A stretch of DNA of 64,000 bases, taken from positions 124,001 to 188,000 of the forward strand of contig NZ_AHWA01000002.1 in assembly GCF_000247645.1 (NCBI RefSeq). The letters run 5' to 3'. This DNA is from Salinibacterium sp. PAMC 21357 (GTDB lineage Bacteria > Actinomycetota > Actinomycetes > Actinomycetales > Microbacteriaceae). Shown here piece after piece: positions 1 through 64,000 of the stretch; the stretch's first letter is position 1; each line of letters opens with the position of its first letter. Below the pieces are notes generated by a model. The model was not told the origin of the DNA. It made no database searches and saw only the letters and a program-made list of their open reading frames with translations. Both the position numbers and the translations under genes were made by a program.

Positions 1-125
1 TCGCGACCGTTGCGCGCCTCTCCCACGATCTCAAAGTCGGGCTGCGCACTGAGGATCACCCGAAAGCCCGCCCGCACTAACTCGTGGTCGTCGGCGAGCA
101 GAACCCGGATTGGTGAATCATTCAT
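1..125 (-). CDS. Response regulator, NarL/LuxR type (partial, N-terminal receiver)
   Basis: Only the first 41 codons lie in the window; the gene runs off the left edge. The reading begins [20 protein letters not shown], which is the start of a CheY-like receiver domain: the paired acidic residues DD precede the phospho-acceptor, which would lie beyond the edge. The start ATG (123-125) overlaps the last codons and stop of the upstream histidine kinase, so the two are translationally coupled and form a two-component system. The DDHELVR signature is typical of NarL/FixJ regulators with a C-terminal LuxR helix-turn-helix, but that half is not visible, so the output domain is inferred from the kinase type. 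Confidence 0.9.
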
Positions 126-1500
126 GCGCAGCATCTGCCTTTTCTCGCGCTGTGGGAAGTTCTGCGCGCACTAGATACCCGCCTCGCGACAGGGTGCGAA
201 GTTCCAACGTTCCTCCGACGGCATTGACGCGTTCCGCCATGCCGATCAGACCGAGGCCAGTGGATGATCGTCTGCTCGCCGAGCGCCCCGTATTGCTGAT
301 TTCGATCTCGACGCTGTGCTCGCTCCACCGCAATCGCACATCCGCCGTACCCGCTGGGCCGGCATGTTTGCGCGCGTTGGTGAGGGCCTCTTGGGCAATC
401 CGATAGAGGGTGACGGAGGTGGCGGCACTAATCGGATGCGCGTCGCCGAGTTCCTGAAATTGGGTCGGGAGTCCGGCTGCGCGACTGGAGTTAATGAGCT
501 CCCTAATACTGTGGAGGCCCAAGGTCGATGCCGCAGCGGTGTCCGTCTCGCGAGCGTCGGCATCGCGCAGGGTGCCCAGCAGGCGGTGCATTTCATCGAT
601 TGCCTGCCGTGACCCGCTCTCAACGGCCTCAAGCGATTGGGAGGCAGCATCCGCATCCGTTCTCAGCACAGTGCGGGCTGCCGCCGCTTGCACTCCCATG
701 ATGGAGACGTGGTGGGCGACAACGTCATGCAGCTCGCGCGCAATTCGTAGTCGTTCGATCGTTACCGCTTGCGCCGCAATAAGTTCACGTTCGCGCACCA
801 GCTCGAGTGAGCGTTCTTTGAGCGCTTGCCGTTCGAGTCGCGAATGGTAAGCGCGCTCCCCGAAATAGTAGGCGGCACCGAAGTAGAGAACGTTGGTCAG
901 CAGTTGGATGACAAGGTACGCGAGAAGCGGGGAAAATGCTCCGGCCCGCGAAAGTCCGCTGAGCGCATCAGGATCTGTCGTCGAACGAGCGATAGCGATC
1001 GCGAGCCACACAAACATCGCGGCGATGATGATGACTCTGATGAGTGTTGCGATGCGACGACGGGGCTCCCAGACCCCTACCGAGTAGATACCGATAAAGA
1101 GCGCAATATTGTTGAAGGTGATCTCAGGAACCTGGATTGTTGCGCCAAAAATGAAGACGGCAGACACGATAATCGCTACGAGTACTGGCCACTTACGGCG
1201 GTAGAGCAGGGGCAGCGCGATTAGTGCCGCCCACACCAGAGTAAGCACCGGTTCGGCGGGTTCGTCATAGAACCCAGCGATGCGATAGAGAACGGTGCTC
1301 AACGCTGTGCCAACAAACAGACCGACCGCTAAAACGACATCCCAACGCCCCACCGGGACAATTGCGGCGTCGAGTGCTGCGGCATCCGGGGTTGCGGCGT
1401 CGAGTGCTGCGGCATCCGGGGTTGCGGCGTCGAGTGTTGGGGCATCCGGGGTTGCGGCGTCAGGGCGGGGCTCTGTCGCCGTATTGATTTCCGTGCGCAT
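118..1500 (-). CDS. Sensor histidine kinase, NarX/DesK-like (HisKA_3)
   Basis: A 460-residue membrane kinase. Residues 1-50 are a Pro/Asp/Ala linker made of near-identical ten-residue units; about six hydrophobic segments follow (roughly 54-77, 85-100, 104-122, 130-144, 153-171, 192-215). Then come a coiled coil, a HisKA_3 dimerisation helix with phospho-acceptor His258 in [13 protein letters not shown], and a HATPase_c domain with N box around Asn375 and the G box STGLGLIGM near 414-421. It should autophosphorylate and pass phosphate to the overlapping response regulator. There is no recognisable extracellular ligand domain, so the signal is unknown. The start is uncertain: the AGGGG before ATG at 1500 is very close to it, and a GTG at 1353 just after the repeats would remove the linker. 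Confidence 0.9.
1363..1461. repeat. 30-bp tandem repeat inside the kinase 5' end
   Basis: About 3.3 copies of a 30-bp unit (for example 1381-1410 and 1411-1440, the second differing at two bases near its end, with partial copies on each side). The unit is a multiple of three and encodes repeated [10 protein letters not shown]-like decapeptides in the histidine kinase, so copy-number change keeps the frame. There are no spacers, so this is not a CRISPR. Confidence 0.9.
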
Positions 1501-1543
1501 GCCCCTAGAGTAACCGGCGGGCTGCTCTGTTAGTCGCTGGCCT

Positions 1544-2524
1544 TCACGCCGCGACTAACGGCTGCGACGGACTAACTGTTTCGATGTGGGCAAAGTGCCC
1601 AGCCCGTGCGGCCACTTGCTGCTGAGCGTGCGGAAGCATGTTCGCAAACCAGGCATCATCGCGGTCACTCACAAATACGTCCCGTTTTCCTCGTACTAAC
1701 GTGACGGGGCACTGAATTGTCGCCCACTGGTTTTCATCGTACTGACCGGCGGCCTGGGCACCGCGTACGAATGAACGCGGCCGCAGCTCGGATGCTAGCG
1801 AATCGATTACGGAGGCATCGATGTCATGCCAGTTCGCGAATAGTGGACTACTCAACGGGCCGAGCGCTCCCAAACGATGAAGGCCACGCACCAACCAGTT
1901 GCCCGCGGGGCCGATCGCTGAGAGGAAGCGCATTGCCCCCATCATTCCGGCCAACAAGGGAAGAACGGAGAAACGACGGAGCGGATGCCGCAGCACCGAC
2001 AGCGCTCCCGGTCCGGTCGCAGAGATTCCCGTCACGCTGAGCGTGCGCTCCGGATACCGGGCCGCGAGGCTCAGCGCGAGGTGGCCGCCGAGTGAGTGAC
2101 CGAACACATTCCAACGCGCAAAGCCCAGAGTTCTCGTGATGTGGGCGACGGCATCCACCATGTCTTCGACGGTTGTGCCGTCCTGAATGGTGCCGCTCTC
2201 TCCCCATCCGGGGAGGTCGACCGCAACGACGTTCTGCAGCGGTTCGCCAACATCGTGAGCGGCGCAGATGAGTGGCAGCCAGGTGGTCCAGGAACCAGCG
2301 GCACCGTGCAGCAACAGCGTTGCAGTGTCGGAAACGCCGACAGCGTTGGGGTTAACGTGCACAATGACATCGCCGAGCACGGTGGGCACGACCACGCGCG
2401 AAAAGCCCACGGTGGCGAGGTCGCTGGGGTCCCCGGCGCGGTAGCGGGTAGTGGAGGCGTGTGTCGAGTTCACACACGGTAGTTCGTAGCCCTCACGCCC
2501 GCAGTTTGCTCGCGATACCGCCAC
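1544..2524 (-). CDS. Alpha/beta hydrolase
   Basis: A 326-residue serine hydrolase of the alpha/beta fold. The oxyanion region HGAAG lies at 73-77, the nucleophile elbow GHSLGG has Ser144, an acid in RGKRDVFV near 260 and a catalytic His in AGHFAHIE near 310 complete the triad. The substrate cannot be told from sequence; the family includes esterases, C-C hydrolases and haloperoxidase-like enzymes. The frame opens with a GTG at 2524; a second GTG at 2473 is possible, and neither has a clear ribosome binding site. It starts 18 bases after the end of the rhodanese gene on the same strand and may be the last gene of the sulfur operon, or a separate unit with the kinase below it. Confidence 0.85.
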   Translation of the reverse strand: MAVSRANCGREGYELPCVNSTHASTTRYRAGDPSDLATVGFSRVVVPTVLGDVIVHVNPNAVGVSDTATLLLHGAAGSWTTWLPLICAAHDVGEPLQNVVAVDLPGWGESGTIQDGTTVEDMVDAVAHITRTLGFARWNVFGHSLGGHLALSLAARYPERTLSVTGISATGPGALSVLRHPLRRFSVLPLLAGMMGAMRFLSAIGPAGNWLVRGLHRLGALGPLSSPLFANWHDIDASVIDSLASELRPRSFVRGAQAAGQYDENQWATIQCPVTLVRGKRDVFVSDRDDAWFANMLPHAQQQVAARAGHFAHIETVSPSQPLVAA

Positions 2525-2542
2525 TAACCCGTATCACTCGCG

Positions 2543-2905
2543 CTACTGCACGACCTCAATCTGCGTTGCGGAGGCCGCATCGCCGATCGAGCCGAGATCA
2601 ATTACATTCTCAAAGCCAGCGTCTTGCATCATTGCGACGGCCTGACCTGAGCGGTTGCCCGATTTGCAGTAGACCGCGTATTCAGCATCCGGGTCGAGAG
2701 TAGGAAGTGCTGCAGCAAATTGGCCACCCGTGAGGTCGAGCAGATTGGCGCCATCAAGGTGGCCTTGCGAATATTCTGCGGGAGTGCGCACGTCAATGAG
2801 GATGGTGTCAGCACTGAGTTCGATCGGATCGCTCGCTGCCGAGCATCCGGCGATCGACGCCAGTACGACGAGGGATCCGGCGAGAGCGGTGAGGGGACGA
2901 AACAT
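2543..2905 (-). CDS. Rhodanese-like lipoprotein
   Basis: A 120-residue exported single-domain sulfurtransferase. A signal peptide ends in the lipobox SIAGC, so the mature protein should be a lipid-anchored outer-face protein. The rhodanese domain covers about 30-115, with DVRTPAEYSQGHLDGA and the active-site loop YCKSGNRSGQ, where the cysteine would carry a persulfide. A strong AAGGAG sits before the ATG. It lies downstream of the TauE/SafE exporter and the CstB-like protein, which suggests extracytoplasmic sulfur transfer in the same module. Maturation needs Lgt and LspA, whose genes are not in the window. Confidence 0.92.
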   Translation of the reverse strand: MFRPLTALAGSLVVLASIAGCSAASDPIELSADTILIDVRTPAEYSQGHLDGANLLDLTGGQFAAALPTLDPDAEYAVYCKSGNRSGQAVAMMQDAGFENVIDLGSIGDAASATQIEVVQ

Positions 2906-2998
2906 TTTTTCTCCTTGTGAATCGAGTGGTTATTCGGATGCCCGGCAGGTATCGCCGGGGCAGTACTGGGGCGGTGTCGGCGTTGCCGGTACCAACGA

Positions 2999-3787
2999 TC
3001 ACCCTCCTGTCGCGAGGGGGATCAACTGCGGAATTTCTTGCACAAGGACGAAGGCACCAATGACGAGCACGAAGATTCCGAATCCTTTGCGCAGAGCAGT
3101 TTCGGGAATACGGCCAGCGAGGGCTGCGCCGACGAAGGAACCCGCGACGGCGATCGCCGTAAACGCGAGGATGGTGGGCCACGGCAGCTCAACAGTGAAA
3201 AGGTGAGCGGCTAGACCTGCCGACGACTGCATCGCGATGATGAGTAGGGAGGTGCCGATAGCGACAGCAACCGGGAGTCCGCCAAGAAGGGTTAGTGCGG
3301 GAACAATGAGGAATCCGCCTCCAGCGCCGACGAGCCCTGCGGCAATTCCCACGAAGAAGCCGTCGCGAATAATTCGAACGACGGGAAGCTTCGCCGGCTC
3401 GTCAACCGATCCGGCTGGCACCTTTCTGCGGCCGCGGATCATGGCGGTTGCGGTGGCAACCATCATTGCCGCGAAGAGAACCATGAGGATCGTGCCGGGG
3501 ATGAAGCCTCCGACGATACCTCCGGTGAACGCGCCCGCCATCCCGGCGACACCGAAGATCAGGCCAGTGCGCCAGCGCACTCGACCGGCTCGGGCGTGAT
3601 GAAACACGCTCACAGCGCTCGTGACTCCGACGACAAAGAGGGAGGCGGAGATTGCCTGCTGCGGCTCCATCCCGACGACGTAGGTCAGGATGGGCACAGT
3701 GAGAATCGAGCCGCCCCCGCCGAGCATCCCGAGGGAAACGCCCACGAGCACGGCGAGGAACAGCGCGATGATCAGATTCGGCTCCAT
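2999..3787 (-). CDS. TauE/SafE-family sulfite/anion exporter
   Basis: A 262-residue polytopic membrane protein with about eight hydrophobic segments and the two half-repeats of the TauE/SafE (DUF81) family: LGMLGGGGSILTVPILTYV near 20-38 and GLVGAGGGFLIVPALTLLG near 155-173. The family exports sulfite, sulfoacetate or related anions. It begins 9 bases after the CstB-like gene ends, without a strong ribosome binding site, so translation is probably coupled. In CstR-type operons such a protein is expected to remove the sulfite made by persulfide oxidation; this role is inferred from context. Confidence 0.9.
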   Translation of the reverse strand: MEPNLIIALFLAVLVGVSLGMLGGGGSILTVPILTYVVGMEPQQAISASLFVVGVTSAVSVFHHARAGRVRWRTGLIFGVAGMAGAFTGGIVGGFIPGTILMVLFAAMMVATATAMIRGRRKVPAGSVDEPAKLPVVRIIRDGFFVGIAAGLVGAGGGFLIVPALTLLGGLPVAVAIGTSLLIIAMQSSAGLAAHLFTVELPWPTILAFTAIAVAGSFVGAALAGRIPETALRKGFGIFVLVIGAFVLVQEIPQLIPLATGG

Positions 3788-3796
3788 GGTGGCGCG

Positions 3797-5206
3797 CTAG
3801 ACCGCGGGTACGGCACCAGGGGTTGCGAGCCAACTGAGGTAGGAGCCGTCGAGTTCGGCAACGTGATAGCCAGCGCGACGTAGGGCACTCGCGGCCACGC
3901 TGTTACGCACTCCGCTCTGGCAGTACGTCACGATGGTCCCTTCCTTGGGCAGTTGGTCGAGCGACCATAGGACGCGGCCGCCGCTCAGCTGTTGGGCCCC
4001 GGGGATGTGGCCGTCGGCGAACTCTGTCTTGTTGCGAACGTCGAGGAGCATAACTCGGTCGACATCATCGAGCTCGGCAGGGGATACCAACTCGGGCACG
4101 ACGAGGTTGAGGCCGTCGAGGGTACGAACGAATCCGCTGACGGTATCGATGCCGACCCGCACAAGGTGGTTGCGCAATTCCTCGGCGTGCGTGAGATCGC
4201 TTGCCAGCAGGATGACGGGGCGCGTCTCGGTCTCGGGGTTGTAGACCCAAGCACCGTAGCTTGCCGCTTTCTCGGGGCCGGGCACATTGAGTGATCGCGG
4301 CACTGTTCCACGGTGGACCTCGGCGTTGTTGCGAGTGTCGATGAGGATCGCGTTGTCAGCGTCGAGCGCCGCGGCGACCTCTTCGGTCGTGTACTCCTGT
4401 AGGTCAGCGACTGCGCCCATGACCTGCGGGCCCTGACGGTTCTGAATTTTCATTCGGGCGAAGTAGGCGTGTGCATCTGGTTGACCGTTGAGCAGCTCGT
4501 CGATGAAGCCCTGCTCGTCGTTGTTCGCGAGGTAGCGGCTCCACCACGCAAACGCACGTTCGTAGCCGACCGTAGTGGTCGGGATGGCGCCGAGTGCTTT
4601 TCCGCAGGCGCTTCCGGCACCGTGTGCCGGGAGCACCTGCACGTAGTCCGGAAGGCTGAGAAACCGGTCGCGCAGGCTCACGAAGATCTCTTTGGCGCCG
4701 TCAAAACGAGTATCGACACCGCCGGCTGCTTCATCGAGGAGGTCGGGGCGTCCAACGTCGCCAACGAAGACGAAGTCGCCACTGAGCATGAAGCCGGGAG
4801 CGTCCGCCTGAGCGCCGTCGGTCACGAGGAAGGAGAGGTGTTCGGGCGTGTGCCCGGGGGTGTGGACGGCCCGCAGCGTGATGTTGCCGAGGGAGATGGT
4901 GTGATTGTCCTTCATCCGCACCGCGCCATCGAAGGCGCTGCCGTAGGTCCAGTCGGGCCCACCTTCGTCGGATACGAAAATCTGCGCACCCGTGCGGGCG
5001 GCAAGTTCTCGCGTGCCCGACAGGTAATCAGCGTGAATGTGCGTTTCGGTGACGGCCGTGATGGTCATCCCGTTTTTGGCAGCGATTTCACGATAAATGT
5101 CGAGGTCGCGACGGGGGTCAACGACGATCGCTTCGCCCTTGGCTTGGCAACCGATGAAGTAGCTGGCCTGAGCGAGGTCGGTGTCATAAATGCGTTCGAG
5201 AAGCAT
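3797..5206 (-). CDS. CstB-like persulfide dioxygenase: metallo-beta-lactamase fold plus two rhodanese domains
   Basis: A 469-residue protein. The N-terminal metallo-beta-lactamase domain (1-250) has THIHADY (His56, His58, Asp60), HTPGHT near 115-120 and GDVGRPDL from Asp150; the residue that is His in dinuclear relatives is Tyr, consistent with the single-iron ETHE1/CstB group. A first rhodanese domain (about 285-370) has DTRNNAEVHRGTV but no active cysteine, LLASDLTHA standing where the loop should be. The second (about 378-465) has YCQSGVRNS with Cys429. This MBL, inactive-rhodanese, active-rhodanese order is the layout of staphylococcal CstB, which oxidises low-molecular-weight persulfides to thiosulfate. 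AAAGGAG precedes the ATG. Product assignment is by architecture and neighbours. Confidence 0.9.
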   Translation of the reverse strand: MLLERIYDTDLAQASYFIGCQAKGEAIVVDPRRDLDIYREIAAKNGMTITAVTETHIHADYLSGTRELAARTGAQIFVSDEGGPDWTYGSAFDGAVRMKDNHTISLGNITLRAVHTPGHTPEHLSFLVTDGAQADAPGFMLSGDFVFVGDVGRPDLLDEAAGGVDTRFDGAKEIFVSLRDRFLSLPDYVQVLPAHGAGSACGKALGAIPTTTVGYERAFAWWSRYLANNDEQGFIDELLNGQPDAHAYFARMKIQNRQGPQVMGAVADLQEYTTEEVAAALDADNAILIDTRNNAEVHRGTVPRSLNVPGPEKAASYGAWVYNPETETRPVILLASDLTHAEELRNHLVRVGIDTVSGFVRTLDGLNLVVPELVSPAELDDVDRVMLLDVRNKTEFADGHIPGAQQLSGGRVLWSLDQLPKEGTIVTYCQSGVRNSVAASALRRAGYHVAELDGSYLSWLATPGAVPAV

Positions 5207-5285
5207 TATTACTCCTTTGAGTGAAGGCTATGTCCGGGGGGAGGAAGGGGGGTAACGACGGTGTCGGGTCCCCAGCGCGACGAAG

Positions 5286-5319
5286 TAGCGGTGGTGCTGG
5301 GTTAGCGGTGGTGCTGAGT
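5286..5319. repeat. 17-bp direct repeat, two copies
   Basis: Two adjacent 17-bp units, TAGCGGTGGTGCTGGGT at 5286-5302 and TAGCGGTGGTGCTGAGT at 5303-5319, one mismatch apart, followed by TAGC. They lie just downstream of the 37-residue cysteine-rich gene (read on the minus strand) and before the CstB-like gene. No hairpin with a T-run is seen; function unknown. Confidence 0.75.
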
Positions 5320-5432
5320 TAGCAGGTGCAACGGTCGCGTTCGGCGACGTTCGCAAGGGCATCCTCGATATGTTCTCCGCAGCCAGCCCAGGTGGGTTTA
5401 CCGCAGTTCTGGCAGGTGACTTGTGCGCACAT
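5319..5432 (-). CDS. Small cysteine-rich protein, 37 residues (paralogue of the neighbour)
   Basis: A short gene easily missed by gene finders. It reads MCAQVTCQNCGKPTWAGC then GEHIEDALANVAERDRCTC. It has a good ribosome binding site (AGGAG five bases before the ATG) and sits eight bases after the end of the 61-residue gene, with which it shares the pattern MC-x2-VTC-x2-CGK-x-TWAGCG-x-HI. Seven cysteines in 37 residues suggest metal binding or thiol chemistry, with a C-terminal CTC as an extra pair. It lies in the putative CstR-controlled sulfur operon. I recognise no named function; a zinc ribbon-like fold or persulfide carrier are guesses from composition and context. Confidence 0.85.
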   Translation of the reverse strand: MCAQVTCQNCGKPTWAGCGEHIEDALANVAERDRCTC

Positions 5433-5440
5433 GTGGTCTC

Positions 5441-5626
5441 CTAACGACCGAAGAGGCGGGCAAAGAAGCCGCCTTTATTGGATTTGGCGGCGTCAATCTC
5501 TGACTGAGTGTGTTTGCCGTTGCACCAGTTGGATGCGGGCACACTGCGCTTGATGGACTGGATGTGGTCTCCGCATCCGGCCCACGTTGTTTTCCCGCAT
5601 ACGCGGCACGTGACTGCTCTGCACAT
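5441..5626 (-). CDS. Small cysteine-rich protein, 61 residues
   Basis: First gene of the minus-strand sulfur operon. The N-terminal third, MCRAVTCRVCGKTTWAGCG, has cysteines in a C-x4-C-x2-C-x7-C spacing; a further cysteine lies in NWCNGK, and the tail ends in a basic, aromatic GGFFARLFGR that may be a docking or membrane-contact helix. A weak AGAG precedes the ATG. The next gene encodes a shorter paralogue sharing the core. Both lie directly downstream of the two CsoR/CstR-type palindromes. The family is, as far as I know, uncharacterised; a role in handling sulfane sulfur or metal is inferred only from cysteines and neighbours. Confidence 0.85.
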   Translation of the reverse strand: MCRAVTCRVCGKTTWAGCGDHIQSIKRSVPASNWCNGKHTQSEIDAAKSNKGGFFARLFGR

Positions 5627-5660
5627 AACTCTGCTTTCGATCGACTGACTGTACGAATTT

Positions 5661-5676
5661 ATACCCTAGGGGGTAT
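5661..5676. promoter_or_regulatory. Putative CstR/CsoR operator 1
   Basis: ATACCCTAGGGGGTAT is an inverted repeat with ATACCC and GGGTAT arms. CsoR-family operators have this G-tract plus A/T-flank form. It lies between the divergent cysteine-rich gene (start 5626) and the repressor gene (start 5766), so it could control both. Confidence 0.75.
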
Positions 5677-5685
5677 GATGAGACT

Positions 5686-5701
5686 ATACCCCACGGGGTA
5701 T
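5686..5701. promoter_or_regulatory. Putative CstR/CsoR operator 2
   Basis: ATACCCCACGGGGTAT is a palindrome with perfect seven-base arms around a central AC. Its centre is 25 bases from that of operator 1. Two sites suggest binding of two tetramers and tight autoregulated control of the divergent sulfur operon. Confidence 0.8.
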
Positions 5702-5765
5702 CCAAACTGTCAAATCGCACGCGAGACACCCAAGACGCCCGAGACACGAGAGAAACGAGAGAACT

Positions 5766-6056
5766 ATGGTTCCCCAGGCAGCCGAAGCATCGATGCTCAC
5801 TGATGCTGAGACGCAAAAGAAGATTGCGAACCGCCTGCGTCGTGCACAAGGACAATTGGGGGCACTCATCACCACGGTAGAAAGCGGTGCAGGATGCCGT
5901 GACGTAGTGCACCAACTGTCCGCGGTGTCGAAAGCGCTAGACCGGGCGGGGTTCCTCGTCATCTCTCAAGCGATGAGGGAATGCCTCATCAACCCGGATG
6001 CTGAAGGCTCGCCTCAGTCAGAGGAGATCGAGAAACTCTTCCTGTCTCTCGCGTGA
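5766..6056 (+). CDS. CsoR-family repressor, probable persulfide sensor (CstR-like)
   Basis: A 96-residue all-helical DUF156 repressor. The family motif is clear: NRLRRAQGQLGALI at 22-35, Cys44 in GAGCRDVV, and Cys73 in MRECL. Aligned to M. tuberculosis CsoR (Cys36, His61, Cys65), the two cysteines are kept but the histidine position is Ala69, so the copper site is incomplete. Sensors with the cysteine pair but no histidine, such as S. aureus CstR, form di-, tri- or tetrasulfide cross-links with persulfides and release DNA. The gene faces the CstB-like operon across two matching palindromes, which supports that role. A second Met at residue 10 is an alternative start. Confidence 0.92.
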   Translation: MVPQAAEASMLTDAETQKKIANRLRRAQGQLGALITTVESGAGCRDVVHQLSAVSKALDRAGFLVISQAMRECLINPDAEGSPQSEEIEKLFLSLA

Positions 6057-6059
6057 TCG

Positions 6060-6707
6060 CTAGGAGGGGCTGGCAGCAAGGATGAGGCGTGCGAGCTCGA
6101 GGATCGGTCCGCGTAGCGCTGTGGTGAGAATCGCGAAGACCAAGATGTTGAGCACAACGGTGCCCCAGAAGGCTTGCCGAAAAGAAACCTTCTGCGTTTT
6201 GTGGCGCAGGCGTTGCTGGGCGACAAGCGCTCCGGGCCAGCCGCCAAAGAGTCCCAAGCCGAGCAGGGCGCTTTCTGTCACGCGCCATTGCTTTGTCTGC
6301 GCAGCCTTTTTATCGGCGGCATAGGCGCCATAGGTGATGAGGCTCATCAGCAGATAGAGCGCGGCAAATAACCACGGGAGTGCACCAATCGCGGTGACGA
6401 TGCCGATCGCGACGGCGAAGGTCACTAAGACTACGTAGCTCATACCTCCGGGGCGGCTTTTGCGCGTGCGGAGCGGCCTGCCTGAGGCCGCGAGATAGCG
6501 AATGTTGCGAGCCCGCACTTTGTCTTCGTTCGTGCGTTCAACGGCGAAGCTGAGTCGTTCACCGGGCGCCGGGCGGGCGTCACGGGGAGGGAATGCTGAA
6601 ATGTGGGCGAAAATTCGCTCACCGTCATCGAGGGTGACGAAACCGAACCCGCGTTCATCGTTCCACGATGCTAAGACGCCTTCACTGCGTGTGCGTCGCG
6701 AACTCAT
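6060..6707 (-). CDS. Cold-shock domain plus DUF1294 membrane protein
   Basis: A 215-residue protein converging on the repressor gene with only three bases between the stops. Residues 1-65 form a cold-shock (CSD) domain with the RNA-binding pattern GFGFVTLDDGERIFAHISAF; three hydrophobic segments follow, covering a DUF1294 domain with the conserved AADKKAAQTKQWRVTE and GGWPGALVAQQRLRHKTQK. The fusion is common in bacteria, but its job is unknown. The ATG at 6707 was chosen because cold-shock homologues begin at this point; the frame stays open upstream to 6746. Confidence 0.88.
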   Translation of the reverse strand: MSSRRTRSEGVLASWNDERGFGFVTLDDGERIFAHISAFPPRDARPAPGERLSFAVERTNEDKVRARNIRYLAASGRPLRTRKSRPGGMSYVVLVTFAVAIGIVTAIGALPWLFAALYLLMSLITYGAYAADKKAAQTKQWRVTESALLGLGLFGGWPGALVAQQRLRHKTQKVSFRQAFWGTVVLNILVFAILTTALRGPILELARLILAASPS

Positions 6708-6884
6708 ACTCCGAGGGTAACCTGCGCACCGTGCTGGCTCGGCCACGGCATACCCATCGATGCGCTGTGATCTACGGCAATGCAGTGAATGCTCCTACAC
6801 TGAGCGAACAAGCTCCTTGACGAGCGCGACCTCAACGTACGGATCATCCAGCACCATCCATCGCGATCACAGACAGGAAACCTC

Positions 6885-9308
6885 GTGACTGTTGCCCCTT
6901 CGTCCCCCCGAACCCCTTGGTGCTCACCCCGAACGGATGAAATTGAGGCTGAGACTTTCGACCAGCTGGATGCGTGGTGGCGGGCAGCGAATTATCTTGC
7001 GGTTGGTCAGATTTATCTGCTCGATAACCCCTTGCTGCGCGAGCCACTCCGCCGCGAGCACACCAAACCGCGACTTTTGGGGCACTGGGGCACGACACCC
7101 GGCCTCAACTTCGTCTGGGCGCACCTCAATCGCATCATTCGCGAGCGCGACACAGACACGATTTTCGTCGCCGGGCCCGGGCATGGCGGGCCAGCGGTCG
7201 TCGCAAGCGCGTACCTCGATGGCACCTACAGCGAAACGTACGGCGACATCGATAAGAGCGCGGATGGCATCCGCAAGCTCTTTAGGCAGTTCTCTTTTCC
7301 TGGCGGTATTCCGAGTCACGCGGCCCCCGAAACTCCGGGTTCGATCCATGAGGGTGGCGAGCTCGGCTACGCGCTGTCGCACGCCTACGGTGCAGCGTTT
7401 GATAACCCGAACCTTCTCGTGGCGGCGGTCGTGGGCGATGGGGAGGCCGAAACCGGGCCGCTAGCAACGAGCTGGCACTCGAACAAATTCATCGATCCCG
7501 AGCGTGATGGTGTTGTTCTGCCGATTCTGCACCTCAACGGCTACAAGATTGCCAACCCCACGGTGCTGTCGCGCATCCCCGAAGACGAACTGTGCGACCT
7601 CATGCGTGGCTATGGTCATACGCCCTACGTCGTCTCCGGCGGATTCGACAATGAAGACCCGCGCGCTGTGCATGAGCGCATGGCCGCGACTCTCGATGAC
7701 ATCGTCGATCACATCGCGCGAATCAAAGCGGATGCAGCAGCAGGAACGCTCGAGGAGCGCCCGGCCTGGCCGATGCTAATTTTGCGCACGCCCAAGGGCT
7801 GGACGGGACCTCAAGTGGTCGACGGCCATCCCGTCGAAAATAACTGGCGTTCGCATCAGGTGCCTCTCGCAAGTGTGCGTGACACCGAGGAGCATTTGCG
7901 GCAGCTTGAGGAGTGGATGGCGTCCTACCGTCCCGAAGAACTGTTTGACGAGAGCGGTGCACCGCGCGCGCTGACCACAGCGCTCGCGCCGACGGGCGAT
8001 CGCCGCATGAGCGCCAACCCGGTGACCAATGGTGGTCTGCTGCGAGCACCGCTGCGGCTGCCCGACTTTCGGGACTACGCCGTTGACGTTCCGAATCCTG
8101 GTGAAACAACGAGCTCGGCAACGGGCGCGCTGGGGGAGTGGCTGCGCGATGTGGTGCGCGACAATCCCGACAACTTCCGTATCTTTGGGGCCGACGTCAC
8201 GGCATCCAATCGACTGAGTGCTGTGTTCGATGTGACCGATAAGCAGTGGGATGCCGGATTTCTCCCAATCGACTCCGACAATCATCTTGCTCGTGCGGGG
8301 CGCGTAATGGAGATGCTCAGCGAACACCAGTGTCAGGGCTGGCTCGAGGGGTATCTTCTCACCGGTCGCCACGGCATGTTCAATTCGTACGAGGCGTTCA
8401 TTCATATCGTCGACTCGATGTTCAATCAGCACGCCAAGTGGTTGGAAGGCGCAAACGCGATTCCGTGGCGTCGACCAGTGGCGTCGCTCAACTATCTGTT
8501 GAGCTCGCACGTCTGGCGTCAAGACCACAACGGTGCCTCGCATCAAGACCCCGGCTTCTTGGACCTGGTCATGAACAAAAAGCCCGATGTGGTGCGCGCC
8601 TATCTACCGTGTGATGCCAACACCCTGATTGCTACCTACGACCACTGCCTTCGCTCTGTCGACAAAATCAATGTCGTCATCGCCGGCAAGCATCCCGAAA
8701 ACAACTGGCTCGATATGCCGGCGGCCATCGAGCACTGCACGCGCGGCATCGGCCTGTTCGACTGGGCAGGCACCGAAGTTGTTGGTCTGGAACCGGATGT
8801 CGTGCTCGCCTGTGCCGGCGACGTTCCGACCTTAGAGGTGCTGGCTGCCGCGCAAATCTTGCGCGAGCGGATCCCCGAGTTGCGCGTGCGAGTCGTCAAC
8901 GTAATCGACCTGATGCGGTTGCACAGCGAGTCTGAGCATCCGCACGGTCTTAGCGATGCCGAATACGATGCGATTTTCACGACCGACAAACCGGTGATCT
9001 TTGCGCACCACGGTTACCCCTGGTTGATTCATCGCCTCACCTACAAGCGCGCTGGCCATGCCAACCTGCACGTGAGGGGCTACAAAGACGAGGGCACAAC
9101 GACGACACCGTTCGACATGGTGATGCTCAACGACCTCGATCGGTATCATCTGGTTATCGACGTGCTTGAACGTGTTCCTGGTCTAACCTCGCGGCACGCC
9201 GCGTTCTGGCAAGAGATGCATGACACTCGACTTCACGCGCAGCAGTACACGCGGGAGCACGGCGAAGATATGCCATCAGTGGCTGATTGGAAGTGGAAGT
9301 CGGTATGA
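6885..9308 (+). CDS. xfp: Xylulose-5-phosphate/fructose-6-phosphate phosphoketolase
   Basis: An 807-residue thiamine diphosphate enzyme, full length for the family. It splits xylulose 5-phosphate (and often fructose 6-phosphate) with phosphate into acetyl phosphate plus glyceraldehyde 3-phosphate or erythrose 4-phosphate. Visible marks are [11 protein letters not shown] near 65-75, AGPGHGGP near 97-103, [19 protein letters not shown], the ThDP/metal motif GDGEAETGP near 185, and HQDPGF in the second domain. The GTG start is preceded by CAGGAAA. Unlike many phosphoketolase loci, no acetate kinase or phosphotransacetylase gene is adjacent; instead a DUF1349 gene overlaps its stop. The region 6708-6884 upstream holds only an unassigned promoter. 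Confidence 0.96.
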
Positions 9309-9886
9309 CGCTCGAGCATTTGGTGAGCACCGCGCGGTGGACTACCGAGCCTGTTGCAGTCGAGTTCGGTGACGAAACGCTGCGGGTAACGGCCGCTGAA
9401 AACAGCGATGCGTGGCGCACAACGTCGTACGGCTTTGTCCACGACACAGAGCATGCGCTCATTTCGCCCCTGCCCGCCGACAGCGCTATCGAAGTGAGCT
9501 TCTTACTCGATTTCAGTGAGCCGTTCGACCAAGCGGGTCTGTTTGCACGAAATTCTGACAGCGAGTGGATGAAAGCCGGCGTCGAAGTCTCGGATGGTGC
9601 GCCCCAGCTGGGAGCCGTTGTCACGCACGGCTTCTCCGATTGGTCGGTTGCGCCGGTCGCCGAGTGGGCTGGACGCACGGTTACGATGCGTGCGAGTCGC
9701 ACAGGAGATGCGATCACGGTACGTGCGCGAGTCGACGACGAAGATTTTCGGCTCGTTCGCCTCGCCTACTTTTCACCCGAGGTGAATCTCGAAGCTGGAC
9801 TGTATTGCTGTGGTGCAACCCGCGCTGGACTCGTCGTCACTTTTACCGGGTATCGCCAAACGGAAGCAGATGAGTCGCTGCACTAG
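9305..9886 (+). CDS. DUF1349 domain protein
   Basis: A 193-residue protein whose ATG overlaps the phosphoketolase stop as ATGA, implying coupled translation. The sequence fits the DUF1349 concanavalin-like beta-sandwich family, with [19 protein letters not shown], the QAGLFAR segment, SEWMKAGVE, and a C-terminal [21 protein letters not shown]1349 proteins are sometimes labelled 'regulation of enolase', without good support. No signal peptide is seen, so it should be cytosolic. Its link to phosphoketolase is by position only; a regulator or carbohydrate-binding partner is possible. Confidence 0.88.
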
Positions 9887-10122
9887 CGGAGACGGCTCAG
9901 CTGGCGGAAACTCCACGAAATCGTGTGTGGCGCAACTCGAAACTTGGGCTGTCGCCGATCGTCGAATACCCCGTGAATGTTGGCCTAAAACTGGGGGTAA
10001 AAGAGATTCTGGCGCGCAACCCTTTTTATGTTTAGAATTACCGAGACATCGCGTGGATGCCCAGCAATTTGTGCCCAATCAGGAGTTCTTCCTTGGGCCG
10101 TCAGAAAGAACGAGCACTCGGT

Positions 10123-10635
10123 ATGAACATCACCGATTTCGCTATTAACGCACTCGGATTCGCGGGCACCGCATTCTCCTTTTTGATGTGGGTTCCCCAG
10201 GCCAGAATCACGTGGCAGAGCCGTAACGATGCTGTGCGTCTTGCCGGTATTTCTGAGACCACTCAGTGGTTGCTGGTGCTCGGTTATAGCGTCTGGGGCG
10301 CTTATGGCATGCTCAGCGCATCACTGTGGGTTGCGGCGCCGAGCGTGATCGCTATTCCGCTTGCGGCAGCCACGATCGTCGTCATTCGTCGAGGCCGCAG
10401 ACTGCCTGATGAAGGTCGCTCGTTCCCCATTTTCTCCAGCACGGATGCTGATCCTTTCGTCACGATTAGCGACGGACTGATCGCGCTCACCGAATCGATT
10501 CCCATCATTCATACCCACGGCGAAACCCGCGCCGAAGAGGCGCTGGTTACGCACGACACGTCAGATGTTCTGGGCGAGCCATTGCCGCAGTCCGCGGGCT
10601 ACACCGCGACGGGCACGATTCCGATCCTCGCCTAG
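10123..10635 (+). CDS. PQ-loop repeat membrane protein (SemiSWEET-like)
   Basis: A 170-residue protein. Residues 1-80 hold three hydrophobic helices with the PQ-loop signature WVPQARITWQSRNDA, the three-helix unit that dimerises into SemiSWEET sugar transporters. The remaining ~85 residues are an acidic, presumably cytosolic tail with no domain I recognise, an unusual addition. The ATG at 10123 starts just before the first helix; the frame is open upstream to 10057. The 236-base gap before it (9887-10122) holds no feature I can support. Confidence 0.8.
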   Translation: MNITDFAINALGFAGTAFSFLMWVPQARITWQSRNDAVRLAGISETTQWLLVLGYSVWGAYGMLSASLWVAAPSVIAIPLAAATIVVIRRGRRLPDEGRSFPIFSSTDADPFVTISDGLIALTESIPIIHTHGETRAEEALVTHDTSDVLGEPLPQSAGYTATGTIPILA

Positions 10636-10678
10636 AAGCGCGGGTTTTCGCTGCGGCTTCCCGGTCGCCTACGGCTCG

Positions 10679-11917
10679 CTACGCTTCTTCGACGATGTGC
10701 GGCTCGTTCGGCAGATCGTCTTTGGTCTCCCCGGTGCTATTGGCCTGCAATTGTGCTGCGTCACCACGCAGCGTCATAGCGATAACCGGGAAGAGAAGCA
10801 CTGACAACAAACCGGCGCCGACAAGCGCAGCGGCAGTACCCGCGTCGATGTATTCGCTGTCAAGGCCGATCGCTGTCACCGCGACGATGATGGGGAGCCC
10901 GGTCGCCCCTAAAAGACCGAGAGCGGCACGGTCGCGGGTGCTGGAACCCTTCGGGGCAGCAAGCATGGACGGGACGCCGCGCACGATGAGTAGCAGCACG
11001 AGGAAGATGGGGACAAGCAGGGCCACGCTCGAGTCTGTTGTGAGGGCTTCTAAATCGAAGGACACTCCCGTGTTGATGTAGAAGATGGGAACGAGAAACC
11101 CGAAGGCGATCGCATCCAGTTTGGAGTCGACCATAGCTCTGTCACGCTTGGGCGCTTGGCGCATCATGACCTGCCATAGCAGCCCGGCGACGAATGCGCC
11201 CAGAAGCATGTCGAGATCGAGCACGATGCTCAGCACTACGAGGGCGGCAACGATGAAGATCACAACACGGATCGCGAACTGGCCGGAGGTGTGCAGAGTG
11301 CCGGTGACAATCCGGTGAAGACCGCTGTGCTCAATGCGGGCAGCGAGGAACAGCAGAATCATCGCAATTGCGATGAAAATGCCCAACACGATAGTCGAGA
11401 CACCGAGTGAACTCGCTCCGAGAAAGATTGAGATAGCGATCAGCGGACCAAATTCACCGACGGCTCCTAGCGCTACAGCGGCGCCGCCAAAGCGAGTGGG
11501 AAGTTCGCCGGCATCGCGCAGGATCGGCATGATCGCACCGAGCGCGGTCGAGCACAGTGCGATACCGATCACGACAGCGCCGAAGCTTGGTTCGATGAGA
11601 AATCCAATGGCTACTCCCGCAGCCAACCCGATGAGCCATCCGAGTGACGCCCGCCGGCCATTGCGCCCGCGAATGGCACTCAGCCGGATTTCATTTCCGG
11701 CCATAAAGAACAGCATCGCAAGGCCGAAGTCAGAGAGCTGTTCCACGAACTCTGAATCACCGACCCAGCCGAGCACGCTTGGCCCAATCAGGATGCCGAG
11801 AAGGAGCTCAAAAACAACAATTGAAATTCGAACTATTGGCGCGAGCGCACGCGCTAACAGCGGTGCCATTACGGCGAGTATCGGAATGAGCACAAGACCC
11901 CAGCTGGTCATCTCCAT
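10679..11917 (-). CDS. Cation/proton antiporter, KefB/CPA2 type
   Basis: A membrane protein of about 412 residues with roughly 12 helices. The CPA2 exchanger fold is shown by VFELLLGILIGPSVLGWVG near the first helices, FFMAGNEI, ALCSTALGAIMPILRDAGELP (the crossing-helix region), and FGFLVPIFYINTGVSF near 290. It ends in a short acidic tail and lacks the RCK/TrkA-N domain of full KefB/KefC proteins, so nucleotide gating is not expected. Starts at TTG 11947, ATG 11938, ATG 11917 and ATG 11911 are all in frame; 11917 was taken because GAAGAAG precedes it and MEMTSWGLVL fits the family N-terminus. It follows the hydrolase gene closely on the same strand. Confidence 0.85.
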   Translation of the reverse strand: MEMTSWGLVLIPILAVMAPLLARALAPIVRISIVVFELLLGILIGPSVLGWVGDSEFVEQLSDFGLAMLFFMAGNEIRLSAIRGRNGRRASLGWLIGLAAGVAIGFLIEPSFGAVVIGIALCSTALGAIMPILRDAGELPTRFGGAAVALGAVGEFGPLIAISIFLGASSLGVSTIVLGIFIAIAMILLFLAARIEHSGLHRIVTGTLHTSGQFAIRVVIFIVAALVVLSIVLDLDMLLGAFVAGLLWQVMMRQAPKRDRAMVDSKLDAIAFGFLVPIFYINTGVSFDLEALTTDSSVALLVPIFLVLLLIVRGVPSMLAAPKGSSTRDRAALGLLGATGLPIIVAVTAIGLDSEYIDAGTAAALVGAGLLSVLLFPVIAMTLRGDAAQLQANSTGETKDDLPNEPHIVEEA

Positions 11918-11930
11918 TACTTCTTCGCCG

Positions 11931-12743
11931 CTATCCATTGCGAACAAAACTATCGATTTCGGCGGTGATCACGTCACGCACTACGGAACTGTCGAGATCA
12001 GCAACCCCATCACCAGACTGCACGCCGTAGTCGCCGAAGCGGGCGTGATTGGCGCCGTCGATCGGAAAGAATGTTGTATTAGTCGGCAGTAGGTGTGCGG
12101 CATTCATTATTTTATCCGGCGTGCTGAGGAGATCGTTGCTGCCGCTGAGGCTCAAAACGCGGGTGCCCACGTCCGCGAGATCATTGGCGCAATAACTGGC
12201 GAAGAGCACCAAGCCACTCACATCAGGTTGGGCCGCGTACTGGCACGCACGCACGCCACCCAGAGAATGTCCACCAACAAACCAGCTGTCGATATCCGGT
12301 GCGGTATCCGTGAACGTGGTCAGCGGGCGCTGATCGAAGAATGCCAGATTAAGAATCGGTTTGGTGACGACAACAGTCAAGCCCGACTCTACGACTGCGC
12401 CCGAAAGCTTGTAGAGATAGGCCTCGGCGTTCACCTTTGCCCCTGGAATGAACACCAGTCCGACGCCGGATGCTCCATCGGTGGGGGAGAGGATGAAGGA
12501 ATCAGGGGTCTCGTGCAAGGAAACCGCGGGGTTAGCGCTCACCTTTTCGAGCGGATCAGGCTCCGCTTGCATGACGCCAACATTGGCCCACACCAGAATT
12601 CCGATCGCAGCGAACACAATGAGCGACGCAAGCGAAATCAGGAGAACACGCACAATGCGACCGCGGCGAGATAGCAACGTGGGGCGTGACGCTGGCGCGC
12701 GAGGCGAACTCGGTTCGGATGGATTCGACTCAGCGGCATGCAT
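11931..12743 (-). CDS. Membrane-anchored alpha/beta hydrolase
   Basis: A 270-residue protein with a basic N-terminus, one transmembrane helix (about 30-53) and an extracytoplasmic alpha/beta hydrolase domain of the Abhydrolase_5 type. VGLVFIPGAKVNAEAY gives the oxyanion strand, WFVGGHSLGGVRA the nucleophile elbow, SGSNDLLSTP the acid loop and DGANHARFGDY the histidine. This small single-pass form is widespread in Actinobacteria with no known substrate. It ends 13 bases before the antiporter start chosen here, and overlaps earlier possible starts, so the two are probably one transcript. Confidence 0.88.
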   Translation of the reverse strand: MHAAESNPSEPSSPRAPASRPTLLSRRGRIVRVLLISLASLIVFAAIGILVWANVGVMQAEPDPLEKVSANPAVSLHETPDSFILSPTDGASGVGLVFIPGAKVNAEAYLYKLSGAVVESGLTVVVTKPILNLAFFDQRPLTTFTDTAPDIDSWFVGGHSLGGVRACQYAAQPDVSGLVLFASYCANDLADVGTRVLSLSGSNDLLSTPDKIMNAAHLLPTNTTFFPIDGANHARFGDYGVQSGDGVADLDSSVVRDVITAEIDSFVRNG

Positions 12744-12828
12744 CGGCCCAGTCTAGAGAATCCGCGCCGTTAGCGGGTTCGATCAGCGGCGTTCAGGAAT
12801 ATCTGTGGTGCTTCCCGGTTGAATAGAA

Positions 12829-13881
12829 GTGATGACTACACCACTTCGTCTTTCTGTTCTTGACCTGATTCCTGTGCGCAGCAACCAGACCTCCGCCGAT
12901 GCCCTTGCGGCTACGACAGCCCTCGCGCAGCGTGCCGATGACCTCGGCTTCTCACGCTATTGGGTGGCCGAGCACCACAATATGAAAGCGGTCGCCTCCA
13001 CTAACCCCGCAGTGCTCATTGGCATTCTCGCGGCACAAACCCAGCGCATCCGGGTTGGTTCCGGGGGAGTGATGCTCCCCAATCACGCCCCGCTCGTTGT
13101 CGCCGAACAATTCGCCATTCTCGAGGCAGCGTTCCCCGGTCGAATCGACCTTGGCATCGGGCGTGCGCCGGGCAGCGACCCCGTCATCACCTCTTACTTG
13201 CGGATGACGGGAACGACAAGCGACGTCGATGCGTTCCCGCGCAACGTGTCCGACATCCGCAGCCTCATGCATCCTGAAGGTGCATCGCTTCAGTTACCGT
13301 CTGGCCAGGTCTATGAGCTCACCGCAACGCCACGCGCCGCCTCGGTTGCCGAACTGTGGCTGCTCGGGTCGAGCGACTATTCGGCACGCCTCGCGGCAGC
13401 GCAGGGCATGCCGTACGTTTTCGCCCATCATTTCTCGGGGCAAGGAACCGAGCGAATCTTGGGGCTGTACCGCGAGAACTTTGTGCCGTCTGAGCAGCTG
13501 AAAAAACCCCGCACCTTCTTAACGCTCAACGTCGCGGTAGCCGCAACGGCAGCCGAAGCTCGAGCCGCAGCGCTTCCGCAATTGCAACAAATGGCGCGAC
13601 TGCTCAGCGGAATGCCGCTCGGCCCCCTCGCGACAATCGAGCAGGCGGCAGCGACCGAACTTGCTGCTCCGCAACAGCAGATGGTGGATGACATGGCCGA
13701 GCGCTGGGTCATCGACGAGCCGGTGGCGGCAGCAGCCCGCATCCGGGCGCTGGCTACCAAGTTTGGCGTCGACGAAGTCATGGTGACGCCAGGACTCTCG
13801 GCACACGATGCGGATGCGGCAAACACGTCGCCCGCGCGGGTGCGCGCGCTAGAACTCTTGGCCGAGCAACTGCTCGCATAG
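12829..13881 (+). CDS. LLM-class flavin-dependent oxidoreductase (MsnO8-like)
   Basis: A 350-residue luciferase-like TIM barrel. It carries the MsnO8-family features LSVLDLIPVRSNQTSADAL at the start, RYWVAEHHNMKAVASTNP, the GSGGVMLPNHAPLVVAEQFA loop and FPGRIDLGIGRAPGSDP. Members oxidise diverse substrates with reduced flavin from a separate reductase. Both GTG 12829 and ATG 12832 are plausible starts. Its 3' end overlaps the convergent NYN-domain gene by about 100 bases. No reductase is next to it; the one at 15729-16307 pairs more naturally with the monooxygenase at 16453. Confidence 0.92.
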   Translation: MMTTPLRLSVLDLIPVRSNQTSADALAATTALAQRADDLGFSRYWVAEHHNMKAVASTNPAVLIGILAAQTQRIRVGSGGVMLPNHAPLVVAEQFAILEAAFPGRIDLGIGRAPGSDPVITSYLRMTGTTSDVDAFPRNVSDIRSLMHPEGASLQLPSGQVYELTATPRAASVAELWLLGSSDYSARLAAAQGMPYVFAHHFSGQGTERILGLYRENFVPSEQLKKPRTFLTLNVAVAATAAEARAAALPQLQQMARLLSGMPLGPLATIEQAAATELAAPQQQMVDDMAERWVIDEPVAAAARIRALATKFGVDEVMVTPGLSAHDADAANTSPARVRALELLAEQLLA

Positions 13882-14986
13882 TGCCCAAACCGCCAGTCGT
13901 GCTAACGGCTGAGCGCTCGCCATTCTTGCTATTTGGGGTTCGTTGCGTGGGGCGGAGCCTCAGCTCACGGACGCTTTCATGTTCCCGCATTTCAACGTTC
14001 GAGTTGAGCGAGGTCACAAAGTCGCTGAAGGTCTTAAACTTCAACGATGCCTCGTCGAATGATGGATCAATGCGGAGCATTTGATTCTTGACTGCCGAAC
14101 TGTTCAGCCAGTCGGAATCCTCTTTCTGCTGCACGAGTCGAATTGCTCGCACTAATAGCTTGAGCGGGCTGACTTTTGTTGCGGGCGGATCGGGAGCGAC
14201 CTTGGCTGCGCTGGTCGCAGTCGAGCTGACCTTGTTGGTTGCTGTGGTCGGTTGCTTCGACGTTGCAACGGCCGATCTCTTAGGCGCAGGGCTAGGTGGT
14301 ATCGCTGCCACCGTTTTCTTGACCGGCGTTGCTGCGGTATTCGTTGGTGCTAAAGCGGCCGAGACGGGTGCAGGTGTCGTTGCAGGCGCAGGTGCGGCTA
14401 CCGAATTGCCGCCAAATTCGACTCCCGGTAGCGAGTCGTAGTCTGCGAACTTGTCGCACGACGACGTGAGAGCCTGGCTTGTGCCGCCGGCCACGCCGAC
14501 GCCGACCACGAAACGTCCTAAAGTCTTCGCGCGTTGCGCCAAAGCCACATAGTCAGAATCACCAGCAACAATCACCACGTGGGTAAGATCTGGCAGTCGA
14601 AAGAGATCTTCCATCACATCGACGGCCAGACGGATGTCGGCACCATTTTTCATCTGGGCGGTCAGCGGAAAGAGCTGCACCAGCTCCACCGCGCGGTTAA
14701 TGAGCTGTTTCTGGTATCCCGCATTGACGGGCACTGACCAATCGGCGTACGCGCGACTAAAGGCAACCGTTCCGAAGGATGATGCGTAATCGAGGATGGC
14801 TTCGACATCCACTTCGGCCTCGGCTAGTTTGGTGCCTGCAGCGCTCGTAGTGGTGCCTCTCGGGTTGTGCCACCGAGCTTTGTCTTTCTGAAACTGCCCG
14901 TTGCCGTGTTTCTGGTTGTAGCGCGAAATGACGATGTTGTCGAAGTCGATGTAGACGGCCACGCGGCCCTCTGTAGAGATGGGCAT
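13778..14986 (-). CDS. NYN-domain (LabA/DUF88-like) protein with C-terminal LOTUS/OST-HTH-like domain
   Basis: A 402-residue protein. The NYN/PIN-like nuclease domain (8-190) has acidic residues in VYIDFDNIVIS, NGADIRLAVDVMEDLF and VVIVAGDSDYVALAQRAKTL, the expected metal-binding set. An Ala/Pro/Thr linker (195-265) leads to a small helical domain (270-345, PLKLLVRAIRLVQQ... NQMLRIDPSFDEASLKFKTF) resembling OST-HTH/LOTUS RNA-binding modules. The last ~50 residues are basic, low in similarity to anything I know, and are read antisense to the end of the LLM gene; the true stop may be elsewhere through a frameshift, or the tail is junk. GGAGG sits five bases before ATG. Probably acts on RNA. Confidence 0.85.
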   Translation of the reverse strand: MPISTEGRVAVYIDFDNIVISRYNQKHGNGQFQKDKARWHNPRGTTTSAAGTKLAEAEVDVEAILDYASSFGTVAFSRAYADWSVPVNAGYQKQLINRAVELVQLFPLTAQMKNGADIRLAVDVMEDLFRLPDLTHVVIVAGDSDYVALAQRAKTLGRFVVGVGVAGGTSQALTSSCDKFADYDSLPGVEFGGNSVAAPAPATTPAPVSAALAPTNTAATPVKKTVAAIPPSPAPKRSAVATSKQPTTATNKVSSTATSAAKVAPDPPATKVSPLKLLVRAIRLVQQKEDSDWLNSSAVKNQMLRIDPSFDEASLKFKTFSDFVTSLNSNVEMREHESVRELRLRPTQRTPNSKNGERSAVSTTGGLGTMRAVARPRVLARAPARATCLPHPHRVPRVLASP

Positions 14987-15133
14987 GTGGCCTCCGGGTA
15001 TGAACAGTGGACCTCGCGCAGGGCTTTACTGAGGCTTCTTCGACTCACGCTACCAGTACACGCCGCGCGATCGTGTCCTGTCGAACGCACCATCGTCGGT
15101 ACGATTGGGCGAGCAGAATGAGTGAGGCGAGTG

Positions 15134-15673
15134 ATGACGTACAGCGCAATAAGGGTCCGTGCCACTCCGGGGGCTCCGCAAGCAGGTCGCGCTGGCATTG
15201 CGGTGATCGCGGCGGGCATTGCCGTAGCCGGATGGATTTCTTTCGGCAGGCACCTGTTTGGCATCGGTGGTGACCTCACGATTGCCTACGTGGCAACACT
15301 GGGAGTGATCTTCGCGGTGTTGTTGGTTCTCGCTGGGCTTGCAGTGCGACGAACGTCCCGTCGTGGTTTTGAGACCCGGGGCATCACCCACGCTTTACTC
15401 ATCACGACTGGCAGCTGCGGATTCCTTTTAGGGCTCACGATTCCCGATTCCACGCCGCAGGGTCTGCAAACGATACTCAGTGGCCCGAATGAGCCAGCGT
15501 TAGGGATCGCTATTGGCATCGCGAATCCGCTGGGTGTGGTGGGCATTGCGACCGCCATCATCGCGCTGGTTCTTGCCACGAAAGATTCACGGGGTCGAAT
15601 CTCTCTTGTTGAAACATGGAGTGACGAAGAGCCTGACGATGATGCTTCCCCCGCCGGCGTCTTGCCCGTGTGA
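15134..15673 (+). CDS. Four-helix membrane protein, unknown
   Basis: A protein of about 179 residues (183 if the GTG at 15122 is used) with four hydrophobic segments: AGIAVIAAGIAVAGWISF, TIAYVATLGVIFAVLLVLAG, THALLITTGSCGFLLGL, and GVVGIATAIIALVLAT, followed by an acidic tail. GAGG lies six bases before ATG 15134. I recognise no family. The upstream gap (14987-15133) is the promoter region shared with the divergent NYN gene. Confidence 0.75.
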   Translation: MTYSAIRVRATPGAPQAGRAGIAVIAAGIAVAGWISFGRHLFGIGGDLTIAYVATLGVIFAVLLVLAGLAVRRTSRRGFETRGITHALLITTGSCGFLLGLTIPDSTPQGLQTILSGPNEPALGIAIGIANPLGVVGIATAIIALVLATKDSRGRISLVETWSDEEPDDDASPAGVLPV

Positions 15674-15728
15674 TCCGCGCCCGTGTGAACGGCCCTGGTG
15701 TGAACAGCGCCAGCGTGGCCACAGCCGA

Positions 15729-16307
15729 TTAGCTCACTTGTGAGTGTTCTCCGAGATGGTGCCAGCCACGATTGAAGTACACGAGCGGTGGGGTGCCGTC
15801 TGCGTGTGGTGCGACCGCAGACTGGGTAGCGCGGAGCAAAATGATCGATGCGGCGCCGGCATCTAGTTGATCAACCTGCGTTCCCGCCACCCACGCTGGC
15901 GCGCTCGGAAAATACGGCTCGCCGGTGTCCAATCGCGCCCACAATCGTGTGTCAGCGAATCGATCGACTCCGCTGGTGGCGCACAGCTGTGCGATATCAA
16001 GTTGGTCTTTTCCCAAAAAATGCACCACGTACGAATGGGCGCTCCGGATGCTGGCTGCCGTCGAAGCGCGATGACTAATCGAGAATGCCAGCAGCGGTGG
16101 CTCCGCGCTCACCGAGACAACTGAGGTCGCGGTGAGCGCAACAGGGCCATCGGGGGAGTCCGCGGTTATTACTGCCACGCCGCCAGGGTATTGACGGAAG
16201 ACGTGAGCAAAATCGTCGCGACTAATGTCGGTGGTGGATGAGGCTCGCTCATCGGAACCGTCAGTCGCGTGGTGAGCGAGTGTCTGGTGTTTCACTATTG
16301 TCTGCAT
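15729..16307 (-). CDS. Flavin reductase domain protein
   Basis: A 192-residue flavin reductase-like (split-barrel FMN-binding) protein: FRQYPGGVAVITADSP near 38-53, ALTATSVVSVSAEPPLLAFSI, and the C-terminal PLVYFNRGWHHL. Enzymes of this group supply FMNH2 to two-component monooxygenases. It is divergent from an NtaA/SnaA-type monooxygenase with 145 bases between starts, the expected partner. The frame stays open upstream to 16487, but the first 60 codons are unlike the family; ATG at 16307 is preferred. Confidence 0.9.
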   Translation of the reverse strand: MQTIVKHQTLAHHATDGSDERASSTTDISRDDFAHVFRQYPGGVAVITADSPDGPVALTATSVVSVSAEPPLLAFSISHRASTAASIRSAHSYVVHFLGKDQLDIAQLCATSGVDRFADTRLWARLDTGEPYFPSAPAWVAGTQVDQLDAGAASIILLRATQSAVAPHADGTPPLVYFNRGWHHLGEHSQVS

Positions 16308-16452
16308 TCGTCCATCCGAAGGTTTGGGGGATGCGAACAAGAGTGCGCCGCATCTGCCTGCGAAGCGAGAATGTGTCGGTTTGTTTCTCTGTGTTGCGCG
16401 GTTTGTTGCACTGTCAGGTGCGGTGAATGGCCGCTCGGCGCACCATGGTGGC

Positions 16453-17832
16453 ATGCCTAGACAAATTCGCTTCAACGCCTTCGACATGAACTGCGTCGCC
16501 CATCAGTCCTCCGGAATGTGGCGTCACCCTGACGACCAGTCGTGGCGCTACAAAGACCTCGACTACTGGACCGAGCTTGCCCAGTTGCTCGAACGCGGCA
16601 CCTTCGACGGCATCTTCATCGCCGACGTTCTTGGCACCTATGACGTGTATGCGGGATCCAATGAGGCGGCGATTCGTCATGGTGCTCAGGTTCCCGTCAA
16701 CGACCCGCTCCTGCTGGTATCGGCCATGGCGCACGTGACCGAACATCTGGGGTTCGGCATCACTGCCGGCACGGCCTACGAGCATCCGTACCCTTTCGCC
16801 CGCCGCATGTCCACCCTTGACCACCTCACGAAGGGCCGCGTGGGGTGGAACGTCGTCACGGGCTACCTACCGTCGGCCGCACGAAACATGGGCAATGACG
16901 ACCAGCTCGAGCACGACGATCGTTATGATCACGCCGACGAATACCTTGAGGTTCTCTACAAACTGTGGGAAGGCTCGTGGGAAGACGACGCCGTCATCCG
17001 CGATCGCGAATCGGGCATCTTCACCGATCCAAACAAAGTGCACAATATTGATCATCAGGGTAAGCACTTCAGCGTGCCGGGCATCCATCTGTCAGAGCCG
17101 TCGACCCAGCGCACCCCGGTGATTTACCAAGCGGGCGCGTCACCGCGGGGCATCACCTTCGCTGCAGGAAATGCGGAAGCAATTTTCGTCGCTTCTCCCA
17201 CCAAATCAGGGTTGAAGGCGACGGTCTCCCGCATTCGAGATGCGCTCGAAGAAGCTGGCCGCGATCGCTATTCCGCACGCATCTACACCCTGTTGACCGT
17301 GATTACTGATGAGACGAGCGAAAAAGCCCACGCCAAATACGCGGAGTATTTGAGCTATGCCAGTGAAGAAGGCGCGCTCGTATTCATGTCGGGCTGGATG
17401 GGTATCGATCTTGCGCAGTACGACCTCGACGAGCCCATTGGCAACGTCAAGAGCAACGCTATTCAGTCAACGGTTGCCAACTTTCAACAGGCGAATGATG
17501 ACGGTACCGAGTGGAAGGTTCGCGACATTGCGCGGCTCGGCGCGATTGGCGGGCTTGGCCCGTTCATCATTGGGTCTGGCGAAGAGATTGCGGATGAATT
17601 GCAACAGTGGGTCGAAGAGACCGACGTCGACGGGTTTAACCTTGCCTACGCAGTCACGCCGGGAACTTTTGAAGACGTGATCGAGCATGTCATTCCTGTA
17701 TTGCGTGAGCGCGGGCTCTATCCCGAGGAATACGTCGAAGGCACTTTGCGCCACAAGCTGCATGGCAGAGGAAATCGTCTACCTGACGAGCATGCAGGCG
17801 CCCGCTTCCGTCGCACCGCGAACCAGGAGTGA
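16453..17832 (+). CDS. FMN-dependent monooxygenase, NtaA/SnaA/DszA family
   Basis: A 459-residue luciferase-fold enzyme. It has the family start IRFNAFDMNCVAHQSSGMWRH with the conserved Trp-rich DDQSWRYKDLDYWTELAQLLERG, GTAYEHPYPFARRMSTLDHLTKGRVGWNVVTGY, and SEPSTQRTPVIYQAGASPRG. Relatives cleave nitrilotriacetate, alkyl sulfones or dibenzothiophene sulfone using FMNH2 from a reductase partner; the substrate here is unknown. The ATG at 16453 follows GGTGG and begins at the family N-terminus; the open frame extends further up only by chance. Divergence from the flavin reductase gene supports a two-component system. Confidence 0.93.
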   Translation: MPRQIRFNAFDMNCVAHQSSGMWRHPDDQSWRYKDLDYWTELAQLLERGTFDGIFIADVLGTYDVYAGSNEAAIRHGAQVPVNDPLLLVSAMAHVTEHLGFGITAGTAYEHPYPFARRMSTLDHLTKGRVGWNVVTGYLPSAARNMGNDDQLEHDDRYDHADEYLEVLYKLWEGSWEDDAVIRDRESGIFTDPNKVHNIDHQGKHFSVPGIHLSEPSTQRTPVIYQAGASPRGITFAAGNAEAIFVASPTKSGLKATVSRIRDALEEAGRDRYSARIYTLLTVITDETSEKAHAKYAEYLSYASEEGALVFMSGWMGIDLAQYDLDEPIGNVKSNAIQSTVANFQQANDDGTEWKVRDIARLGAIGGLGPFIIGSGEEIADELQQWVEETDVDGFNLAYAVTPGTFEDVIEHVIPVLRERGLYPEEYVEGTLRHKLHGRGNRLPDEHAGARFRRTANQE

Positions 17833-17840
17833 GCGTGTAG

Positions 17841-18305
17841 CTAGAGCTTGATGGTGTATTTAAAACCGATGTGCGAAGCTTCGAAACCAAGCTTCGTGTA
17901 GAAACGGTGGGCGTCAGTGCGCGCTTCATCCGACGTGAGCTGGATGAGCGAAGCACCAAGTGCTGGCGCTGCCGTTTCGATTACCCAGCGCATCATCGCG
18001 CCGCCGATGCCTGACGAGCGTTGGCTCGCGGCGACGCGCACAGCTTCCACCTGGAGGCGGTGCGAGCCGCGTCGAGCCATTCCGGGAATCGCGGTCAATT
18101 GCATCGTTGCGACAACCTCGCCGGAGGCGGCGACAACCACGAGCAACGCGTTTGCCGGCGTCGTCGCGATTGCATGGAAGGCTTTTTCGTATGCTGGGCG
18201 ATCCTCAGGGCGGGCGTTATCGCCACGAAGCGAGCTGACAGGGTCATCCGCCAATAGCTGAAGGATGGTGTCGATATCTCCTAATTGCGAGTACCGAAGA
18301 GTCAT
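17841..18305 (-). CDS. GNAT-family N-acetyltransferase
   Basis: A 154-residue GNAT protein. The acetyl-CoA pyrophosphate loop is in VEAVRVAASQRSSGIGGAMM near 89-108, and the C-terminal LTSDEARTDAHRFYTKLGF completes the fold. Substrate is unknown. It converges on the monooxygenase gene with 8 bases between them. The 240-base region upstream (18306-18545) holds no feature I can support beyond unassigned promoters. Confidence 0.9.
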   Translation of the reverse strand: MTLRYSQLGDIDTILQLLADDPVSSLRGDNARPEDRPAYEKAFHAIATTPANALLVVVAASGEVVATMQLTAIPGMARRGSHRLQVEAVRVAASQRSSGIGGAMMRWVIETAAPALGASLIQLTSDEARTDAHRFYTKLGFEASHIGFKYTIKL

Positions 18306-18545
18306 CTCCCCATCGCGCGTCTGGGAACTGTCGGGACCGTCACTTTAGAAAACACGCCTATGACGTTATCAGCGTGCGGAAGCCCTCCGAACGTGCATCG
18401 CGGTACAGGGCCGGTATCTAGCGCCAAAAATGGTTTGTTCAGGTTGTGTAACCGAGATCGCAGAGTCCTAGCGAGCTAATCCGTAGCGTCAGTGGCAACC
18501 ACGCACCATCGGGATACCACGCACGATCTTTCGGAAGGCTTAATC

Positions 18546-19004
18546 ATGGATACGAAACTAAATCCGGCAACAGCGTCTACCTCAACCTCTACTTCTCTTG
18601 CCCGTCGTGCCATGGCTGGAGTCATCGGTGGCGTTGCCGGCGGCATCGTCTTCGGGATGATGATGGCAATGATGGGCATGCTTCCCACGTTGGCCATGAT
18701 GGTTGGCTCGGAGTCACCGGTTGTGGGCTTCCTTATTCACATGATGATCTCGATCGGGATCGGACTAGGTCTCACCGTGTTGTTCGGCTCGCGGCTGCTG
18801 ACCAGCTATCTGCGTGGCTTGATCGTTGGGCTTGTCTATGGCGCGATCTGGTGGGTTCTCGGACCGCTAGTGCTCATGCCAATGATGCTGGGTGGTGCGC
18901 TCTTTGCCATCAACGTCCCAGCATTGCTTTCGCTGATGGGTCATCTGATCTACGGCGCAATTCTTGGTGTTGTTGCGGTTCGGGTTCTTTCTCCGCGACG
19001 CTAA
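18546..19004 (+). CDS. Membrane protein, unknown
   Basis: A 152-residue Met- and Gly-rich protein with four hydrophobic helices (GVIGGVAGGIVFGMMMAMMGM, a segment around IHMMISIGIGLGLTVLF, YLRGLIVGLVYGAIWWVLGP, and a C-terminal MGHLIYGAILGVVAVRVL). It resembles short uncharacterised actinobacterial membrane proteins. GGAAGG precedes ATG 18546 at good distance, favouring it over the upstream ATG at 18492. Methionine abundance in the first two helices could hint at metal handling, but that is speculative. Confidence 0.8.
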   Translation: MDTKLNPATASTSTSTSLARRAMAGVIGGVAGGIVFGMMMAMMGMLPTLAMMVGSESPVVGFLIHMMISIGIGLGLTVLFGSRLLTSYLRGLIVGLVYGAIWWVLGPLVLMPMMLGGALFAINVPALLSLMGHLIYGAILGVVAVRVLSPRR

Positions 19005-19012
19005 CTCCTCAG

Positions 19013-19055
19013 GGACCCACGCCCGGCCAAACTGGAGCTGGCTGGGGCGGGGTCC
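19013..19055. terminator. Putative stem-loop between convergent genes
   Basis: GGACCC...CGCCC...GCCA at 19013-19029 can pair, with small bulges, with TGGC...GGGGCGGGGTCC at 19039-19055. It lies between the convergent membrane protein and DsrE genes. There is no T-run on either side, so intrinsic termination is uncertain. Confidence 0.4.
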
Positions 19056-19083
19056 GCTTCGGTTCGGAGGCTAGGGGTAGTGC

Positions 19084-19440
19084 CTAGTAGTTCATGATCT
19101 GGTACCCGGCGACGACGAGCTTGCGAACGCTCGCTTCTCCGCCGTTGTCCGAGAGCAAAGGGAATCCGCCGTCACGAATGGGCTCGAATACTTTGTGCGA
19201 CTTGGCGCAGAATTCGCACGCACCGATGATCGTGTCGCCGAGTGCTCCGACGAGTCCGTTCATGGGGTGGCTGGGGTCGGCGATCTTGGCGAGCGTTTCC
19301 ACGCCAGAGCCGTCAAACATGACAACGACATCATCGCCAGCGGCCTTGAATTCGAGGGCAGTTTTGAGGCCGCGGTATACGCGGGCATTGTTGTTCTCGA
19401 GAGTTTCGAGGATGACGACGGCGATTTTGAGATCTGACAT
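19084..19440 (-). CDS. DsrE-like sulfur-relay family protein
   Basis: A 118-residue single-domain protein of the DsrE/DsrF/YchN fold: LKIAVVILETLENNNARVYRGL at the start, a central DDVVVMFDGSGVETL strand-helix unit, and a GACEFCAKSH motif near 72-81 holding a CxxC. DsrE proteins carry sulfur as persulfides on such cysteines. The gene is divergent from a TetR regulator with two matching palindromes in the 84-base gap, so it is probably that regulator's target. A function in sulfur transfer or redox response is inferred from fold and cysteines. Confidence 0.88.
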   Translation of the reverse strand: MSDLKIAVVILETLENNNARVYRGLKTALEFKAAGDDVVVMFDGSGVETLAKIADPSHPMNGLVGALGDTIIGACEFCAKSHKVFEPIRDGGFPLLSDNGGEASVRKLVVAGYQIMNY

Positions 19441-19473
19441 GTGTTAGCTCCTTAGGTCGGCCATCCAGCGTTT

Positions 19474-19491
19474 CTAGACGGATCCGTCTAG
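19474..19491. promoter_or_regulatory. Putative TetR operator 1 (perfect palindrome)
   Basis: CTAGACGGATCCGTCTAG is a perfect 18-base palindrome in the gap between the DsrE-like gene (start 19440) and the TetR gene (start 19525). Its position and form fit a TetR-family operator. Confidence 0.85.
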
Positions 19492-19497
19492 TAAACA

Positions 19498-19513
19498 TAG
19501 ACGGACTCGTCTA
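19498..19513. promoter_or_regulatory. Putative TetR operator 2
   Basis: TAGACGGACTCGTCTA has six-base arms TAGACG/CGTCTA identical to those of operator 1, with an imperfect centre. The centres are 23 bases apart, about two helical turns. It ends 11 bases before the TetR start, so binding would block the regulator's own promoter. Confidence 0.8.
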
Positions 19514-19524
19514 GAATTGCAAAC

Positions 19525-20088
19525 ATGCCTACTACGTCTCAGGAAACGCGCCTCACCTCGCGCGCAAAATTACTCAACACGGCAGCGGAATTGTTTTACT
19601 CACGCGGCATTAACGCAACAGGCATCGACACTGTTATCGCTCAGGCGGGCGTGGCCAAGGGCAGTATGTATCACCACTTCCCGAGCAAGGAGGCGCTCAT
19701 CGCCGCCTACCTCGACGCTGAAGCCGACGCGTGGCTGGTTCGAGTGACCGCGGTCGACGACGCGACCGCGACCGCTGCTGATCGAGTTGCGTTGCTGTTT
19801 ATCGCTCTGGCTGACCAAGTGGATGACGGCACCTTCTATGGCTGCCCGTTCACCAACGCGGCCATCGAATGCCCGGCCATGCCTGACGTCACGGCGTCCA
19901 TAGAGCGGTATCGCATAATGCTGCACGGCCACATTGAGGGATTGCTGGCTGGTGTGGGCGGAGAAGCCCTCGTGTCTAACGTCACGGTAATTTACGACGG
20001 AGCCCTCACGGCAGCGAAATTGGCTGGCCCGCGCGCGGGAGTTCGCCAGATTGCGGAGTTCGTTCGCGCCCTGGTTGCGTCCCAATAG
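19525..20088 (+). CDS. TetR/AcrR-family regulator (LmrA/YxaF-like)
   Basis: A 187-residue regulator. The N-terminal helix-turn-helix domain (10-60) reads KLLNTAAELFYSRGINATGI, then VAKGSMYHHFPSKEALIAAYL. The ligand domain has GTFYGCPFTNAAIECPAMPD near 108-127, like LmrA/YxaF relatives, where paired cysteines may sense electrophiles or reactive sulfur. Two palindromes directly upstream suggest autorepression and control of the divergent DsrE-like gene. The ligand is unknown. Confidence 0.9.
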   Translation: MPTTSQETRLTSRAKLLNTAAELFYSRGINATGIDTVIAQAGVAKGSMYHHFPSKEALIAAYLDAEADAWLVRVTAVDDATATAADRVALLFIALADQVDDGTFYGCPFTNAAIECPAMPDVTASIERYRIMLHGHIEGLLAGVGGEALVSNVTVIYDGALTAAKLAGPRAGVRQIAEFVRALVASQ

Positions 20089-20126
20089 CAATGTGGGCAC
20101 TACAGTAGCTGCCGCTTGCAACACAT

Positions 20127-20142
20127 TCGAATATATGTTCGA
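20127..20142. promoter_or_regulatory. Putative LexA (SOS) box
   Basis: TCGAATATATGTTCGA matches the actinobacterial/mycobacterial SOS consensus TCGAAC-N4-GTTCGA at 11 of 12 fixed positions (one T for C). It ends 8 bases before the ATG of the Rv2578c-like radical SAM gene, so LexA would cover its promoter. Confidence 0.75.
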
Positions 20143-20150
20143 ATAGAGCA

Positions 20151-21242
20151 ATGCGATGGAGTGGGCAAGAAGTCAGCAGCGAAGCGCCAAACGCTTTGCC
20201 AGGGCTCGCGCGCCTCAACAATCTTGTGCGAACCATGCGAACACCAGAATTTGATGGCGTCACTTTCTACGAAGTTCTCGCCAAGAGCGCACTCAATAAG
20301 GTTCCCACCACTAGCGACATGCCCTTCGGGTGGACGATCAATCCCATGCGTGGCTGTCTCCACCAGTGCACGTATTGCTTTGCGCGCCCGACACACGAGT
20401 TTCTCGATCTCGATGCGGGCAAAGATTTTGACACCCAGATCATCGTAAAGGTGAATGTGGCCGAAGTTCTGGCTAAAGAACTCAGTAAACCCAGCTGGGG
20501 TCGACATCCGGTTGCTCTGGGCACGAACACGGATCCTTATCAGCGGGCCGAAGGGCGCTATCGCTTAATGCCCGGCATTATCGCTGGGTTGGCCGGATCA
20601 GGCACGCCGCTGTCGATCCTGACGAAGGGCACATTGCTTCGTCGAGATCTTGCCCTTTTGGCCGAGGCAAGTCAGCGTGTGCCAGTCGATATCGGGATGT
20701 CGATCGCGATTTACGACGATGAGTTGCAACAGTCAGTTGAGCCGGGGACCCCAACGGCACAAGCACGACTAACGACCGTCACCGCGGTGAGAGACGCTGG
20801 CCTCGATTGCGCCGTTTTCTTGATGCCAATTCTGCCGTTTCTCACTGATACTCGGGATCATCTCGAGCGTGCAGTGGCGCAAGTGAAAGCGGCGGGCGGC
20901 ACGTCCATCGCCTACTCGGCGTTGCATCTCAAACCCGGCACTAAAGAGTGGTATTTCCAATGGCTAGAAAGCGCGCATCCGGAGCTGATGCCCCAGTATC
21001 TCTCGATGTATGCCCATGGAACCTACGCGCCCAAGGAATACCGCAAGTGGCTTGCAGCCAAGCTGAAGCCCATCATCCTTCGCCATGGTTTGCAGCGAAC
21101 AGCGCTCGATCCCGCCACGGGCATCGTGGGCTCGCGAGCTCATCCTCGTACCCGCGACGGCAACGGTGAGCGCTCTCTTATTGCCGAAGAGCTCCCACCC
21201 GAGCTGGCGGCTCGGGCAATGCCCCAGCCGATGTTGTTCTAG
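20151..21242 (+). CDS. Rv2578c-family radical SAM protein (SplB-like)
   Basis: A 363-residue protein starting MRWSGQEV, like its mycobacterial relative. The radical SAM cluster is GCLHQCTYC (CxxxCxxC) near 62-70, followed by FARPTHEFLDLDAGKDFDTQIIVK, ALGTNTDPYQRAEGRYRLMPGII and the SPL-like LSILTKGTLLRRD. It probably binds a 4Fe-4S cluster and SAM; the family resembles spore photoproduct lyase, which repairs DNA, though the real substrate is unknown. The SOS box just upstream, with no clear ribosome binding site, suggests damage-induced and possibly leaderless expression. Confidence 0.92.
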   Translation: MRWSGQEVSSEAPNALPGLARLNNLVRTMRTPEFDGVTFYEVLAKSALNKVPTTSDMPFGWTINPMRGCLHQCTYCFARPTHEFLDLDAGKDFDTQIIVKVNVAEVLAKELSKPSWGRHPVALGTNTDPYQRAEGRYRLMPGIIAGLAGSGTPLSILTKGTLLRRDLALLAEASQRVPVDIGMSIAIYDDELQQSVEPGTPTAQARLTTVTAVRDAGLDCAVFLMPILPFLTDTRDHLERAVAQVKAAGGTSIAYSALHLKPGTKEWYFQWLESAHPELMPQYLSMYAHGTYAPKEYRKWLAAKLKPIILRHGLQRTALDPATGIVGSRAHPRTRDGNGERSLIAEELPPELAARAMPQPMLF

Positions 21243-21326
21243 CCAGTGCTGCCCTCGCCCGCATTTCTTATGTGGCAGTCTGTTCATTCGCAAACTTTGC
21301 GCCTGCTGGCTGGATAGGCTGGTGCT

Positions 21327-22112
21327 GTGATCCTTCAAGCGCAGTCGTACTACGTGCGGCACGACGATACCCACTTCGAGTCGACAGTTCATTCCCAGGG
21401 CGCTTGGAATCCGCACGAGCAGCACATGGCTCCGGTCGCCGGCATTTTGGCGCATGTGCTTGAAGGGTTCGAGGTGCGAGCGGGCCTTCGAATCGCCCGA
21501 ATCAGTTATGAGATTCTTGGGCTGATTCCTGATGGCGAGTTCGAGATCATCGCGTCGGTGGTTCGTCCGGGCCGCACTATCGAGCTAGTGCAGGCCGAGC
21601 TTATCGCGGGCGGTCGAGTGGCGGTCAGGGCGACAGCGTGGCGCCTCCAGACCTCCGATACTTCAGACGTTGAGGGAATTGTTGACGCACAGTTGCCCCC
21701 GGTTGAGGTCGCGGGGGCGCCCGTAAACCTCGCTCAATGGCCCGGTGGTTACATTCAATCGATCGAGGCGCGTGCCTTGCCAGAGCACCTTGCCGGCAGT
21801 GGCCGGGTTTGGTTGCGCACTCCGTACCCTTTGCTTTCTGGCGAGCCGGTCAGCGACTTTGCTCGTCTCACGGGCCTGGTCGACACGAGCAACGGGATCG
21901 CCACGCGCGTGAAGCCGGGTGACGGTGGCTACGCGTTTCCGAATGTCGACCTCCAGGTCCACTTGTACCGGGTGCCGACGGGGGAGTGGCTTGGGCTTGA
22001 GAACGCCGTTAATTTTGGTTCTGACGGTGTTGGTCTGACGTCGACGGTTCTTCACGATGTGAGTGGTCCGTTCGGCCGTGCGGAGCAAATTCTCACACTG
22101 CGCAAGCTTTAG
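21327..22112 (+). CDS. Acyl-CoA thioesterase-like protein (double hotdog)
   Basis: A 261-residue protein with two hotdog halves of the TesB-like thioesterase superfamily: the N-terminal half has HFESTVHSQGAWNPHEQHMAPVAGILAHVLE and LGLIPDGEFEIIASVVRPGRTIELVQAEL, the C-terminal half SDFARLTGLVDTSNGIATR and FPNVDLQVHLYRVPTGEWLGLEN. It may hydrolyse acyl-CoA esters; the substrate is not evident. The GTG at 21327 was taken as the start. It stands alone between the radical SAM gene and the ArsR operon. Confidence 0.87.
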   Translation: MILQAQSYYVRHDDTHFESTVHSQGAWNPHEQHMAPVAGILAHVLEGFEVRAGLRIARISYEILGLIPDGEFEIIASVVRPGRTIELVQAELIAGGRVAVRATAWRLQTSDTSDVEGIVDAQLPPVEVAGAPVNLAQWPGGYIQSIEARALPEHLAGSGRVWLRTPYPLLSGEPVSDFARLTGLVDTSNGIATRVKPGDGGYAFPNVDLQVHLYRVPTGEWLGLENAVNFGSDGVGLTSTVLHDVSGPFGRAEQILTLRKL

Positions 22113-22170
22113 CGCGCGGTCATAAAAATTTCTCACTAGCTCTTGCGCTGGATTCTACGTCGGAATAATA

Positions 22171-22188
22171 TACAACCAAATGGTTGTA
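22171..22188. promoter_or_regulatory. Palindromic operator overlapping the ArsR-type gene start
   Basis: TACAACCAAATGGTTGTA has eight-base arms (TACAACCA/TGGTTGTA) around AA. The start ATG of the ArsR-like gene lies inside it (22180). An A/T-rich TAATAT just upstream could be the -10 of a leaderless promoter, so repressor bound here would cover both start and promoter. Confidence 0.75.
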
Positions 22189-22515
22189 TGTGAATTGACG
22201 GACGCTGAGGTAGACGCGATGTTTCGCGCGCTAGCCGATGCCACACGTCGCGACATTGTTACTCGCGTGATGAACGAGGGCATATCAGTGTCGCGCCTTG
22301 CCACCAGCTACGAAATGAGTTTCGCGGCGGTTCAAAAGCATGTCGCCGTGTTGCAATCTGCAGGGCTCGTTTCCAAAGAACGAAACGGTCGCGAGCAAAT
22401 CGTGCGCGGCAACCTCTCGTCAATTCACCGCATCCAACATCTGCTTTCGCACTTCGAAGAGGTGTGGAAGCAACGGGCACTTCGCATGGGCGACGTGCTC
22501 AATGACGACGACTGA
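22180..22515 (+). CDS. ArsR/SmtB-family winged-helix repressor
   Basis: A 111-residue regulator: LTDAEVDAMFRALADATRRDIVTRV at the start and the recognition region YEMSFAAVQKHVAVLQSAGLVSKERNGREQIV near 43-75. It lacks the ELCVCDL metal motif, so it belongs to the class paired with SRPBCC proteins rather than metal sensors. No ribosome binding site precedes the ATG, consistent with a leaderless message. It shares an operon with the SRPBCC gene 15 bases downstream. Confidence 0.92.
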   Translation: MVVCELTDAEVDAMFRALADATRRDIVTRVMNEGISVSRLATSYEMSFAAVQKHVAVLQSAGLVSKERNGREQIVRGNLSSIHRIQHLLSHFEEVWKQRALRMGDVLNDDD

Positions 22516-22530
22516 AAGAGCGGTGGAAAA

Positions 22531-23016
22531 ATGAACGTCACGACAACGACCGATGTTGACAAACTAACCCTCACAACAACAGCCGAGCTCTCGGCGTCGT
22601 TGGAGCGAACCTGGCAGCTCGTCAGCGATCCACGCAAGCTGGAGCGCTGGTGGGGACCACCGGAGTGGCCGGCCACTTTCGTGCGATTCGATTTCGAGAC
22701 CGCGGGGCGCGCTCACTATTTCATGCAGGGCCCTGACGGCGAGAAAATACATGGCTGGTGGAGATTCGTGTCCATAGCCGAGCCACGCGAACTCTCGATC
22801 GAGGATGGGTTCGCTGACGAGCAAGGCGAGCCCTCCGGAGATCTGGGGGTCACAACCGCCCACATCACTTTCGAGCCGATTGAGCATGGCACGCGCATGA
22901 CAATCGTTTCTGGCTTTGAGTCTGTCGAGCAGCTGGAAGAGATGGCGAAGATGGGCATGCAAGAGGGCATGCGTCTGGCAGTCGGCCAAATCCAACAAAT
23001 TTTGGACGAATCCTAA
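22531..23016 (+). CDS. SRPBCC (AHSA1-like) domain protein
   Basis: A 161-residue START/SRPBCC-fold protein: TAELSASLERTWQLVSDPRKLERWWGPPEWPATF at 17-50 is the characteristic opening, with HGWWRFVSIAEPRELSIEDGF and a C-terminal helix EMAKMGMQEGMRLAVGQIQQIL. The hydrophobic cavity binds small lipophilic ligands in the fold, but none is known here. It is the usual operon partner of ArsR regulators of this type and is followed by a DUF4287 gene 14 bases on. Confidence 0.92.
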   Translation: MNVTTTTDVDKLTLTTTAELSASLERTWQLVSDPRKLERWWGPPEWPATFVRFDFETAGRAHYFMQGPDGEKIHGWWRFVSIAEPRELSIEDGFADEQGEPSGDLGVTTAHITFEPIEHGTRMTIVSGFESVEQLEEMAKMGMQEGMRLAVGQIQQILDES

Positions 23017-23030
23017 AAGGAGAATTGGCT

Positions 23031-23324
23031 ATGTCTTTTCAGGCATATTTGGATGCGGTCGAGAAGAAAACGGGTCTCACTCCGCGTCAGTTGGTCGGCA
23101 TTGCGGCCGCTAAAGGTCTCGCTGGTCACTCGGTGAAGGCAGGGGAGATCTTGGAGTGGCTGAAGTCCGATTACGAGCTTGGCCGCGGTCATGGCATGGC
23201 AATGGTTCACGTCATTAAGAAGGGTGCTCTGATCGACGCCAAGCATGTGGCTACCGGAGGAAGTCACAGTGACGAGTCCGACACGCTGTGGCTCGACGGG
23301 GTCGCGACGAAACCGCGAGCGTAG
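23031..23324 (+). CDS. DUF4287 domain protein
   Basis: A 97-residue protein, MSFQAYLDAVEKKTGLTPRQ followed by AKAGEILEWLK-like helix (GHSVKAGEILEWLKSDYELGRGHGMAMVHVI), the DUF4287 pattern. AAAGGAG lies nine bases upstream. It is often found with SRPBCC or ArsR genes and has no known function. It is the last gene of the three-gene operon. Confidence 0.9.
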   Translation: MSFQAYLDAVEKKTGLTPRQLVGIAAAKGLAGHSVKAGEILEWLKSDYELGRGHGMAMVHVIKKGALIDAKHVATGGSHSDESDTLWLDGVATKPRA

Positions 23325-23436
23325 TCGGCCGGCGCACAGGCTGACCTTCTCGCTCGGGTTTTCGTGATGGTGCTCGCGTTGCCGTGTTAGGCGCGGCGGG
23401 TGTGTGAGTGAGCGCACCTCGCAGCGCAGCGCGCCG

Positions 23437-23835
23437 TCAGTCGTCGTAGCTAGTCGAGCCTGATTCGTCGCGGCCGCGGAGCTTCTCAAGTTCACGACGT
23501 TCGCGTTTCGTCGGGCGGCCAGCACCCCGGTCACGGCGTGGGGCCAAGGCAACTTCTTCTCGCGACGGTGGCGGGGGAGTCTCGTCGATGAAGCTCTCGG
23601 CGGCGGTCACCGCCGAGACTCGCTTGACGATTGTTTGTTTCACCACGAGGATCCGATCAAACCCCGCAATTCGAATGCGCACTTGATCGCCGATCTTGAC
23701 GGCTTGTGCCGCTTTTACGCTTGCGCCACCGATCTTGACGTGTCCCGCTCGGCACGCAGCGGTTGCTTGCGATCGAGTTTTGTAGACACGTACCGCCCAC
23801 AGCCAACTGTCGACGCGAACTGATCCCGCACTCAT
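23437..23835 (-). CDS. S4-domain RNA-binding protein (Hsp15-like)
   Basis: A 132-residue protein with an N-terminal S4 domain (7-65): VRVDSWLWAVRVYKTRSQAT, then CRAGHVKIGGASVKAAQAVKIGDQVRI. Relatives (E. coli HslR/Hsp15) bind stalled 50S subunits carrying nascent chains. The C-terminal half is charged and basic (RRDRGAGRPTKRERRELEKLRGRD). Its start overlaps the stop of the upstream HEAT-like gene by one base. Confidence 0.9.
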   Translation of the reverse strand: MSAGSVRVDSWLWAVRVYKTRSQATAACRAGHVKIGGASVKAAQAVKIGDQVRIRIAGFDRILVVKQTIVKRVSAVTAAESFIDETPPPPSREEVALAPRRDRGAGRPTKRERRELEKLRGRDESGSTSYDD

Positions 23836-24278
23836 CAGGCGCTAGCGAGCTCGCGCTTCCAGCGCACGAGTCGTTGCACGGTGGCGCTGTCGTCCGCTGA
23901 GAGGGTGCTCATCGCATCCTCCGGTACATAGAAATTTATCGCAAGGAAGCCGCGAACGGTGTCTGAGGGGTCGTGCGCGAGCATCCGCAGCACATCACAC
24001 GGTGCATGTTCGTTGCGAGCGACGCAGGCCCGAACGCCGTCGTCGGGGTCGTTGGCTAGCGCCTCGAATACGTCGACCGGGGTGTTGTGGTTGCTGGCTG
24101 CACTCTCCCTAATCTTGGGGTTCGTGTCTGCAGCGAGAAGCCGGATCCGCGCAATCTTGCTCTCGGTGACTTCTGGAGCCGGGTGCAACTCAGCGGCTTC
24201 CTCTGCGGTGATCATCGCTGGCGCCATCGCCCTCATTTGGGCCCGCTGCGCCGGAGTGTTAAAGCGAATGCATGACAT
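23835..24278 (-). CDS. HEAT/LRV-like repeat protein
   Basis: A 147-residue protein with about three short helical repeats in the middle and C-terminal parts: ARIRLLAADTNPKIRESAASN, EALANDPDDGVRACVARN and RMLAHDPSDTVRGFLAIN. Such leucine-rich-variant or HEAT-like repeats serve as scaffolds. ATG at 24278 (MSCIRFNTPAQRAQM) was chosen; the frame continues upstream to 24308. It is coupled to the S4 gene. No specific function is known to me. Confidence 0.78.
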   Translation of the reverse strand: MSCIRFNTPAQRAQMRAMAPAMITAEEAAELHPAPEVTESKIARIRLLAADTNPKIRESAASNHNTPVDVFEALANDPDDGVRACVARNEHAPCDVLRMLAHDPSDTVRGFLAINFYVPEDAMSTLSADDSATVQRLVRWKRELASA

Positions 24279-24361
24279 GCGCTCAAGGCTACGCCCGATG
24301 CCTGACAAACTGGCGCCTTAGCGGCGGCATTTCATGAGCGGATGCTGGCTAGACTCTGGGT

Positions 24362-24946
24362 GTGGCAGTCAGCAGTTCACCCGAGATCAGCAATCGTGTC
24401 TGGACTGTGCCCAATGTGCTGAGTTTCATCAGACTCGCTCTCGTTCCGCTGTTTCTCTACCTGATTATTTCGGCTCAGGATGCACTTGCGCTCGTGGTTT
24501 TGATTGTCTCGAGTCTCAGCGACTACCTCGACGGGGTGATCGCGCGCCGGTTCAATCAAATAACTCGACTTGGGCAATTACTTGACCCGGCTGCCGATCG
24601 GCTGTTCATTTTTGCGGCGCTCATCGGCTTAGCGGCGCGGAATGTTATTCCGTGGTGGCTTTTCTTCGTGATCGTCGCCCGCGAGATCATGCTGGTAGTT
24701 CTGGGGCTGATTTCGGCAAACTATGGTTTTGGCCCTCTTCCAGTTCATCATTTGGGCAAAGTTGCCACGGCTGCACTGTTCTATGCGCTTCCGATTCTGA
24801 TGCTCGGGCAAGCGTTTCCGACCGTTGCGTGGGTCACGGATCCGATCGGCTGGGCCTTCGCATTGTGGGGTGCATTCTTATATTGGTGGGCCGGCTTCAT
24901 TTATGTTGCACAATCGGTCCGGATTTCTCGCCTATCGAGGGGTTGA
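24362..24946 (+). CDS. CDP-alcohol phosphatidyltransferase (PgsA-like)
   Basis: A 194-residue integral membrane enzyme with five to six helices and the CDP-alcohol signature DG-x2-AR-x8-G-x3-D-x3-D, here DGVIARRFNQITRLGQLLDP followed by AAD, near 57-79. It joins a diacylglycerol from CDP-DAG to an alcohol such as glycerol 3-phosphate. Which phospholipid it makes is not clear; phosphatidylglycerophosphate or cardiolipin synthase are possible. The GTG start at 24362 is used. It precedes garA by 44 bases on the same strand. Confidence 0.9.
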   Translation: MAVSSSPEISNRVWTVPNVLSFIRLALVPLFLYLIISAQDALALVVLIVSSLSDYLDGVIARRFNQITRLGQLLDPAADRLFIFAALIGLAARNVIPWWLFFVIVAREIMLVVLGLISANYGFGPLPVHHLGKVATAALFYALPILMLGQAFPTVAWVTDPIGWAFALWGAFLYWWAGFIYVAQSVRISRLSRG

Positions 24947-24990
24947 GGAGTGCTCCGATCCGATACGCTGGTCAGTCAGGGAGGTTTGCG

Positions 24991-25500
24991 ATGGTTGAGT
25001 CAATGAATAATGGTCACGGCGCCGACACACAGTCAGCGAACGAGACGTCCGCGCAGCCTATTGTCGAGCGTATCGACACCACTGCTACGTATAGCCATGA
25101 GTTCGCAGCGCAGGTTGCTGCTATGGGTGCCGATGTTTCGGTTGACGAGCAGTCAGCGATTGCGGCGCTACCTTCGGGTTCAGCGTTGTTGATCGTTCGC
25201 CGCGGTCCTAACGTGGGGGCACGTTTTCTTTTGGACGCCGACATCACGACAGTTGGTCGTCATCCGGAGGCAGATATTTTTCTCGATGACGTGACAGTGT
25301 CACGGCGCCATGTCGAGTTTTTGCGTCAGGGTACCTCGTTCGATGTGAAAGATTTGGGCTCGCTCAACGGCACCTACCTTGGTGGTGACCGTATCGAGTC
25401 AACGGCGGTTCTTCGCGACCGCGCTGAAGTTCAGGTAGGAAAGTACAGGCTCACGTTTTACGCTTCGCGCCGCGATCTTCCTGCGGCGGCTGGTAATTAG
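24991..25500 (+). CDS. garA: FHA-domain signalling protein GarA/OdhI-like
   Basis: A 169-residue FHA protein. The FHA domain (about 75-160) has VGRHPEADIFLDDVTVSRRH, where the Arg, Ser and His bind phosphothreonine, and DLGSLNGTYLGG. In GarA/OdhI an N-terminal ETTS-type threonine is phosphorylated by Ser/Thr kinases, after which the domain binds it in cis and stops inhibiting 2-oxoglutarate dehydrogenase and activating glutamate metabolism. Here the matching segment is DTTATYS near 28-34, with the threonine pair kept. The PASTA kinase at 37802-39769 is a candidate modifier. The ATG at 24991 follows GGGAGG; its stop overlaps the next start by one base. Confidence 0.93.
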   Translation: MVESMNNGHGADTQSANETSAQPIVERIDTTATYSHEFAAQVAAMGADVSVDEQSAIAALPSGSALLIVRRGPNVGARFLLDADITTVGRHPEADIFLDDVTVSRRHVEFLRQGTSFDVKDLGSLNGTYLGGDRIESTAVLRDRAEVQVGKYRLTFYASRRDLPAAAGN

Positions 25501-26198
25501 TGGCCGCGGTTGCGCGTCAGACGCGTCATGCTCCCGCGCCGGTGCTTCTCAGCATTGGGCAAGTTCTCGCAAAACTCAGTCCTGAGTTTCCCGATCTCAC
25601 TCCGTCGAAGCTTCGGTTTCTTGAGGAACGCAAACTTGTGGCGCCGGCCCGTACGGCCTCTGGTTACCGCAAGTTCTCCTCGGCCGATATGGAGCGCCTG
25701 CGTTTCGTGTTGTCGATGCAGCGCGATCACTATCTTCCGCTCAAGGTTATTCGCGGCTACCTCGAAGAGATGGATGCGGGCCGCACCCCCGAGCTGCCTG
25801 GTGGCGCTGTCGCAGCAGCGTCCATGCTCTCTGCTGAGCGTCGACTCACTCGTGACGAGCTGATTCGCGAGGCTGGCGCCAGCCCGATGTTGTTGGGCGA
25901 TGCAATTTCGTCCTCGCTCATTGTGGCGTCCGATGTTTTCGGTGAAGATTCGCTTGCCGTGCTCAAGTCTCTTGTCGAGCTTCAGCGCAGCGGCATTGAA
26001 CCCAGGCACCTACGCGGGTTCCGCGCGGCCGCCGAGCGCGAACTGGGGCTCATTGAGAGCGCTTTGATGCCCGTGGCGCGACGCAAGGATGCGTCCAGCC
26101 GTGCTCGTGCAGCAGAGATGGCCCGCGAGATCGCGGGGCAGCTAGAGATTGTTCGCAGCAGTATTATCCGATCCGCCCTCAGCCGCCTCGATTCGTAG
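25500..26198 (+). CDS. ftsR: MerR-family regulator FtsR (Rv1828-like)
   Basis: A 232-residue MerR-like regulator. Its N-terminal winged helix has LSIGQVLAKLSPEFPDLTPSKLRFLEERKL at 17-46 and TASGYRKFSSADMERLRFVL. The family (Rv1828, Cg1631/FtsR) activates ftsZ in Corynebacterium glutamicum. It shares a one-base overlap with garA, matching the conserved garA-Rv1828-Rv1829-Rv1830 order, except that the bifunctional nuclease gene (Rv1829) is missing. The GTG at 25500 is the start. Confidence 0.92.
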   Translation: MAAVARQTRHAPAPVLLSIGQVLAKLSPEFPDLTPSKLRFLEERKLVAPARTASGYRKFSSADMERLRFVLSMQRDHYLPLKVIRGYLEEMDAGRTPELPGGAVAAASMLSAERRLTRDELIREAGASPMLLGDAISSSLIVASDVFGEDSLAVLKSLVELQRSGIEPRHLRGFRAAAERELGLIESALMPVARRKDASSRARAAEMAREIAGQLEIVRSSIIRSALSRLDS

Positions 26199-26361
26199 TA
26201 CGGTCGATCTGTTGATCGTTTTTTCGGCTTTGGCCGATCGCAATTGACTCAAGTTGGCACAGTTTTCCCGACTGATTCCGACACGCCGCCGAGTTTTTGC
26301 GAATGTCGTTGATCGATGCGGCGGGCGTGACTACCGTGGGGTAACACGAAACACTAAGCGT

Positions 26362-26381
26362 CAACTTCAACATGAAGGTTG
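26362..26381. promoter_or_regulatory. Imperfect inverted repeat upstream of the second MerR gene
   Basis: CAACTTCAACATGAAGGTTG lies 45 bases before the ATG of the Rv1830-like gene. Its form (CAAC-TTCA and TGAA-GGTTG arms) is like MerR-type operators and, read on the opposite strand, resembles the AACCTC...GAGGTT repeat before ftsZ. Candidate site for one of the two adjacent MerR regulators. Confidence 0.5.
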
Positions 26382-26426
26382 CTTGCTTATCGTGTTGGCC
26401 AAATCAGAATCTAGAGGGGCAATGCC

Positions 26427-26975
26427 ATGAGTGAATTGAACCGTAGCGAAACATCACGCTACGATCTTGGCCTTCTCTTTACTGACGGAATGCCTGACCT
26501 CGATGACTCCTCCGGCTACCGCGGTGCAGTTGCCGCTCGTGCCGCCGGCATTAGCTATCGTCAGCTCGATTACTGGGCTCGTACCGAACTCGTTGAACCA
26601 ACGGTTCGCGGTGCCGCAGGCTCAGGTTCACAGCGACTCTATGGTTTCCGCGACATCCTCGTTCTCAAACTTGTCAAGCGCCTTCTTGACACCGGTATTT
26701 CTCTGCAGCAGATTCGTATCGCTGTCAATCAGCTTCGTGAATCGGGCATCCACGACTTGGCTCAGACCACGCTCATGAGCGACGGTGCGAGCGTTTACTT
26801 GTGCACGTCAAACGATGAGGTCATCGACCTCGTCAGCCGCGGCCAGGGGGTCTTTGGCATCGCCGTGGGCAAGGTGCTCCGTGAGGTCGAGACGAGCCTC
26901 ATTGAACTCGACACCATCAAGGGCGAAGACCCCATGGATGAGCTGGCTAAGCGCCGCGCATCCCGCGCTTCCTAG
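26427..26975 (+). CDS. MerR-family regulator (Rv1830-like)
   Basis: A 182-residue MerR-family protein. The helix-turn-helix region reads AARAAGISYRQLDYWARTELVEPTVR near 35-60, then GSGSQRLYGFRDILVLKLVKRLLDTGISLQQIR. The middle carries the family segment VYLCTSNDEVIDLVSRGQGVFGIAVGK. Homologues lie two genes after garA in other actinobacteria and are little studied. A gap of 228 bases with its own promoter separates it from ftsR, so it is probably transcribed separately. Confidence 0.9.
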   Translation: MSELNRSETSRYDLGLLFTDGMPDLDDSSGYRGAVAARAAGISYRQLDYWARTELVEPTVRGAAGSGSQRLYGFRDILVLKLVKRLLDTGISLQQIRIAVNQLRESGIHDLAQTTLMSDGASVYLCTSNDEVIDLVSRGQGVFGIAVGKVLREVETSLIELDTIKGEDPMDELAKRRASRAS

Positions 26976-27011
26976 AGCCAACCTCGCAGTAGCGCCCGAT
27001 CGTTGTCGGCG

Positions 27012-27045
27012 CGTTGCGCACAGTTCGTTGCGCACAGTTCGTTGC
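27012..27045. repeat. 14-bp tandem repeat
   Basis: CGTTGCGCACAGTT occurs at 27012-27025 and 27026-27039, followed by a partial CGTTGC. It lies in the gap after the Rv1830-like gene, before the terminator. Function unknown. Confidence 0.85.
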
Positions 27046-27126
27046 TCCCTCTGCGCTAGGCGAAGGGATCTCTGTCTAGCGAATTCTGCCCAGTGCTCTG
27101 TGTGCGGTTCACTTGAGAGCGTAAAA

Positions 27127-27154
27127 AACAGGGCATGCGCAAACATGCCCTGTT
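27127..27154. terminator. Bidirectional intrinsic terminator
   Basis: AACAGGGCATG (27127-27137), loop CGCAAA, CATGCCCTGTT (27144-27154): an 11-bp perfect stem. An A-run (27123-27128) on the left serves as the T-run for the minus strand. It separates the convergent MerR and ParA genes. Confidence 0.85.
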
Positions 27155-27170
27155 CAATTACTTCGCTGAG

Positions 27171-27971
27171 CTAGCTGTTGTACTCGCCCATCCGGGCTGC
27201 CCTCATGACGCGGTCAAGTAGTTGGTCGAAGTAACGCGCCATTTCTTGAGCGCTTTCGCCTGGCCACACGTGAAGGGGCTTTGCGGCTCCTTGTGCCTGC
27301 TGTAGCGAGGTGCGCTCGGGCAGCTGGGGAGAGAGGACGAGCGGGCCGAACATATCGCGCAGTTCTTTGATACGGAACTGGTGCTCAAGCGATTGCGAAC
27401 GCAAACGGTTGACGATAATGCCAAGAGGCTGAAGTCGAGGGGAGAGCCCGCGGCGAATTTCTTCGATAGCTCGAAGCGCGCGATCTGCTGCGGCCACAGA
27501 AAAGAGGCCAGGCTCCGTAACAATCGCCACCCGGTCGCTGGCTGCCCACGCTGTGCGCGTGAGGGCGTTAAGAGACGGCGCGCAGTCGATGAGAACGAGA
27601 TCGTAATCAGCTTCTACGTTCGCGAGAGCTTCTTCTAGCTTCCAAATGTCGCGGATGCTCGGGTGCGGGCCATCGAAGTTGATGGCTGATGGCGATCCGA
27701 TGAGCACGTCTATTTTGCCGGGGCGGCCCTTTGTCCAGCCGCTGGGGGCGATTGCCGCGCGCACGATCTTCTCTTTGGGAGAAGCGAGCACGTCGGCAAC
27801 ATTGAGGTGACCGGTGACGTCGATGTCCATTCCGGTCGACACATCAGACTGGGGATCAAGGTCGACGACGAGAGTTCGAAGACCGCGAGCAAAAGCTGCC
27901 GAAGCGAGCCCAAGCGTCACAGTCGTCTTTCCTACGCCCCCTTTGAGGGAACTAACGCTAAGTACGTGCAC
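27171..27971 (-). CDS. ParA-family ATPase
   Basis: A 266-residue Walker ATPase. The deviant P-loop [16 protein letters not shown] lies near the N-terminus, then VVDLDPQSDVSTGMD (Walker A') and DLVLIDCAPSLNALTRTA (Walker B). The GTG at 27971 (VHVLSVSSLKGG) places the P-loop at the usual position; the open frame upstream is in the divergent promoter. ParA proteins position chromosomes, plasmids or large protein complexes. No ParB gene is next to it; it is divergent from pyruvate carboxylase. An orphan ParA, cargo unknown. Confidence 0.9.
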   Translation of the reverse strand: MHVLSVSSLKGGVGKTTVTLGLASAAFARGLRTLVVDLDPQSDVSTGMDIDVTGHLNVADVLASPKEKIVRAAIAPSGWTKGRPGKIDVLIGSPSAINFDGPHPSIRDIWKLEEALANVEADYDLVLIDCAPSLNALTRTAWAASDRVAIVTEPGLFSVAAADRALRAIEEIRRGLSPRLQPLGIIVNRLRSQSLEHQFRIKELRDMFGPLVLSPQLPERTSLQQAQGAAKPLHVWPGESAQEMARYFDQLLDRVMRAARMGEYNS

Positions 27972-28092
27972 GAGTAACGACGATACCTTCAGTACAGTTG
28001 AGAAACCTAAAACTCCACCAACTTTTGCGCACCCTTGAGGAAACTGCCAGAGTTCAATCACTCTAGGCTTGGTTTTTGTCGGGAAGGACCGA

Positions 28093-31000
28093 ATGTTTAA
28101 GAAGATTCTCGTTGCTAACCGAGGTGAAATCGCGATCCGTGCCATGCGCGCGGCCGTCGAACTCGGTGCTCGAACCGTTGCCGTTTTTCCGTACGAGGAT
28201 CGAAACTCGGTTCATCGTCTGAAAGCGGACGAGGCGTATCTCATTGGCGAAGAGGGTCATCCTGTTCGCGCTTATCTGGATGTTGCCGAAATTATTCGGG
28301 TGGCTAAAGAGAGCGGAGCCGACGCGATCTACCCCGGCTATGGCTTCCTTTCCGAGAATCCGGAACTCGCCCATGCCGCAGCCGATGCCGGAATCGCGTT
28401 CATCGGTCCGCCGACGAAGGTTCTCGAGATGGCTGGCAACAAGGTCACGGCTAAGGAGCACGCGATTGCCGCGGGTGTTCCTGTCTTAGCTTCGACGCCG
28501 GCAAGCACCGACCTCGATGAGCTTCTTGCTGGTGCCGACGCTATCGGTTTCCCGATCTTCGCTAAAGCAGTTGCTGGCGGTGGTGGTCGTGGAATGCGTC
28601 GGGTTGAGAAGAAGGAAGATCTTCGCGATGCCCTAGTGGCGGCAATGCGCGAAGCCGAAAGTGCTTTCGGCGACTCGACGATGTTCCTTGAGCAAGCAGT
28701 GGTGCGCCCACGCCACATCGAAGTGCAGATTCTTGCTGATGCGCACGGCAACATCATCCACTTATTTGAGCGTGACTGTTCAGTTCAGCGCCGTCACCAA
28801 AAAGTTGTCGAGATCGCTCCGGCACCGAACCTTGACGAAACAACCCGTCAAGCGATGTACCGGGATGCCGTAGCTTTTGCGAAATCGATCGACTATGTCA
28901 ACGCCGGTACCGTCGAGTTCTTGCTGGACACCGCGGGGGAGCGCAAAGGCGAGCATGTCTTTATCGAGATGAACCCGCGCATCCAGGTTGAGCACACCGT
29001 CACTGAAGAAGTCACCGACGTCGACCTCGTGCAGTCGCAGATGCGAATTGCTTTTGGTGAGTCGCTCGAAGAGTTAGGCCTGCGTCAAGACGAGCTCAAG
29101 CTGCGCGGAGCGGCTCTCCAGTGCCGCATCACGACCGAAGACCCCGCCAGCGGGTTTCGGCCCGACACCGGCAAAATCACGACGTACCGTTCGCCAGGTG
29201 GTGCCGGCATCCGTCTAGATGGTGGAACAGTTTCTGCCGGTTCGCAGATTTCGCCCCACTTTGACTCCATGCTCGTCAAGATGACGTGCCGAGGTCGTGA
29301 CTTTGCCTCGGCTGTGCGTCGCGCACGTCGAGGCCTCGCCGAGTTCCGTCTTCGCGGAGTCACGACCAACATCCCGTTCCTTCAGGGTGTGCTCGATGAT
29401 CCCGAGTTCATTGCTGGCGACCTGAGCACTGCCTTCATCGACGAGCGACCATGGCTCGCGAATTCCCACCGTTCGCAAGACCGCGGCACCAAAATTCTCA
29501 CGTGGTTGGCTGAGGTTACCGTCAATCAGCCGAACGGCGATGGTGCTGGCATCATCAACCCGCAGCTCAAGCTCCCCACTGTTGATCTGTCGGCCGAAGC
29601 TCCGGCTGGCTCGCGCCAGCGCCTGCTCGAACTTGGTCCCGCTGGTTTCGCCTCGGCCCTTCGCGAGCAAAAGGCTCTCGCTGTCACGGAGACCACTTTC
29701 CGTGACGCACATCAGTCACTCTTGGCGACGCGCGTGCGCACCCGCGATCTCGTGGCTGTCATGCCGCATGTTGCGCGGATGACGCCGCAACTACTTTCGG
29801 TTGAGGCTTGGGGTGGTGCGACCTACGACGTCGCTTTGCGCTTCTTGGCTGAAGATCCGTGGGAGCGCCTCGCGTCGATGCGCGAAGCGCTGCCCAACGT
29901 GGCCATCCAAATGCTTCTTCGTGGTCGAAACACTGTCGGCTACACGCCGTATCCGACCGAGGTCACGGATGCTTTTGTTCGTGAGGCCACAGATACCGGC
30001 GTAGATATTTTCCGCATCTTCGACGCGCTCAATGACGTGTCGCAGATGCGTCCCGCTATCGATGCTGTTCTCAACACGGGAACGGCTGTTGCTGAGGTTG
30101 CACTCTGCTACACGGGCGACTTGCTTGATCCGGCGGAAGATTTGTACACGCTCGACTACTACTTGAGGCTCGCCGACCAGATCATCGAAAGCGGCGCCCA
30201 TGTGCTGGCCATCAAGGACATGGCTGGTCTGTTGCGTGCTGAAGCCGCTGAGACGCTCGTGACGGCTCTGCGCGAGCGTTTTGATGCTCCAGTGCACGTC
30301 CACACCCACGACACTGCTGGTGGTCAACTGGCGACGTTGCTTGCCGCATCGCGTGCCGGTGCGGATGCTGTGGATGTCGCGAGCGCTCCGATGGCAGGAA
30401 CAACAAGCCAGCCGTCGATGTCAGCGCTGGTCGCGGCTCTCGCGCACACATCACGAGATACTGGAATTTCGCTCGACGCGGTGTCGAATCTAGAACCGTA
30501 CTGGGAGGCCGTACGTCACACGTACGCGCCATTCGAGTCAGGGCTTCCTGGGCCTACGGGGCGTGTCTACCACCACGAAATCCCGGGTGGCCAGTTGTCG
30601 AACCTTCGCCAACAGGCGATCGCGTTGGGTCTCGCAGATCACTTTGAGACCATCGAGAATCTCTATGCTGCGGCAAACAAGATGCTCGGTCGGCCGCCTA
30701 AGGTCACGCCGTCGTCGAAGGTCGTTGGCGATCTCGCGCTCGCTTTGGCTGCGGCTAACGCTGATCCCGCCGATTTTGAAGAGAATCCTGACAAGTACGA
30801 CATTCCTGATTCGGTTATCGGCTTTATGGCGGGGGAGTTGGGAGAACTTCCTGGTGGCTGGCCAGAGCCGTTCCGCTCCAAGGTGCTCAAGGGTCGTAAC
30901 GTCAAGATCGGTGTCGAAGAGGTAAGCAAGGAGGATCAGGCTGCGCTTGACGGTGACGCCAGTGATCGCCGTTCTGCTCTTAACCGGCTCCTGTTCGCCG

Positions 31001-31497
31001 GTCCGACTCAGATCTTCGAAAAAGCTCGTGAGACCTACGGCGACCTTTCCCCGCTCGCCAGTACCGATTATCTGTACGGATTGCAGCAGGGGCATGAACA
31101 CGTGGTCGAGATCGCCAAGGGTGTTCAGCTTTTCGTTGGGCTTGAGGCGATTGGTGAAGCTGACGAAAAGGGGATGCGCACCGTTATGGCCACGCTTAAC
31201 GGCCAGCTGCGTCCGGTCTTCGTTCGCGATCTCAGCATCAAGGTCGACACGATGGCAGCAGAAAAGGCGGATACCTCTAAGCCTGGCCATGTTGCAGCGC
31301 CGTTCTCCGGCGTGGTCACTCTTCAGGTTGAGGAAGGCGCGAAGGTCGAAGTTGGCCAACCCGTTGCCTCGATCGAGGCGATGAAGATGGAAGCAGCGAT
31401 TACTGCTTCGGTCGCGGGAACCGTCAAACGGCTTGCAATCCCGAAGACTCAGCAGGTGGATGCTGGTGACCTTTTGGTAGAAATCGATCCCAGTTAG
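28093..31497 (+). CDS. pyc: Pyruvate carboxylase
   Basis: A 1134-residue biotin enzyme making oxaloacetate from pyruvate, bicarbonate and ATP. The biotin carboxylase domain (1-450) opens FKKILVANRGEIAIRAMRA and has the ATP loop AVAGGGGRGMR and EMNPRIQVEHTVTEEV. The carboxyltransferase domain (about 530-800) has FRDAHQSLLATRVRTRDLV, GGATYDVALRFLAEDPWERL and the metal HTHDTAGG. The C-terminal biotinyl domain has the target lysine in EAMKME. GGAAGGA precedes ATG 28093. Complete domain set, so a single-chain anaplerotic enzyme is expected. Confidence 0.98.
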   Translation: MFKKILVANRGEIAIRAMRAAVELGARTVAVFPYEDRNSVHRLKADEAYLIGEEGHPVRAYLDVAEIIRVAKESGADAIYPGYGFLSENPELAHAAADAGIAFIGPPTKVLEMAGNKVTAKEHAIAAGVPVLASTPASTDLDELLAGADAIGFPIFAKAVAGGGGRGMRRVEKKEDLRDALVAAMREAESAFGDSTMFLEQAVVRPRHIEVQILADAHGNIIHLFERDCSVQRRHQKVVEIAPAPNLDETTRQAMYRDAVAFAKSIDYVNAGTVEFLLDTAGERKGEHVFIEMNPRIQVEHTVTEEVTDVDLVQSQMRIAFGESLEELGLRQDELKLRGAALQCRITTEDPASGFRPDTGKITTYRSPGGAGIRLDGGTVSAGSQISPHFDSMLVKMTCRGRDFASAVRRARRGLAEFRLRGVTTNIPFLQGVLDDPEFIAGDLSTAFIDERPWLANSHRSQDRGTKILTWLAEVTVNQPNGDGAGIINPQLKLPTVDLSAEAPAGSRQRLLELGPAGFASALREQKALAVTETTFRDAHQSLLATRVRTRDLVAVMPHVARMTPQLLSVEAWGGATYDVALRFLAEDPWERLASMREALPNVAIQMLLRGRNTVGYTPYPTEVTDAFVREATDTGVDIFRIFDALNDVSQMRPAIDAVLNTGTAVAEVALCYTGDLLDPAEDLYTLDYYLRLADQIIESGAHVLAIKDMAGLLRAEAAETLVTALRERFDAPVHVHTHDTAGGQLATLLAASRAGADAVDVASAPMAGTTSQPSMSALVAALAHTSRDTGISLDAVSNLEPYWEAVRHTYAPFESGLPGPTGRVYHHEIPGGQLSNLRQQAIALGLADHFETIENLYAAANKMLGRPPKVTPSSKVVGDLALALAAANADPADFEENPDKYDIPDSVIGFMAGELGELPGGWPEPFRSKVLKGRNVKIGVEEVSKEDQAALDGDASDRRSALNRLLFAGPTQIFEKARETYGDLSPLASTDYLYGLQQGHEHVVEIAKGVQLFVGLEAIGEADEKGMRTVMATLNGQLRPVFVRDLSIKVDTMAAEKADTSKPGHVAAPFSGVVTLQVEEGAKVEVGQPVASIEAMKMEAAITASVAGTVKRLAIPKTQQVDAGDLLVEIDPS

Positions 31498-31602
31498 ACC
31501 CGTTTTCGTTGGCTACTAACGTGGCCGCTGTTAGGGCGGCGGTCACGTTTGGGCCGTTTACGCGGTAAAGTTGTGTGTTTGCTTTCTGAAAGGGATCGAC
31601 AA

Positions 31603-32925
31603 GTGGCTATTAAGCGCGATGAACCCGATGTGAAGTCGTCTGCTGACGACAAAACTTCGATGGCCGACCACGACTCGAAAGATTCGACGGTCGAAGAGAC
31701 ACCGAGCACGGAAAGTCTGACTTTCACGCTCTCGCTGCCTACTCAGGTGCGCGAGACGCCAGAGCACGAAGCCGCGGTGGCGATCGATGATGTTGCGGTG
31801 AACGCGCATCACGTTGACCCGGCATCAATGGCCACGACAACGATTTCTTTCGTGCCGGAATCTGTAGTCACGCAGCCGCCCGAGACTGCGTCAGTTGCTA
31901 CATCGATTCCTGAACTTCCCCCGGTCGATCACGCTACGACTCGCCGTGGCCGCCAGCGAACTGAGGTTCGTACCGCACCGGAGCCAGCAACAATGCTGAC
32001 GGCTGAACGCCTCATCAACCAGAGCAAGAAGAACCGTCGGCCCGCACCGGAAGGGTTCGTGCAAGAACTTGTTTATGCGGTGACTTTCCACCTCGTCAAT
32101 ATGGGGGATTCGTACCGCGTGCGTGAACGTAAGTCGCTCGAGGCTCGCATCACGAAAACTTTTGTCGGCGGTACTCGCTTCGTTCCGGTGCTCACTCGCA
32201 AGGGCGGCGTTGGCAAGACCACGATCACCGCGCTTCTGGGGATGGCGTTGGCGGATACTCGCGAAGACCGAATTATTGCGATCGATGCCAACCCTGACCG
32301 CGGAACGTTGGCCGAACGAATCGACAAGCAGACTCGTGCCACGGTGCGCGATGTCGTCATGCGCTCAGAGTCGCTTCATACTTTTAGTGAATTCCAGACC
32401 GTGGTCTCCCGCGATGAGACACGACTTGATGTGCTTGCCTCGGACACTGACCCGCACGTTTCTGAAGCTTTCGACGAGAATGACTACAATGTGGTCGCCG
32501 ATATGGCTGAGCGTTTCTATTCAGTGGCGATTACCGACTGCGGTACTGGCATCGTTCACTCGGTGATGCGCGCCACCCTTCAGCGAGCCGATTCAATCGT
32601 TATCGTTTCTGGCGGCAGCGTTGACGAGGCACGGCTGGCATCGGAGACGCTCACGTGGCTTGAATCGAATGGTCATGCCGATCTCGTCAAGAACGCTGTC
32701 GTCGCCTTGAACACGGCAACTCAGGGCACCAATCTGGTCAAGCTCGAAGAGATCGAGGCACACTTCAAGTCTCGCGTGCGGGAGATTGTTCGGGTTCCAT
32801 ATGACCCGAGCCTCGCAACTGGTTCTGTCGTGCACTATCGCGACCTCAATAAGCTGACTAAGAATGCCGCGCTCGAACTTGCTGCCGTCGTCATGGACGG
32901 CCTTCCCGAGGTTCGGACCGACTGA
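31603..32925 (+). CDS. ParA/MinD-like ATPase with long disordered N-terminus
   Basis: A 440-residue protein. Residues 1-150 are acidic, Ser/Thr/Pro-rich and probably disordered; a short basic segment leads to the ATPase domain (about 180-430) with [33 protein letters not shown] and [14 protein letters not shown]. The DANPDRGTL form recalls EspI-like ATPases next to type VII secretion loci, but no such genes are nearby. GTG 31603 with GAAAGGGA upstream was chosen as start. It is followed, four bases later, by peptide deformylase. Its partner is unknown. Confidence 0.85.
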
Positions 32926-32929
32926 AACT

Positions 32930-33421
32930 ATGGCTGTTCGTGAGATTCGTCTTTTTGGCGATCCCGTCCTTCGGTCCGCGTGCGACCCGATCACCGTTGG
33001 TGACCCGCGTGCCACGTTGCTCATCGATGACTTGATCGAGACTGTGCAGCTGCCTGGTCGTGCCGGTTTGGCCGCAAATCAGATCGGTGTGGGCCTGCGC
33101 GCTTTCAGCTACAACATCGACGGTGTGGTCGGCTACATCATCAATCCAGTACTGGCTGAGGTGTCAGGCGAGCCAGACCTAGTGGATGAGGGCTGCCTGT
33201 CTGTCCCCGGCTTCTACTTTCTGCGTCGTCGTTACCCGTTCGCGCGGGTAACCGGAGTCGATTTGGCAGGTGAACCTGTGGAGTTGAGCGGTGATGGGCT
33301 GATGGCTCAGGCGCTTCAGCATGAAACCGATCACCTCGATGGTCATCTCTATATTGAGGGCCTCGAAGCTGATACCAAGCGCGAAGCCATGCGGGAGATC
33401 CGCAAGGCGCCCTGGTACTAA
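32930..33421 (+). CDS. def: Peptide deformylase
   Basis: A 163-residue metal hydrolase that removes the formyl group from new N-termini. All three motifs are present: [11 protein letters not shown] (motif 1, with Asn in place of the usual Pro), EGCLSVPG (motif 2, metal-binding Cys) and QHETDHLDG (HExxH). It starts four bases after the ParA-like stop and probably depends on its transcript; there is no fmt gene beside it. It ends at a strong bidirectional terminator. Confidence 0.96.
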
Positions 33422-33449
33422 TCACGCCCCTGTTCGTTGACGAATCGAG

Positions 33450-33483
33450 AAACCCCCGCAGCGTTCGCACGCTGCGGGGGTTT
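33450..33483. terminator. Bidirectional intrinsic terminator
   Basis: AAACCCCCGCAGCG (33450-33463), loop TTCGCA, CGCTGCGGGGGTTT (33470-33483): a 14-bp perfect stem with T-run to the right and A-run on the left, between the convergent deformylase and acyl-CoA synthetase genes. Confidence 0.95.
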
Positions 33484-33514
33484 CTTCTCGGGGAGCATGG
33501 CTCCTCGTTAGCGA

Positions 33515-35338
33515 CTATTTGAGCGAGATTCCTTCGGTCGCCGGTGAGTTCGAGTAGAGCGAATCGATTACGTCAGCAAAATCCGCGAGGATGACGTTGC
33601 GCTTGATCGTCAATTTCGGCGTCAAGTGGCCGCTGGCTTCGGTAAGGTCCGAATCCAAAATGTGGAACTTACGGATCGATTCTGCACGCGAGACTTTCGC
33701 GTTACCGACGTCGATTGCCCGCTGCACCTCTGCGAGCACTGCGGGATGTTTGGCTGCTTGTTCGACGGTCCACGTTGCATCGAGACCGTTGTTGTTCAGC
33801 CAGACGGGCAGCATTTCGTCATCGAGGGTGACAAGCGCCGAAATGAACGGGCGCTGCTCGCCAACGACAACCACTTGCCCAATGATCGGATTTGCGCGGA
33901 TGGGATCCTCGAGTGCCGCCGGAGCTACGTTCTTTCCGCCGGCCGTAACGATGATCTCTTTCTTGCGGCCAGTGATCTCAAGGTAACCTTCGTCATCAAA
34001 TTTGCCGATGTCGCCGGTCTTGAACCATTCGCCGTCGAAGACTTCGGCCGTCGCTTCAGGGTTGTTCCAGTACCCGTCGAAGACACAGACGCCCTTGGCC
34101 TGAATTTCGCCGTCTTCAGCGATTCGTACCGAGACACCGGGAAGCGGTGGCCCGACCTTGCCAATTTTGAAGTTCGATGGCTTGTTGACTGAGATGGGGG
34201 CTGTTGTCTCGGTGAGGCCGTAACCTTCGAGAATGGTCAGCCCCAGGCTGCGATAGAAGTGTCCAAGTCGGAGGCCAAGCGGCGCAGAACCTGAAACGGC
34301 GTATTGCACACGTCCGCCGAGTGCGGCACGAATCTTCGACAGCACGAGGCGGTCGAAGATAGCGAACTGAATCTTCATGCCGAGGGGTACGTGACCGGCA
34401 TCCAGCGCCTTCGAATGCGCGATCGCGACTTCAGCGGCTTTGCGGAAGATCTTGCCTTTGCCGCCAGCTTCCGCCTTCTGTTCAGAAGAGTTGTAAACCT
34501 TCTCGAACACGCGAGGAACGGCCAAGAGGAAGGTCGGCTTGAACGAGGCCATCGATGGCAGCAACAGCTTCGTGTCGGGCTGGTGACCCACTTTGACTCC
34601 ACCGTGGATGCACAGAATCGAAATGAAACGAGCGAAAATGTGTGCCGTAGTGATGAACAGCAGTGTGCTCGAATTAGGGTTCACAACTTCAGGGATGGCC
34701 TTCTGTGAGTTGCGGCACAGCTCGACGAAGTTGGAATGCGTGATGACGCAACCCTTGGGTTTTCCTGTGGTGCCCGACGTGTAAATGAGAGTGGCGAGAT
34801 CGGAACCCTTTGCGAGGTTGCGGCGACGCTCAATTTCTTCGTCGGTGACATCTTTTCCTGAGGCTGCGAGCTTGTCGACGTCGCCGAGGTCAATTTGCCA
34901 GACGTTGACGACAGCAGGAACGTCCGCACGTATCTCGTCGAAGCGCGCAAAGTGATCTGGCGTTTCGGTGATGATTGCGATGGCCCCAGAGTCGATCAGG
35001 TTCCAGTTGATCTGGCTGGGGGAGCTGGTCTCGTAGATGGGAACCAGAACTGCGCCCGCGAACCACGTCGCGAAGTCGATAAGGGTCCACTCATAGCGCG
35101 TTTTGCACATGAGCCCGATTTTGTCACCAGGCTGAATGCCAGCGGCAACAAGGCCCTTAGCAACTGCTTTCACTTGAGCTAGGAACTCAGATGAGGTGAC
35201 ATCGCTCCAGCCGCCATCGGCAGTGGGGAGTGAAAATAGGGCGTTATTTGGCGTAGCCGCTACACGATCTATTAACAGATCGGTCGCGTTCGCTTCCGGG
35301 TCAGCCTTAACAATGGCTGGTACATCAAACTGTTTCAC
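33515..35338 (-). CDS. Long-chain acyl-CoA synthetase, FadD15-like
   Basis: A 607-residue AMP-forming ligase that activates fatty acids with ATP and CoA. The AMP-binding P-loop LIYTSGTTGKPKGCVITHSN lies near 188-207, with YGLTETTAP near 375, TGDIGKFDDEGYLEITGRKKE near 440-460 and the C-terminal lysine region SGHLTPKLTIKRN. A GTG start follows AAGGAG. In M. tuberculosis the homologue FadD15 lies in the same neighbourhood as an acyltransferase (Rv2182c) and AroG, as here. Confidence 0.95.
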   Translation of the reverse strand: MKQFDVPAIVKADPEANATDLLIDRVAATPNNALFSLPTADGGWSDVTSSEFLAQVKAVAKGLVAAGIQPGDKIGLMCKTRYEWTLIDFATWFAGAVLVPIYETSSPSQINWNLIDSGAIAIITETPDHFARFDEIRADVPAVVNVWQIDLGDVDKLAASGKDVTDEEIERRRNLAKGSDLATLIYTSGTTGKPKGCVITHSNFVELCRNSQKAIPEVVNPNSSTLLFITTAHIFARFISILCIHGGVKVGHQPDTKLLLPSMASFKPTFLLAVPRVFEKVYNSSEQKAEAGGKGKIFRKAAEVAIAHSKALDAGHVPLGMKIQFAIFDRLVLSKIRAALGGRVQYAVSGSAPLGLRLGHFYRSLGLTILEGYGLTETTAPISVNKPSNFKIGKVGPPLPGVSVRIAEDGEIQAKGVCVFDGYWNNPEATAEVFDGEWFKTGDIGKFDDEGYLEITGRKKEIIVTAGGKNVAPAALEDPIRANPIIGQVVVVGEQRPFISALVTLDDEMLPVWLNNNGLDATWTVEQAAKHPAVLAEVQRAIDVGNAKVSRAESIRKFHILDSDLTEASGHLTPKLTIKRNVILADFADVIDSLYSNSPATEGISLK

Positions 35339-35501
35339 GGCAACTCCTTTGGCACCGGTAAGGTGGTCTACTCCACTCTAGCTAGGTCTAGCGGGCCAAG
35401 CCATGCGCGCATTGGCGCGGAAGCAGATTTGCACCCGTTTGTGGGGTACGTTCCGGTGCGCGATAGAGTAGTAGCTCCCGCGAGCAGGAGAAAGAGGCAC
35501 C

Positions 35502-36191
35502 ATGTTCTATTGGTTTATGAAGAATCTGGTCGCCGGCCCGATCCTCAAGACAGTGTTTCGTCCGTGGGTGTCGGGGCTAGAGAACCTGCCGCGAAAGGGC
35601 GGTGTGATTCTCGCCAGCAACCATTTGTCGTTTATCGACTCTGTATTTCTCCCGCTGGTGATGGACCGCCGCATATTTTTTCTCGCCAAAAGTGACTATT
35701 TCACTGGCCGTGGGATCAAGGGTTTCTTTTCCCGGGCGTTCTTTAACGGCACCGGGATGCTGCCGATCGATCGTTCCGGAGGTAAAGCCTCTGAAGCGTC
35801 GCTCAATACAGGCCTAGCGGTGCTCGCTAGGGGCGAGGTACTCGGAATTTACCCCGAGGGCACGAGAAGCCCCGATGGCAAGATGTACCGCGGTCGCACC
35901 GGGGTCGCCCGCATGATCTTAGAGGGCCACGTCCCGGTCGTTCCCGTCGCGATGATCGACACAGAAAAGGTCATGCCCATCGGCACCAAAATTCCCCGGA
36001 TGGGCCGCATCGGAATTGTGTTCGGCGAGCCTCTCGACTTCAGTCGCTTTGAAGGCATGGAGGGCGACCGCTTCATCCTCCGTTCAATCACCGATGAAAT
36101 CATGTACGAATTGAACCGCATTAGCGGTCAGGAGTATGTGGACGTCTATGCCACTTCGGTGAAGGAACGCCCCGCTGCTGGCCGTCGTTGA
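35502..36191 (+). CDS. 1-acyl-sn-glycerol-3-phosphate acyltransferase (PlsC family)
   Basis: A 229-residue membrane-associated acyltransferase making phosphatidic acid from lysophosphatidic acid. The catalytic HX4D motif is SNHLSFIDSVF (His and Asp near 41-46); the substrate-binding YPEGTRSPDGKMY lies near 122-134 and PVVPVAMID follows. GAAAGAGG precedes the ATG. Divergent from fadD, with which it may share acyl-CoA supply. Confidence 0.95.
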   Translation: MFYWFMKNLVAGPILKTVFRPWVSGLENLPRKGGVILASNHLSFIDSVFLPLVMDRRIFFLAKSDYFTGRGIKGFFSRAFFNGTGMLPIDRSGGKASEASLNTGLAVLARGEVLGIYPEGTRSPDGKMYRGRTGVARMILEGHVPVVPVAMIDTEKVMPIGTKIPRMGRIGIVFGEPLDFSRFEGMEGDRFILRSITDEIMYELNRISGQEYVDVYATSVKERPAAGRR

Positions 36192-36281
36192 CTGTGACTT
36201 TGGGGCTCGGATGTGCCGGTAGGCTGATAGAGGGTCACAAGCCCGCCCATCTTCGTAGTAAATGTATAAAGGAATCTCCCT

Positions 36282-37652
36282 GTGGTCGACCCGTCAGAAC
36301 CAGTTGTGCTCGCTGATCCAGCCGTAATTGCTGGTCTCGACAACTGGCGCACTCTCCCCATCAAGCAGCAGCCACAGTGGCCGGATGCTGATGCAGTCGG
36401 AGAAGCGTCGAGCAAGATCGCTTCCCTTCCGCCCCTCGTCTTCGCGGGCGAAGTAGATCGTCTCCGTACTCGTCTAGCACGCGCAGCCCAAGGTGAAGCA
36501 TTCTTGCTCCAGGGCGGCGACTGTGCCGAGACATTTGCTGGCGCTACGGCCCAACAGATTAGCGACCGCGTCAAGACGATTCTGCAGATGGCGGTAGTTC
36601 TCACTTATGGAGCATCAAAGCCCATCGTTAAGATGGGGCGCATGGCTGGCCAGTTTGCTAAGCCGCGCTCGAGTGACTTTGAGACTCGCGGAGATGTCAC
36701 TCTTCCGGCCTACCGTGGTGACATCGTCAATGGCTTCGACTTCACACCGGAGTCGCGGACGGCCGACCCTGCTCGCCTGGTTGAGGGCTACCACACCGCG
36801 GCATCCACTTTGAACCTCATTCGTGCGTTCACGCAGGGTGGCTTTGCCGATCTCCGTCAGGTGCACTCGTGGAACAAGGGCTTCGCTGCCAACCCCGCTA
36901 ATCGCCAGTACGAGAGCCTGGCAAAAGAGATCGACAAGGCGGTTCGCTTCATGGAAGCAGCCGGCGCTGATTTCGATGAGCTCAAGCGCACCGAGTTTTA
37001 CTCGAGCCACGAGGGCTTGCTTATGGACTACGAGCGCCCCATGACGCGAATTGATTCGCGCACGGGAACGCCGTACAACACGAGCGCGCACTTCTTGTGG
37101 ATCGGTGAGCGTACTCGTGACCTCGACGGCGCTCACATCGACTACTTCTCGCGTGTGCGCAACCCGATCGGCGTAAAGCTCGGTCCGTCGACCACTCCTG
37201 AGACGATGAAGCAATTAATCGATAAGCTCGATCCAGACCGTGAGCCTGGTCGTTTGACGTTCATCACTCGAATGGGTGCTGGCAAAATCCGTGATGCTCT
37301 TCCACCCCTGCTTGAAGCCATCAAGGAGATGGAGGCAACGCCGCTGTGGGTCTCTGACCCCATGCACGGCAACGGTCTTACTACGCCCACTGGCTACAAG
37401 ACGCGTCGTTTCGATGACGTTGTTGATGAGGTCAAGGGATTCTTTGAGGCGCACAGAGCAGCGGGAACCTACCCCGGCGGCATCCACATCGAGCTCACCG
37501 GTGACGATGTCACGGAGTGCCTAGGTGGGTCAGAGCAGATCGACGAAGCCACGCTCGCGACTCGTTACGAGTCACTCTGCGATCCCCGTCTCAACCACAT
37601 GCAGTCGCTCGAGTTGGCGTTCCTCGTTGCTGAGGAGCTTCGCGCTTTCTAA
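36282..37652 (+). CDS. aroG: Class II 3-deoxy-7-phosphoheptulonate (DAHP) synthase
   Basis: A 456-residue plant-type DAHP synthase, the first step of the shikimate pathway (phosphoenolpyruvate plus erythrose 4-phosphate). Features: QPQWPDADAVGEASSKIASLP-like start, LQGGDCAETFAGATA near 77-91, KMGRMAGQFAKPRSS, ERPMTRIDSRTGTPYNTSAHFLW and DPMHGNGLTTPTGYKTRRFDD. Allosteric inhibition by aromatic amino acids is known for this class. A GTG start at 36282 follows AAAGGAA; a second, class I enzyme is not in the window. Confidence 0.97.
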   Translation: MVDPSEPVVLADPAVIAGLDNWRTLPIKQQPQWPDADAVGEASSKIASLPPLVFAGEVDRLRTRLARAAQGEAFLLQGGDCAETFAGATAQQISDRVKTILQMAVVLTYGASKPIVKMGRMAGQFAKPRSSDFETRGDVTLPAYRGDIVNGFDFTPESRTADPARLVEGYHTAASTLNLIRAFTQGGFADLRQVHSWNKGFAANPANRQYESLAKEIDKAVRFMEAAGADFDELKRTEFYSSHEGLLMDYERPMTRIDSRTGTPYNTSAHFLWIGERTRDLDGAHIDYFSRVRNPIGVKLGPSTTPETMKQLIDKLDPDREPGRLTFITRMGAGKIRDALPPLLEAIKEMEATPLWVSDPMHGNGLTTPTGYKTRRFDDVVDEVKGFFEAHRAAGTYPGGIHIELTGDDVTECLGGSEQIDEATLATRYESLCDPRLNHMQSLELAFLVAEELRAF

Positions 37653-37675
37653 ACGACTTTGCTTCGAGCAATCAC

Positions 37676-37728
37676 AACGCTCGCCAGTAGTTCTTCACTC
37701 TTGGGTGCTTGAGCCGCTGGCGAGCGTT
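37676..37728. terminator. Putative long-loop terminator
   Basis: AACGCTCGCCAG (37676-37687) pairs perfectly with CTGGCGAGCGTT (37717-37728) across a 29-base loop, just downstream of the DAHP synthase gene and before the convergent kinase gene. The loop is long and the T-run short, so strength is uncertain. Confidence 0.6.
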
Positions 37729-37801
37729 TGTGTATGTTCACGCTGATTCACGCTCGGTGAGAAGGCCGTCCGAAGGAAGCTAAGCGCACCGACGCAGGAC
37801 G

Positions 37802-39769
37802 CTAACCGTAGATGGTGACTTCGGATCCTCGTTTAACCATCTCGCCGCCAGCAGGATCTTGATCGGTGACCTGCGCTGGTGGGAAGCTCCAGAAGATTTG
37901 CTGAATCGACGTATCGACAGTGACGACGAATCCTGCTTCTTCAAGTTCACGCTTCGCCGCAGCGATGTTGTCACCGACGACATCGGGCATCTGCACCAAA
38001 TCTGGACCGCGTGAAATGATGAGTGTTGCGGCATCGCCTTCACGGAAGGTGGGGGCATTGCCGTCACTATCTGCCGCGAGGTCGATTCCCACAACCGTGC
38101 CTTCCGGGCAGTCGTTGAACACTTCGCTACCGCGCTCAGCGCTCAGTCCGACACCGGCCAGGGTTTGTGATGCCTGTTCGAAGGTCGAGCATCCTACGTT
38201 GGGCAATGGCCCGGCAGAGACGATGAGGTGAACATCTTGCAATTCACCATAGGTCTCGGCGCCAAGAATCGACGTAGTTTCGTCGAAGCCAAGAACATCA
38301 ATGACGAGTCCGGCGGCGATCTCCCCGTCAAACTGCTTGATCACAGGTTCTACAAGCGTGAACGGCACAGCCTGGATCGCATCGCGAGCTTCCTGCTCAG
38401 TCATACCGGCGAACGCAGGGACCGCTAAGGGCTGGGGGCCTCGGGAGATCAATAGTGTGATCGGTGAACCATTCGGCACTGTCGCGCCGACTTCTGGTGT
38501 TGAATTAGCAACCAGATCAACCGCGACAACGGGATCGAATGTTTCGCCCAGTTCGTCGCTCACGGTGAGACCTAAGTCTTCCAGGATGGCTCGCGCCTCT
38601 TCGGGGGTCGTGCTCTGAATACTCTCGGGAATTGTCACTTGAGAACCCGGTCCGGAGCCAAAGTACCAACCGGCACCGGCAGCACCGCCGACAAGCAGCA
38701 CGATTAGAACGAGTAGCCACCAGCCTCGTGACTTGCGTTTCGTAGCGCGCGTCGAGAGCGTTGTGGTGTTCTCGGAGACCTGTGTTGGAGCTGGCGCGGC
38801 TACGTGCTGTAGCTCTGCACCGAAGATTTGCGTATCCGCCGTGGAGCCTAATACTTCTGTGGCGGGGGCTGTCGGTAAGACCATTGTGCGCTGCACAGCG
38901 GTGGATGCTGTCGGCGGAAGCGCCGTCATGAGCGAACTGTGCGTTTGGTAGAGCTGGTCGAGCAGCACCCGCGCATCTCGCGGGCGGTCGTCCGGTTCGC
39001 GGGCCGTAGACCACAGCACGAGATCGTCGAGTTCGGCCGGCACCAAGTGGTTGGCAGAACTTGGGCTCGGTACGGCATCATTGGCGTGCTGGTAGGCGAT
39101 TTGCATCGGCTGTTCACCCTTGAAGGGCTGCTCGCCGACAAGCATTTCGTACATCATGATTCCGACGGCGTAGATGTCGCTTCGGGTGTCAGCTACGCCG
39201 CGGGTAACGAGTTCGGGGGAGAGGTAGGCGATTGTGCCGAGTAGTGCTGCTCCGGTTGCCGTGTTTGCGCTTGCGGCACGCGCCAACCCGAAGTCGCCAA
39301 TTTTGATTCGGCCATCGTCTGCGAGCAGAACGTTTTCGGGCTTGAGGTCTCGGTGAACGATGCCGGCTTTATGCGCGGCGGCGAGGCCCGCGAGTACCGC
39401 CTCCATGATGTCAAGTGTCTGCTCGGTGGTGAGGATTCGGTGCTCGAGTAGCAGGTCTCGAAGTGTGATCCCCGGCAAATACTCCATGACGAGGTATGCC
39501 ATGTCGCTGTCTTGACCTTGATCGAAGACGTTGACGACATTGGGATGAGCCAAACGAGCGGATGATCTAGCTTCTTGAACGAACCGTTCTTTAAACTTGC
39601 TGTCGTCGGCAAGGTGGCCGTGCATTATCTTGATGGCGACCTTGCGTTCGAGTCGCAAATCGGTCGCGAGGTACACGGTGGCCATGCCACCGCGGGCGAT
39701 CCGAGAACGGATCTGATACCGACCGTCGAGAAGACGGCCGATCATCGGATCTGTAATGTTCGCACTCAC
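37802..39769 (-). CDS. PASTA-domain Ser/Thr protein kinase
   Basis: A 655-residue transmembrane kinase. The N-terminal Hanks kinase domain (16-280) has the Gly loop IARGGMATVYLA, VAIKIMHG, HRDLKPENVLL, GDFGLARA and an activation loop with Thr-rich TGAALLGTIAYLSPE. A linker and one helix (about 348-370) follow, then four extracellular PASTA repeats that bind peptidoglycan fragments and lipid II. Likely substrates include GarA and division proteins. The GTG start follows CAGGGTGA. The M. tuberculosis gene at this position (pknL) lacks PASTA domains, so the locus differs. It lies 58 bases after the LysM gene. Confidence 0.95.
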   Translation of the reverse strand: MSANITDPMIGRLLDGRYQIRSRIARGGMATVYLATDLRLERKVAIKIMHGHLADDSKFKERFVQEARSSARLAHPNVVNVFDQGQDSDMAYLVMEYLPGITLRDLLLEHRILTTEQTLDIMEAVLAGLAAAHKAGIVHRDLKPENVLLADDGRIKIGDFGLARAASANTATGAALLGTIAYLSPELVTRGVADTRSDIYAVGIMMYEMLVGEQPFKGEQPMQIAYQHANDAVPSPSSANHLVPAELDDLVLWSTAREPDDRPRDARVLLDQLYQTHSSLMTALPPTASTAVQRTMVLPTAPATEVLGSTADTQIFGAELQHVAAPAPTQVSENTTTLSTRATKRKSRGWWLLVLIVLLVGGAAGAGWYFGSGPGSQVTIPESIQSTTPEEARAILEDLGLTVSDELGETFDPVVAVDLVANSTPEVGATVPNGSPITLLISRGPQPLAVPAFAGMTEQEARDAIQAVPFTLVEPVIKQFDGEIAAGLVIDVLGFDETTSILGAETYGELQDVHLIVSAGPLPNVGCSTFEQASQTLAGVGLSAERGSEVFNDCPEGTVVGIDLAADSDGNAPTFREGDAATLIISRGPDLVQMPDVVGDNIAAAKRELEEAGFVVTVDTSIQQIFWSFPPAQVTDQDPAGGEMVKRGSEVTIYG

Positions 39770-39827
39770 CCTGCGAGTCTAAAGTTCAGATCTTCAAGAG
39801 TGCCGCTAGACACGGCTGTTCGACGGG

Positions 39828-41318
39828 TTAGCTGAGTTCTTGCAGCCATGAGCGTGCAGAAGTCTCCCACTTTGCGTATGCATCGGGGTGCCCGGAGATT
39901 TGAACGGCCTGAGCAGCTTGTGTCAGAGTCATGTTCGACCAGCCAGAAATTTCGAGCAGTCCGTGCGTAATTCCCTTGTTGGGGTTGCTGGGCCCGCCGT
40001 AGAAAAGGCGGGCAGCATGTGCTGGTGTTGTGAGCTGTGCGACGGTTCCCCAGCCCGAGCTGGGCCGTTGCTGAAACAGTCCAACGGAGTCGCGGTCGCC
40101 CCAGGTGAGGTTGCGCAGACTTGACTCTTGCATCGCTGTAGCGAGTGCGATGGTGATTCCGTAGTCAGAGACGCCAAGCTCGCGGCCCACCTGAATGATT
40201 GTGAGGGCGTTAGTTCTCATCTCAGCGGTGAGGTAGGTAACGGTGCCGCCACTGCTCGCTGGTGTGGAGCCGGTAGAAGGAACGGTGAGCTTGTCGCCAA
40301 TGTAGATGACACTTGATTGGCTCAGGCCATTGGCGGTGAGGAGCGCTTGCGTTGTGACCCCGAGGCGTTTGGCGATGCCCGAGATAGTGTCGCCGGAGAC
40401 TACGAGATAACTGCTGCCCGCTACGGGCGCAGGAACGGGGGCGGGTGCCGGCGCAGAGACGACAGGTGCGGAGACGACGGGCGCGGGCGCAACTTCGACG
40501 GGCGCAATGTCAACGGGAGCAATTTCAGCTTCGACTGGCGCCGGGGCGGTTGTCTCGGCGTCGTTAGTCGATTCGGCAGTGCCAGCATCCGGAGTTTCAC
40601 CAGCAATGTCGTCACTCGCGAAGTCATACTCTTGAGTATCTTCGGACGGCGCGCTCAGGTTGCCGGGAATAACGATTGTTTGACCAGGGTAGATGATGCT
40701 CGACCAGCCAAGGCCGTTCGCTGACATCACTGAGATAGTCGACACGCCGAATTTGTTGGCGATTCCGCTGACTGTGTCACCAGCGACGATTGTGTACTGA
40801 CCGTTTGTGGTCTTGGTGTGACTCACGCTGGGCAATGGCGCTGCGGTGCCCTTGGTGAGTTTGAGTTCTTGCCCAGGAAAGATCATTGACGACCAGCTCA
40901 GGCCGTTGAGGGCGAGAACGGATGCCGTTGAGAGTCCGTAGCGAGCCGAAATGTCGCTAACGGTGTCGCCAGCGCTCACGGTGTAGCTGGCAGGTGCTGG
41001 GCTCACCACGGTGGCGACAGATGTGCTTGCTGCGGCGAGGGTCTGCGTTGTTGGTTTGTTAGCGCGCTCGGTAGAGAGACGAGGGTCGTTGGGAGTCTTT
41101 GCGTTGACGGGCTCGACTGGTCCGGTGAGATTGAAGGTGGCGGCAGCCAATGTTCCTACAAGGATCACGGGAACGGTGCTCATGATGCTGCGATTCGCGC
41201 GAGCTCGCTGATTCGCGACGCGACGTGCGCGCTCTCCAGCGTTTGCTGCTACTGGAACTAGCCCAGCAAATACGGTGTTGGCGACACTGTCCGTGTCGTC
41301 CATTGTGAAATTTGTCAT
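39828..41318 (-). CDS. LysM-repeat cell wall protein
   Basis: A 496-residue exported or membrane-bound protein. A helix near 45-65 (STVPVILVGTLAAATFNLTG) acts as anchor or signal. Three LysM repeats each carry SYTVSAGDTVSDIS-like openings (near 110, 178 and 308) and bind N-acetylglucosamine chains; a Pro/Ala/Val linker separates the second and third. The last ~130 residues (TNALTIIQVGRELGVSDYG, AMQESSLRNLTWGDRDSVGLFQQRP) look like a lysozyme-like/transglycosylase domain with Glu in MQESS. ATG 41318 with AGAGGAAG upstream is preferred to 41387. It probably hydrolyses or remodels peptidoglycan near the kinase's ligands. Confidence 0.9.
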   Translation of the reverse strand: MTNFTMDDTDSVANTVFAGLVPVAANAGERARRVANQRARANRSIMSTVPVILVGTLAAATFNLTGPVEPVNAKTPNDPRLSTERANKPTTQTLAAASTSVATVVSPAPASYTVSAGDTVSDISARYGLSTASVLALNGLSWSSMIFPGQELKLTKGTAAPLPSVSHTKTTNGQYTIVAGDTVSGIANKFGVSTISVMSANGLGWSSIIYPGQTIVIPGNLSAPSEDTQEYDFASDDIAGETPDAGTAESTNDAETTAPAPVEAEIAPVDIAPVEVAPAPVVSAPVVSAPAPAPVPAPVAGSSYLVVSGDTISGIAKRLGVTTQALLTANGLSQSSVIYIGDKLTVPSTGSTPASSGGTVTYLTAEMRTNALTIIQVGRELGVSDYGITIALATAMQESSLRNLTWGDRDSVGLFQQRPSSGWGTVAQLTTPAHAARLFYGGPSNPNKGITHGLLEISGWSNMTLTQAAQAVQISGHPDAYAKWETSARSWLQELS

Positions 41319-41419
41319 ATTTTCTTCCTCTCCCGGCCCCGAGAAGGTGTGTGTGTAATCACCTAGATCACCGGTCAAATCTGTCACAGAAGGAGTCTCG
41401 TGTCAATCAGTGGGGCTGG

Positions 41420-41446
41420 TGTGACTAATGTGACTGATGTGACTTG
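41420..41446. repeat. Three 9-bp direct repeats in a divergent promoter
   Basis: TGTGACTAA, TGTGACTGA and TGTGACTTG follow each other at 41420-41446, in the 203-base gap between the LysM gene (minus) and the Rv2175c-like gene (plus). Nine-base spacing on one face of the helix suits a repeated regulator site; the protein is unknown. Confidence 0.75.
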
Positions 41447-41521
41447 AGTCGACTCGTGAAATTTCTGCGTATGCGGTGCGAACTGTCAGGTTTCGGCTAC
41501 AGAGCGTGGCACTCTTAAGGG

Positions 41522-41863
41522 GTGACTGAATCACCCGCCACAAATTGGCTCACCGTTCCTGACCTCACCGAGCTGCTCGGACTGAAGGTCAGCCAAGTTC
41601 GCCGTCTCATCGAAGAGGGCGCTCTCCTGGCAAGCAAAGTAGACGGCGTTTGGCAGGTGCCTGATGCGTTCATCGTCGATGGCGCACCGCTTCGAGAGCT
41701 CAGAGGCACCGTCATCGTTCTCGGTGATGCTGGCTTTAGCTCCGAAGAGGCGATGCGCTGGCTGCTCAACAGCGAGCCGAGTTTGGGCGTCTCGCCGGTT
41801 GATGCTTTGCGCGCCGGTAGAAAAGCCGAAGTGCGTCGCGTGGCTCAGGCGCTTGGCTTCTAG
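41522..41863 (+). CDS. Rv2175c-family DNA-binding protein
   Basis: A 113-residue protein with an N-terminal helix-turn-helix (WLTVPDLTELLGLKVSQVRRLIEEGALLA) and a C-terminal Rv2175c domain (LRELRGTVIVLGDAGFSSEEAMRWLL). In M. tuberculosis, Rv2175c is phosphorylated by PknL and loses DNA binding. Here it is divergent from the LysM gene and close to a kinase, as in that genome, so the same control is plausible. A GTG at 41522 is the start. Confidence 0.92.
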   Translation: MTESPATNWLTVPDLTELLGLKVSQVRRLIEEGALLASKVDGVWQVPDAFIVDGAPLRELRGTVIVLGDAGFSSEEAMRWLLNSEPSLGVSPVDALRAGRKAEVRRVAQALGF

Positions 41864-41910
41864 CCTTCTTTTCGCCTGCACCACAGCCTTCTAGACGGTG
41901 CCCTCCGCGT

Positions 41911-43029
41911 CTATGAAGTTCGAGTAGTGGCCGCGGTTGCCAGTTCGAGAAGTCGTGCTCGTGCGGTCGCCGCGAGATTCGAGTTTTCGACCGCCTCACA
42001 CGCACGTTCCAGATTGCGGGCGATAACCTTCTCGATCTGATCCACTGCGCCAGAGTCTTGCAAAGTAGAGCGAAGCATGTCGACCTGATCTGTCGTCAGG
42101 TCAGGATCTCCGAGCAGTTCATCCAGAATCGAGTTCGCGCTAGTCGAGAGTTTCTGGCGCGCAATTGCGATGATCGCGGTGCGTTTGCCTTCGCGCAGAT
42201 CATCTCCGGCCGGCTTTCCCGTTAGTTCTGGATCGCCAAATACGCCCAAGATGTCGTCGCGCAGCTGGAAGGCGACGCCTAACGGAAGCCCAAACGCGCG
42301 CAACGCGGCGATTTGATCGTCGCTGCCGGCGCCAAGGCTCGCACCCAAGGCGAGAGGTGCTTCGACGCTGTATTTCGCTGACTTGTAAATAAGCACGCGC
42401 TGGGCGCGGTCGAGCGCTTCTGACTCTGGGTAGCTTGCCCAAGCGCTCTCGTCGTGAATATCCAGAAACTGACCGGCCATGACCTCCGTGCGCATCGTCA
42501 TGAACTCTTTTCGGGCGGCAAGCGCTGCCGGGCGGGGGAGTAGCGCTATGCCACGACCAAGTAGTTCATCACTCCAGCCCAGGAGGAGATCGCCGAGTAA
42601 TAATGCCGCCGATTCGCCATAAGCCTCAGCATTGCCAGCCCAGTTTCCGTCTACGTGCATCTGTTCGAATCGACGGTGTGCGGCGGGAGCGCCGCGGCGA
42701 GTATCCGAGCGATCCATTATGTCGTCGTGGACGAGAGCCGCGGCGTGAAAAAGTTCCAAGGCTGATGCTGACATGAGAACGCCTGGCAACTCGCGAGCGA
42801 CGGCATCGTCATTGAGGGGGTTCTCTGACGACGGTATTCCGGCGACAGACTGCCAGCCCCAGTAGCAAAACAGGGCGCGGAATCGCTTTCCGCCTGAAAG
42901 AAGCGCACCGCCGACATCCACGAGGGCAGCTAGCTCGGGCGCGATGGCGTTCAGCTCAGCGCGCTTTTCGGCGAGAAAATCGTCGATATTCTGCTGGACA
43001 AGGTCAACTAACTGGTTACTCTCAGGCAC
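41911..43029 (-). CDS. Polyprenyl synthetase (IdsA-like, short-chain prenyl diphosphate synthase)
   Basis: A 372-residue all-helical prenyltransferase. First aspartate-rich motif HDDIMDRSDTRRG near 114-126, preceded by GGKRFRALFCYWGW, second motif QLRDDILGVFGD near 254-265 and GKPAGDDLREGKRT. It extends isoprenoid chains to farnesyl or geranylgeranyl diphosphate, feeding carotenoid, menaquinone or undecaprenyl carriers. Chain length cannot be set by eye. GTG start; convergent with the Rv2175c-like gene. Confidence 0.93.
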   Translation of the reverse strand: MPESNQLVDLVQQNIDDFLAEKRAELNAIAPELAALVDVGGALLSGGKRFRALFCYWGWQSVAGIPSSENPLNDDAVARELPGVLMSASALELFHAAALVHDDIMDRSDTRRGAPAAHRRFEQMHVDGNWAGNAEAYGESAALLLGDLLLGWSDELLGRGIALLPRPAALAARKEFMTMRTEVMAGQFLDIHDESAWASYPESEALDRAQRVLIYKSAKYSVEAPLALGASLGAGSDDQIAALRAFGLPLGVAFQLRDDILGVFGDPELTGKPAGDDLREGKRTAIIAIARQKLSTSANSILDELLGDPDLTTDQVDMLRSTLQDSGAVDQIEKVIARNLERACEAVENSNLAATARARLLELATAATTRTS

Positions 43030-43102
43030 TCGTCTACCCTAGCGACTGAAACGGGGCGTACTATGGAGTAATAGCCGTGAATCCCAAGGAGAGGGGAACG
43101 AA

Positions 43103-43486
43103 ATGCCGCTTTCAGAGCAAGAGCAGCGGGCCCTCGATGAGATGGAGCGCAGTCTCTATCAAAACGATGCCGATTTCGTCAGTACCGTCAACCCTCATCG
43201 GGGCAAGCCCAACTATCGAATGATGGTTGTTGGTGTTCTCGTCGCAGTGGCAGGCATCATCGCGCTTCTCACGGGTGTCATCATCCAACAGCCCCTTATA
43301 GGTGTGCTCGGTTTCGTCGTGATGTTCGTTGGCGTGCTGTTGTTCGTGTCTCCTTCGCGCGCGATTGGTTCGGTCGAAGACGCAGCAGCTCCGGCCGCTT
43401 CATCTTCGCGATCAGGCAAGCGTGGCCCATCATTCATGGACACCATTAACGATCGTTGGGATCGCCGCCAGGACGGCCGCGGATAA
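43103..43486 (+). CDS. DUF3040 membrane protein
   Basis: A 127-residue protein: an N-terminal MPLSEQEQRALDEMERSLYQ, two hydrophobic segments near 38-55 and 60-78 (MVVGVLVAVAGIIALLTGVI, LIGVLGFVVMFVGVLLFV), and a basic tail. This DUF3040 form lies next to the dcw cluster in many actinobacteria (Rv2169c-like). Role unknown. AAGGAGAGG precedes the ATG. Confidence 0.92.
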   Translation: MPLSEQEQRALDEMERSLYQNDADFVSTVNPHRGKPNYRMMVVGVLVAVAGIIALLTGVIIQQPLIGVLGFVVMFVGVLLFVSPSRAIGSVEDAAAPAASSSRSGKRGPSFMDTINDRWDRRQDGRG

Positions 43487-43507
43487 ACCTCAACTTCCTC
43501 CACTTTT

Positions 43508-43537
43508 AGGACCAGCCTTCGGGCTGGTCCTTTTTTT
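43508..43537 (+). terminator. Intrinsic terminator after DUF3040
   Basis: AGGACCAGCC, loop TTCG, GGCTGGTCC(T) with a run of seven T to 43537: a strong stem with a stable tetraloop, ending the DUF3040 transcript before the mraZ promoter region. Confidence 0.95.
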
Positions 43538-43666
43538 GTGCCCTAAACGGGGTGATCTGGTCCCAAAATTGGGATTTCACTCCATTTTCCTCCACCCCAT
43601 TTTCTCTTATGTTTATTGGGCTTTTTTGTTGATTCTGAAAATAAATGCTCGTAAACCTTAGATATG

Positions 43667-43691
43667 TGGTTGAAAGTGGAGTAAAGTGGAG
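43667..43691 (+). promoter_or_regulatory. Putative MraZ boxes (three TGG repeats, 10-bp spacing)
   Basis: TGGTT (43667), TGGAG (43677) and TGGAG (43687) repeat every 10 bases in GTGG-x-GAAAGTGGAGTAAAG-like context, 40 bases before the mraZ ATG. MraZ binds direct TGG-type repeats spaced by one turn of DNA in its own promoter, so autorepression is likely. Confidence 0.7.
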
Positions 43692-43730
43692 GTAACCAGA
43701 ATCCGGGCCGGAGAATGAGGGGAGGGCGCC

Positions 43731-44162
43731 ATGTTTCTCGGCACCTACGCCCCCAAGCTCGACGACAAGGGACGCATCATCCTTCCGGCAAAGTTCCGTG
43801 AGGAACTCGCTTCCGGCGTTGTCGTCACTCGTGGCCAGGAGCGGTGCCTCTATGTGTTCAGCCAACGCGAGTTCGAAGTCATGCACGAAGCGATTCGCAA
43901 GGCGCCGGTAACAAGCAAGCAGGGGCGCGACTTTCTCCGTCTGTTCCTCTCAGGGGCGAACCAAGAGACGCCAGACAAGCAGCACCGGGTCACTATTCCT
44001 GCCGGGCTGCGCGAGTACGCCGGACTAGGGCGAGACCTCACCGTCATCGGTGCGGGAAATCGCGCTGAAATCTGGGACACCGAAGCTTGGAACAACTACT
44101 ACGCGGCCAGCGAGGCCGACTACATCAACACCACGGAGGAGGTGATTCCGGGACTCTTCTAG
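43731..44162 (+). CDS. mraZ: Transcriptional regulator MraZ
   Basis: A 143-residue double AbrB-like (MraZ) protein. Each half carries the family DxxGR motif: [17 protein letters not shown] near 10-26 and [16 protein letters not shown] near 84-99. It binds the promoter of the division and cell-wall operon, where three TGG repeats lie directly upstream. GAGGGGAGG precedes ATG. First gene of the dcw operon. Confidence 0.97.
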
Positions 44163-44261
44163 CTCTTCGACGCTGACTCCCAGCCGAACGCCCTGATTTT
44201 CTTCCCCGATATCAGGTCGCATCGGATGGGGATCAGCATCCGAGAACTAGCCCCTAACATC

Positions 44262-45215
44262 ATGGCTGACAACACCATCCACACCCCAGTGCTCCTGGAG
44301 CGTTCGATCGAACTGCTCGCTCCAGCGCTCAATGCCCCTGGAGCCGTTCTCGTTGACGGCACGCTCGGCATGGCTGGCCACGCTGAGGCATTTCTTCAGC
44401 GGTTCCCCGACCTCACTCTCGTGGGGATTGACAGAGACGAGGACGCTCTTGCTATCGCTCGACGCCGGCTTGAGTCTTTCGCTAGCCGCACGCACTTTGT
44501 TCATGCTGTTTATGATGAAATTCCGAAAGCGCTCGCTTCGCTGGGCTTCCCGAACGCTCAGGGAATCTTCTTCGATCTCGGTGTTTCTTCCCTCCAGCTC
44601 GACCGCGTTGAGCGCGGATTCTCCTATTCTCAAAACGCTCCACTAGATATGCGGATGGATGCCTCGACTCCTGTCACTGCCGAGCACATCCTCGCTACCT
44701 ATAGCGAACTAGAACTGCGCCGCATCTTTTATGCCTACGGGGATGAGAAGTTGGCGCCACGATTCGCCAGTCGCATCGTGCAGTTTCGTGAACAGCAGCC
44801 CCTGACGACCTCGGCGCAGTTGGTCGAACTGATCATCGCGGCGACACCGGCGGCGGCTCAACGAGCTGGCCACCCAGCAAAGCGCGTTTTTCAAGCACTT
44901 CGTATCGAAGTGAACCAAGAGCTTGCGGTTCTCGAGCGTGCGATCCCGGCTGCGATCAACTCTTTGGAGGTCGGTGGACGAATGGTCGTTCTGGCCTACC
45001 AATCTCTGGAAGATCGCATCGTCAAACGCGAATTGCAGCGCCGGTCACGATCGACTGCTCCGGCAGGGCTCCCCGTGGAGCTTCCCGAACACAAGCCCGA
45101 GCTGAAACTACTCGTTCGAGGCTCTGAGCAAGCAAGCGATGCAGAACAACTAACCAACCCCCGCGCCAAGCCCGTCCGGCTGCGAGCAATTGAACGAATG
45201 CGAGTCATCTCATGA
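44262..45215 (+). CDS. rsmH: 16S rRNA (cytosine(1402)-N4)-methyltransferase
   Basis: A 317-residue methyltransferase for C1402 of 16S rRNA. The opening HTPVLLERSIELL, SAM motif LVDGTLGMAGHAEAFL near 28-43, GIDRDEDALAIA, FFDLGVSSLQLD and the C-terminal RSRSTAPAGLPVELP are as expected. The ATG at 44262 matches family N-termini; an in-frame ATG at 44226 with AGGT upstream would add 12 residues. Its end overlaps ftsL as ATGA. Confidence 0.95.
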   Translation: MADNTIHTPVLLERSIELLAPALNAPGAVLVDGTLGMAGHAEAFLQRFPDLTLVGIDRDEDALAIARRRLESFASRTHFVHAVYDEIPKALASLGFPNAQGIFFDLGVSSLQLDRVERGFSYSQNAPLDMRMDASTPVTAEHILATYSELELRRIFYAYGDEKLAPRFASRIVQFREQQPLTTSAQLVELIIAATPAAAQRAGHPAKRVFQALRIEVNQELAVLERAIPAAINSLEVGGRMVVLAYQSLEDRIVKRELQRRSRSTAPAGLPVELPEHKPELKLLVRGSEQASDAEQLTNPRAKPVRLRAIERMRVIS

Positions 45216-45820
45216 GCACTAACCTCGCTTATGCGCAGCCACAGCCGCTGCAAACTCCGGCACAGCGACCGTCTCATATCGAGATCGTCACGACACGAGC
45301 ACAGCGAAAGGCTCGTCCGAAGGCGCTCTATGCCGTCGTTACTGTGGCGAGCATGTTTGTCATTCTGGCAGCGCAGCTACTACTGAGCATTGTGGTCACT
45401 CAGGGCGCGTACCAGATCGATTCTTTGCAAGGCGAACAGAAGCTCTTGAACCGCACCGAGCAGAATCTACTCGAGTCGCTCGCACTGCAGTCGTCGTCTC
45501 AAAACCTCGCCACGCAGGCCGCAGGGTTCGGTATGGTGCCCAATTCCAGCCCTTATTCTCTCAACGTGGCCGATGGCTCAGTCTTTCAGCTTCCTGGCAG
45601 TGCAGATCCGACCGGTTGCGGTGGGGTATGTGGTCTGGTCGGAAACACGCTTCTGACGGGCATGCCGCTCGTCAGCGCGGAAGCTGCCGCAGCTCAAGAA
45701 GCGGCAGCCACCGCTGCCGCCGCGACCGCAGCATCCGCCGGCACTGAGACGAGTGTTTCTGCGTCGACCGCCGCGCCAGAGGTAGCGAATAACGCAATTC
45801 CCGCGCCTGTGACGCGATGA
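45212..45820 (+). CDS. ftsL: FtsL-like septum protein
   Basis: A 202-residue bitopic protein. A basic cytosolic N-terminus (1-37) is followed by a single helix (ALYAVVTVASMFVILAAQLLL near 39-59), a short coiled coil (GAYQIDSLQGEQKLLNRTEQNLL) and an Ala/Thr-rich extracytoplasmic tail. Position between rsmH and ftsI and topology support FtsL; sequence similarity in this family is low. It would bridge FtsQ and FtsW/FtsI at the divisome. The tail with CGGVCG is unusual. Confidence 0.85.
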   Translation: MSTNLAYAQPQPLQTPAQRPSHIEIVTTRAQRKARPKALYAVVTVASMFVILAAQLLLSIVVTQGAYQIDSLQGEQKLLNRTEQNLLESLALQSSSQNLATQAAGFGMVPNSSPYSLNVADGSVFQLPGSADPTGCGGVCGLVGNTLLTGMPLVSAEAAAAQEAAATAAAATAASAGTETSVSASTAAPEVANNAIPAPVTR

Positions 45821-45848
45821 TTGAACTGAGCTACCAAGGGGAGAACCG

Positions 45849-47546
45849 ATGAAGCCACGCTCTACCCGCGCCAGGGTCGCCTTCGTGGTGTTCACCATTC
45901 TGGCGTTGACGGCAGTATTCATCGTTCGCCTTATCGACCTGCAAGTGGTGCAAGCTGAAGCGCTCACGGCCGAGGCCGATACCAAGCGCACTCTCACTCA
46001 AGTGACGTACGGCACCCGCGGCGACATCGTCGACACACGAGGCGCGGTTCTCGCGGATAGCGTCGAACGGTTCGATATTGTTATTTCTCCGCGCGTGACG
46101 CTGCTTCGAGAAAATGCGTCCGTTGTCGTCCTCGAGGACCTCACCAAGATCACGGAAGTTATCGGTGGAGATCCGAACGCCATGCTCTCGATGATCTTGG
46201 AGAACCCGGAATCAGATTTTGAGTACTTAGCCAAGGGGATAACCCTCGAGGACTACCAGACTGTTCTGAAGCTAGACATCGCCTGGCTCTATTACGAACT
46301 TCGCCCAGAACGCAGCTACCCCAATGGCGAGATTGCCGGAAACCTTGTCGGATTTATCGGTACGGATGGCCCCCAAGCGGGCATCGAACTTTCTGAAGAC
46401 GAATGCCTTGCTAGCCAAGATGGTGAAGCGAGTTACGCCCGTGGTGAAGATGGTGTGGCTCTGCCCGGAAGTTCCGTCGACCTCCTTGAGCAAGTAGACG
46501 GCGGAACGCTGAAGCTGACGATCGACCGCGATCTTCAGTTCTATGTGCAACAGCGGATGGCGCAGACCGCCGAGGCATTAGGGGCAACATGGGCAACGGG
46601 TGTCGTCATGCGTGTCAGCGACGGACACTTGCTTGCCGTCAGCGACTGGCCCACCGTCGATCCGAACAACGTCAACCTCTCGGATGTCGGCGACCTCGGA
46701 TCCCGTGCCTTCAGCACCCCCTATGAGCCAGGGTCAACGATTAAGGCCCTCACAGCGGCATCTCTCATCGATTCCGGCAGCGCGAACCAGCGCACTCAAG
46801 TGGTTTCACCGTACGCACTGCAGCTGTCCAATGGCGGCGGAGTGATTAGTGATTCGTTTTACCACGCCGATCAACGATTAACCCTCGCGGGTGCTCTGGT
46901 CGAATCATCCAATACCGCCATCGCGCAGTACACCGACTTGCTCAACGCTTCTGCCCGTCACGATTACTTGCAAGCATTCGGTCTTGGGCAGAAAACCGGG
47001 ATCGACTTCTACGGCGAGACGAGCGGAACACTCCACGACGCAGATCAGTGGGATGCGCGCACAAACTATGCGGTTCAGTTTGGTCAGGGCCTCAGCGCAA
47101 CGTCAATCCAAATGGCGAGCGCGTATCAGGCACTCGGAAACGACGGAGTTCGCATTCCACCCGCTCTAGTCGAGGGGTGCTACTGGCCAGACGGAACGGT
47201 CACGGACGTCCCCTCTACCGAAGGCACGCAGGTTATCTCGAAAGAGGCGTCCGAGCAGACTTTGCAGATGATGGAGATGGTGTACAGCTCCAGTGGTTCG
47301 GCGCCGAACCTCCAAATTCCCGGTTATCGCGTCGCGGTCAAGAGTGGAACTGCTCAGGTTGCAGAAAACGGCGGCTATGGCGATAAAGTCGTTATTTCCT
47401 ATGCAGGAATTGCGCCTGCCGACAACCCTGAATATGTGGTGATCGCAACCGCCGGTATCCCAGATACCATATATTCGGGCGCGATCGCCTCGACATTCCG
47501 CGACATTATGGCCCAGACGCTGACCACCTACCGAGTTACTCCATAG
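45849..47546 (+). CDS. ftsI: Penicillin-binding protein, FtsI/PBP3 (septal transpeptidase)
   Basis: A 565-residue class B penicillin-binding protein. One N-terminal helix (near 9-29), a PBP dimer domain, then the transpeptidase domain with the active serine in EPGSTIKAL (SxxK), SSNTA (SxN) and VKSGTAQV (KSG). No PASTA repeats, unlike the kinase. It crosslinks septal peptidoglycan together with FtsW. Normally followed by murE in other actinobacteria; here murF comes next after 71 bases. Confidence 0.96.
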   Translation: MKPRSTRARVAFVVFTILALTAVFIVRLIDLQVVQAEALTAEADTKRTLTQVTYGTRGDIVDTRGAVLADSVERFDIVISPRVTLLRENASVVVLEDLTKITEVIGGDPNAMLSMILENPESDFEYLAKGITLEDYQTVLKLDIAWLYYELRPERSYPNGEIAGNLVGFIGTDGPQAGIELSEDECLASQDGEASYARGEDGVALPGSSVDLLEQVDGGTLKLTIDRDLQFYVQQRMAQTAEALGATWATGVVMRVSDGHLLAVSDWPTVDPNNVNLSDVGDLGSRAFSTPYEPGSTIKALTAASLIDSGSANQRTQVVSPYALQLSNGGGVISDSFYHADQRLTLAGALVESSNTAIAQYTDLLNASARHDYLQAFGLGQKTGIDFYGETSGTLHDADQWDARTNYAVQFGQGLSATSIQMASAYQALGNDGVRIPPALVEGCYWPDGTVTDVPSTEGTQVISKEASEQTLQMMEMVYSSSGSAPNLQIPGYRVAVKSGTAQVAENGGYGDKVVISYAGIAPADNPEYVVIATAGIPDTIYSGAIASTFRDIMAQTLTTYRVTP

Positions 47547-47617
47547 GTACGTCAGGACCGGATTTGCCGCTTCGCTGGTAATTTTTTTCAGCGTTCATCC
47601 AATTTGGAGCACACCAC

Positions 47618-49021
47618 GTGATCGAACTGAGTATCGCCGAGATCGCTACCGCCGTCGGCGGGAAGCTTGTTGGCGCCACGAAAGGTGAACTTTGTTTGCC
47701 TGCCGTTGCCGTACAAACTGATTCTCGACTAAGCACAGCGGGATCGATCTTCTTTGCCCTGCGCGGAGAGGCGACCGACGGCCATCTCTTTGCGGAGAGT
47801 GCCGTCGCGAATGGGGCCGCCCTCGTTATCGTTGAACGACCGCTTGAACTGGATGTCGCACAAATTGTGGTGAGCAACGGGGTCCAGGCGCTCCACGCTC
47901 TAGCGCGCACCGTCGTTGCTCGAGTGCGGGAGGGCGGTCAACTCAAGGTTGTCGCGGTGACCGGATCAAATGGCAAGACCACAACGAAGAACATGCTGCG
48001 GAGCATCCTCGAACGTGAAGGGGAGACTGTCGCACCCCAGGGCTCGTTCAATAATGACGTCGGGGCCCCGATAACGATGCTTGGTGTTACCGAGGAGTCG
48101 AAGTTTCTCGTTGTAGAGATGGGCGCCGACGGTGTCGGCGACATAACCAGACTGCAGTCGATCGTGATGCCCGACGTGGGAATTGTGCTCATGGTTGGTC
48201 TCGCTCATATCGGCAAGTTTGGCGACGCCTCGGTTACTGCGCGCGCCAAATCTGAAATGGTGACCGCTCTGCCATCGCAAGCGACTGCTGTGCTCAATTT
48301 TGACGACGGGCGGGTCAAAGCAATGGCCACACAGACCAACGCTACGGTCAGCTCATTCGGCCTCGATTCCCACGCCGATCTGTGGGCGGACGATATTGAG
48401 GCCACTGCGCGCGGAACCGCGTTCACACTTCATTTCGATGACCGCACCATCCCCGTGCAACTGCGGATTCTCGGCGAACACCACGTCACTAACGCTCTTG
48501 CCGCGATTGTGGCCGCTCGTGCGCTCGGCATCGATCCTCAACGCTCAGCGACAGCGCTTGAGTCCATTGAGCGCGCCGAACGCTGGCGAATGGAGCTACT
48601 GGCCGGCCCCGGAGGCATCACGGTAATTAATGACGCGTACAACGCCAGCCCTGATTCCATGGCTGCGGCGCTCAAGACTCTTGTTCAAGTGGTTGGCCCA
48701 AAGAACCGCTCCGTCGCGGTGCTAGGTGAAATCGCCGAACTGGGGGATTACGCCAATGAAGAGCACGACCGAATCGGCCGTCTCATCGTGCGCTTGAACG
48801 TGCAGAAGCTCATTGTCGTTGGGCACGCCGCCCGTCACATTCACAATGCCGCCGGTCTCGAAGGTTCGTGGGACGGAGAGTCGGTCCTCGTAGATAACAT
48901 CGAAGAGGCATACGCTGTGCTCCGTGAGGAACTGCGAGAGGGTGATGTCGTGTTAGTGAAATCGTCGAACTCTGCGGGCCTTCGCCACCTAGGTGACCGA
49001 ATTGCGGGAGTCACCGCATGA
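47618..49021 (+). CDS. murF: UDP-N-acetylmuramoyl-tripeptide--D-alanyl-D-alanine ligase
   Basis: A 467-residue ligase that adds D-Ala-D-Ala to the UDP-MurNAc-tripeptide. Mur ligase marks are [20 protein letters not shown] near 107-126 (P-loop), [10 protein letters not shown], and the MurF-specific [18 protein letters not shown] near 337-354. GTG start with GGAG upstream. Its identity as MurF rather than MurE is clear from this last motif. It overlaps mraY by four bases (ATGA). Confidence 0.96.
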
Positions 49022-50115
49022 TCGCGCTTCTTATTGCGGCGGGATTCTCCCTCGTCTTCACTCTCCTGCTCACTCCACTTTTCATCAAGCTTTTTGTGCG
49101 TTTGAAGTGGGGCCAGTTCATCCGGGATGACGGACCTGAGAGCCATCACACCAAGCGCGGAACGCCCACGATGGGCGGAATCGTATTCATTTTGGGTTCG
49201 ACGATGGGCTATTTCGTCGGGCACTGGGTTGCTCGTGAAGCGGTAACCCTCTCGGGTTTGCTCGTGATCTACCTCATGGTTGGTCTGGGCATTATCGGCT
49301 TTATCGACGACTATATGAAGACGCGAAAACAGCGCAGTCTTGGCCTCGGCGGTTGGTCGAAGATCGCCGGGCAGGTCATTGTGGCCGCGGGTTTCGCCGC
49401 CCTTGCCTTGAACTTTCCCGACCCCGGTGGACTCACTCCGGCATCGTCGAAGATTTCGGGACTCCGTGACATCAGTTGGCTTGACCTAGCGACATTCGGT
49501 GTGGTTGTCGGTGCAATTCTGTTTGCCATTTGGGTGACGCTCATCATCGTGAGCACCTCGAACGGTGTCAACGTGGCCGACGGACTCGATGGCCTAGCTA
49601 CTGGCTCCGCAATCTTCGCAATCTCTTCCTACATCTTCATTGGCTTCTGGCAGAACAACCAGTCGTGCAGTAACCCCGGCATCGACCGTGAAGTGTTGTA
49701 CAAGTGCTACGAAGTCCGCGACCCTCTCGATCTTGCAATCATTGCCGCGGCAATAGCCGGGGCCCTCATCGGTTTCCTGTGGTGGAACACGTCGCCCGCT
49801 CAAGTATTTATGGGCGACACCGGTTCGCTGGGGCTCGGTGGTGCTCTTGCAGCGCTTGCGATTATGAGTCGCACTGAACTGCTGCTCGTCCTCATTGGCG
49901 GACTTTTCCTCATCGTCACCGGTTCGGTAATCCTGCAGCGTGCCTACTTCAAAATCACCGGCGGCAAACGCATCTTCCTGATGAGCCCGCTGCATCATCA
50001 TTTCGAGCTCAAAGGATGGGCAGAAGTCACGGTAGTCGTGCGCTTCTGGCTGATCGCAGCGCTTTTCGTTGCGGCCGGAGTCGGAACCTTTTACCTCGAA
50101 TGGATTAACCAGTAG
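49018..50115 (+). CDS. mraY: Phospho-N-acetylmuramoyl-pentapeptide transferase
   Basis: A 365-residue membrane enzyme with ten helices that makes lipid I from UDP-MurNAc-pentapeptide and undecaprenyl phosphate. [14 protein letters not shown] near 42-55, [16 protein letters not shown] near 95-110 (Asp-Asp), [24 protein letters not shown] and the terminal [13 protein letters not shown] are all diagnostic. It is coupled with murF; murD starts two bases after its stop. Confidence 0.97.
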
Positions 50116-50117
50116 CT

Positions 50118-51644
50118 GTGCGTGACCTCAACGAACTCACCAGTTGGAATTCGAAATGGAACGAGCTCGCGGTCGCAGTACTGGGTCTCGGGGCAACCGG
50201 ATTCTCGGCGGCAGACACTCTCACCGAGCTCAAGGCGCATGTACTCGTTATTGCTGATGCGGCATCCGATAACCGCGTAGAGATGGCAGAAGTCATCGGC
50301 GCAACCCTCGCTTTGGGGGGCTCCGCTGAAGACCAACTATCGACCCTCGCCGCCCACACACCCGATCTCGTCATCGTGTCGCCGGGATATCCTCTCGATC
50401 ACCCTCTGTTGGAGTGGTGTCGTCGCGCTGGCGTACCGCTGTGGACGGAGATCGAACTTGCGTGGCGACTGCGCGACAAAACTGGCACGCCCGCCGAGTG
50501 GATCGCGATCACCGGCACCAACGGCAAGACAACGACGGCGCAGCTGACAGCCCATATTCTTTCGACTGCCGGTTTTCGAGCGGGCGCCGTCGGCAACATC
50601 GGCATCCCCGTTCTGGATGCGATCCGTTACCCGGATGGTTTCGACTTTCTTGTCGTCGAACTTTCAAGTTTTCAGCTTCATGGAATGCCACGCCACGGTG
50701 TTGGCGCGATCTCGCCCCTTGCCAGCGTGTGCCTTAACCTCGCTGATGACCACCTCGACTGGCACGGATCGCGGGCTGCCTACGCCGAGGCAAAAGCTAC
50801 CGTGTACGCCAACACCAAGATCGCCGCCGTCTATAACCGTTCCGTGATCGCTACGCAAGAAATGGTGGAACAAGCAGAGGTCGTCGATGGCTGCCGCGCG
50901 ATCGGGTTTGGCCTTGACAGTCCAGGGCCGAGCGACTTCGGCATCGTCAGCGACTTGCTCGCCGAACGGGCATTCCACGAAGATCGACACAACGTGGCCG
51001 TCGAGCTCTTTACCCTCGATGAACTGCGACAGCGCAATCTGGCGGCTCCGCACATGCTGGCAAATATCCTCGCTGCTAGTGCACTAACTAGGGCAGCGGG
51101 AGTCAGCATCGATGCCCTACGCGCGGGAGTTGCCACTTTCGAAGTAGATGCGCACCGCAACCAGCTGGTACTCGCGACCGGGGGAGTGTCGTGGATTGAT
51201 GACTCCAAGGCCACCAATGTTCACGCTGCCAGCGCATCACTTTCTGCGGTTGACCCGGTCGTTTGGGTGGTCGGGGGCCTGCTCAAAGGAGTGGACGTGT
51301 CGCCGCTCGTGCAGCAGCACGCTAAGCGTCTCAAAGCGGCCGTCATCATCGGCGCTGACAGGCTGGCAATCCGTGCCGCATTCGAGCGACACGCGCCCCA
51401 GATTCCGGTCTTCGAGGTTGACTCGACTGACACTGAACACGTGATGCCGCGCGTCGTTGAGATAGCGCACGGAATTGCGACCGAGGGAGACACCGTCTTA
51501 TTGGCGCCAGCAGCGGCGTCCATGGACCAGTTCACCAGTTACGCCGATCGCGGAGAGAAATTCGCGGCCGCAGTTCATGAGCGAGTAGGAGGGAGCGACG
51601 ATGACACCGCCGACGCCCCCACAGCGACCCCAACGTCCGAATAG
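50118..51644 (+). CDS. murD: UDP-N-acetylmuramoyl-L-alanine--D-glutamate ligase
   Basis: A 508-residue Mur ligase. The N-terminal domain opens VAVLGLGATGFSAADTL; the P-loop WIAITGTNGKTTTAQLTAHIL lies near 133-153, then EVELSSFQLHG-type VVELSSFQLHGM, LNLADDHLDWHGS and the C-terminal FEVDAHRNQLV and IDDSKATNVHAA. It adds D-glutamate to UDP-MurNAc-L-Ala. GTG start. Its end overlaps ftsW by 44 bases. Confidence 0.96.
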   Translation: MRDLNELTSWNSKWNELAVAVLGLGATGFSAADTLTELKAHVLVIADAASDNRVEMAEVIGATLALGGSAEDQLSTLAAHTPDLVIVSPGYPLDHPLLEWCRRAGVPLWTEIELAWRLRDKTGTPAEWIAITGTNGKTTTAQLTAHILSTAGFRAGAVGNIGIPVLDAIRYPDGFDFLVVELSSFQLHGMPRHGVGAISPLASVCLNLADDHLDWHGSRAAYAEAKATVYANTKIAAVYNRSVIATQEMVEQAEVVDGCRAIGFGLDSPGPSDFGIVSDLLAERAFHEDRHNVAVELFTLDELRQRNLAAPHMLANILAASALTRAAGVSIDALRAGVATFEVDAHRNQLVLATGGVSWIDDSKATNVHAASASLSAVDPVVWVVGGLLKGVDVSPLVQQHAKRLKAAVIIGADRLAIRAAFERHAPQIPVFEVDSTDTEHVMPRVVEIAHGIATEGDTVLLAPAAASMDQFTSYADRGEKFAAAVHERVGGSDDDTADAPTATPTSE

Positions 51645-53133
51645 TTCGGCCCCGGTACCGTCGCAGCCTCGTCGCCCTGCACCCGCCACATCTCGCGGGC
51701 AGCGTCCGGAATCCGCGATGCCCCCGAAATCGAATGTCCCGAGTGAGGCTGATTCATCGCGGTCCTCGCGGACTTCGCGGGCGCTAGCGGCCGCCGCGTC
51801 GTATATTCGTCCGGCCTCGTCAGAGACCGTTAACAGCGCGAACGGTGCAGCGTCAGAGACTGGATCGTCGGCGAACCCTCAGACCGGCGGGCCAGTTTCT
51901 GCCCGGGTTCCGGTAAAACGAATCTTCTCGGCCCAGTCGAGCAACTTTTTTCTTCTCCTCGGTACGACGCTCTTCCTCGTCATCTTCGGCCTAGTAATGG
52001 TGCTTTCGTCGTCCTCCGTCGAGTCGTTCACTGCCGACGAGGGATTCTTCGGAAAGTTTTTGCGCCAAGGGATGTTCGCACTGATCGGACTGCCGCTCAT
52101 GCTCCTTGCGTCACGAGCGCCTGTGGGTTTTTGGAAACGGTGGGCGTGGCCAGCGCTCATCCTCGGCGCCGTTCTTCAGCTCCTCGTCTTCATCCCCGGA
52201 ATCGGTTATGGCTACGGCGGAAACCAGAACTGGATTCGGATCGGCAACTCGTTTACCGCTCAACCCTCCGAGTTCGTGAAAGTCGCGGTAATTGTCTGGG
52301 TCGCCTGGGTTCTCTCGACGAAGCAGCACGTGCTCTCGGATTGGCGACAGGTGTTGCTGCCGGTTGGACCGGTAGCCGGTGCCGCTATCGGCTTTGTGCT
52401 CATCGGAAACGACTTGGGAACAGCATCCATCATGCTGCTTATCGTGTTCGGGTGCTTCTTCTTTGCCGGGGTAAGACTGCGGTTCCTTGCGGTCGGTGTA
52501 CTGGCGGTAGCGCTCGGGGCGATGCTCTTCGCCAGTACCAGCAGTTCTCGAAGTTCTCGTATCGGCGTCTGGCTTAACGGCTGCACCGAGCTTGACTATC
52601 AGGATGCGTGCTGGCAGATCGATCACGCCTACTGGGCTCTCGCGGGCGGCGGTATTTTTGGCACCGGGTTGGGCAACTCGGTTGCCAAACGCGGTTGGCT
52701 TCCCCACGCAGACAACGACTATATTTTTGCGATTATTGGTGAAGAACTTGGGCTAATCGGTGCGACCGTTGTTTTGTTACTTTTTGTGGTGTTGGCGATT
52801 GCCTTCATTCGCATCATCCGTTCGACGAACGACAGCTTTGTGAGAATCGCCACCGCCGGGGTCATGGTGTGGACCGTGGGTCAGGCATTCGTAAACTTTG
52901 CGGTTGTGCTGGGAGTCCTTCCCGTTCTTGGCGTTCCGTTACCTCTCATTTCGACGGGAGGCTCTGCCCTCATCGCGACCCTTCTAGCCATCGGCATCGT
53001 GTTGTCGTTTGCGCGAGCGGGCAATAAAGCCCAGGCTCGCCCTGCGACACCGGCACCGGCTGCGCCACCAACCCAATCAGCAGCTGACCGCTCACGCCTT
53101 CGGGCCGCTGACCGAGCACGAGGACGTCGATGA
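51601..53133 (+). CDS. ftsW: Septal peptidoglycan glycosyltransferase FtsW (SEDS)
   Basis: A 510-residue SEDS-family protein with an unusually long, Pro/Ser-rich cytosolic N-terminus (about 115 residues), then ten helices. Family marks are FGLVMVLSSSSVES, NQNWIRIGNSFTAQPSEFVKVA (conserved QPSE), IGNDLGTASIMLL, LPHADNDYIFAIIGEELGLIG and LGVPLPLISTGGSALIATL. It polymerises lipid II at the septum with FtsI. The start lies within murD, 44 bases before its stop, so it is coupled. The tail is basic. Confidence 0.96.
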   Translation: MTPPTPPQRPQRPNSSAPVPSQPRRPAPATSRGQRPESAMPPKSNVPSEADSSRSSRTSRALAAAASYIRPASSETVNSANGAASETGSSANPQTGGPVSARVPVKRIFSAQSSNFFLLLGTTLFLVIFGLVMVLSSSSVESFTADEGFFGKFLRQGMFALIGLPLMLLASRAPVGFWKRWAWPALILGAVLQLLVFIPGIGYGYGGNQNWIRIGNSFTAQPSEFVKVAVIVWVAWVLSTKQHVLSDWRQVLLPVGPVAGAAIGFVLIGNDLGTASIMLLIVFGCFFFAGVRLRFLAVGVLAVALGAMLFASTSSSRSSRIGVWLNGCTELDYQDACWQIDHAYWALAGGGIFGTGLGNSVAKRGWLPHADNDYIFAIIGEELGLIGATVVLLLFVVLAIAFIRIIRSTNDSFVRIATAGVMVWTVGQAFVNFAVVLGVLPVLGVPLPLISTGGSALIATLLAIGIVLSFARAGNKAQARPATPAPAAPPTQSAADRSRLRAADRARGRR

Positions 53134-54224
53134 CAACGTATTTGCTTGCTGGCGGAGGAACAGCTGGTCATGTGAATCCTCTTCTTGCTGTGGCTGAGCG
53201 CATTCGGGTGCGCGATCCAGAAGCTGAAGTTCTCGTACTCGGTACCGTTGAAGGGCTCGAGGCCCGACTGGTGCCTGAGCGCGGTTTCGAGTTGCTGACG
53301 ATCGACAAACTTCCCTTTCCTCGCAGACCTAACCGTGCAGCGCTGTCATTCCCGCGTCGACTGCGCGACACCATCAGTCAGGTGGCTGAGATCATTGAGC
53401 AACGCGGTGTAGACGTCGTCGTTGGTTTCGGAGGTTACGTCGCGGCGCCGGCATATCTAGGCGCCCGCAAAGCTGGCGTTCCTCTCGTCATTCATGAAGC
53501 GAATAGTCGCCCCGGTATTGCCAATCGCCTTGGTTCCTTCTTCACTTCGTTCGTCGGAACCGCGTTTGATCGCACCCCCATCCGCGGTGGTGTCGTCGTG
53601 GGGATGCCGCTTCGGGCAGAGATCGAAACGCTTGATCGCTTCGCCGCTCGAGCCGAAGCGGATGCGTTTTTTGGGCTTGACCCTAAGAAGCCAACCCTCC
53701 TCGTCACGGGTGGTTCTTCGGGAGCCAAACGACTGAATGACACCGTTGCTAGTTCGGTAACCCGAATCCTGGGCGCGGGCTGGCAAGTGCTCCACATTAC
53801 GGGCGAATATCGCGATGTGGTCGAAGATCCGAACTTGCCCGGGTATGTCGTGGTGAAGTACTGCGATCGCATGGAACTCGCGTTGGCCTCTGCCGATTTA
53901 GCAATCGCGCGTGCGGGCACGTCGACGGTCGCCGAATTGACGGGACTCGGCATCCCCGCAATTTATGTTCCGTATCCGGTCGGCAATGGCGAACAGAAAT
54001 ACAACGCCCGTACCGCCGTAGACGCGGGTGCTGCTGTTCTCGTCATGGACGCCCAGTTCACCAGTCAATGGGTGAGTAGCGAACTGGTCCCGATGCTGCG
54101 TAAACGGGCCCTCATAGCGGAAATGGCTGCTCGCGCATCGACGATCGGCGCGCTTGACGGCACTGAGCGAATGCTCGAACTCGTCGATCGAGCCCTTGCC
54201 CGCGATCTACCATTGACATCATGA
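53130..54224 (+). CDS. murG: UDP-N-acetylglucosamine--undecaprenyl-PP-MurNAc-pentapeptide GlcNAc transferase
   Basis: A 364-residue GT28 glycosyltransferase that converts lipid I to lipid II on the inner membrane face. [19 protein letters not shown] near 4-22 (first G loop), [41 protein letters not shown] and [24 protein letters not shown] in the UDP-GlcNAc site. ATGA overlaps with both neighbours (ftsW, murC). Confidence 0.97.
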
Positions 54225-55669
54225 TCTTTCCCGACCTGACTATGCCCTTGCCTGGCGCTTTAACTTCGGCCCATTTCGTGGGTGTTGGCGGCGCAGGAAT
54301 GAGCGGTATCGCACAGTTATTTTTGAACGCCGGGATCACGGTCACCGGATCTGATCGGGCAGCTAACGCGAACATTGAGGCGTTGCGCACAGCGGGAGCG
54401 ACGATCAACATCGGGCACGACGCCGCGCATCTTGGCGACGCTGACGCCTTGGTCTATACCGGCGCGCTTTGGCCGGATAATCCCGAGTACCTCGCGGCTG
54501 TCGCGCGCGGTATCCCGGTGTTGCACCGTTCTCAGGCGCTGGCGTGGTTAGTGGGAGGCACACGTCTCGTAGCTGTTGCCGGTGCGCATGGCAAGACGAC
54601 GTCGACGGGCATGATTATTACTGCCTTACGCGAATTGGGCGCTTCGCCGAGCTTCGTCAATGGCGGCGTAATCCAGGGCCTTGGCACAAGTTCGGGTTCA
54701 GGCACTGACGATCTCTTTGTCGTGGAAGCTGATGAGTCGGATGGGTCGTTCTTGGCGTACTCGACGGCGATTGCGCTGATCACGAATGTCGATGCTGATC
54801 ACCTCGACCACTATGGCTCGCACGAGGCCTTTGATGACGCTTTCGTCGAGTTCGCGTCACGGGCCTCTGAGGCCGTTGTCGTGTCCAGCGATGACGCTGG
54901 CGCAATTCGGGTCACTCAACGGTTGACGCACCAGAATGTCGTTACCTTCGGAGAAGCTGACGATGCAACGGTGCGGATGCATTCGCTGACGACCGAGGGT
55001 CCAGTCGCTTTCACCGTGGTGGTAGATGATCGCGAAGAGCGCGTGCAATTGTCGGTTCCTGGTCGCCATAATGCTGTCAATGCCACGGGCGCCATCGCTG
55101 TTCTTGTTGGGCTCGGCTTTGAGCTTGGCAGTGCGATCGATGCAGTGTCGACTTTCGCCGGCACCCAGCGTCGATTCGAACTGCATGCCACTGTCGATGG
55201 CGTGAGCGTTTACGACGACTACGCTCATCACCCTACCGAGGTCGAGGCGGCGTTGAGCGGCGCGCGGAGTGTCTTGGGTGGGGGAAAGCTGATCGCCGTA
55301 CATCAGCCGCATCTGTTTAGTCGCACTCGCGATATGGCCACGGAATTCGCCGAGGTGTATGAACGCCTTGCGGACCACACTGTCGTTCTTGACGTCTTCG
55401 GAGCGCGCGAAGATCCTATTCCCGGTGTCACCGGTGAGCTTGTTTCTTCGCAATTCACGGATGCTACACGCGTCGACTTTGAGCCGGACTGGCAGAGCGC
55501 GGCAGACCGAGTGGCGGAGCTCGCGCATCCAGGCGACATCGTGATGACGCTCAGTTGTGGAGATGTCTACCGGATTATCCCGCAGCTGGTTGCTGCATTA
55601 GAAGACCGTGGGGTTGCGACCGGAGTGGTGTCGGCAGGGGCAGATCAGGTGCCGAGTGAAGAGGCCTGA
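54221..55669 (+). CDS. murC: UDP-N-acetylmuramate--L-alanine ligase
   Basis: A 482-residue Mur ligase. [18 protein letters not shown] near 18-35, [16 protein letters not shown] near 118-133, [24 protein letters not shown] and [15 protein letters not shown] place it as MurC, which starts the peptide stem. It overlaps murG by 4 and ftsQ by 14 bases. Confidence 0.97.
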
Positions 55670-56744
55670 GGGTTTCGATAAGCCGGCTCCCGAGTCGCTC
55701 GGTCAGAGCGCTACGCCGCGACGCAAACGTGCAGCAGCGTCAACGGCAACTCCAACAGCTAAGACACGCGCAGAGTCGAGTCCGAAATTAACTCCGAATC
55801 CGGCGCCGAAATCGACTACGTCGAGTGGGGCGTCTCGACCGAAACCAGCCGCCTCCGCCGCTTCAGCGCAGACCGTTGCAGACCAGCATGAATCGAAAAA
55901 CCCTGCCACAAAACCGCGTGCTGAGCGCAGGGCTCGTCCTCTGCGCAGCAGTCGTGAGCCGAACCCTGATGCTCTTGCCAAGAAACGCTTGCGCCAAGCC
56001 GCGCGGGCACGAAAGCGTGCGGAGCGCGCAGAGTTGCGTCGCTTCACGAGGCGCGCGCGCAATCGCAAAATAGTTCTTCTTTCGATCGCGGGCCTTACGG
56101 CGTCGCTTCTCGCGCTCATTGCCGTTGCTGTTTTTTCCCCGATTTTGGCCCTCCGATCAGTCGTCATAGACGGCACGAACCGCATCGCTCCGGCGGAGAT
56201 TCAGGCTGCTTTAGAGTCGCAAATGGGAACTCCTCTTGCGTTGCTCGATTTCGATGTCATTACCGAAGAACTCTCAGTCTTTCCCTTGATTCGAAGTTAT
56301 GTCACGGAGATCGTGCCGCCAGATACTTTGCTAGTTCACATCGTCGAGCGCGAACCGATTGGTGCAATCCAGGTCGATGGAGTCTTTCGTCTGGTAGATC
56401 CGGCGGGCATCACTATTCAAGAGTCCGCGGAAAGCATTGCTGGCGTGCCGTTGATCGATGTAGGGGGAGCGGATACGTCAAGCTCCGCATTCGCTGCGGT
56501 TACCGAAGTGCTGCTGACCCTTCCGGCTGACTTACGCGTGAGAGTTACGAGCGCATCCGCTACGACGAAAGATGATGTGTCGTTTGTGCTTTCGGGAGTC
56601 GGTCAAGGGGTGGTGTGGGGCAGTGCAAGCGAGTCAGCTCGCAAGGCTGCACTTTTGGCACGCTTAATCGAACGCACGGATGCCGGCAGCGCGGGAGAGT
56701 TTGACGTTTCAGCTCCCAGCAATGGAATTTTCCGACCGAGTTAG
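55656..56744 (+). CDS. ftsQ: Cell division protein FtsQ (POTRA domain)
   Basis: A 362-residue bitopic protein. The cytosolic N-terminus (about 140 residues) is unusually long, rich in Ala, Lys and Arg; one helix follows ([21 protein letters not shown]), then the POTRA domain [28 protein letters not shown] and the FtsQ domain. It recruits FtsL and FtsB to the septum. A GTG at 55656 with AGGTG upstream was used; an earlier GTG-like extension lies inside murC. The 241-base gap to ftsZ is the longest inside the dcw cluster. Confidence 0.93.
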
Positions 56745-56944
56745 CAGGAAGTGCTCGGCTCGTTCCTCTGGCGCCCGGTATGGCAGGTTCACCAGTTCTG
56801 TCCGATTTACTGCTCTCAGTAATCTCGCGACTCTGATTCCCGTAAATTGCCAGAACACTTTCCGACACGCGGCGAGCGGTGACTCTCTGTTGCGCTGTCT
56901 CCGCATACTCTCAACAAAAGAAATACATACTGAGCATAACTTTA

Positions 56945-56961
56945 AACCTCAAGTCGAGGTT
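56945..56961. promoter_or_regulatory. Inverted repeat upstream of ftsZ, candidate FtsR site
   Basis: AACCTC, AAGTC, GAGGTT is an inverted repeat 24 bases before the ftsZ GTG. It resembles MerR-type operators, and FtsR (a MerR-like regulator encoded at 25500-26198) activates ftsZ in C. glutamicum. Whether it is FtsR that binds here is inference. Confidence 0.55.
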
Positions 56962-56985
56962 GATAGTTTCCAGTGGAGGCCGAAC

Positions 56986-58143
56986 GTGACATCAAACCAG
57001 AACTACCTCGCCGTGATCAAGGTAGTCGGCATCGGTGGTGGCGGAGTTAACGCCGTCAACCGAATGATCGAGCTCGGCCTGCGAGGCGTCGAGTTTATTG
57101 CGATCAATACCGACGCCCAAGCACTGCTAATGAGCGACGCAGACGTCAAACTTGACGTCGGTCGTGAACTGACTAGAGGACTCGGCGCAGGCGCTGACCC
57201 TGAGGTCGGTCGTCGAGCTGCCGAAGACCACGCCGAAGAGATCGAAGAAGCGCTTGCTGGCGCCGACATGGTTTTCGTCACTGCGGGAGAAGGCGGCGGA
57301 ACCGGCACCGGTGGCGCCCCCGTGGTTGCCCGGATCGCGAAGTCGATCGGAGCCCTCACAATTGGTGTTGTCACGAAGCCCTTTGGCTTCGAAGGCAAGC
57401 GCCGATCGTCGCAAGCTGAGATCGGTGTTGAGACTCTCAAGAACGAGGTCGACACCCTTATCGTCGTACCGAACGACCGTCTCCTCGAGATCAGCGACCG
57501 TGGCATCAGCATGCTCGAAGCCTTTTCGACCGCTGATCAGGTTCTCCTCGCCGGCGTCCAAGGCATTACTGATCTCATCACGACCCCGGGCCTTATCAAC
57601 CTCGACTTCGCCGACGTCAAGTCCGTGATGCAGGGCGCAGGCTCCGCCTTGATGGGAATTGGTTCTTCACGCGGGGCCGACCGGGCCATAAAAGCGGCAG
57701 AACTTGCTGTGGCATCCCCACTGCTCGAAGCCAGTATCGATGGCGCACACGGAGTGCTGCTCTCGATCCAGGGCGGATCCAATCTCGGAATCTTTGAGAT
57801 CAATGACGCGGCTCGACTCGTGCAAGAGGCTGTGCATCCAGAAGCCAACATCATCTTTGGTGCTGTCATCGACGACACTCTCGGTGACGAAGTGCGCGTG
57901 ACTGTTATCGCAGCAGGGTTCGATGGTGGTGAGCCATCAGCGAAGCCCGTTGAGGGGCGCCGTACCAACTACGTCGTACCTGAGGCGCCCGCTGAGCACA
58001 TTGCTGCGGCCGAGAAGTCTGCCGTCAAGGACACCGATTGGAAGTCGCAAGCAACTGTTGTGCCCGCGGCCACCATCGATCGCAGTTTTGATGATGACGC
58101 CGAGAACGACAACGACCTCGACGTTCCCGACTTCCTGAAGTAG
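56986..58143 (+). CDS. ftsZ: Cell division protein FtsZ
   Basis: A 385-residue tubulin-like GTPase forming the Z ring. [17 protein letters not shown] near 13-29, [10 protein letters not shown], the tubulin signature [15 protein letters not shown] near 99-113, [10 protein letters not shown] and the T7-loop [11 protein letters not shown] near 205-215; the C-terminal peptide LDVPDFLK binds SepF/FtsW partners. A GTG start is set by GGAGG six bases upstream. Earlier frame opening reaches into ftsQ by chance. Confidence 0.98.
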
Positions 58144-58148
58144 CAGTG

Positions 58149-58835
58149 ATGCCTGACTCCACACCGTTGGGTCACAGACTCGCAGAGGTCGACGAACAGA
58201 TCGCGGATGCCGCACGCGCGGCATCCCGCGATCTGTCGTCGATCTCTAGGATCGTCATCACGAAGTTCCACCCCGCAAGTTTGGTTCGTGAACTCTTTGC
58301 ACTCGGGGTTCGGGAATTCGGCGAGAGTCGGCATCAAGAGGCTCAGCCCAAGGTCGCCGAGTTATCTGATCTCGACGCGCGATGGAGCTTTGTGGGACAG
58401 CTGCAGAGCAAGAAAGCACGTCAAGTGCGTGCTTATTGTCAGGCGATCCATTCGGTCGACCGTGATTCTCTGATTTCAGCACTGGCGACAGATGACGCGG
58501 TCACGCCGCTCGATGTTTTTGTGCAGGTCAATCTCACTGATGACGGCGGCCGCGGGGGAGTGCTTCCCAGCGAACTAGAAGGTTTCGTCGATCGCGTGGC
58601 CGAGGCCGCGGGAATCGAGCTGAGAGGTCTCATGGGGGTGGCGCCGCTTGGTGAAGACCCGAGGCCGTCGTTTGCCGCTCTAAGGTCGCTTTCTGAGCGC
58701 ATAGGGGCGCAGCATCCGACCGCGGGCGCGCTCTCGATGGGAATGTCGGGCGACTTCGCGGAAGCAATCGCCGAAGGCGCGACACACCTTCGAATTGGCA
58801 CGGCAATCACGGGAAAACGCCCTGACCATGGTTAA
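58149..58835 (+). CDS. YggS/PLPBP-family pyridoxal phosphate protein
   Basis: A 228-residue alanine-racemase-fold protein with no known reaction; it binds PLP and keeps vitamin B6 and amino acid pools balanced. RIVITKFHPASLVRELFALG has the PLP lysine, FGESRHQEAQPKV, WSFVGQLQSKKARQV and LSMGMSGDFAEAIAEGATHLRIGTAI. ATG at 58149 is preferred over GTG at 58146. The gene always lies between ftsZ and sepF in actinobacteria; here pgeF is missing between them. Confidence 0.94.
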   Translation: MPDSTPLGHRLAEVDEQIADAARAASRDLSSISRIVITKFHPASLVRELFALGVREFGESRHQEAQPKVAELSDLDARWSFVGQLQSKKARQVRAYCQAIHSVDRDSLISALATDDAVTPLDVFVQVNLTDDGGRGGVLPSELEGFVDRVAEAAGIELRGLMGVAPLGEDPRPSFAALRSLSERIGAQHPTAGALSMGMSGDFAEAIAEGATHLRIGTAITGKRPDHG

Positions 58836-58871
58836 TCTCGAAGCAGAAGCTTCACCACTCGGAGGATTATT

Positions 58872-59333
58872 ATGGCCAACCCACTGCGCAAGACAATGGT
58901 CTACCTCGGCCTCGCCGACGAAGATTACGAATACGAGCAGGGGCCGGTTGCGCCGGTTGCCCCTGTTGCAGCAGCACAGGCACCAGCGAGTTCCAATCGC
59001 GCGCCAGTCACTCCTTTGCGTCGCGCTGCGCCCAGTACTGCGGAGGCAGAAATGAACGAAATTTTGACGGTGCACCCGCGCCAGTACAAGGACGCCCAAC
59101 TCATCGCTGAGAACTTCCGCGAGGGCATCCCAGTAATCATCAACCTCTCGCAGATGAGCGAGCCGGATGCCCGCCGCCTGGTGGACTTCGCAAGCGGTCT
59201 GTCACAGGGGCTCTACGGAAAGATCGAACGCGTCACCAGCAAGGTCTTCCTTCTCTCTCCAGCACACGTTGCGGTCAGTGGAGAACAGGCTGAGGTTGAG
59301 TCGGACGTTGACGCATCGTTTTTCGGCCAGTAA
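58872..59333 (+). CDS. sepF: Cell division protein SepF
   Basis: A 153-residue Sep[22 protein letters not shown] at the N-terminal membrane-targeting helix, an Ala/Pro linker, then the core domain (64-145) [20 protein letters not shown] and [23 protein letters not shown]. It tethers FtsZ to the membrane; actinobacteria lack FtsA and depend on it. GGAGG precedes ATG. Confidence 0.97.
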
Positions 59334-59377
59334 CTAGCCTGCACAACGTCACTGATTTTGACCGGTAACCTAGAAGG

Positions 59378-59671
59378 GTGAATCCGGTTTCTATTATCGC
59401 CACGGTGGCCATTTACGCCATCAACCTCTTTATGCTCGCGATGTGGGCTCGATTTATTCTCGATCTCGTCGTTGTCTTCGCCAGAGGGTGGCGCCCCAGC
59501 GGTGTCGGCTTGGTTCTTTCTGAAGTGGTCTTCACGATCACTGATCCGCCGATCAAGGCGGTGCGCAAGGTTGTTCCAACAATTCGTATCGGCAATGGTG
59601 CCCTCGATTTGTCGTGGATGTTGGTCATGCTTGCGTGCATTATTTTAACCTCCATTTTGCGGGGCTTTTAG
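59378..59671 (+). CDS. YggT-family membrane protein
   Basis: A 97-residue protein with two hydrophobic segments, IATVAIYAINLFMLAMWARFIL near 4-25 and ALDLSWMLVMLACIILTSIL near 75-95, joined by a conserved amphipathic loop with VVFTITDPPIKAVRKVVPTI. It is fixed between sepF and divIVA in actinobacteria and perhaps supports polar growth. GTG start. Confidence 0.93.
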   Translation: MNPVSIIATVAIYAINLFMLAMWARFILDLVVVFARGWRPSGVGLVLSEVVFTITDPPIKAVRKVVPTIRIGNGALDLSWMLVMLACIILTSILRGF

Positions 59672-59797
59672 AACTTGCCGCTGTCGATGTACTCTTATCG
59701 GAGAGCATGCGGCAACTAATCAGGTTTCGTCATTACGATGTGACGCGAACGTTGAACGTTCTGTATACGTTGAAAGAAAGTTTTAGAGGTGGCGGCA

Positions 59798-60622
59798 ATG
59801 GCTTTGACTCCAGAAGATGTAGTTAACAAGCGGTTTGAATCAACAAAATTCCGCGAGGGATACGACCAAGATGATGTCGACGATTTTCTCGACGAGGTCG
59901 TCGTTGAGTTGCGCCGTCTCAATAATGAGAACGAAGAGCTTCGTCAGCGTTTGACCGCTGCCGAATCGCGTTCGAGTGAATTGCAACAGTCGGCGATCAG
60001 CGCATCCGCTGCACCCGCACCGGTTGCAGCCTCCGCGCCAGCAGCGCTCGAGAGCGCCCCGGCGCCCGCGGCGCCCGCCATCCCGGCGCCTGAGCCAGTT
60101 TCCTCGGCTCTCGACGATGCCAGCAGCACCAATAACTTGCTCCAACTTGCGCGCCGCCTGCATGAAGAGCACGTACGCGAAGGTATCGCTAAGCGAGACG
60201 CGTTGATCGCTGAGGGTCAAGCAACGGCCGCTGAGATCGTTGCCGATGCAGAAGCTCGCCAGCGTGAGCAAATCGGCACTCTCGAAAAGGAGCGCGAAGC
60301 AATCGTTGGCACCATCGAGAAAGAGCGCGAATCGATCGTCGGCTCGCTCGAGCAGGAGCGTCAAGCAATTGAAAGCCGCATCGAGTCGCTGCAGAACTTC
60401 GAACGTGAGTACCGCGAGAAGCTGAAGAGCTACATCGAAGGTCAACTACACGAACTCGATTCCGCCAGTCTCGTTTCGGCCGGTGCACCTACCCAAGAGT
60501 CGGCTCAGCAAGAGTCTGGTTCAGCCGGCCAGCCTTCTGGCCACTTGACGCCTGAAGACTTCGCTGCGCCTCAGTCGGCACAGCAGCCTCCGGCAAGCTT
60601 CACTGGTTTCTCCGGAAACTAG
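59798..60622 (+). CDS. divIVA: DivIVA/Wag31 polar growth protein
   Basis: A 274-residue coiled-coil protein that gathers at the poles and directs wall growth. The N-terminal lipid-binding domain reads MALTPEDVVNKRFESTKFRE and GYDQDDVDDFLDEVVVELRRL; a Pro/Ala linker (75-110) precedes a long coiled coil (110-215) with EKERE repeats. ATG at 59798 follows AGAGGTGG; an earlier GTG at 59789 overlaps that site. A terminator follows. Confidence 0.97.
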   Translation: MALTPEDVVNKRFESTKFREGYDQDDVDDFLDEVVVELRRLNNENEELRQRLTAAESRSSELQQSAISASAAPAPVAASAPAALESAPAPAAPAIPAPEPVSSALDDASSTNNLLQLARRLHEEHVREGIAKRDALIAEGQATAAEIVADAEARQREQIGTLEKEREAIVGTIEKERESIVGSLEQERQAIESRIESLQNFEREYREKLKSYIEGQLHELDSASLVSAGAPTQESAQQESGSAGQPSGHLTPEDFAAPQSAQQPPASFTGFSGN

Positions 60623-60634
60623 TTATTCGCACAG

Positions 60635-60682
60635 GCCGTCAGCAGTCGGTGAGCTTCGGCTCCGCCACTGCTGGCGGCTTTT
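60635..60682 (+). terminator. Intrinsic terminator after divIVA
   Basis: GCCGTCAGCAGT...GAGC (60635-60654) and GCTC...ACTGCTGGCGGC (60659-60678) form a 20-base stem with a few mismatches and a TTCG loop, ending in TTTT. It closes the dcw transcript before rluA. Confidence 0.85.
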
Positions 60683-60780
60683 GCTATGTTCGCGCACCGA
60701 TCGCAACACCACGGTGTGGGATCGTACCGGGCAAGCAAACACATTTGCAACGTTATTAGGCACGAAATCAAGGAGCAGTA

Positions 60781-61701
60781 GTGGAAACCCGTAGTTTGCC
60801 GGTTCCTGAAGGGCTTGCCGGGCAGCGCGTAGACGCAGCCCTCGCCAAACTTCTTGGCTTTTCCCGCACTTTTGCCGCAGAGGTAGCGGAAAACGGCGGC
60901 GTCACGATGGATGGCGTCGCGGTCGGAAAGTCTGACCGACTCGCCGCTGATGCGTGGCTAGAAGTTACTTGGGTTTCCAAGACAGAGCCAACCATCGTTC
61001 CGGTAGTACTCGACACGCTTGGCATCATTTATGACGACGAACACATCGTCGTTGTGGATAAGCCCGCTGGTGTGGCGGCCCACCCCTCGGTCGGCTGGGA
61101 CGGCGTCACTGTTCTCGGTGCTCTTGCCGGGGCCGGCTACCGTATTTCCACGTCGGGCGCTGCTGAGCGTGCGGGAATCGTGCACCGCTTAGATGCTGGC
61201 ACAAGCGGACTCATGGTCGTTGCAAAGTCAGAGTTGGCTTACACCGAACTGAAGCGCCTATTTCACGACCGGGAAGTAAATAAGGTTTACCACTCGGTTG
61301 TTCAAGGGCATCCCGACCCCCTCGCGGGAACAATCGATGCTCCGATCGGTCGTCATCCAGGCTCGAGCTGGAAGTTTGCGGTCGTTGCCGGTGGCAAGGA
61401 CTCAATCACTCACTACGAAACCCTGGAAGCCTTCCCTTCGGCGGCTCTTGTTGAGGTCCAGTTGGAAACTGGGCGCACTCACCAAATCCGCGTGCATATG
61501 GCAGCTCAACGGCATCCGTGCGTTGGTGACAGCATGTACGGAGCAGATCCCACGATCTCCGCCAGACTCGGCCTGACTCGCCAGTGGTTGCATGCCCATA
61601 AGCTGGGCTTCGCGCATCCTGCAACCGGTGAACAGGTGCTATTTGAGTCCCCGTATCCGGCTGACCTTCAGGCTGCACTTGAGGTGCTTCGGGGCGACTA
61701 G
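60781..61701 (+). CDS. RluA-family 23S rRNA pseudouridine synthase (RluD-like)
   Basis: A 306-residue protein. S4 domain at the N-terminus ([22 protein letters not shown]), then the catalytic domain with [19 protein letters not shown], where Asp is the nucleophile, and a C-terminal [18 protein letters not shown] start follows AAGGAG. It modifies 23S rRNA uridines (target inferred). The gene comes straight after the divIVA terminator; an lspA gene usual at this spot is missing. Confidence 0.95.
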
Positions 61702-61768
61702 GGCGCGTCAATTAGAGTCTGTTTGAGGTGCTGGCTTAGGCTGGATTTCGAAAGAATTCGGGGTTTCT

Positions 61769-64000
61769 GTGGCTGCTAATAACGACTCATTTGTGCACTT
61801 GCACGTTCACAGCGAGTATTCGATGCTCGATGGTGCAGCGCGCGTCGGGCCGCTGCTCGACGCGGCGGTCGAACAGGGTATGCCAGCGATTGCGATCACT
61901 GACCACGGCAATATGTTCGGTGCTTACGACTTCTGGCAGTCAGCAACAGCCCGGGGAATTAAGCCGATCATTGGCACCGAGGCTTACATAACCCCCGGCA
62001 CCGCACGCGGTGATAAGACGCGCGTGCGCTGGGGCGGCAGCCATCAGACTCGGGACGACGTCGGTGGTAGTGGTGCGTATACCCACATGACATTGCTCTC
62101 TCAAAACAATGAGGGAATGCACAACCTCTTTCGCCTGTCATCCAAGGCATCAATTGAGGGATTTTACTTCAAGCCCCGCATGGATCGTGAGCTTCTTAGC
62201 CAGTATTCCAAAGGAATTATTGCGACCACTGGGTGCGTTGGTGGTGAGGTTCAAACTAAGCTCCGCCTCGGACTTTATGACGAGGCACGCCAAGCGGCAG
62301 CCGACTTCCAAGACATCTTTGGAAAAGAGAACTTCTTTGCCGAGATAATGGATCACGGCATTGATATCGAACGCCGCACGATCCTTGATCTCATTAAGCT
62401 TGCCAAAGAGCTTGATATGCCTCTCCTGGCGACGAACGACTTGCACTACACGCACTCCCACGATGCGACTGCCCATGCCGCGCTACTGTGCGTGCAATCG
62501 GCGTCAACCCTCGATGACCCGAACCGTTTCAAGTTCGACTCGAACGAGTTTTACCTCAAATCAGCAGCAGAAATGCGCTCGTTGTTCCGCGAGCATCCTG
62601 AGGCGTGCGACAACACGCTCCTGATTGCTGAGCGTTGCGAAGTCAACTTTGAGGGCCGCGACCTCATGCCACGCTTCCCGGTCCCTGAAGGGGAAACTGA
62701 AGCGACCTGGTTCGAAAAAGAGGTCGCTCGGGGAATGAACAAACGCTTCAATGACGCGCCATCCGACGCGCACCTAGCTCAGGCTAAGTATGAGGTCGAC
62801 GTAATCCAGCAGATGGGATTCCCCGGCTACTTCCTCGTTGTGGCCGACTTTATTGAGTGGGCAAAAGCGCAGGGAATTCGTGTCGGTCCTGGCCGTGGTT
62901 CAGCTGCGGGCTCAATGGCCTCGTATGCGGTCGGCATCACTGAACTCGATCCTCTAGCGCACGGTCTCATCTTTGAGCGGTTCTTGAACCCGGAACGTGT
63001 CTCGATGCCTGACGTCGATGTCGACTTCGATGATCGGCGACGGGGCGAAGTTATCCGCTATGTCACCGACAAGTACGGTGACGACCGCGTTGCCCAAATC
63101 GTCACGTATGGAACTATCAAGGCAAAGCAAGCCCTCAAGGACTCGGCTCGAGTGCTTGGCATGCCTTACTCGGTGGGGGAGAAGCTCACGAAGGCGATGC
63201 CGCCCGCCATCATGGGTAAGGACATTTCGCTTCACGATGTACGAAACAAAGATGCACCGCGATACAAAGAGGCGGCTGATATCCGCGGGATCGTCGATAC
63301 CGATGCTGAAGCAGCCAAGGTCTTTGACACCGCTGTGGGGCTTGAAGGTCTGAAGCGTCAGTGGGGTGTGCACGCGGCTGGAGTCGTTCTCTCTGCTGAG
63401 CCACTTCTCGATGTGCTGCCGATTATGCGTCGAGAAGATGACGGCGCCATCATCACTCAGTTCGATCAGCCACCGCTGGAGAGCCTCGGCCTGATCAAGA
63501 TGGACTTCCTGGGGTTGCGAAACCTCACCGTCATCGAAGATGCCCTCACGATGATCAAGGCGAATACTGGCACCCCGCTTGTTATCGAGGACCTCGATCT
63601 GGATGCTGACCAGGCGACCTATGACTTACTCGCCCGTGGTGACACCTTGGGCGTTTTCCAGCTTGATGGCGGGCCAATGCGTGCCCTCCTGAAGCAGTTG
63701 AAACCGACAAACTTCGAGGACATCTCCGCCGTCATCGCGCTGTATCGTCCGGGCCCCATGGGCATGAACTCGCACACCAAATACGCGCTGCGCAAGAACG
63801 GCTTGGAAGAGATCGACGCGATCCACCCCGAGCTTGAAGAGCCCCTCAAAGACATCCTTGGCACAACATTCGGTCTGATCGTGTACCAAGAGCAAGTGAT
63901 GTCAGTGGCTCAAAAAGTCGCAGGGTTCACGCTCGGGCAAGCAGACGTTCTCCGTCGCGCCATGGGTAAGAAGAAGAAGGAAGAGCTAGACAAGCAATTC
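61769..64000 (+). CDS. dnaE: DNA polymerase III alpha subunit (partial)
   Basis: The first 744 codons of a C-family replicative polymerase; about 400 more residues lie beyond the right edge. A PHP domain opens HLHVHSEYSMLDGAARVGPL and ITDHGN; the polymerase core includes GPGRGSAAGSMASYAVGITELDP with MPDVDVDFDDRRRGEVI (catalytic Asp) near 410-430, and the conserved YRPGPMGMN segment. The GTG at 61769 is the only start that keeps the PHP N-terminus. With no adjacent imuB or recA it is more likely the essential dnaE1 than dnaE2. Confidence 0.97.
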   Translation, partial: MAANNDSFVHLHVHSEYSMLDGAARVGPLLDAAVEQGMPAIAITDHGNMFGAYDFWQSATARGIKPIIGTEAYITPGTARGDKTRVRWGGSHQTRDDVGGSGAYTHMTLLSQNNEGMHNLFRLSSKASIEGFYFKPRMDRELLSQYSKGIIATTGCVGGEVQTKLRLGLYDEARQAAADFQDIFGKENFFAEIMDHGIDIERRTILDLIKLAKELDMPLLATNDLHYTHSHDATAHAALLCVQSASTLDDPNRFKFDSNEFYLKSAAEMRSLFREHPEACDNTLLIAERCEVNFEGRDLMPRFPVPEGETEATWFEKEVARGMNKRFNDAPSDAHLAQAKYEVDVIQQMGFPGYFLVVADFIEWAKAQGIRVGPGRGSAAGSMASYAVGITELDPLAHGLIFERFLNPERVSMPDVDVDFDDRRRGEVIRYVTDKYGDDRVAQIVTYGTIKAKQALKDSARVLGMPYSVGEKLTKAMPPAIMGKDISLHDVRNKDAPRYKEAADIRGIVDTDAEAAKVFDTAVGLEGLKRQWGVHAAGVVLSAEPLLDVLPIMRREDDGAIITQFDQPPLESLGLIKMDFLGLRNLTVIEDALTMIKANTGTPLVIEDLDLDADQATYDLLARGDTLGVFQLDGGPMRALLKQLKPTNFEDISAVIALYRPGPMGMNSHTKYALRKNGLEEIDAIHPELEEPLKDILGTTFGLIVYQEQVMSVAQKVAGFTLGQADVLRRAMGKKKKEELDKQF

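Follow-up and report, generated by a model that had tools for sequence, protein, structure and literature searches.

The cst cluster of S. aureus is a CstR/CsoR-controlled persulfide detoxification cluster, and sulfane-sulfur detoxification has been described as the work of a sensor, a dioxygenase, a sulfurtransferase and an exporter. In Streptomyces coelicolor, the sulfane-sulfur-sensing repressor ScCsoR represses the genes for a persulfide dioxygenase, a rhodanese and a sulfite transporter, and ATACCn6GGTAT is the segment identified for it, as stated in the parts of that report drawn on here (PMC7533328). The locus described in this study lies in a window of 64,000 nucleotides, which is the whole stretch of Salinibacterium sp. 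PAMC 21357 DNA that we analysed. On its minus strand, a gene for a 61-aa Cys-rich protein (long form, 5441..5626) is followed by one for a 37-aa Cys-rich protein (short form, second cistron, 5319..5432), and then by the genes for a CstB-like persulfide dioxygenase (3797..5206), a TauE/SafE sulfite exporter (2999..3787; PF01925, 4.9e-49) and a single-domain rhodanese (2543..2905; PF00581, 4.8e-14). A gene for a CstR-like regulator of the CsoR family (5766..6056) runs divergently on the plus strand. By Pfam, the product of 3797..5206 has a metallo-beta-lactamase (MBL) domain and then rhodanese domains, and it aligns with 3tp9 (2e-104) and 3r2u (1e-87) over nearly its whole length. The first-pass annotation of this DNA had put the small-gene pair ahead of a CstB-like persulfide dioxygenase at the head of a sulfur operon, and we confirm both points, since the next gene encodes the MBL-rhodanese protein and the exporter and rhodanese genes follow it. 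The single-domain rhodanese has a lipoprotein-like N-terminus with a lipobox-like LASIAGC, and may therefore act outside the membrane. At 6060-6746 the window encodes a cold-shock domain fused to DUF1294.

The two small open reading frames lie on the minus strand where they had been reported, separated by a gap of 8 nt, and their products have in common the core MC-x4-C-x2-CGK-x-TWAGCG-x-HI. The candidate metal ligands are C2, C7, C10, C18, H21, C35 and H39 in the 61-aa protein, which then continues into a C-terminal tail, and C2, C7, C10, C18, H21, C35 and C37 in the 37-aa protein. The cysteines thus number five and six, and not five to seven as first counted, but the earlier observation that an Arg/Phe-rich tail is limited to the longer copy is borne out. 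In eight same-genus loci (the window and L252-L258) the genes are under purifying selection, with pN/pS of 0.193 for the 61-aa gene and 0.163 for the 37-aa gene, and the tandem arrangement is kept in 8/8, the gene starts being 194 or 195 nt apart. Together with the place of the long form in an alignment of 125 members and of the short form in a short-form clade, both described below, these results indicate that the two genes are real and coding. No sigma-70-like promoter was found at 5200-5800 of the window. A third match in the same genome (C1:313106, E 0.009) was not counted as a member; it contains one stop, and the member expression finds nothing in the surrounding 7 kb.

The divergent regulator scores above the Pfam cut-off (PF02583, 2.5e-20), and phmmer finds InrS, 7mq3 and 7mq1 as its relatives. 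In copper CsoRs a His stands four residues ahead of the second Cys, and in our alignment with these proteins the copper-ligand His of InrS is seen at that position. The window CsoR keeps both Cys and has Ala at the position of the His, where 7mq1, which we take to be CstR (its PDB name is csoR), has Asn. Two exact matches to ATACCn6GGTAT, ATACCCTAGGGGGTAT at 5661..5676 and ATACCCCACGGGGTAT at 5686..5701, lie between the divergent starts, where they begin 75 and 50 nt ahead of the 61-aa gene. Two such sites exceed chance, with 0.02 expected in the window and 0/100 shuffles reaching two. It had been proposed that both small genes face palindromes; this is so for the 61-aa gene, but there is none in the 8-nt gap before the 37-aa gene. 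Two exact operators upstream of the 61-aa gene are found in 8/8 of the same-genus loci, and six further same-genus loci (L259-L264) each have one long form with an exact operator 46-72 nt upstream (6/6), while a same-family locus with a long and short pair (L265) is without an exact operator within 120 bp. These features, with the His-less CsoR next to the two operators, agree with the CstR-type control first proposed, and judged by sequence the window pair very probably belongs to a CstR-type regulon.

The exact operator occurs at only four places in the 3.1-Mb genome, two at this locus and two elsewhere. One of the latter (position 3662 of L307, G000:C3:661000-671000) belongs to a second CstR-type operon with genes for a CoA-disulfide-reductase-like flavoprotein with a rhodanese domain, a rhodanese and a His-less CsoR. 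The other (position 3720 of L308, G000:C5:3500-11500) overlaps the region where a SHOCT-like ORF, itself below the Pfam cut-off and followed by a multicopper oxidase, is predicted to start. This last site hints that copper and sulfur CsoRs may share an operator sequence within one genome, so that the operator alone cannot tell sulfur from copper.

Neither small protein belongs to a family that we could name, in line with the first-pass annotation, which knew no described function for it. There is no significant match in Pfam (best E 0.77 for the 37-aa and 0.12 for the 61-aa protein), no match above cut-off in NCBIfam (best E 0.074 for the 37-aa protein, none for the 61-aa protein), nothing significant in PHROGs (best E 0.94 and 0.74, respectively) and no significant sequence match among solved structures in the PDB; nor is there a metallothionein profile among the Pfam or NCBIfam matches of either. 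Among the best-ranked literature matches, no work on the family was recognised by title or abstract start, and a text search for TWAGCG gave nothing on the family, its match being by title a malaria paper. The family is nevertheless widespread. A profile finds it in 48/396 Actinomycetota genomes, own included (E 0.001). A strict DNA pattern, which fixes CGK-x-TW-x-GCG-x-H, matches 20/60 genomes, own included, an undercount because some members carry CRK, CSK or CNK. In the GTDB species set the same pattern matches at least 119 stretches, and among the 119 matches listed all but two are actinobacterial as titled, the exceptions being a Thermoflexus MAG (L047) and an Acidobacteria MAG (L067). 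On plasmids it is present in 75 records, 34 of Rhodococcus and 16 of Clavibacter; the annotated plasmid homologues that we looked at are called 'hypothetical protein', and most of the listed plasmid copies have no gene in the PLSDB gene table, which is incomplete. A phage origin was rejected, as exact pattern matches in viral contigs number 0 and the sole 'phage' record holds a CsoR-dioxygenase-TauE-rhodanese locus. In that record (L010; MT835623.1, 'Bacteriophage sp.') the CsoR, TauE, dioxygenase, rhodanese and small-protein locus stands beside integrase- and transposase-like ORFs, and it looks like bacterial or mobile-element DNA. The family is real, unnamed, widely conserved and common in Actinomycetota.

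The association with the regulator extends to the family as a whole. By the Pfam CsoR model in whole genomes, a CsoR lies within 5 kb of 25/55 family genes (21/48 genomes), with 0.28 expected. The 48 family genomes hold 78 CsoRs, 23 of them no more than 5 kb from a family gene and 55 distant. The copper His is present in 0/22 readable neighbouring CsoRs of these genomes and in 0/48 readable CsoRs neighbouring a family gene in the 119 pattern stretches listed (73 in both sets together, three of them unreadable). The 55 distant CsoRs comprise 37 with the His, 13 His-less ones (Gly, Ala, Ser), three with Asp or Glu and two unreadable, so that 37/53 readable ones have it. The small gene is thus found beside CsoRs of the His-less, sulfur-sensing type. 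A copper-type CsoR as the neighbouring regulator was rejected on the same ground. Several genomes in which no CsoR lies near the family gene, G037, G308, G340 and G381 among them, encode a His-less one at another place, which is what control in trans would need. The exact operator is found within 250 bp upstream of 61/179 family genes and 0 times in 646 kb of control DNA, and it precedes 40/115 genes with sulfur neighbours and 21/64 genes without; the second gene of a pair was counted as well, and a gene needed 150 bp or more of upstream sequence to be scored.

When a locus is called linked if it has a sulfur-family neighbour within about 8 kb or an operator with at most one mismatch within 300 bp, 30/53 loci in the phylum sample and 100/119 of the pattern stretches listed are linked, and 3/53 and 21/119, respectively, have the operator but no sulfur neighbour. 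Wide occurrence of the pattern without sulfur genes, named in advance as evidence against the link, is indeed seen in part, as 23/53 loci in the phylum sample (19/119 among the pattern stretches listed) are unlinked and 9/48 family genomes have no CsoR gene at E 1e-5, many of them incomplete MAGs. Some of the links are also due to chance, because 6/40 control stretches carry one of the eight neighbour families. The HMMs of these eight families were built from the pattern stretches (L040-L158), towards which counts there lean, and the independent test compares the 53 phylum-sample loci (L159-L211) with 40 control stretches from the same genomes (L212-L251). With every ORF counted only for the family that it fits best, CsoR is found in 23/53 family loci versus 0/40 controls (p 2e-7), TauE in 8/53 versus 0/40 (p 0.009) and DUF302 in 6/53 versus 0/40 (p 0.035), and any of the eight families in 27/53 versus 6/40 (p 4e-4). 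Dioxygenase (7 versus 2), CoA-disulfide reductase (CoADR; 9 versus 2), rhodanese (5 versus 1), thioredoxin (5 versus 1) and MMPL (7 versus 1) are not significant singly in the same comparison. Each HMM counted alone gives 16 versus 2 for dioxygenase, 17 versus 2 for CoADR and 16 versus 1 for rhodanese, larger counts that arise because rhodanese domains are common to these three families. It is as a class, rather than as one settled enzyme, that rhodanese-domain proteins are enriched near family genes.

A clustering of the ORFs within 3 kb, in which families were not chosen beforehand, gives 11 clusters of at least five loci in the 119 pattern stretches listed. The largest are CsoR (42 loci), a rhodanese-domain cluster (35 loci, by HMM label CoADR-like in 23, dioxygenase in 8 and rhodanese in 5) and a thioredoxin-like cluster (25 loci, 23 of them so labelled by HMM), followed by TauE (18), dioxygenase (14), a second rhodanese (13) and DUF302 (12). 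MMPL and an ABC-ATPase-like cluster have seven loci each, and two others correspond to the small gene, in sense or antisense. No telling neighbour is common to the 66 loci that lack sulfur families, their largest clusters being an SDR-like and an unnamed one of 10 loci each and the rest small and unnamed. At the genome level, co-occurrence with the dioxygenase is not significant (16/48 genomes with the family versus 75/348 without, p 0.10, E 1e-50); this count is a lower bound, because only four candidates were scored per genome and at least one dioxygenase-like ORF, seen beside a family gene in G053 (L161), was missed. We conclude that the small protein plays an accessory part in the regulon and is no obligate partner of the dioxygenase, and that, as far as gene neighbourhoods and operator sequences can tell, the family is tied to a sulfane-sulfur regulon, with strong statistics for the regulator and the operator, but not everywhere.

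The conservation of the protein points to a metal site. Of 182 members found, 181 distinct ones were counted and 140 were picked below 82% identity, and the alignment of 125 consists of the two window copies and 123 locus members. Its invariant positions are M1, C2, C7, C10, G17, C18, G19, H21 and C35, among which C2, C7, C10, G17, C18 and H21 are fixed by the member expression itself, while C35 is free in both the expression and the DNA pattern; all 53 profile-found loci held a member that passes the expression. T14 and W15 are nearly invariant. The last ligand takes the form CxC in 100/181 members, CxxH in 72/181 and CxxxH in 9/181, and a position that can be either Cys or His behaves as a metal ligand does. 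In the predicted models (pLDDT 82 and 84, pTM 0.55 and 0.49), a hairpin of residues 3-6 and 13-16 holds the CxxC turn, and a helix starts from residue 22, directly after C18-x2-H21. This modelled secondary structure, a CxxC in a hairpin with a ligand pair at the start of a helix, would suit a treble-clef-like zinc site. Proteins of this family thus probably bind zinc or another metal. The seven fixed ligands look structural, and no single Cys stands out as reactive. Met1 is usually removed before small residues, in which case Cys2 would become the first residue.

The long form differs from the short one in its tail, GGFFARLFGR in the window protein (codons 5444..5473, minus strand). The membrane-targeting sequence of E. 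coli MinD is given as KGFLKRLFGG in the part of the source used here (PMC5471200), and the two are alike in a basic, amphipathic C-terminal G-F-F/L-x-R/K-L-F-G. They are unlike in that the tail here is attached to a Cys-rich mini-protein, and the likeness is one of sequence alone. The pattern [FWLIMY][FLIMWYV]x[RKS][LIMFVW][FLWIRMV] ends 90/130 long forms (>48 aa), against a mean of 1.2 and at most 5 after 500 shuffles of the same 130. The last ten residues of the long forms have a mean hydrophobic moment with z 6.2 over shuffles and a mean charge of +2.5, and the tail is modelled as coil with pLDDT 53-63. Whether it would act as a membrane tail we regard as evenly balanced. Several genera have long and short copies in close proximity (L050, L052, L093, L142, L149 and L265). 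In seven long/short pairs compared over their first 35 residues, mean identity is 67% between long forms, 62% between short forms and 54% across types, with 49-63% within a pair, and the short copies form one clade (support 0.965, at most 37 columns). The copies group by type and not by genome, and the duplication therefore probably predates these genera. The pair had first been read as a duplication; a simple recent local one is rejected, because the two forms co-occur in several genera and cluster by type across them. The pairs are not always long and short: at L163 (G097), two long forms (5748-5909 and 8001-8162) flank a CsoR/CoADR locus.

What these proteins do for the regulon is a matter of proposal. 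In the scheme that we put forward, a rise in persulfide or polysulfide would cause the CstR-type repressor to leave both operators, and the small proteins would be made together with the persulfide dioxygenase, the sulfite exporter and the rhodanese. Each protein would fold round zinc through a C7-x2-C10 knuckle in the hairpin and C18-x2-H21 at the helix start, with C2, C35 and the Cys or His at 37-39 as further ligands. The zinc-bound thiolates could take up and give back sulfane sulfur as a buffer, and might hand it on to a rhodanese, dioxygenase, thioredoxin or CoA-disulfide reductase as partner. In this scheme the long form would work at the membrane through its amphipathic tail, and the short form would be soluble. 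The metal identity, the membrane docking, the sulfur uptake and the partners are what we infer here. Storage or transfer of sulfane sulfur by the small proteins seems possible rather than probable, and the proposal as a whole, a CstR-regulated zinc protein by which sulfane sulfur is stored or handed on, its long form being at the membrane, is put forward tentatively, with slightly more assurance than that single function. We keep this overall estimate despite the weak enzyme-by-enzyme counts, since the evidence from CsoRs, operators and ligands still holds.

The main rival is that the proteins are zinc-finger adaptors, scaffolds whose Cys hold zinc and never sulfur. The long form would anchor a partner, for instance the dioxygenase or CoA-disulfide reductase, at the membrane, and the short form would tune it. 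All the ligands being fixed, with only the last exchangeable between Cys and His, would fit such a role, as would the conserved amphipathic tail of the long forms and a rhodanese-domain cluster at a median distance of 31 bp and on the same strand in 29/36 cases. However, the neighbouring enzymes vary by locus (dioxygenase, CoADR, MMPL, thioredoxin), so that no single partner fits, and the loci with the operator yet no sulfur neighbour (3/53 and 21/119 of those listed) do not suit an adaptor, which we consider unlikely though a serious competitor. Another possibility is zinc repair or reserve, in which zinc is lost by stripping or precipitation when persulfide and sulfide are present, and the protein keeps a store of it in sulfur stress without handling sulfur. 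The metallothionein-like ligand density within 37 residues and the neighbours and operator of a sulfur regulon speak for it, but no zinc transporter or regulator was recognised among the recurrent neighbour clusters, several of which are unnamed, and we think it improbable. More improbable still is a copper protein that sequesters Cu(I) under a copper-sensing CsoR. The CsoR family and operator type are in common, the operator also precedes a multicopper oxidase in this genome, and members with the operator but no nearby CsoR could be under a copper CsoR; against this, the His is present in 0/70 readable neighbouring CsoRs versus 37/53 readable distant ones, and no copper gene family was recognised among the recurrent neighbour clusters (several again unnamed). 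A spurious pair or a leader without coding function, as the shortness of the genes and the plasmid copies listed without an annotated gene in the incomplete PLSDB gene table might suggest, is hardly credible with pN/pS of 0.19 and 0.16 and ligands invariant across 125 aligned members.

Several known systems offer a comparison. The TIGR04129 / YyzF (CxxH/CxxC) family is also one of tiny Cys/His proteins, but its match to the 37-aa protein is weak (ten residues, E 0.074, 13.3 bits, below the curated cut-off of 35), and it does not match the 61-aa protein. The ScCsoR cluster of S. coelicolor is alike in the kind of regulator, the operator ATACCn6GGTAT, the dioxygenase, the rhodanese and the sulfite exporter; it is unlike in being described, in the parts of the account drawn on, as four genes without a small Cys-rich protein (PMC7533328). 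The Antarctic Arthrobacter plasmids pA8H1, pA40H2 and pA58H2 carry a SUL module, and the account of it, as far as it is used here, gives the family member no name, family, function or regulation (PMC6305408). On pA58H2 (L009), we find that this member adjoins CsoR, dioxygenase, two rhodaneses, TauE, MFS and DUF302. New in this study, then, is a conserved, very small and probably metal-binding component that is absent from the family libraries searched, and it offers direct handles: the operator and the class of inducer are both known, one of its two natural forms has a membrane-like tail and the other lacks it, and some copies are borne on plasmids. If sulfane sulfur is indeed stored on its zinc, zinc and reactive-sulfur homeostasis would be linked in bacteria. 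Such a link has a counterpart in mouse metallothionein-3, in which, in the portion of the work cited, zinc is held through persulfide sulfur and thioredoxin regenerates the protein (PMC12618007). The two are alike in being small and Cys-dense and would work alike, with zinc held via Cys and persulfide, but the likeness is one of working only, and no sequence relation is claimed. We speculate, with little confidence, that the family is a bacterial counterpart of such a zinc/sulfane-sulfur metallothionein, with membrane-docked and soluble forms under a persulfide sensor, sulfur being stored on zinc-bound Cys, perhaps including the N-terminal Cys after removal of Met1, and handed to rhodanese, dioxygenase or thioredoxin; if so, this would be the first function for a family spread through Actinomycetota.
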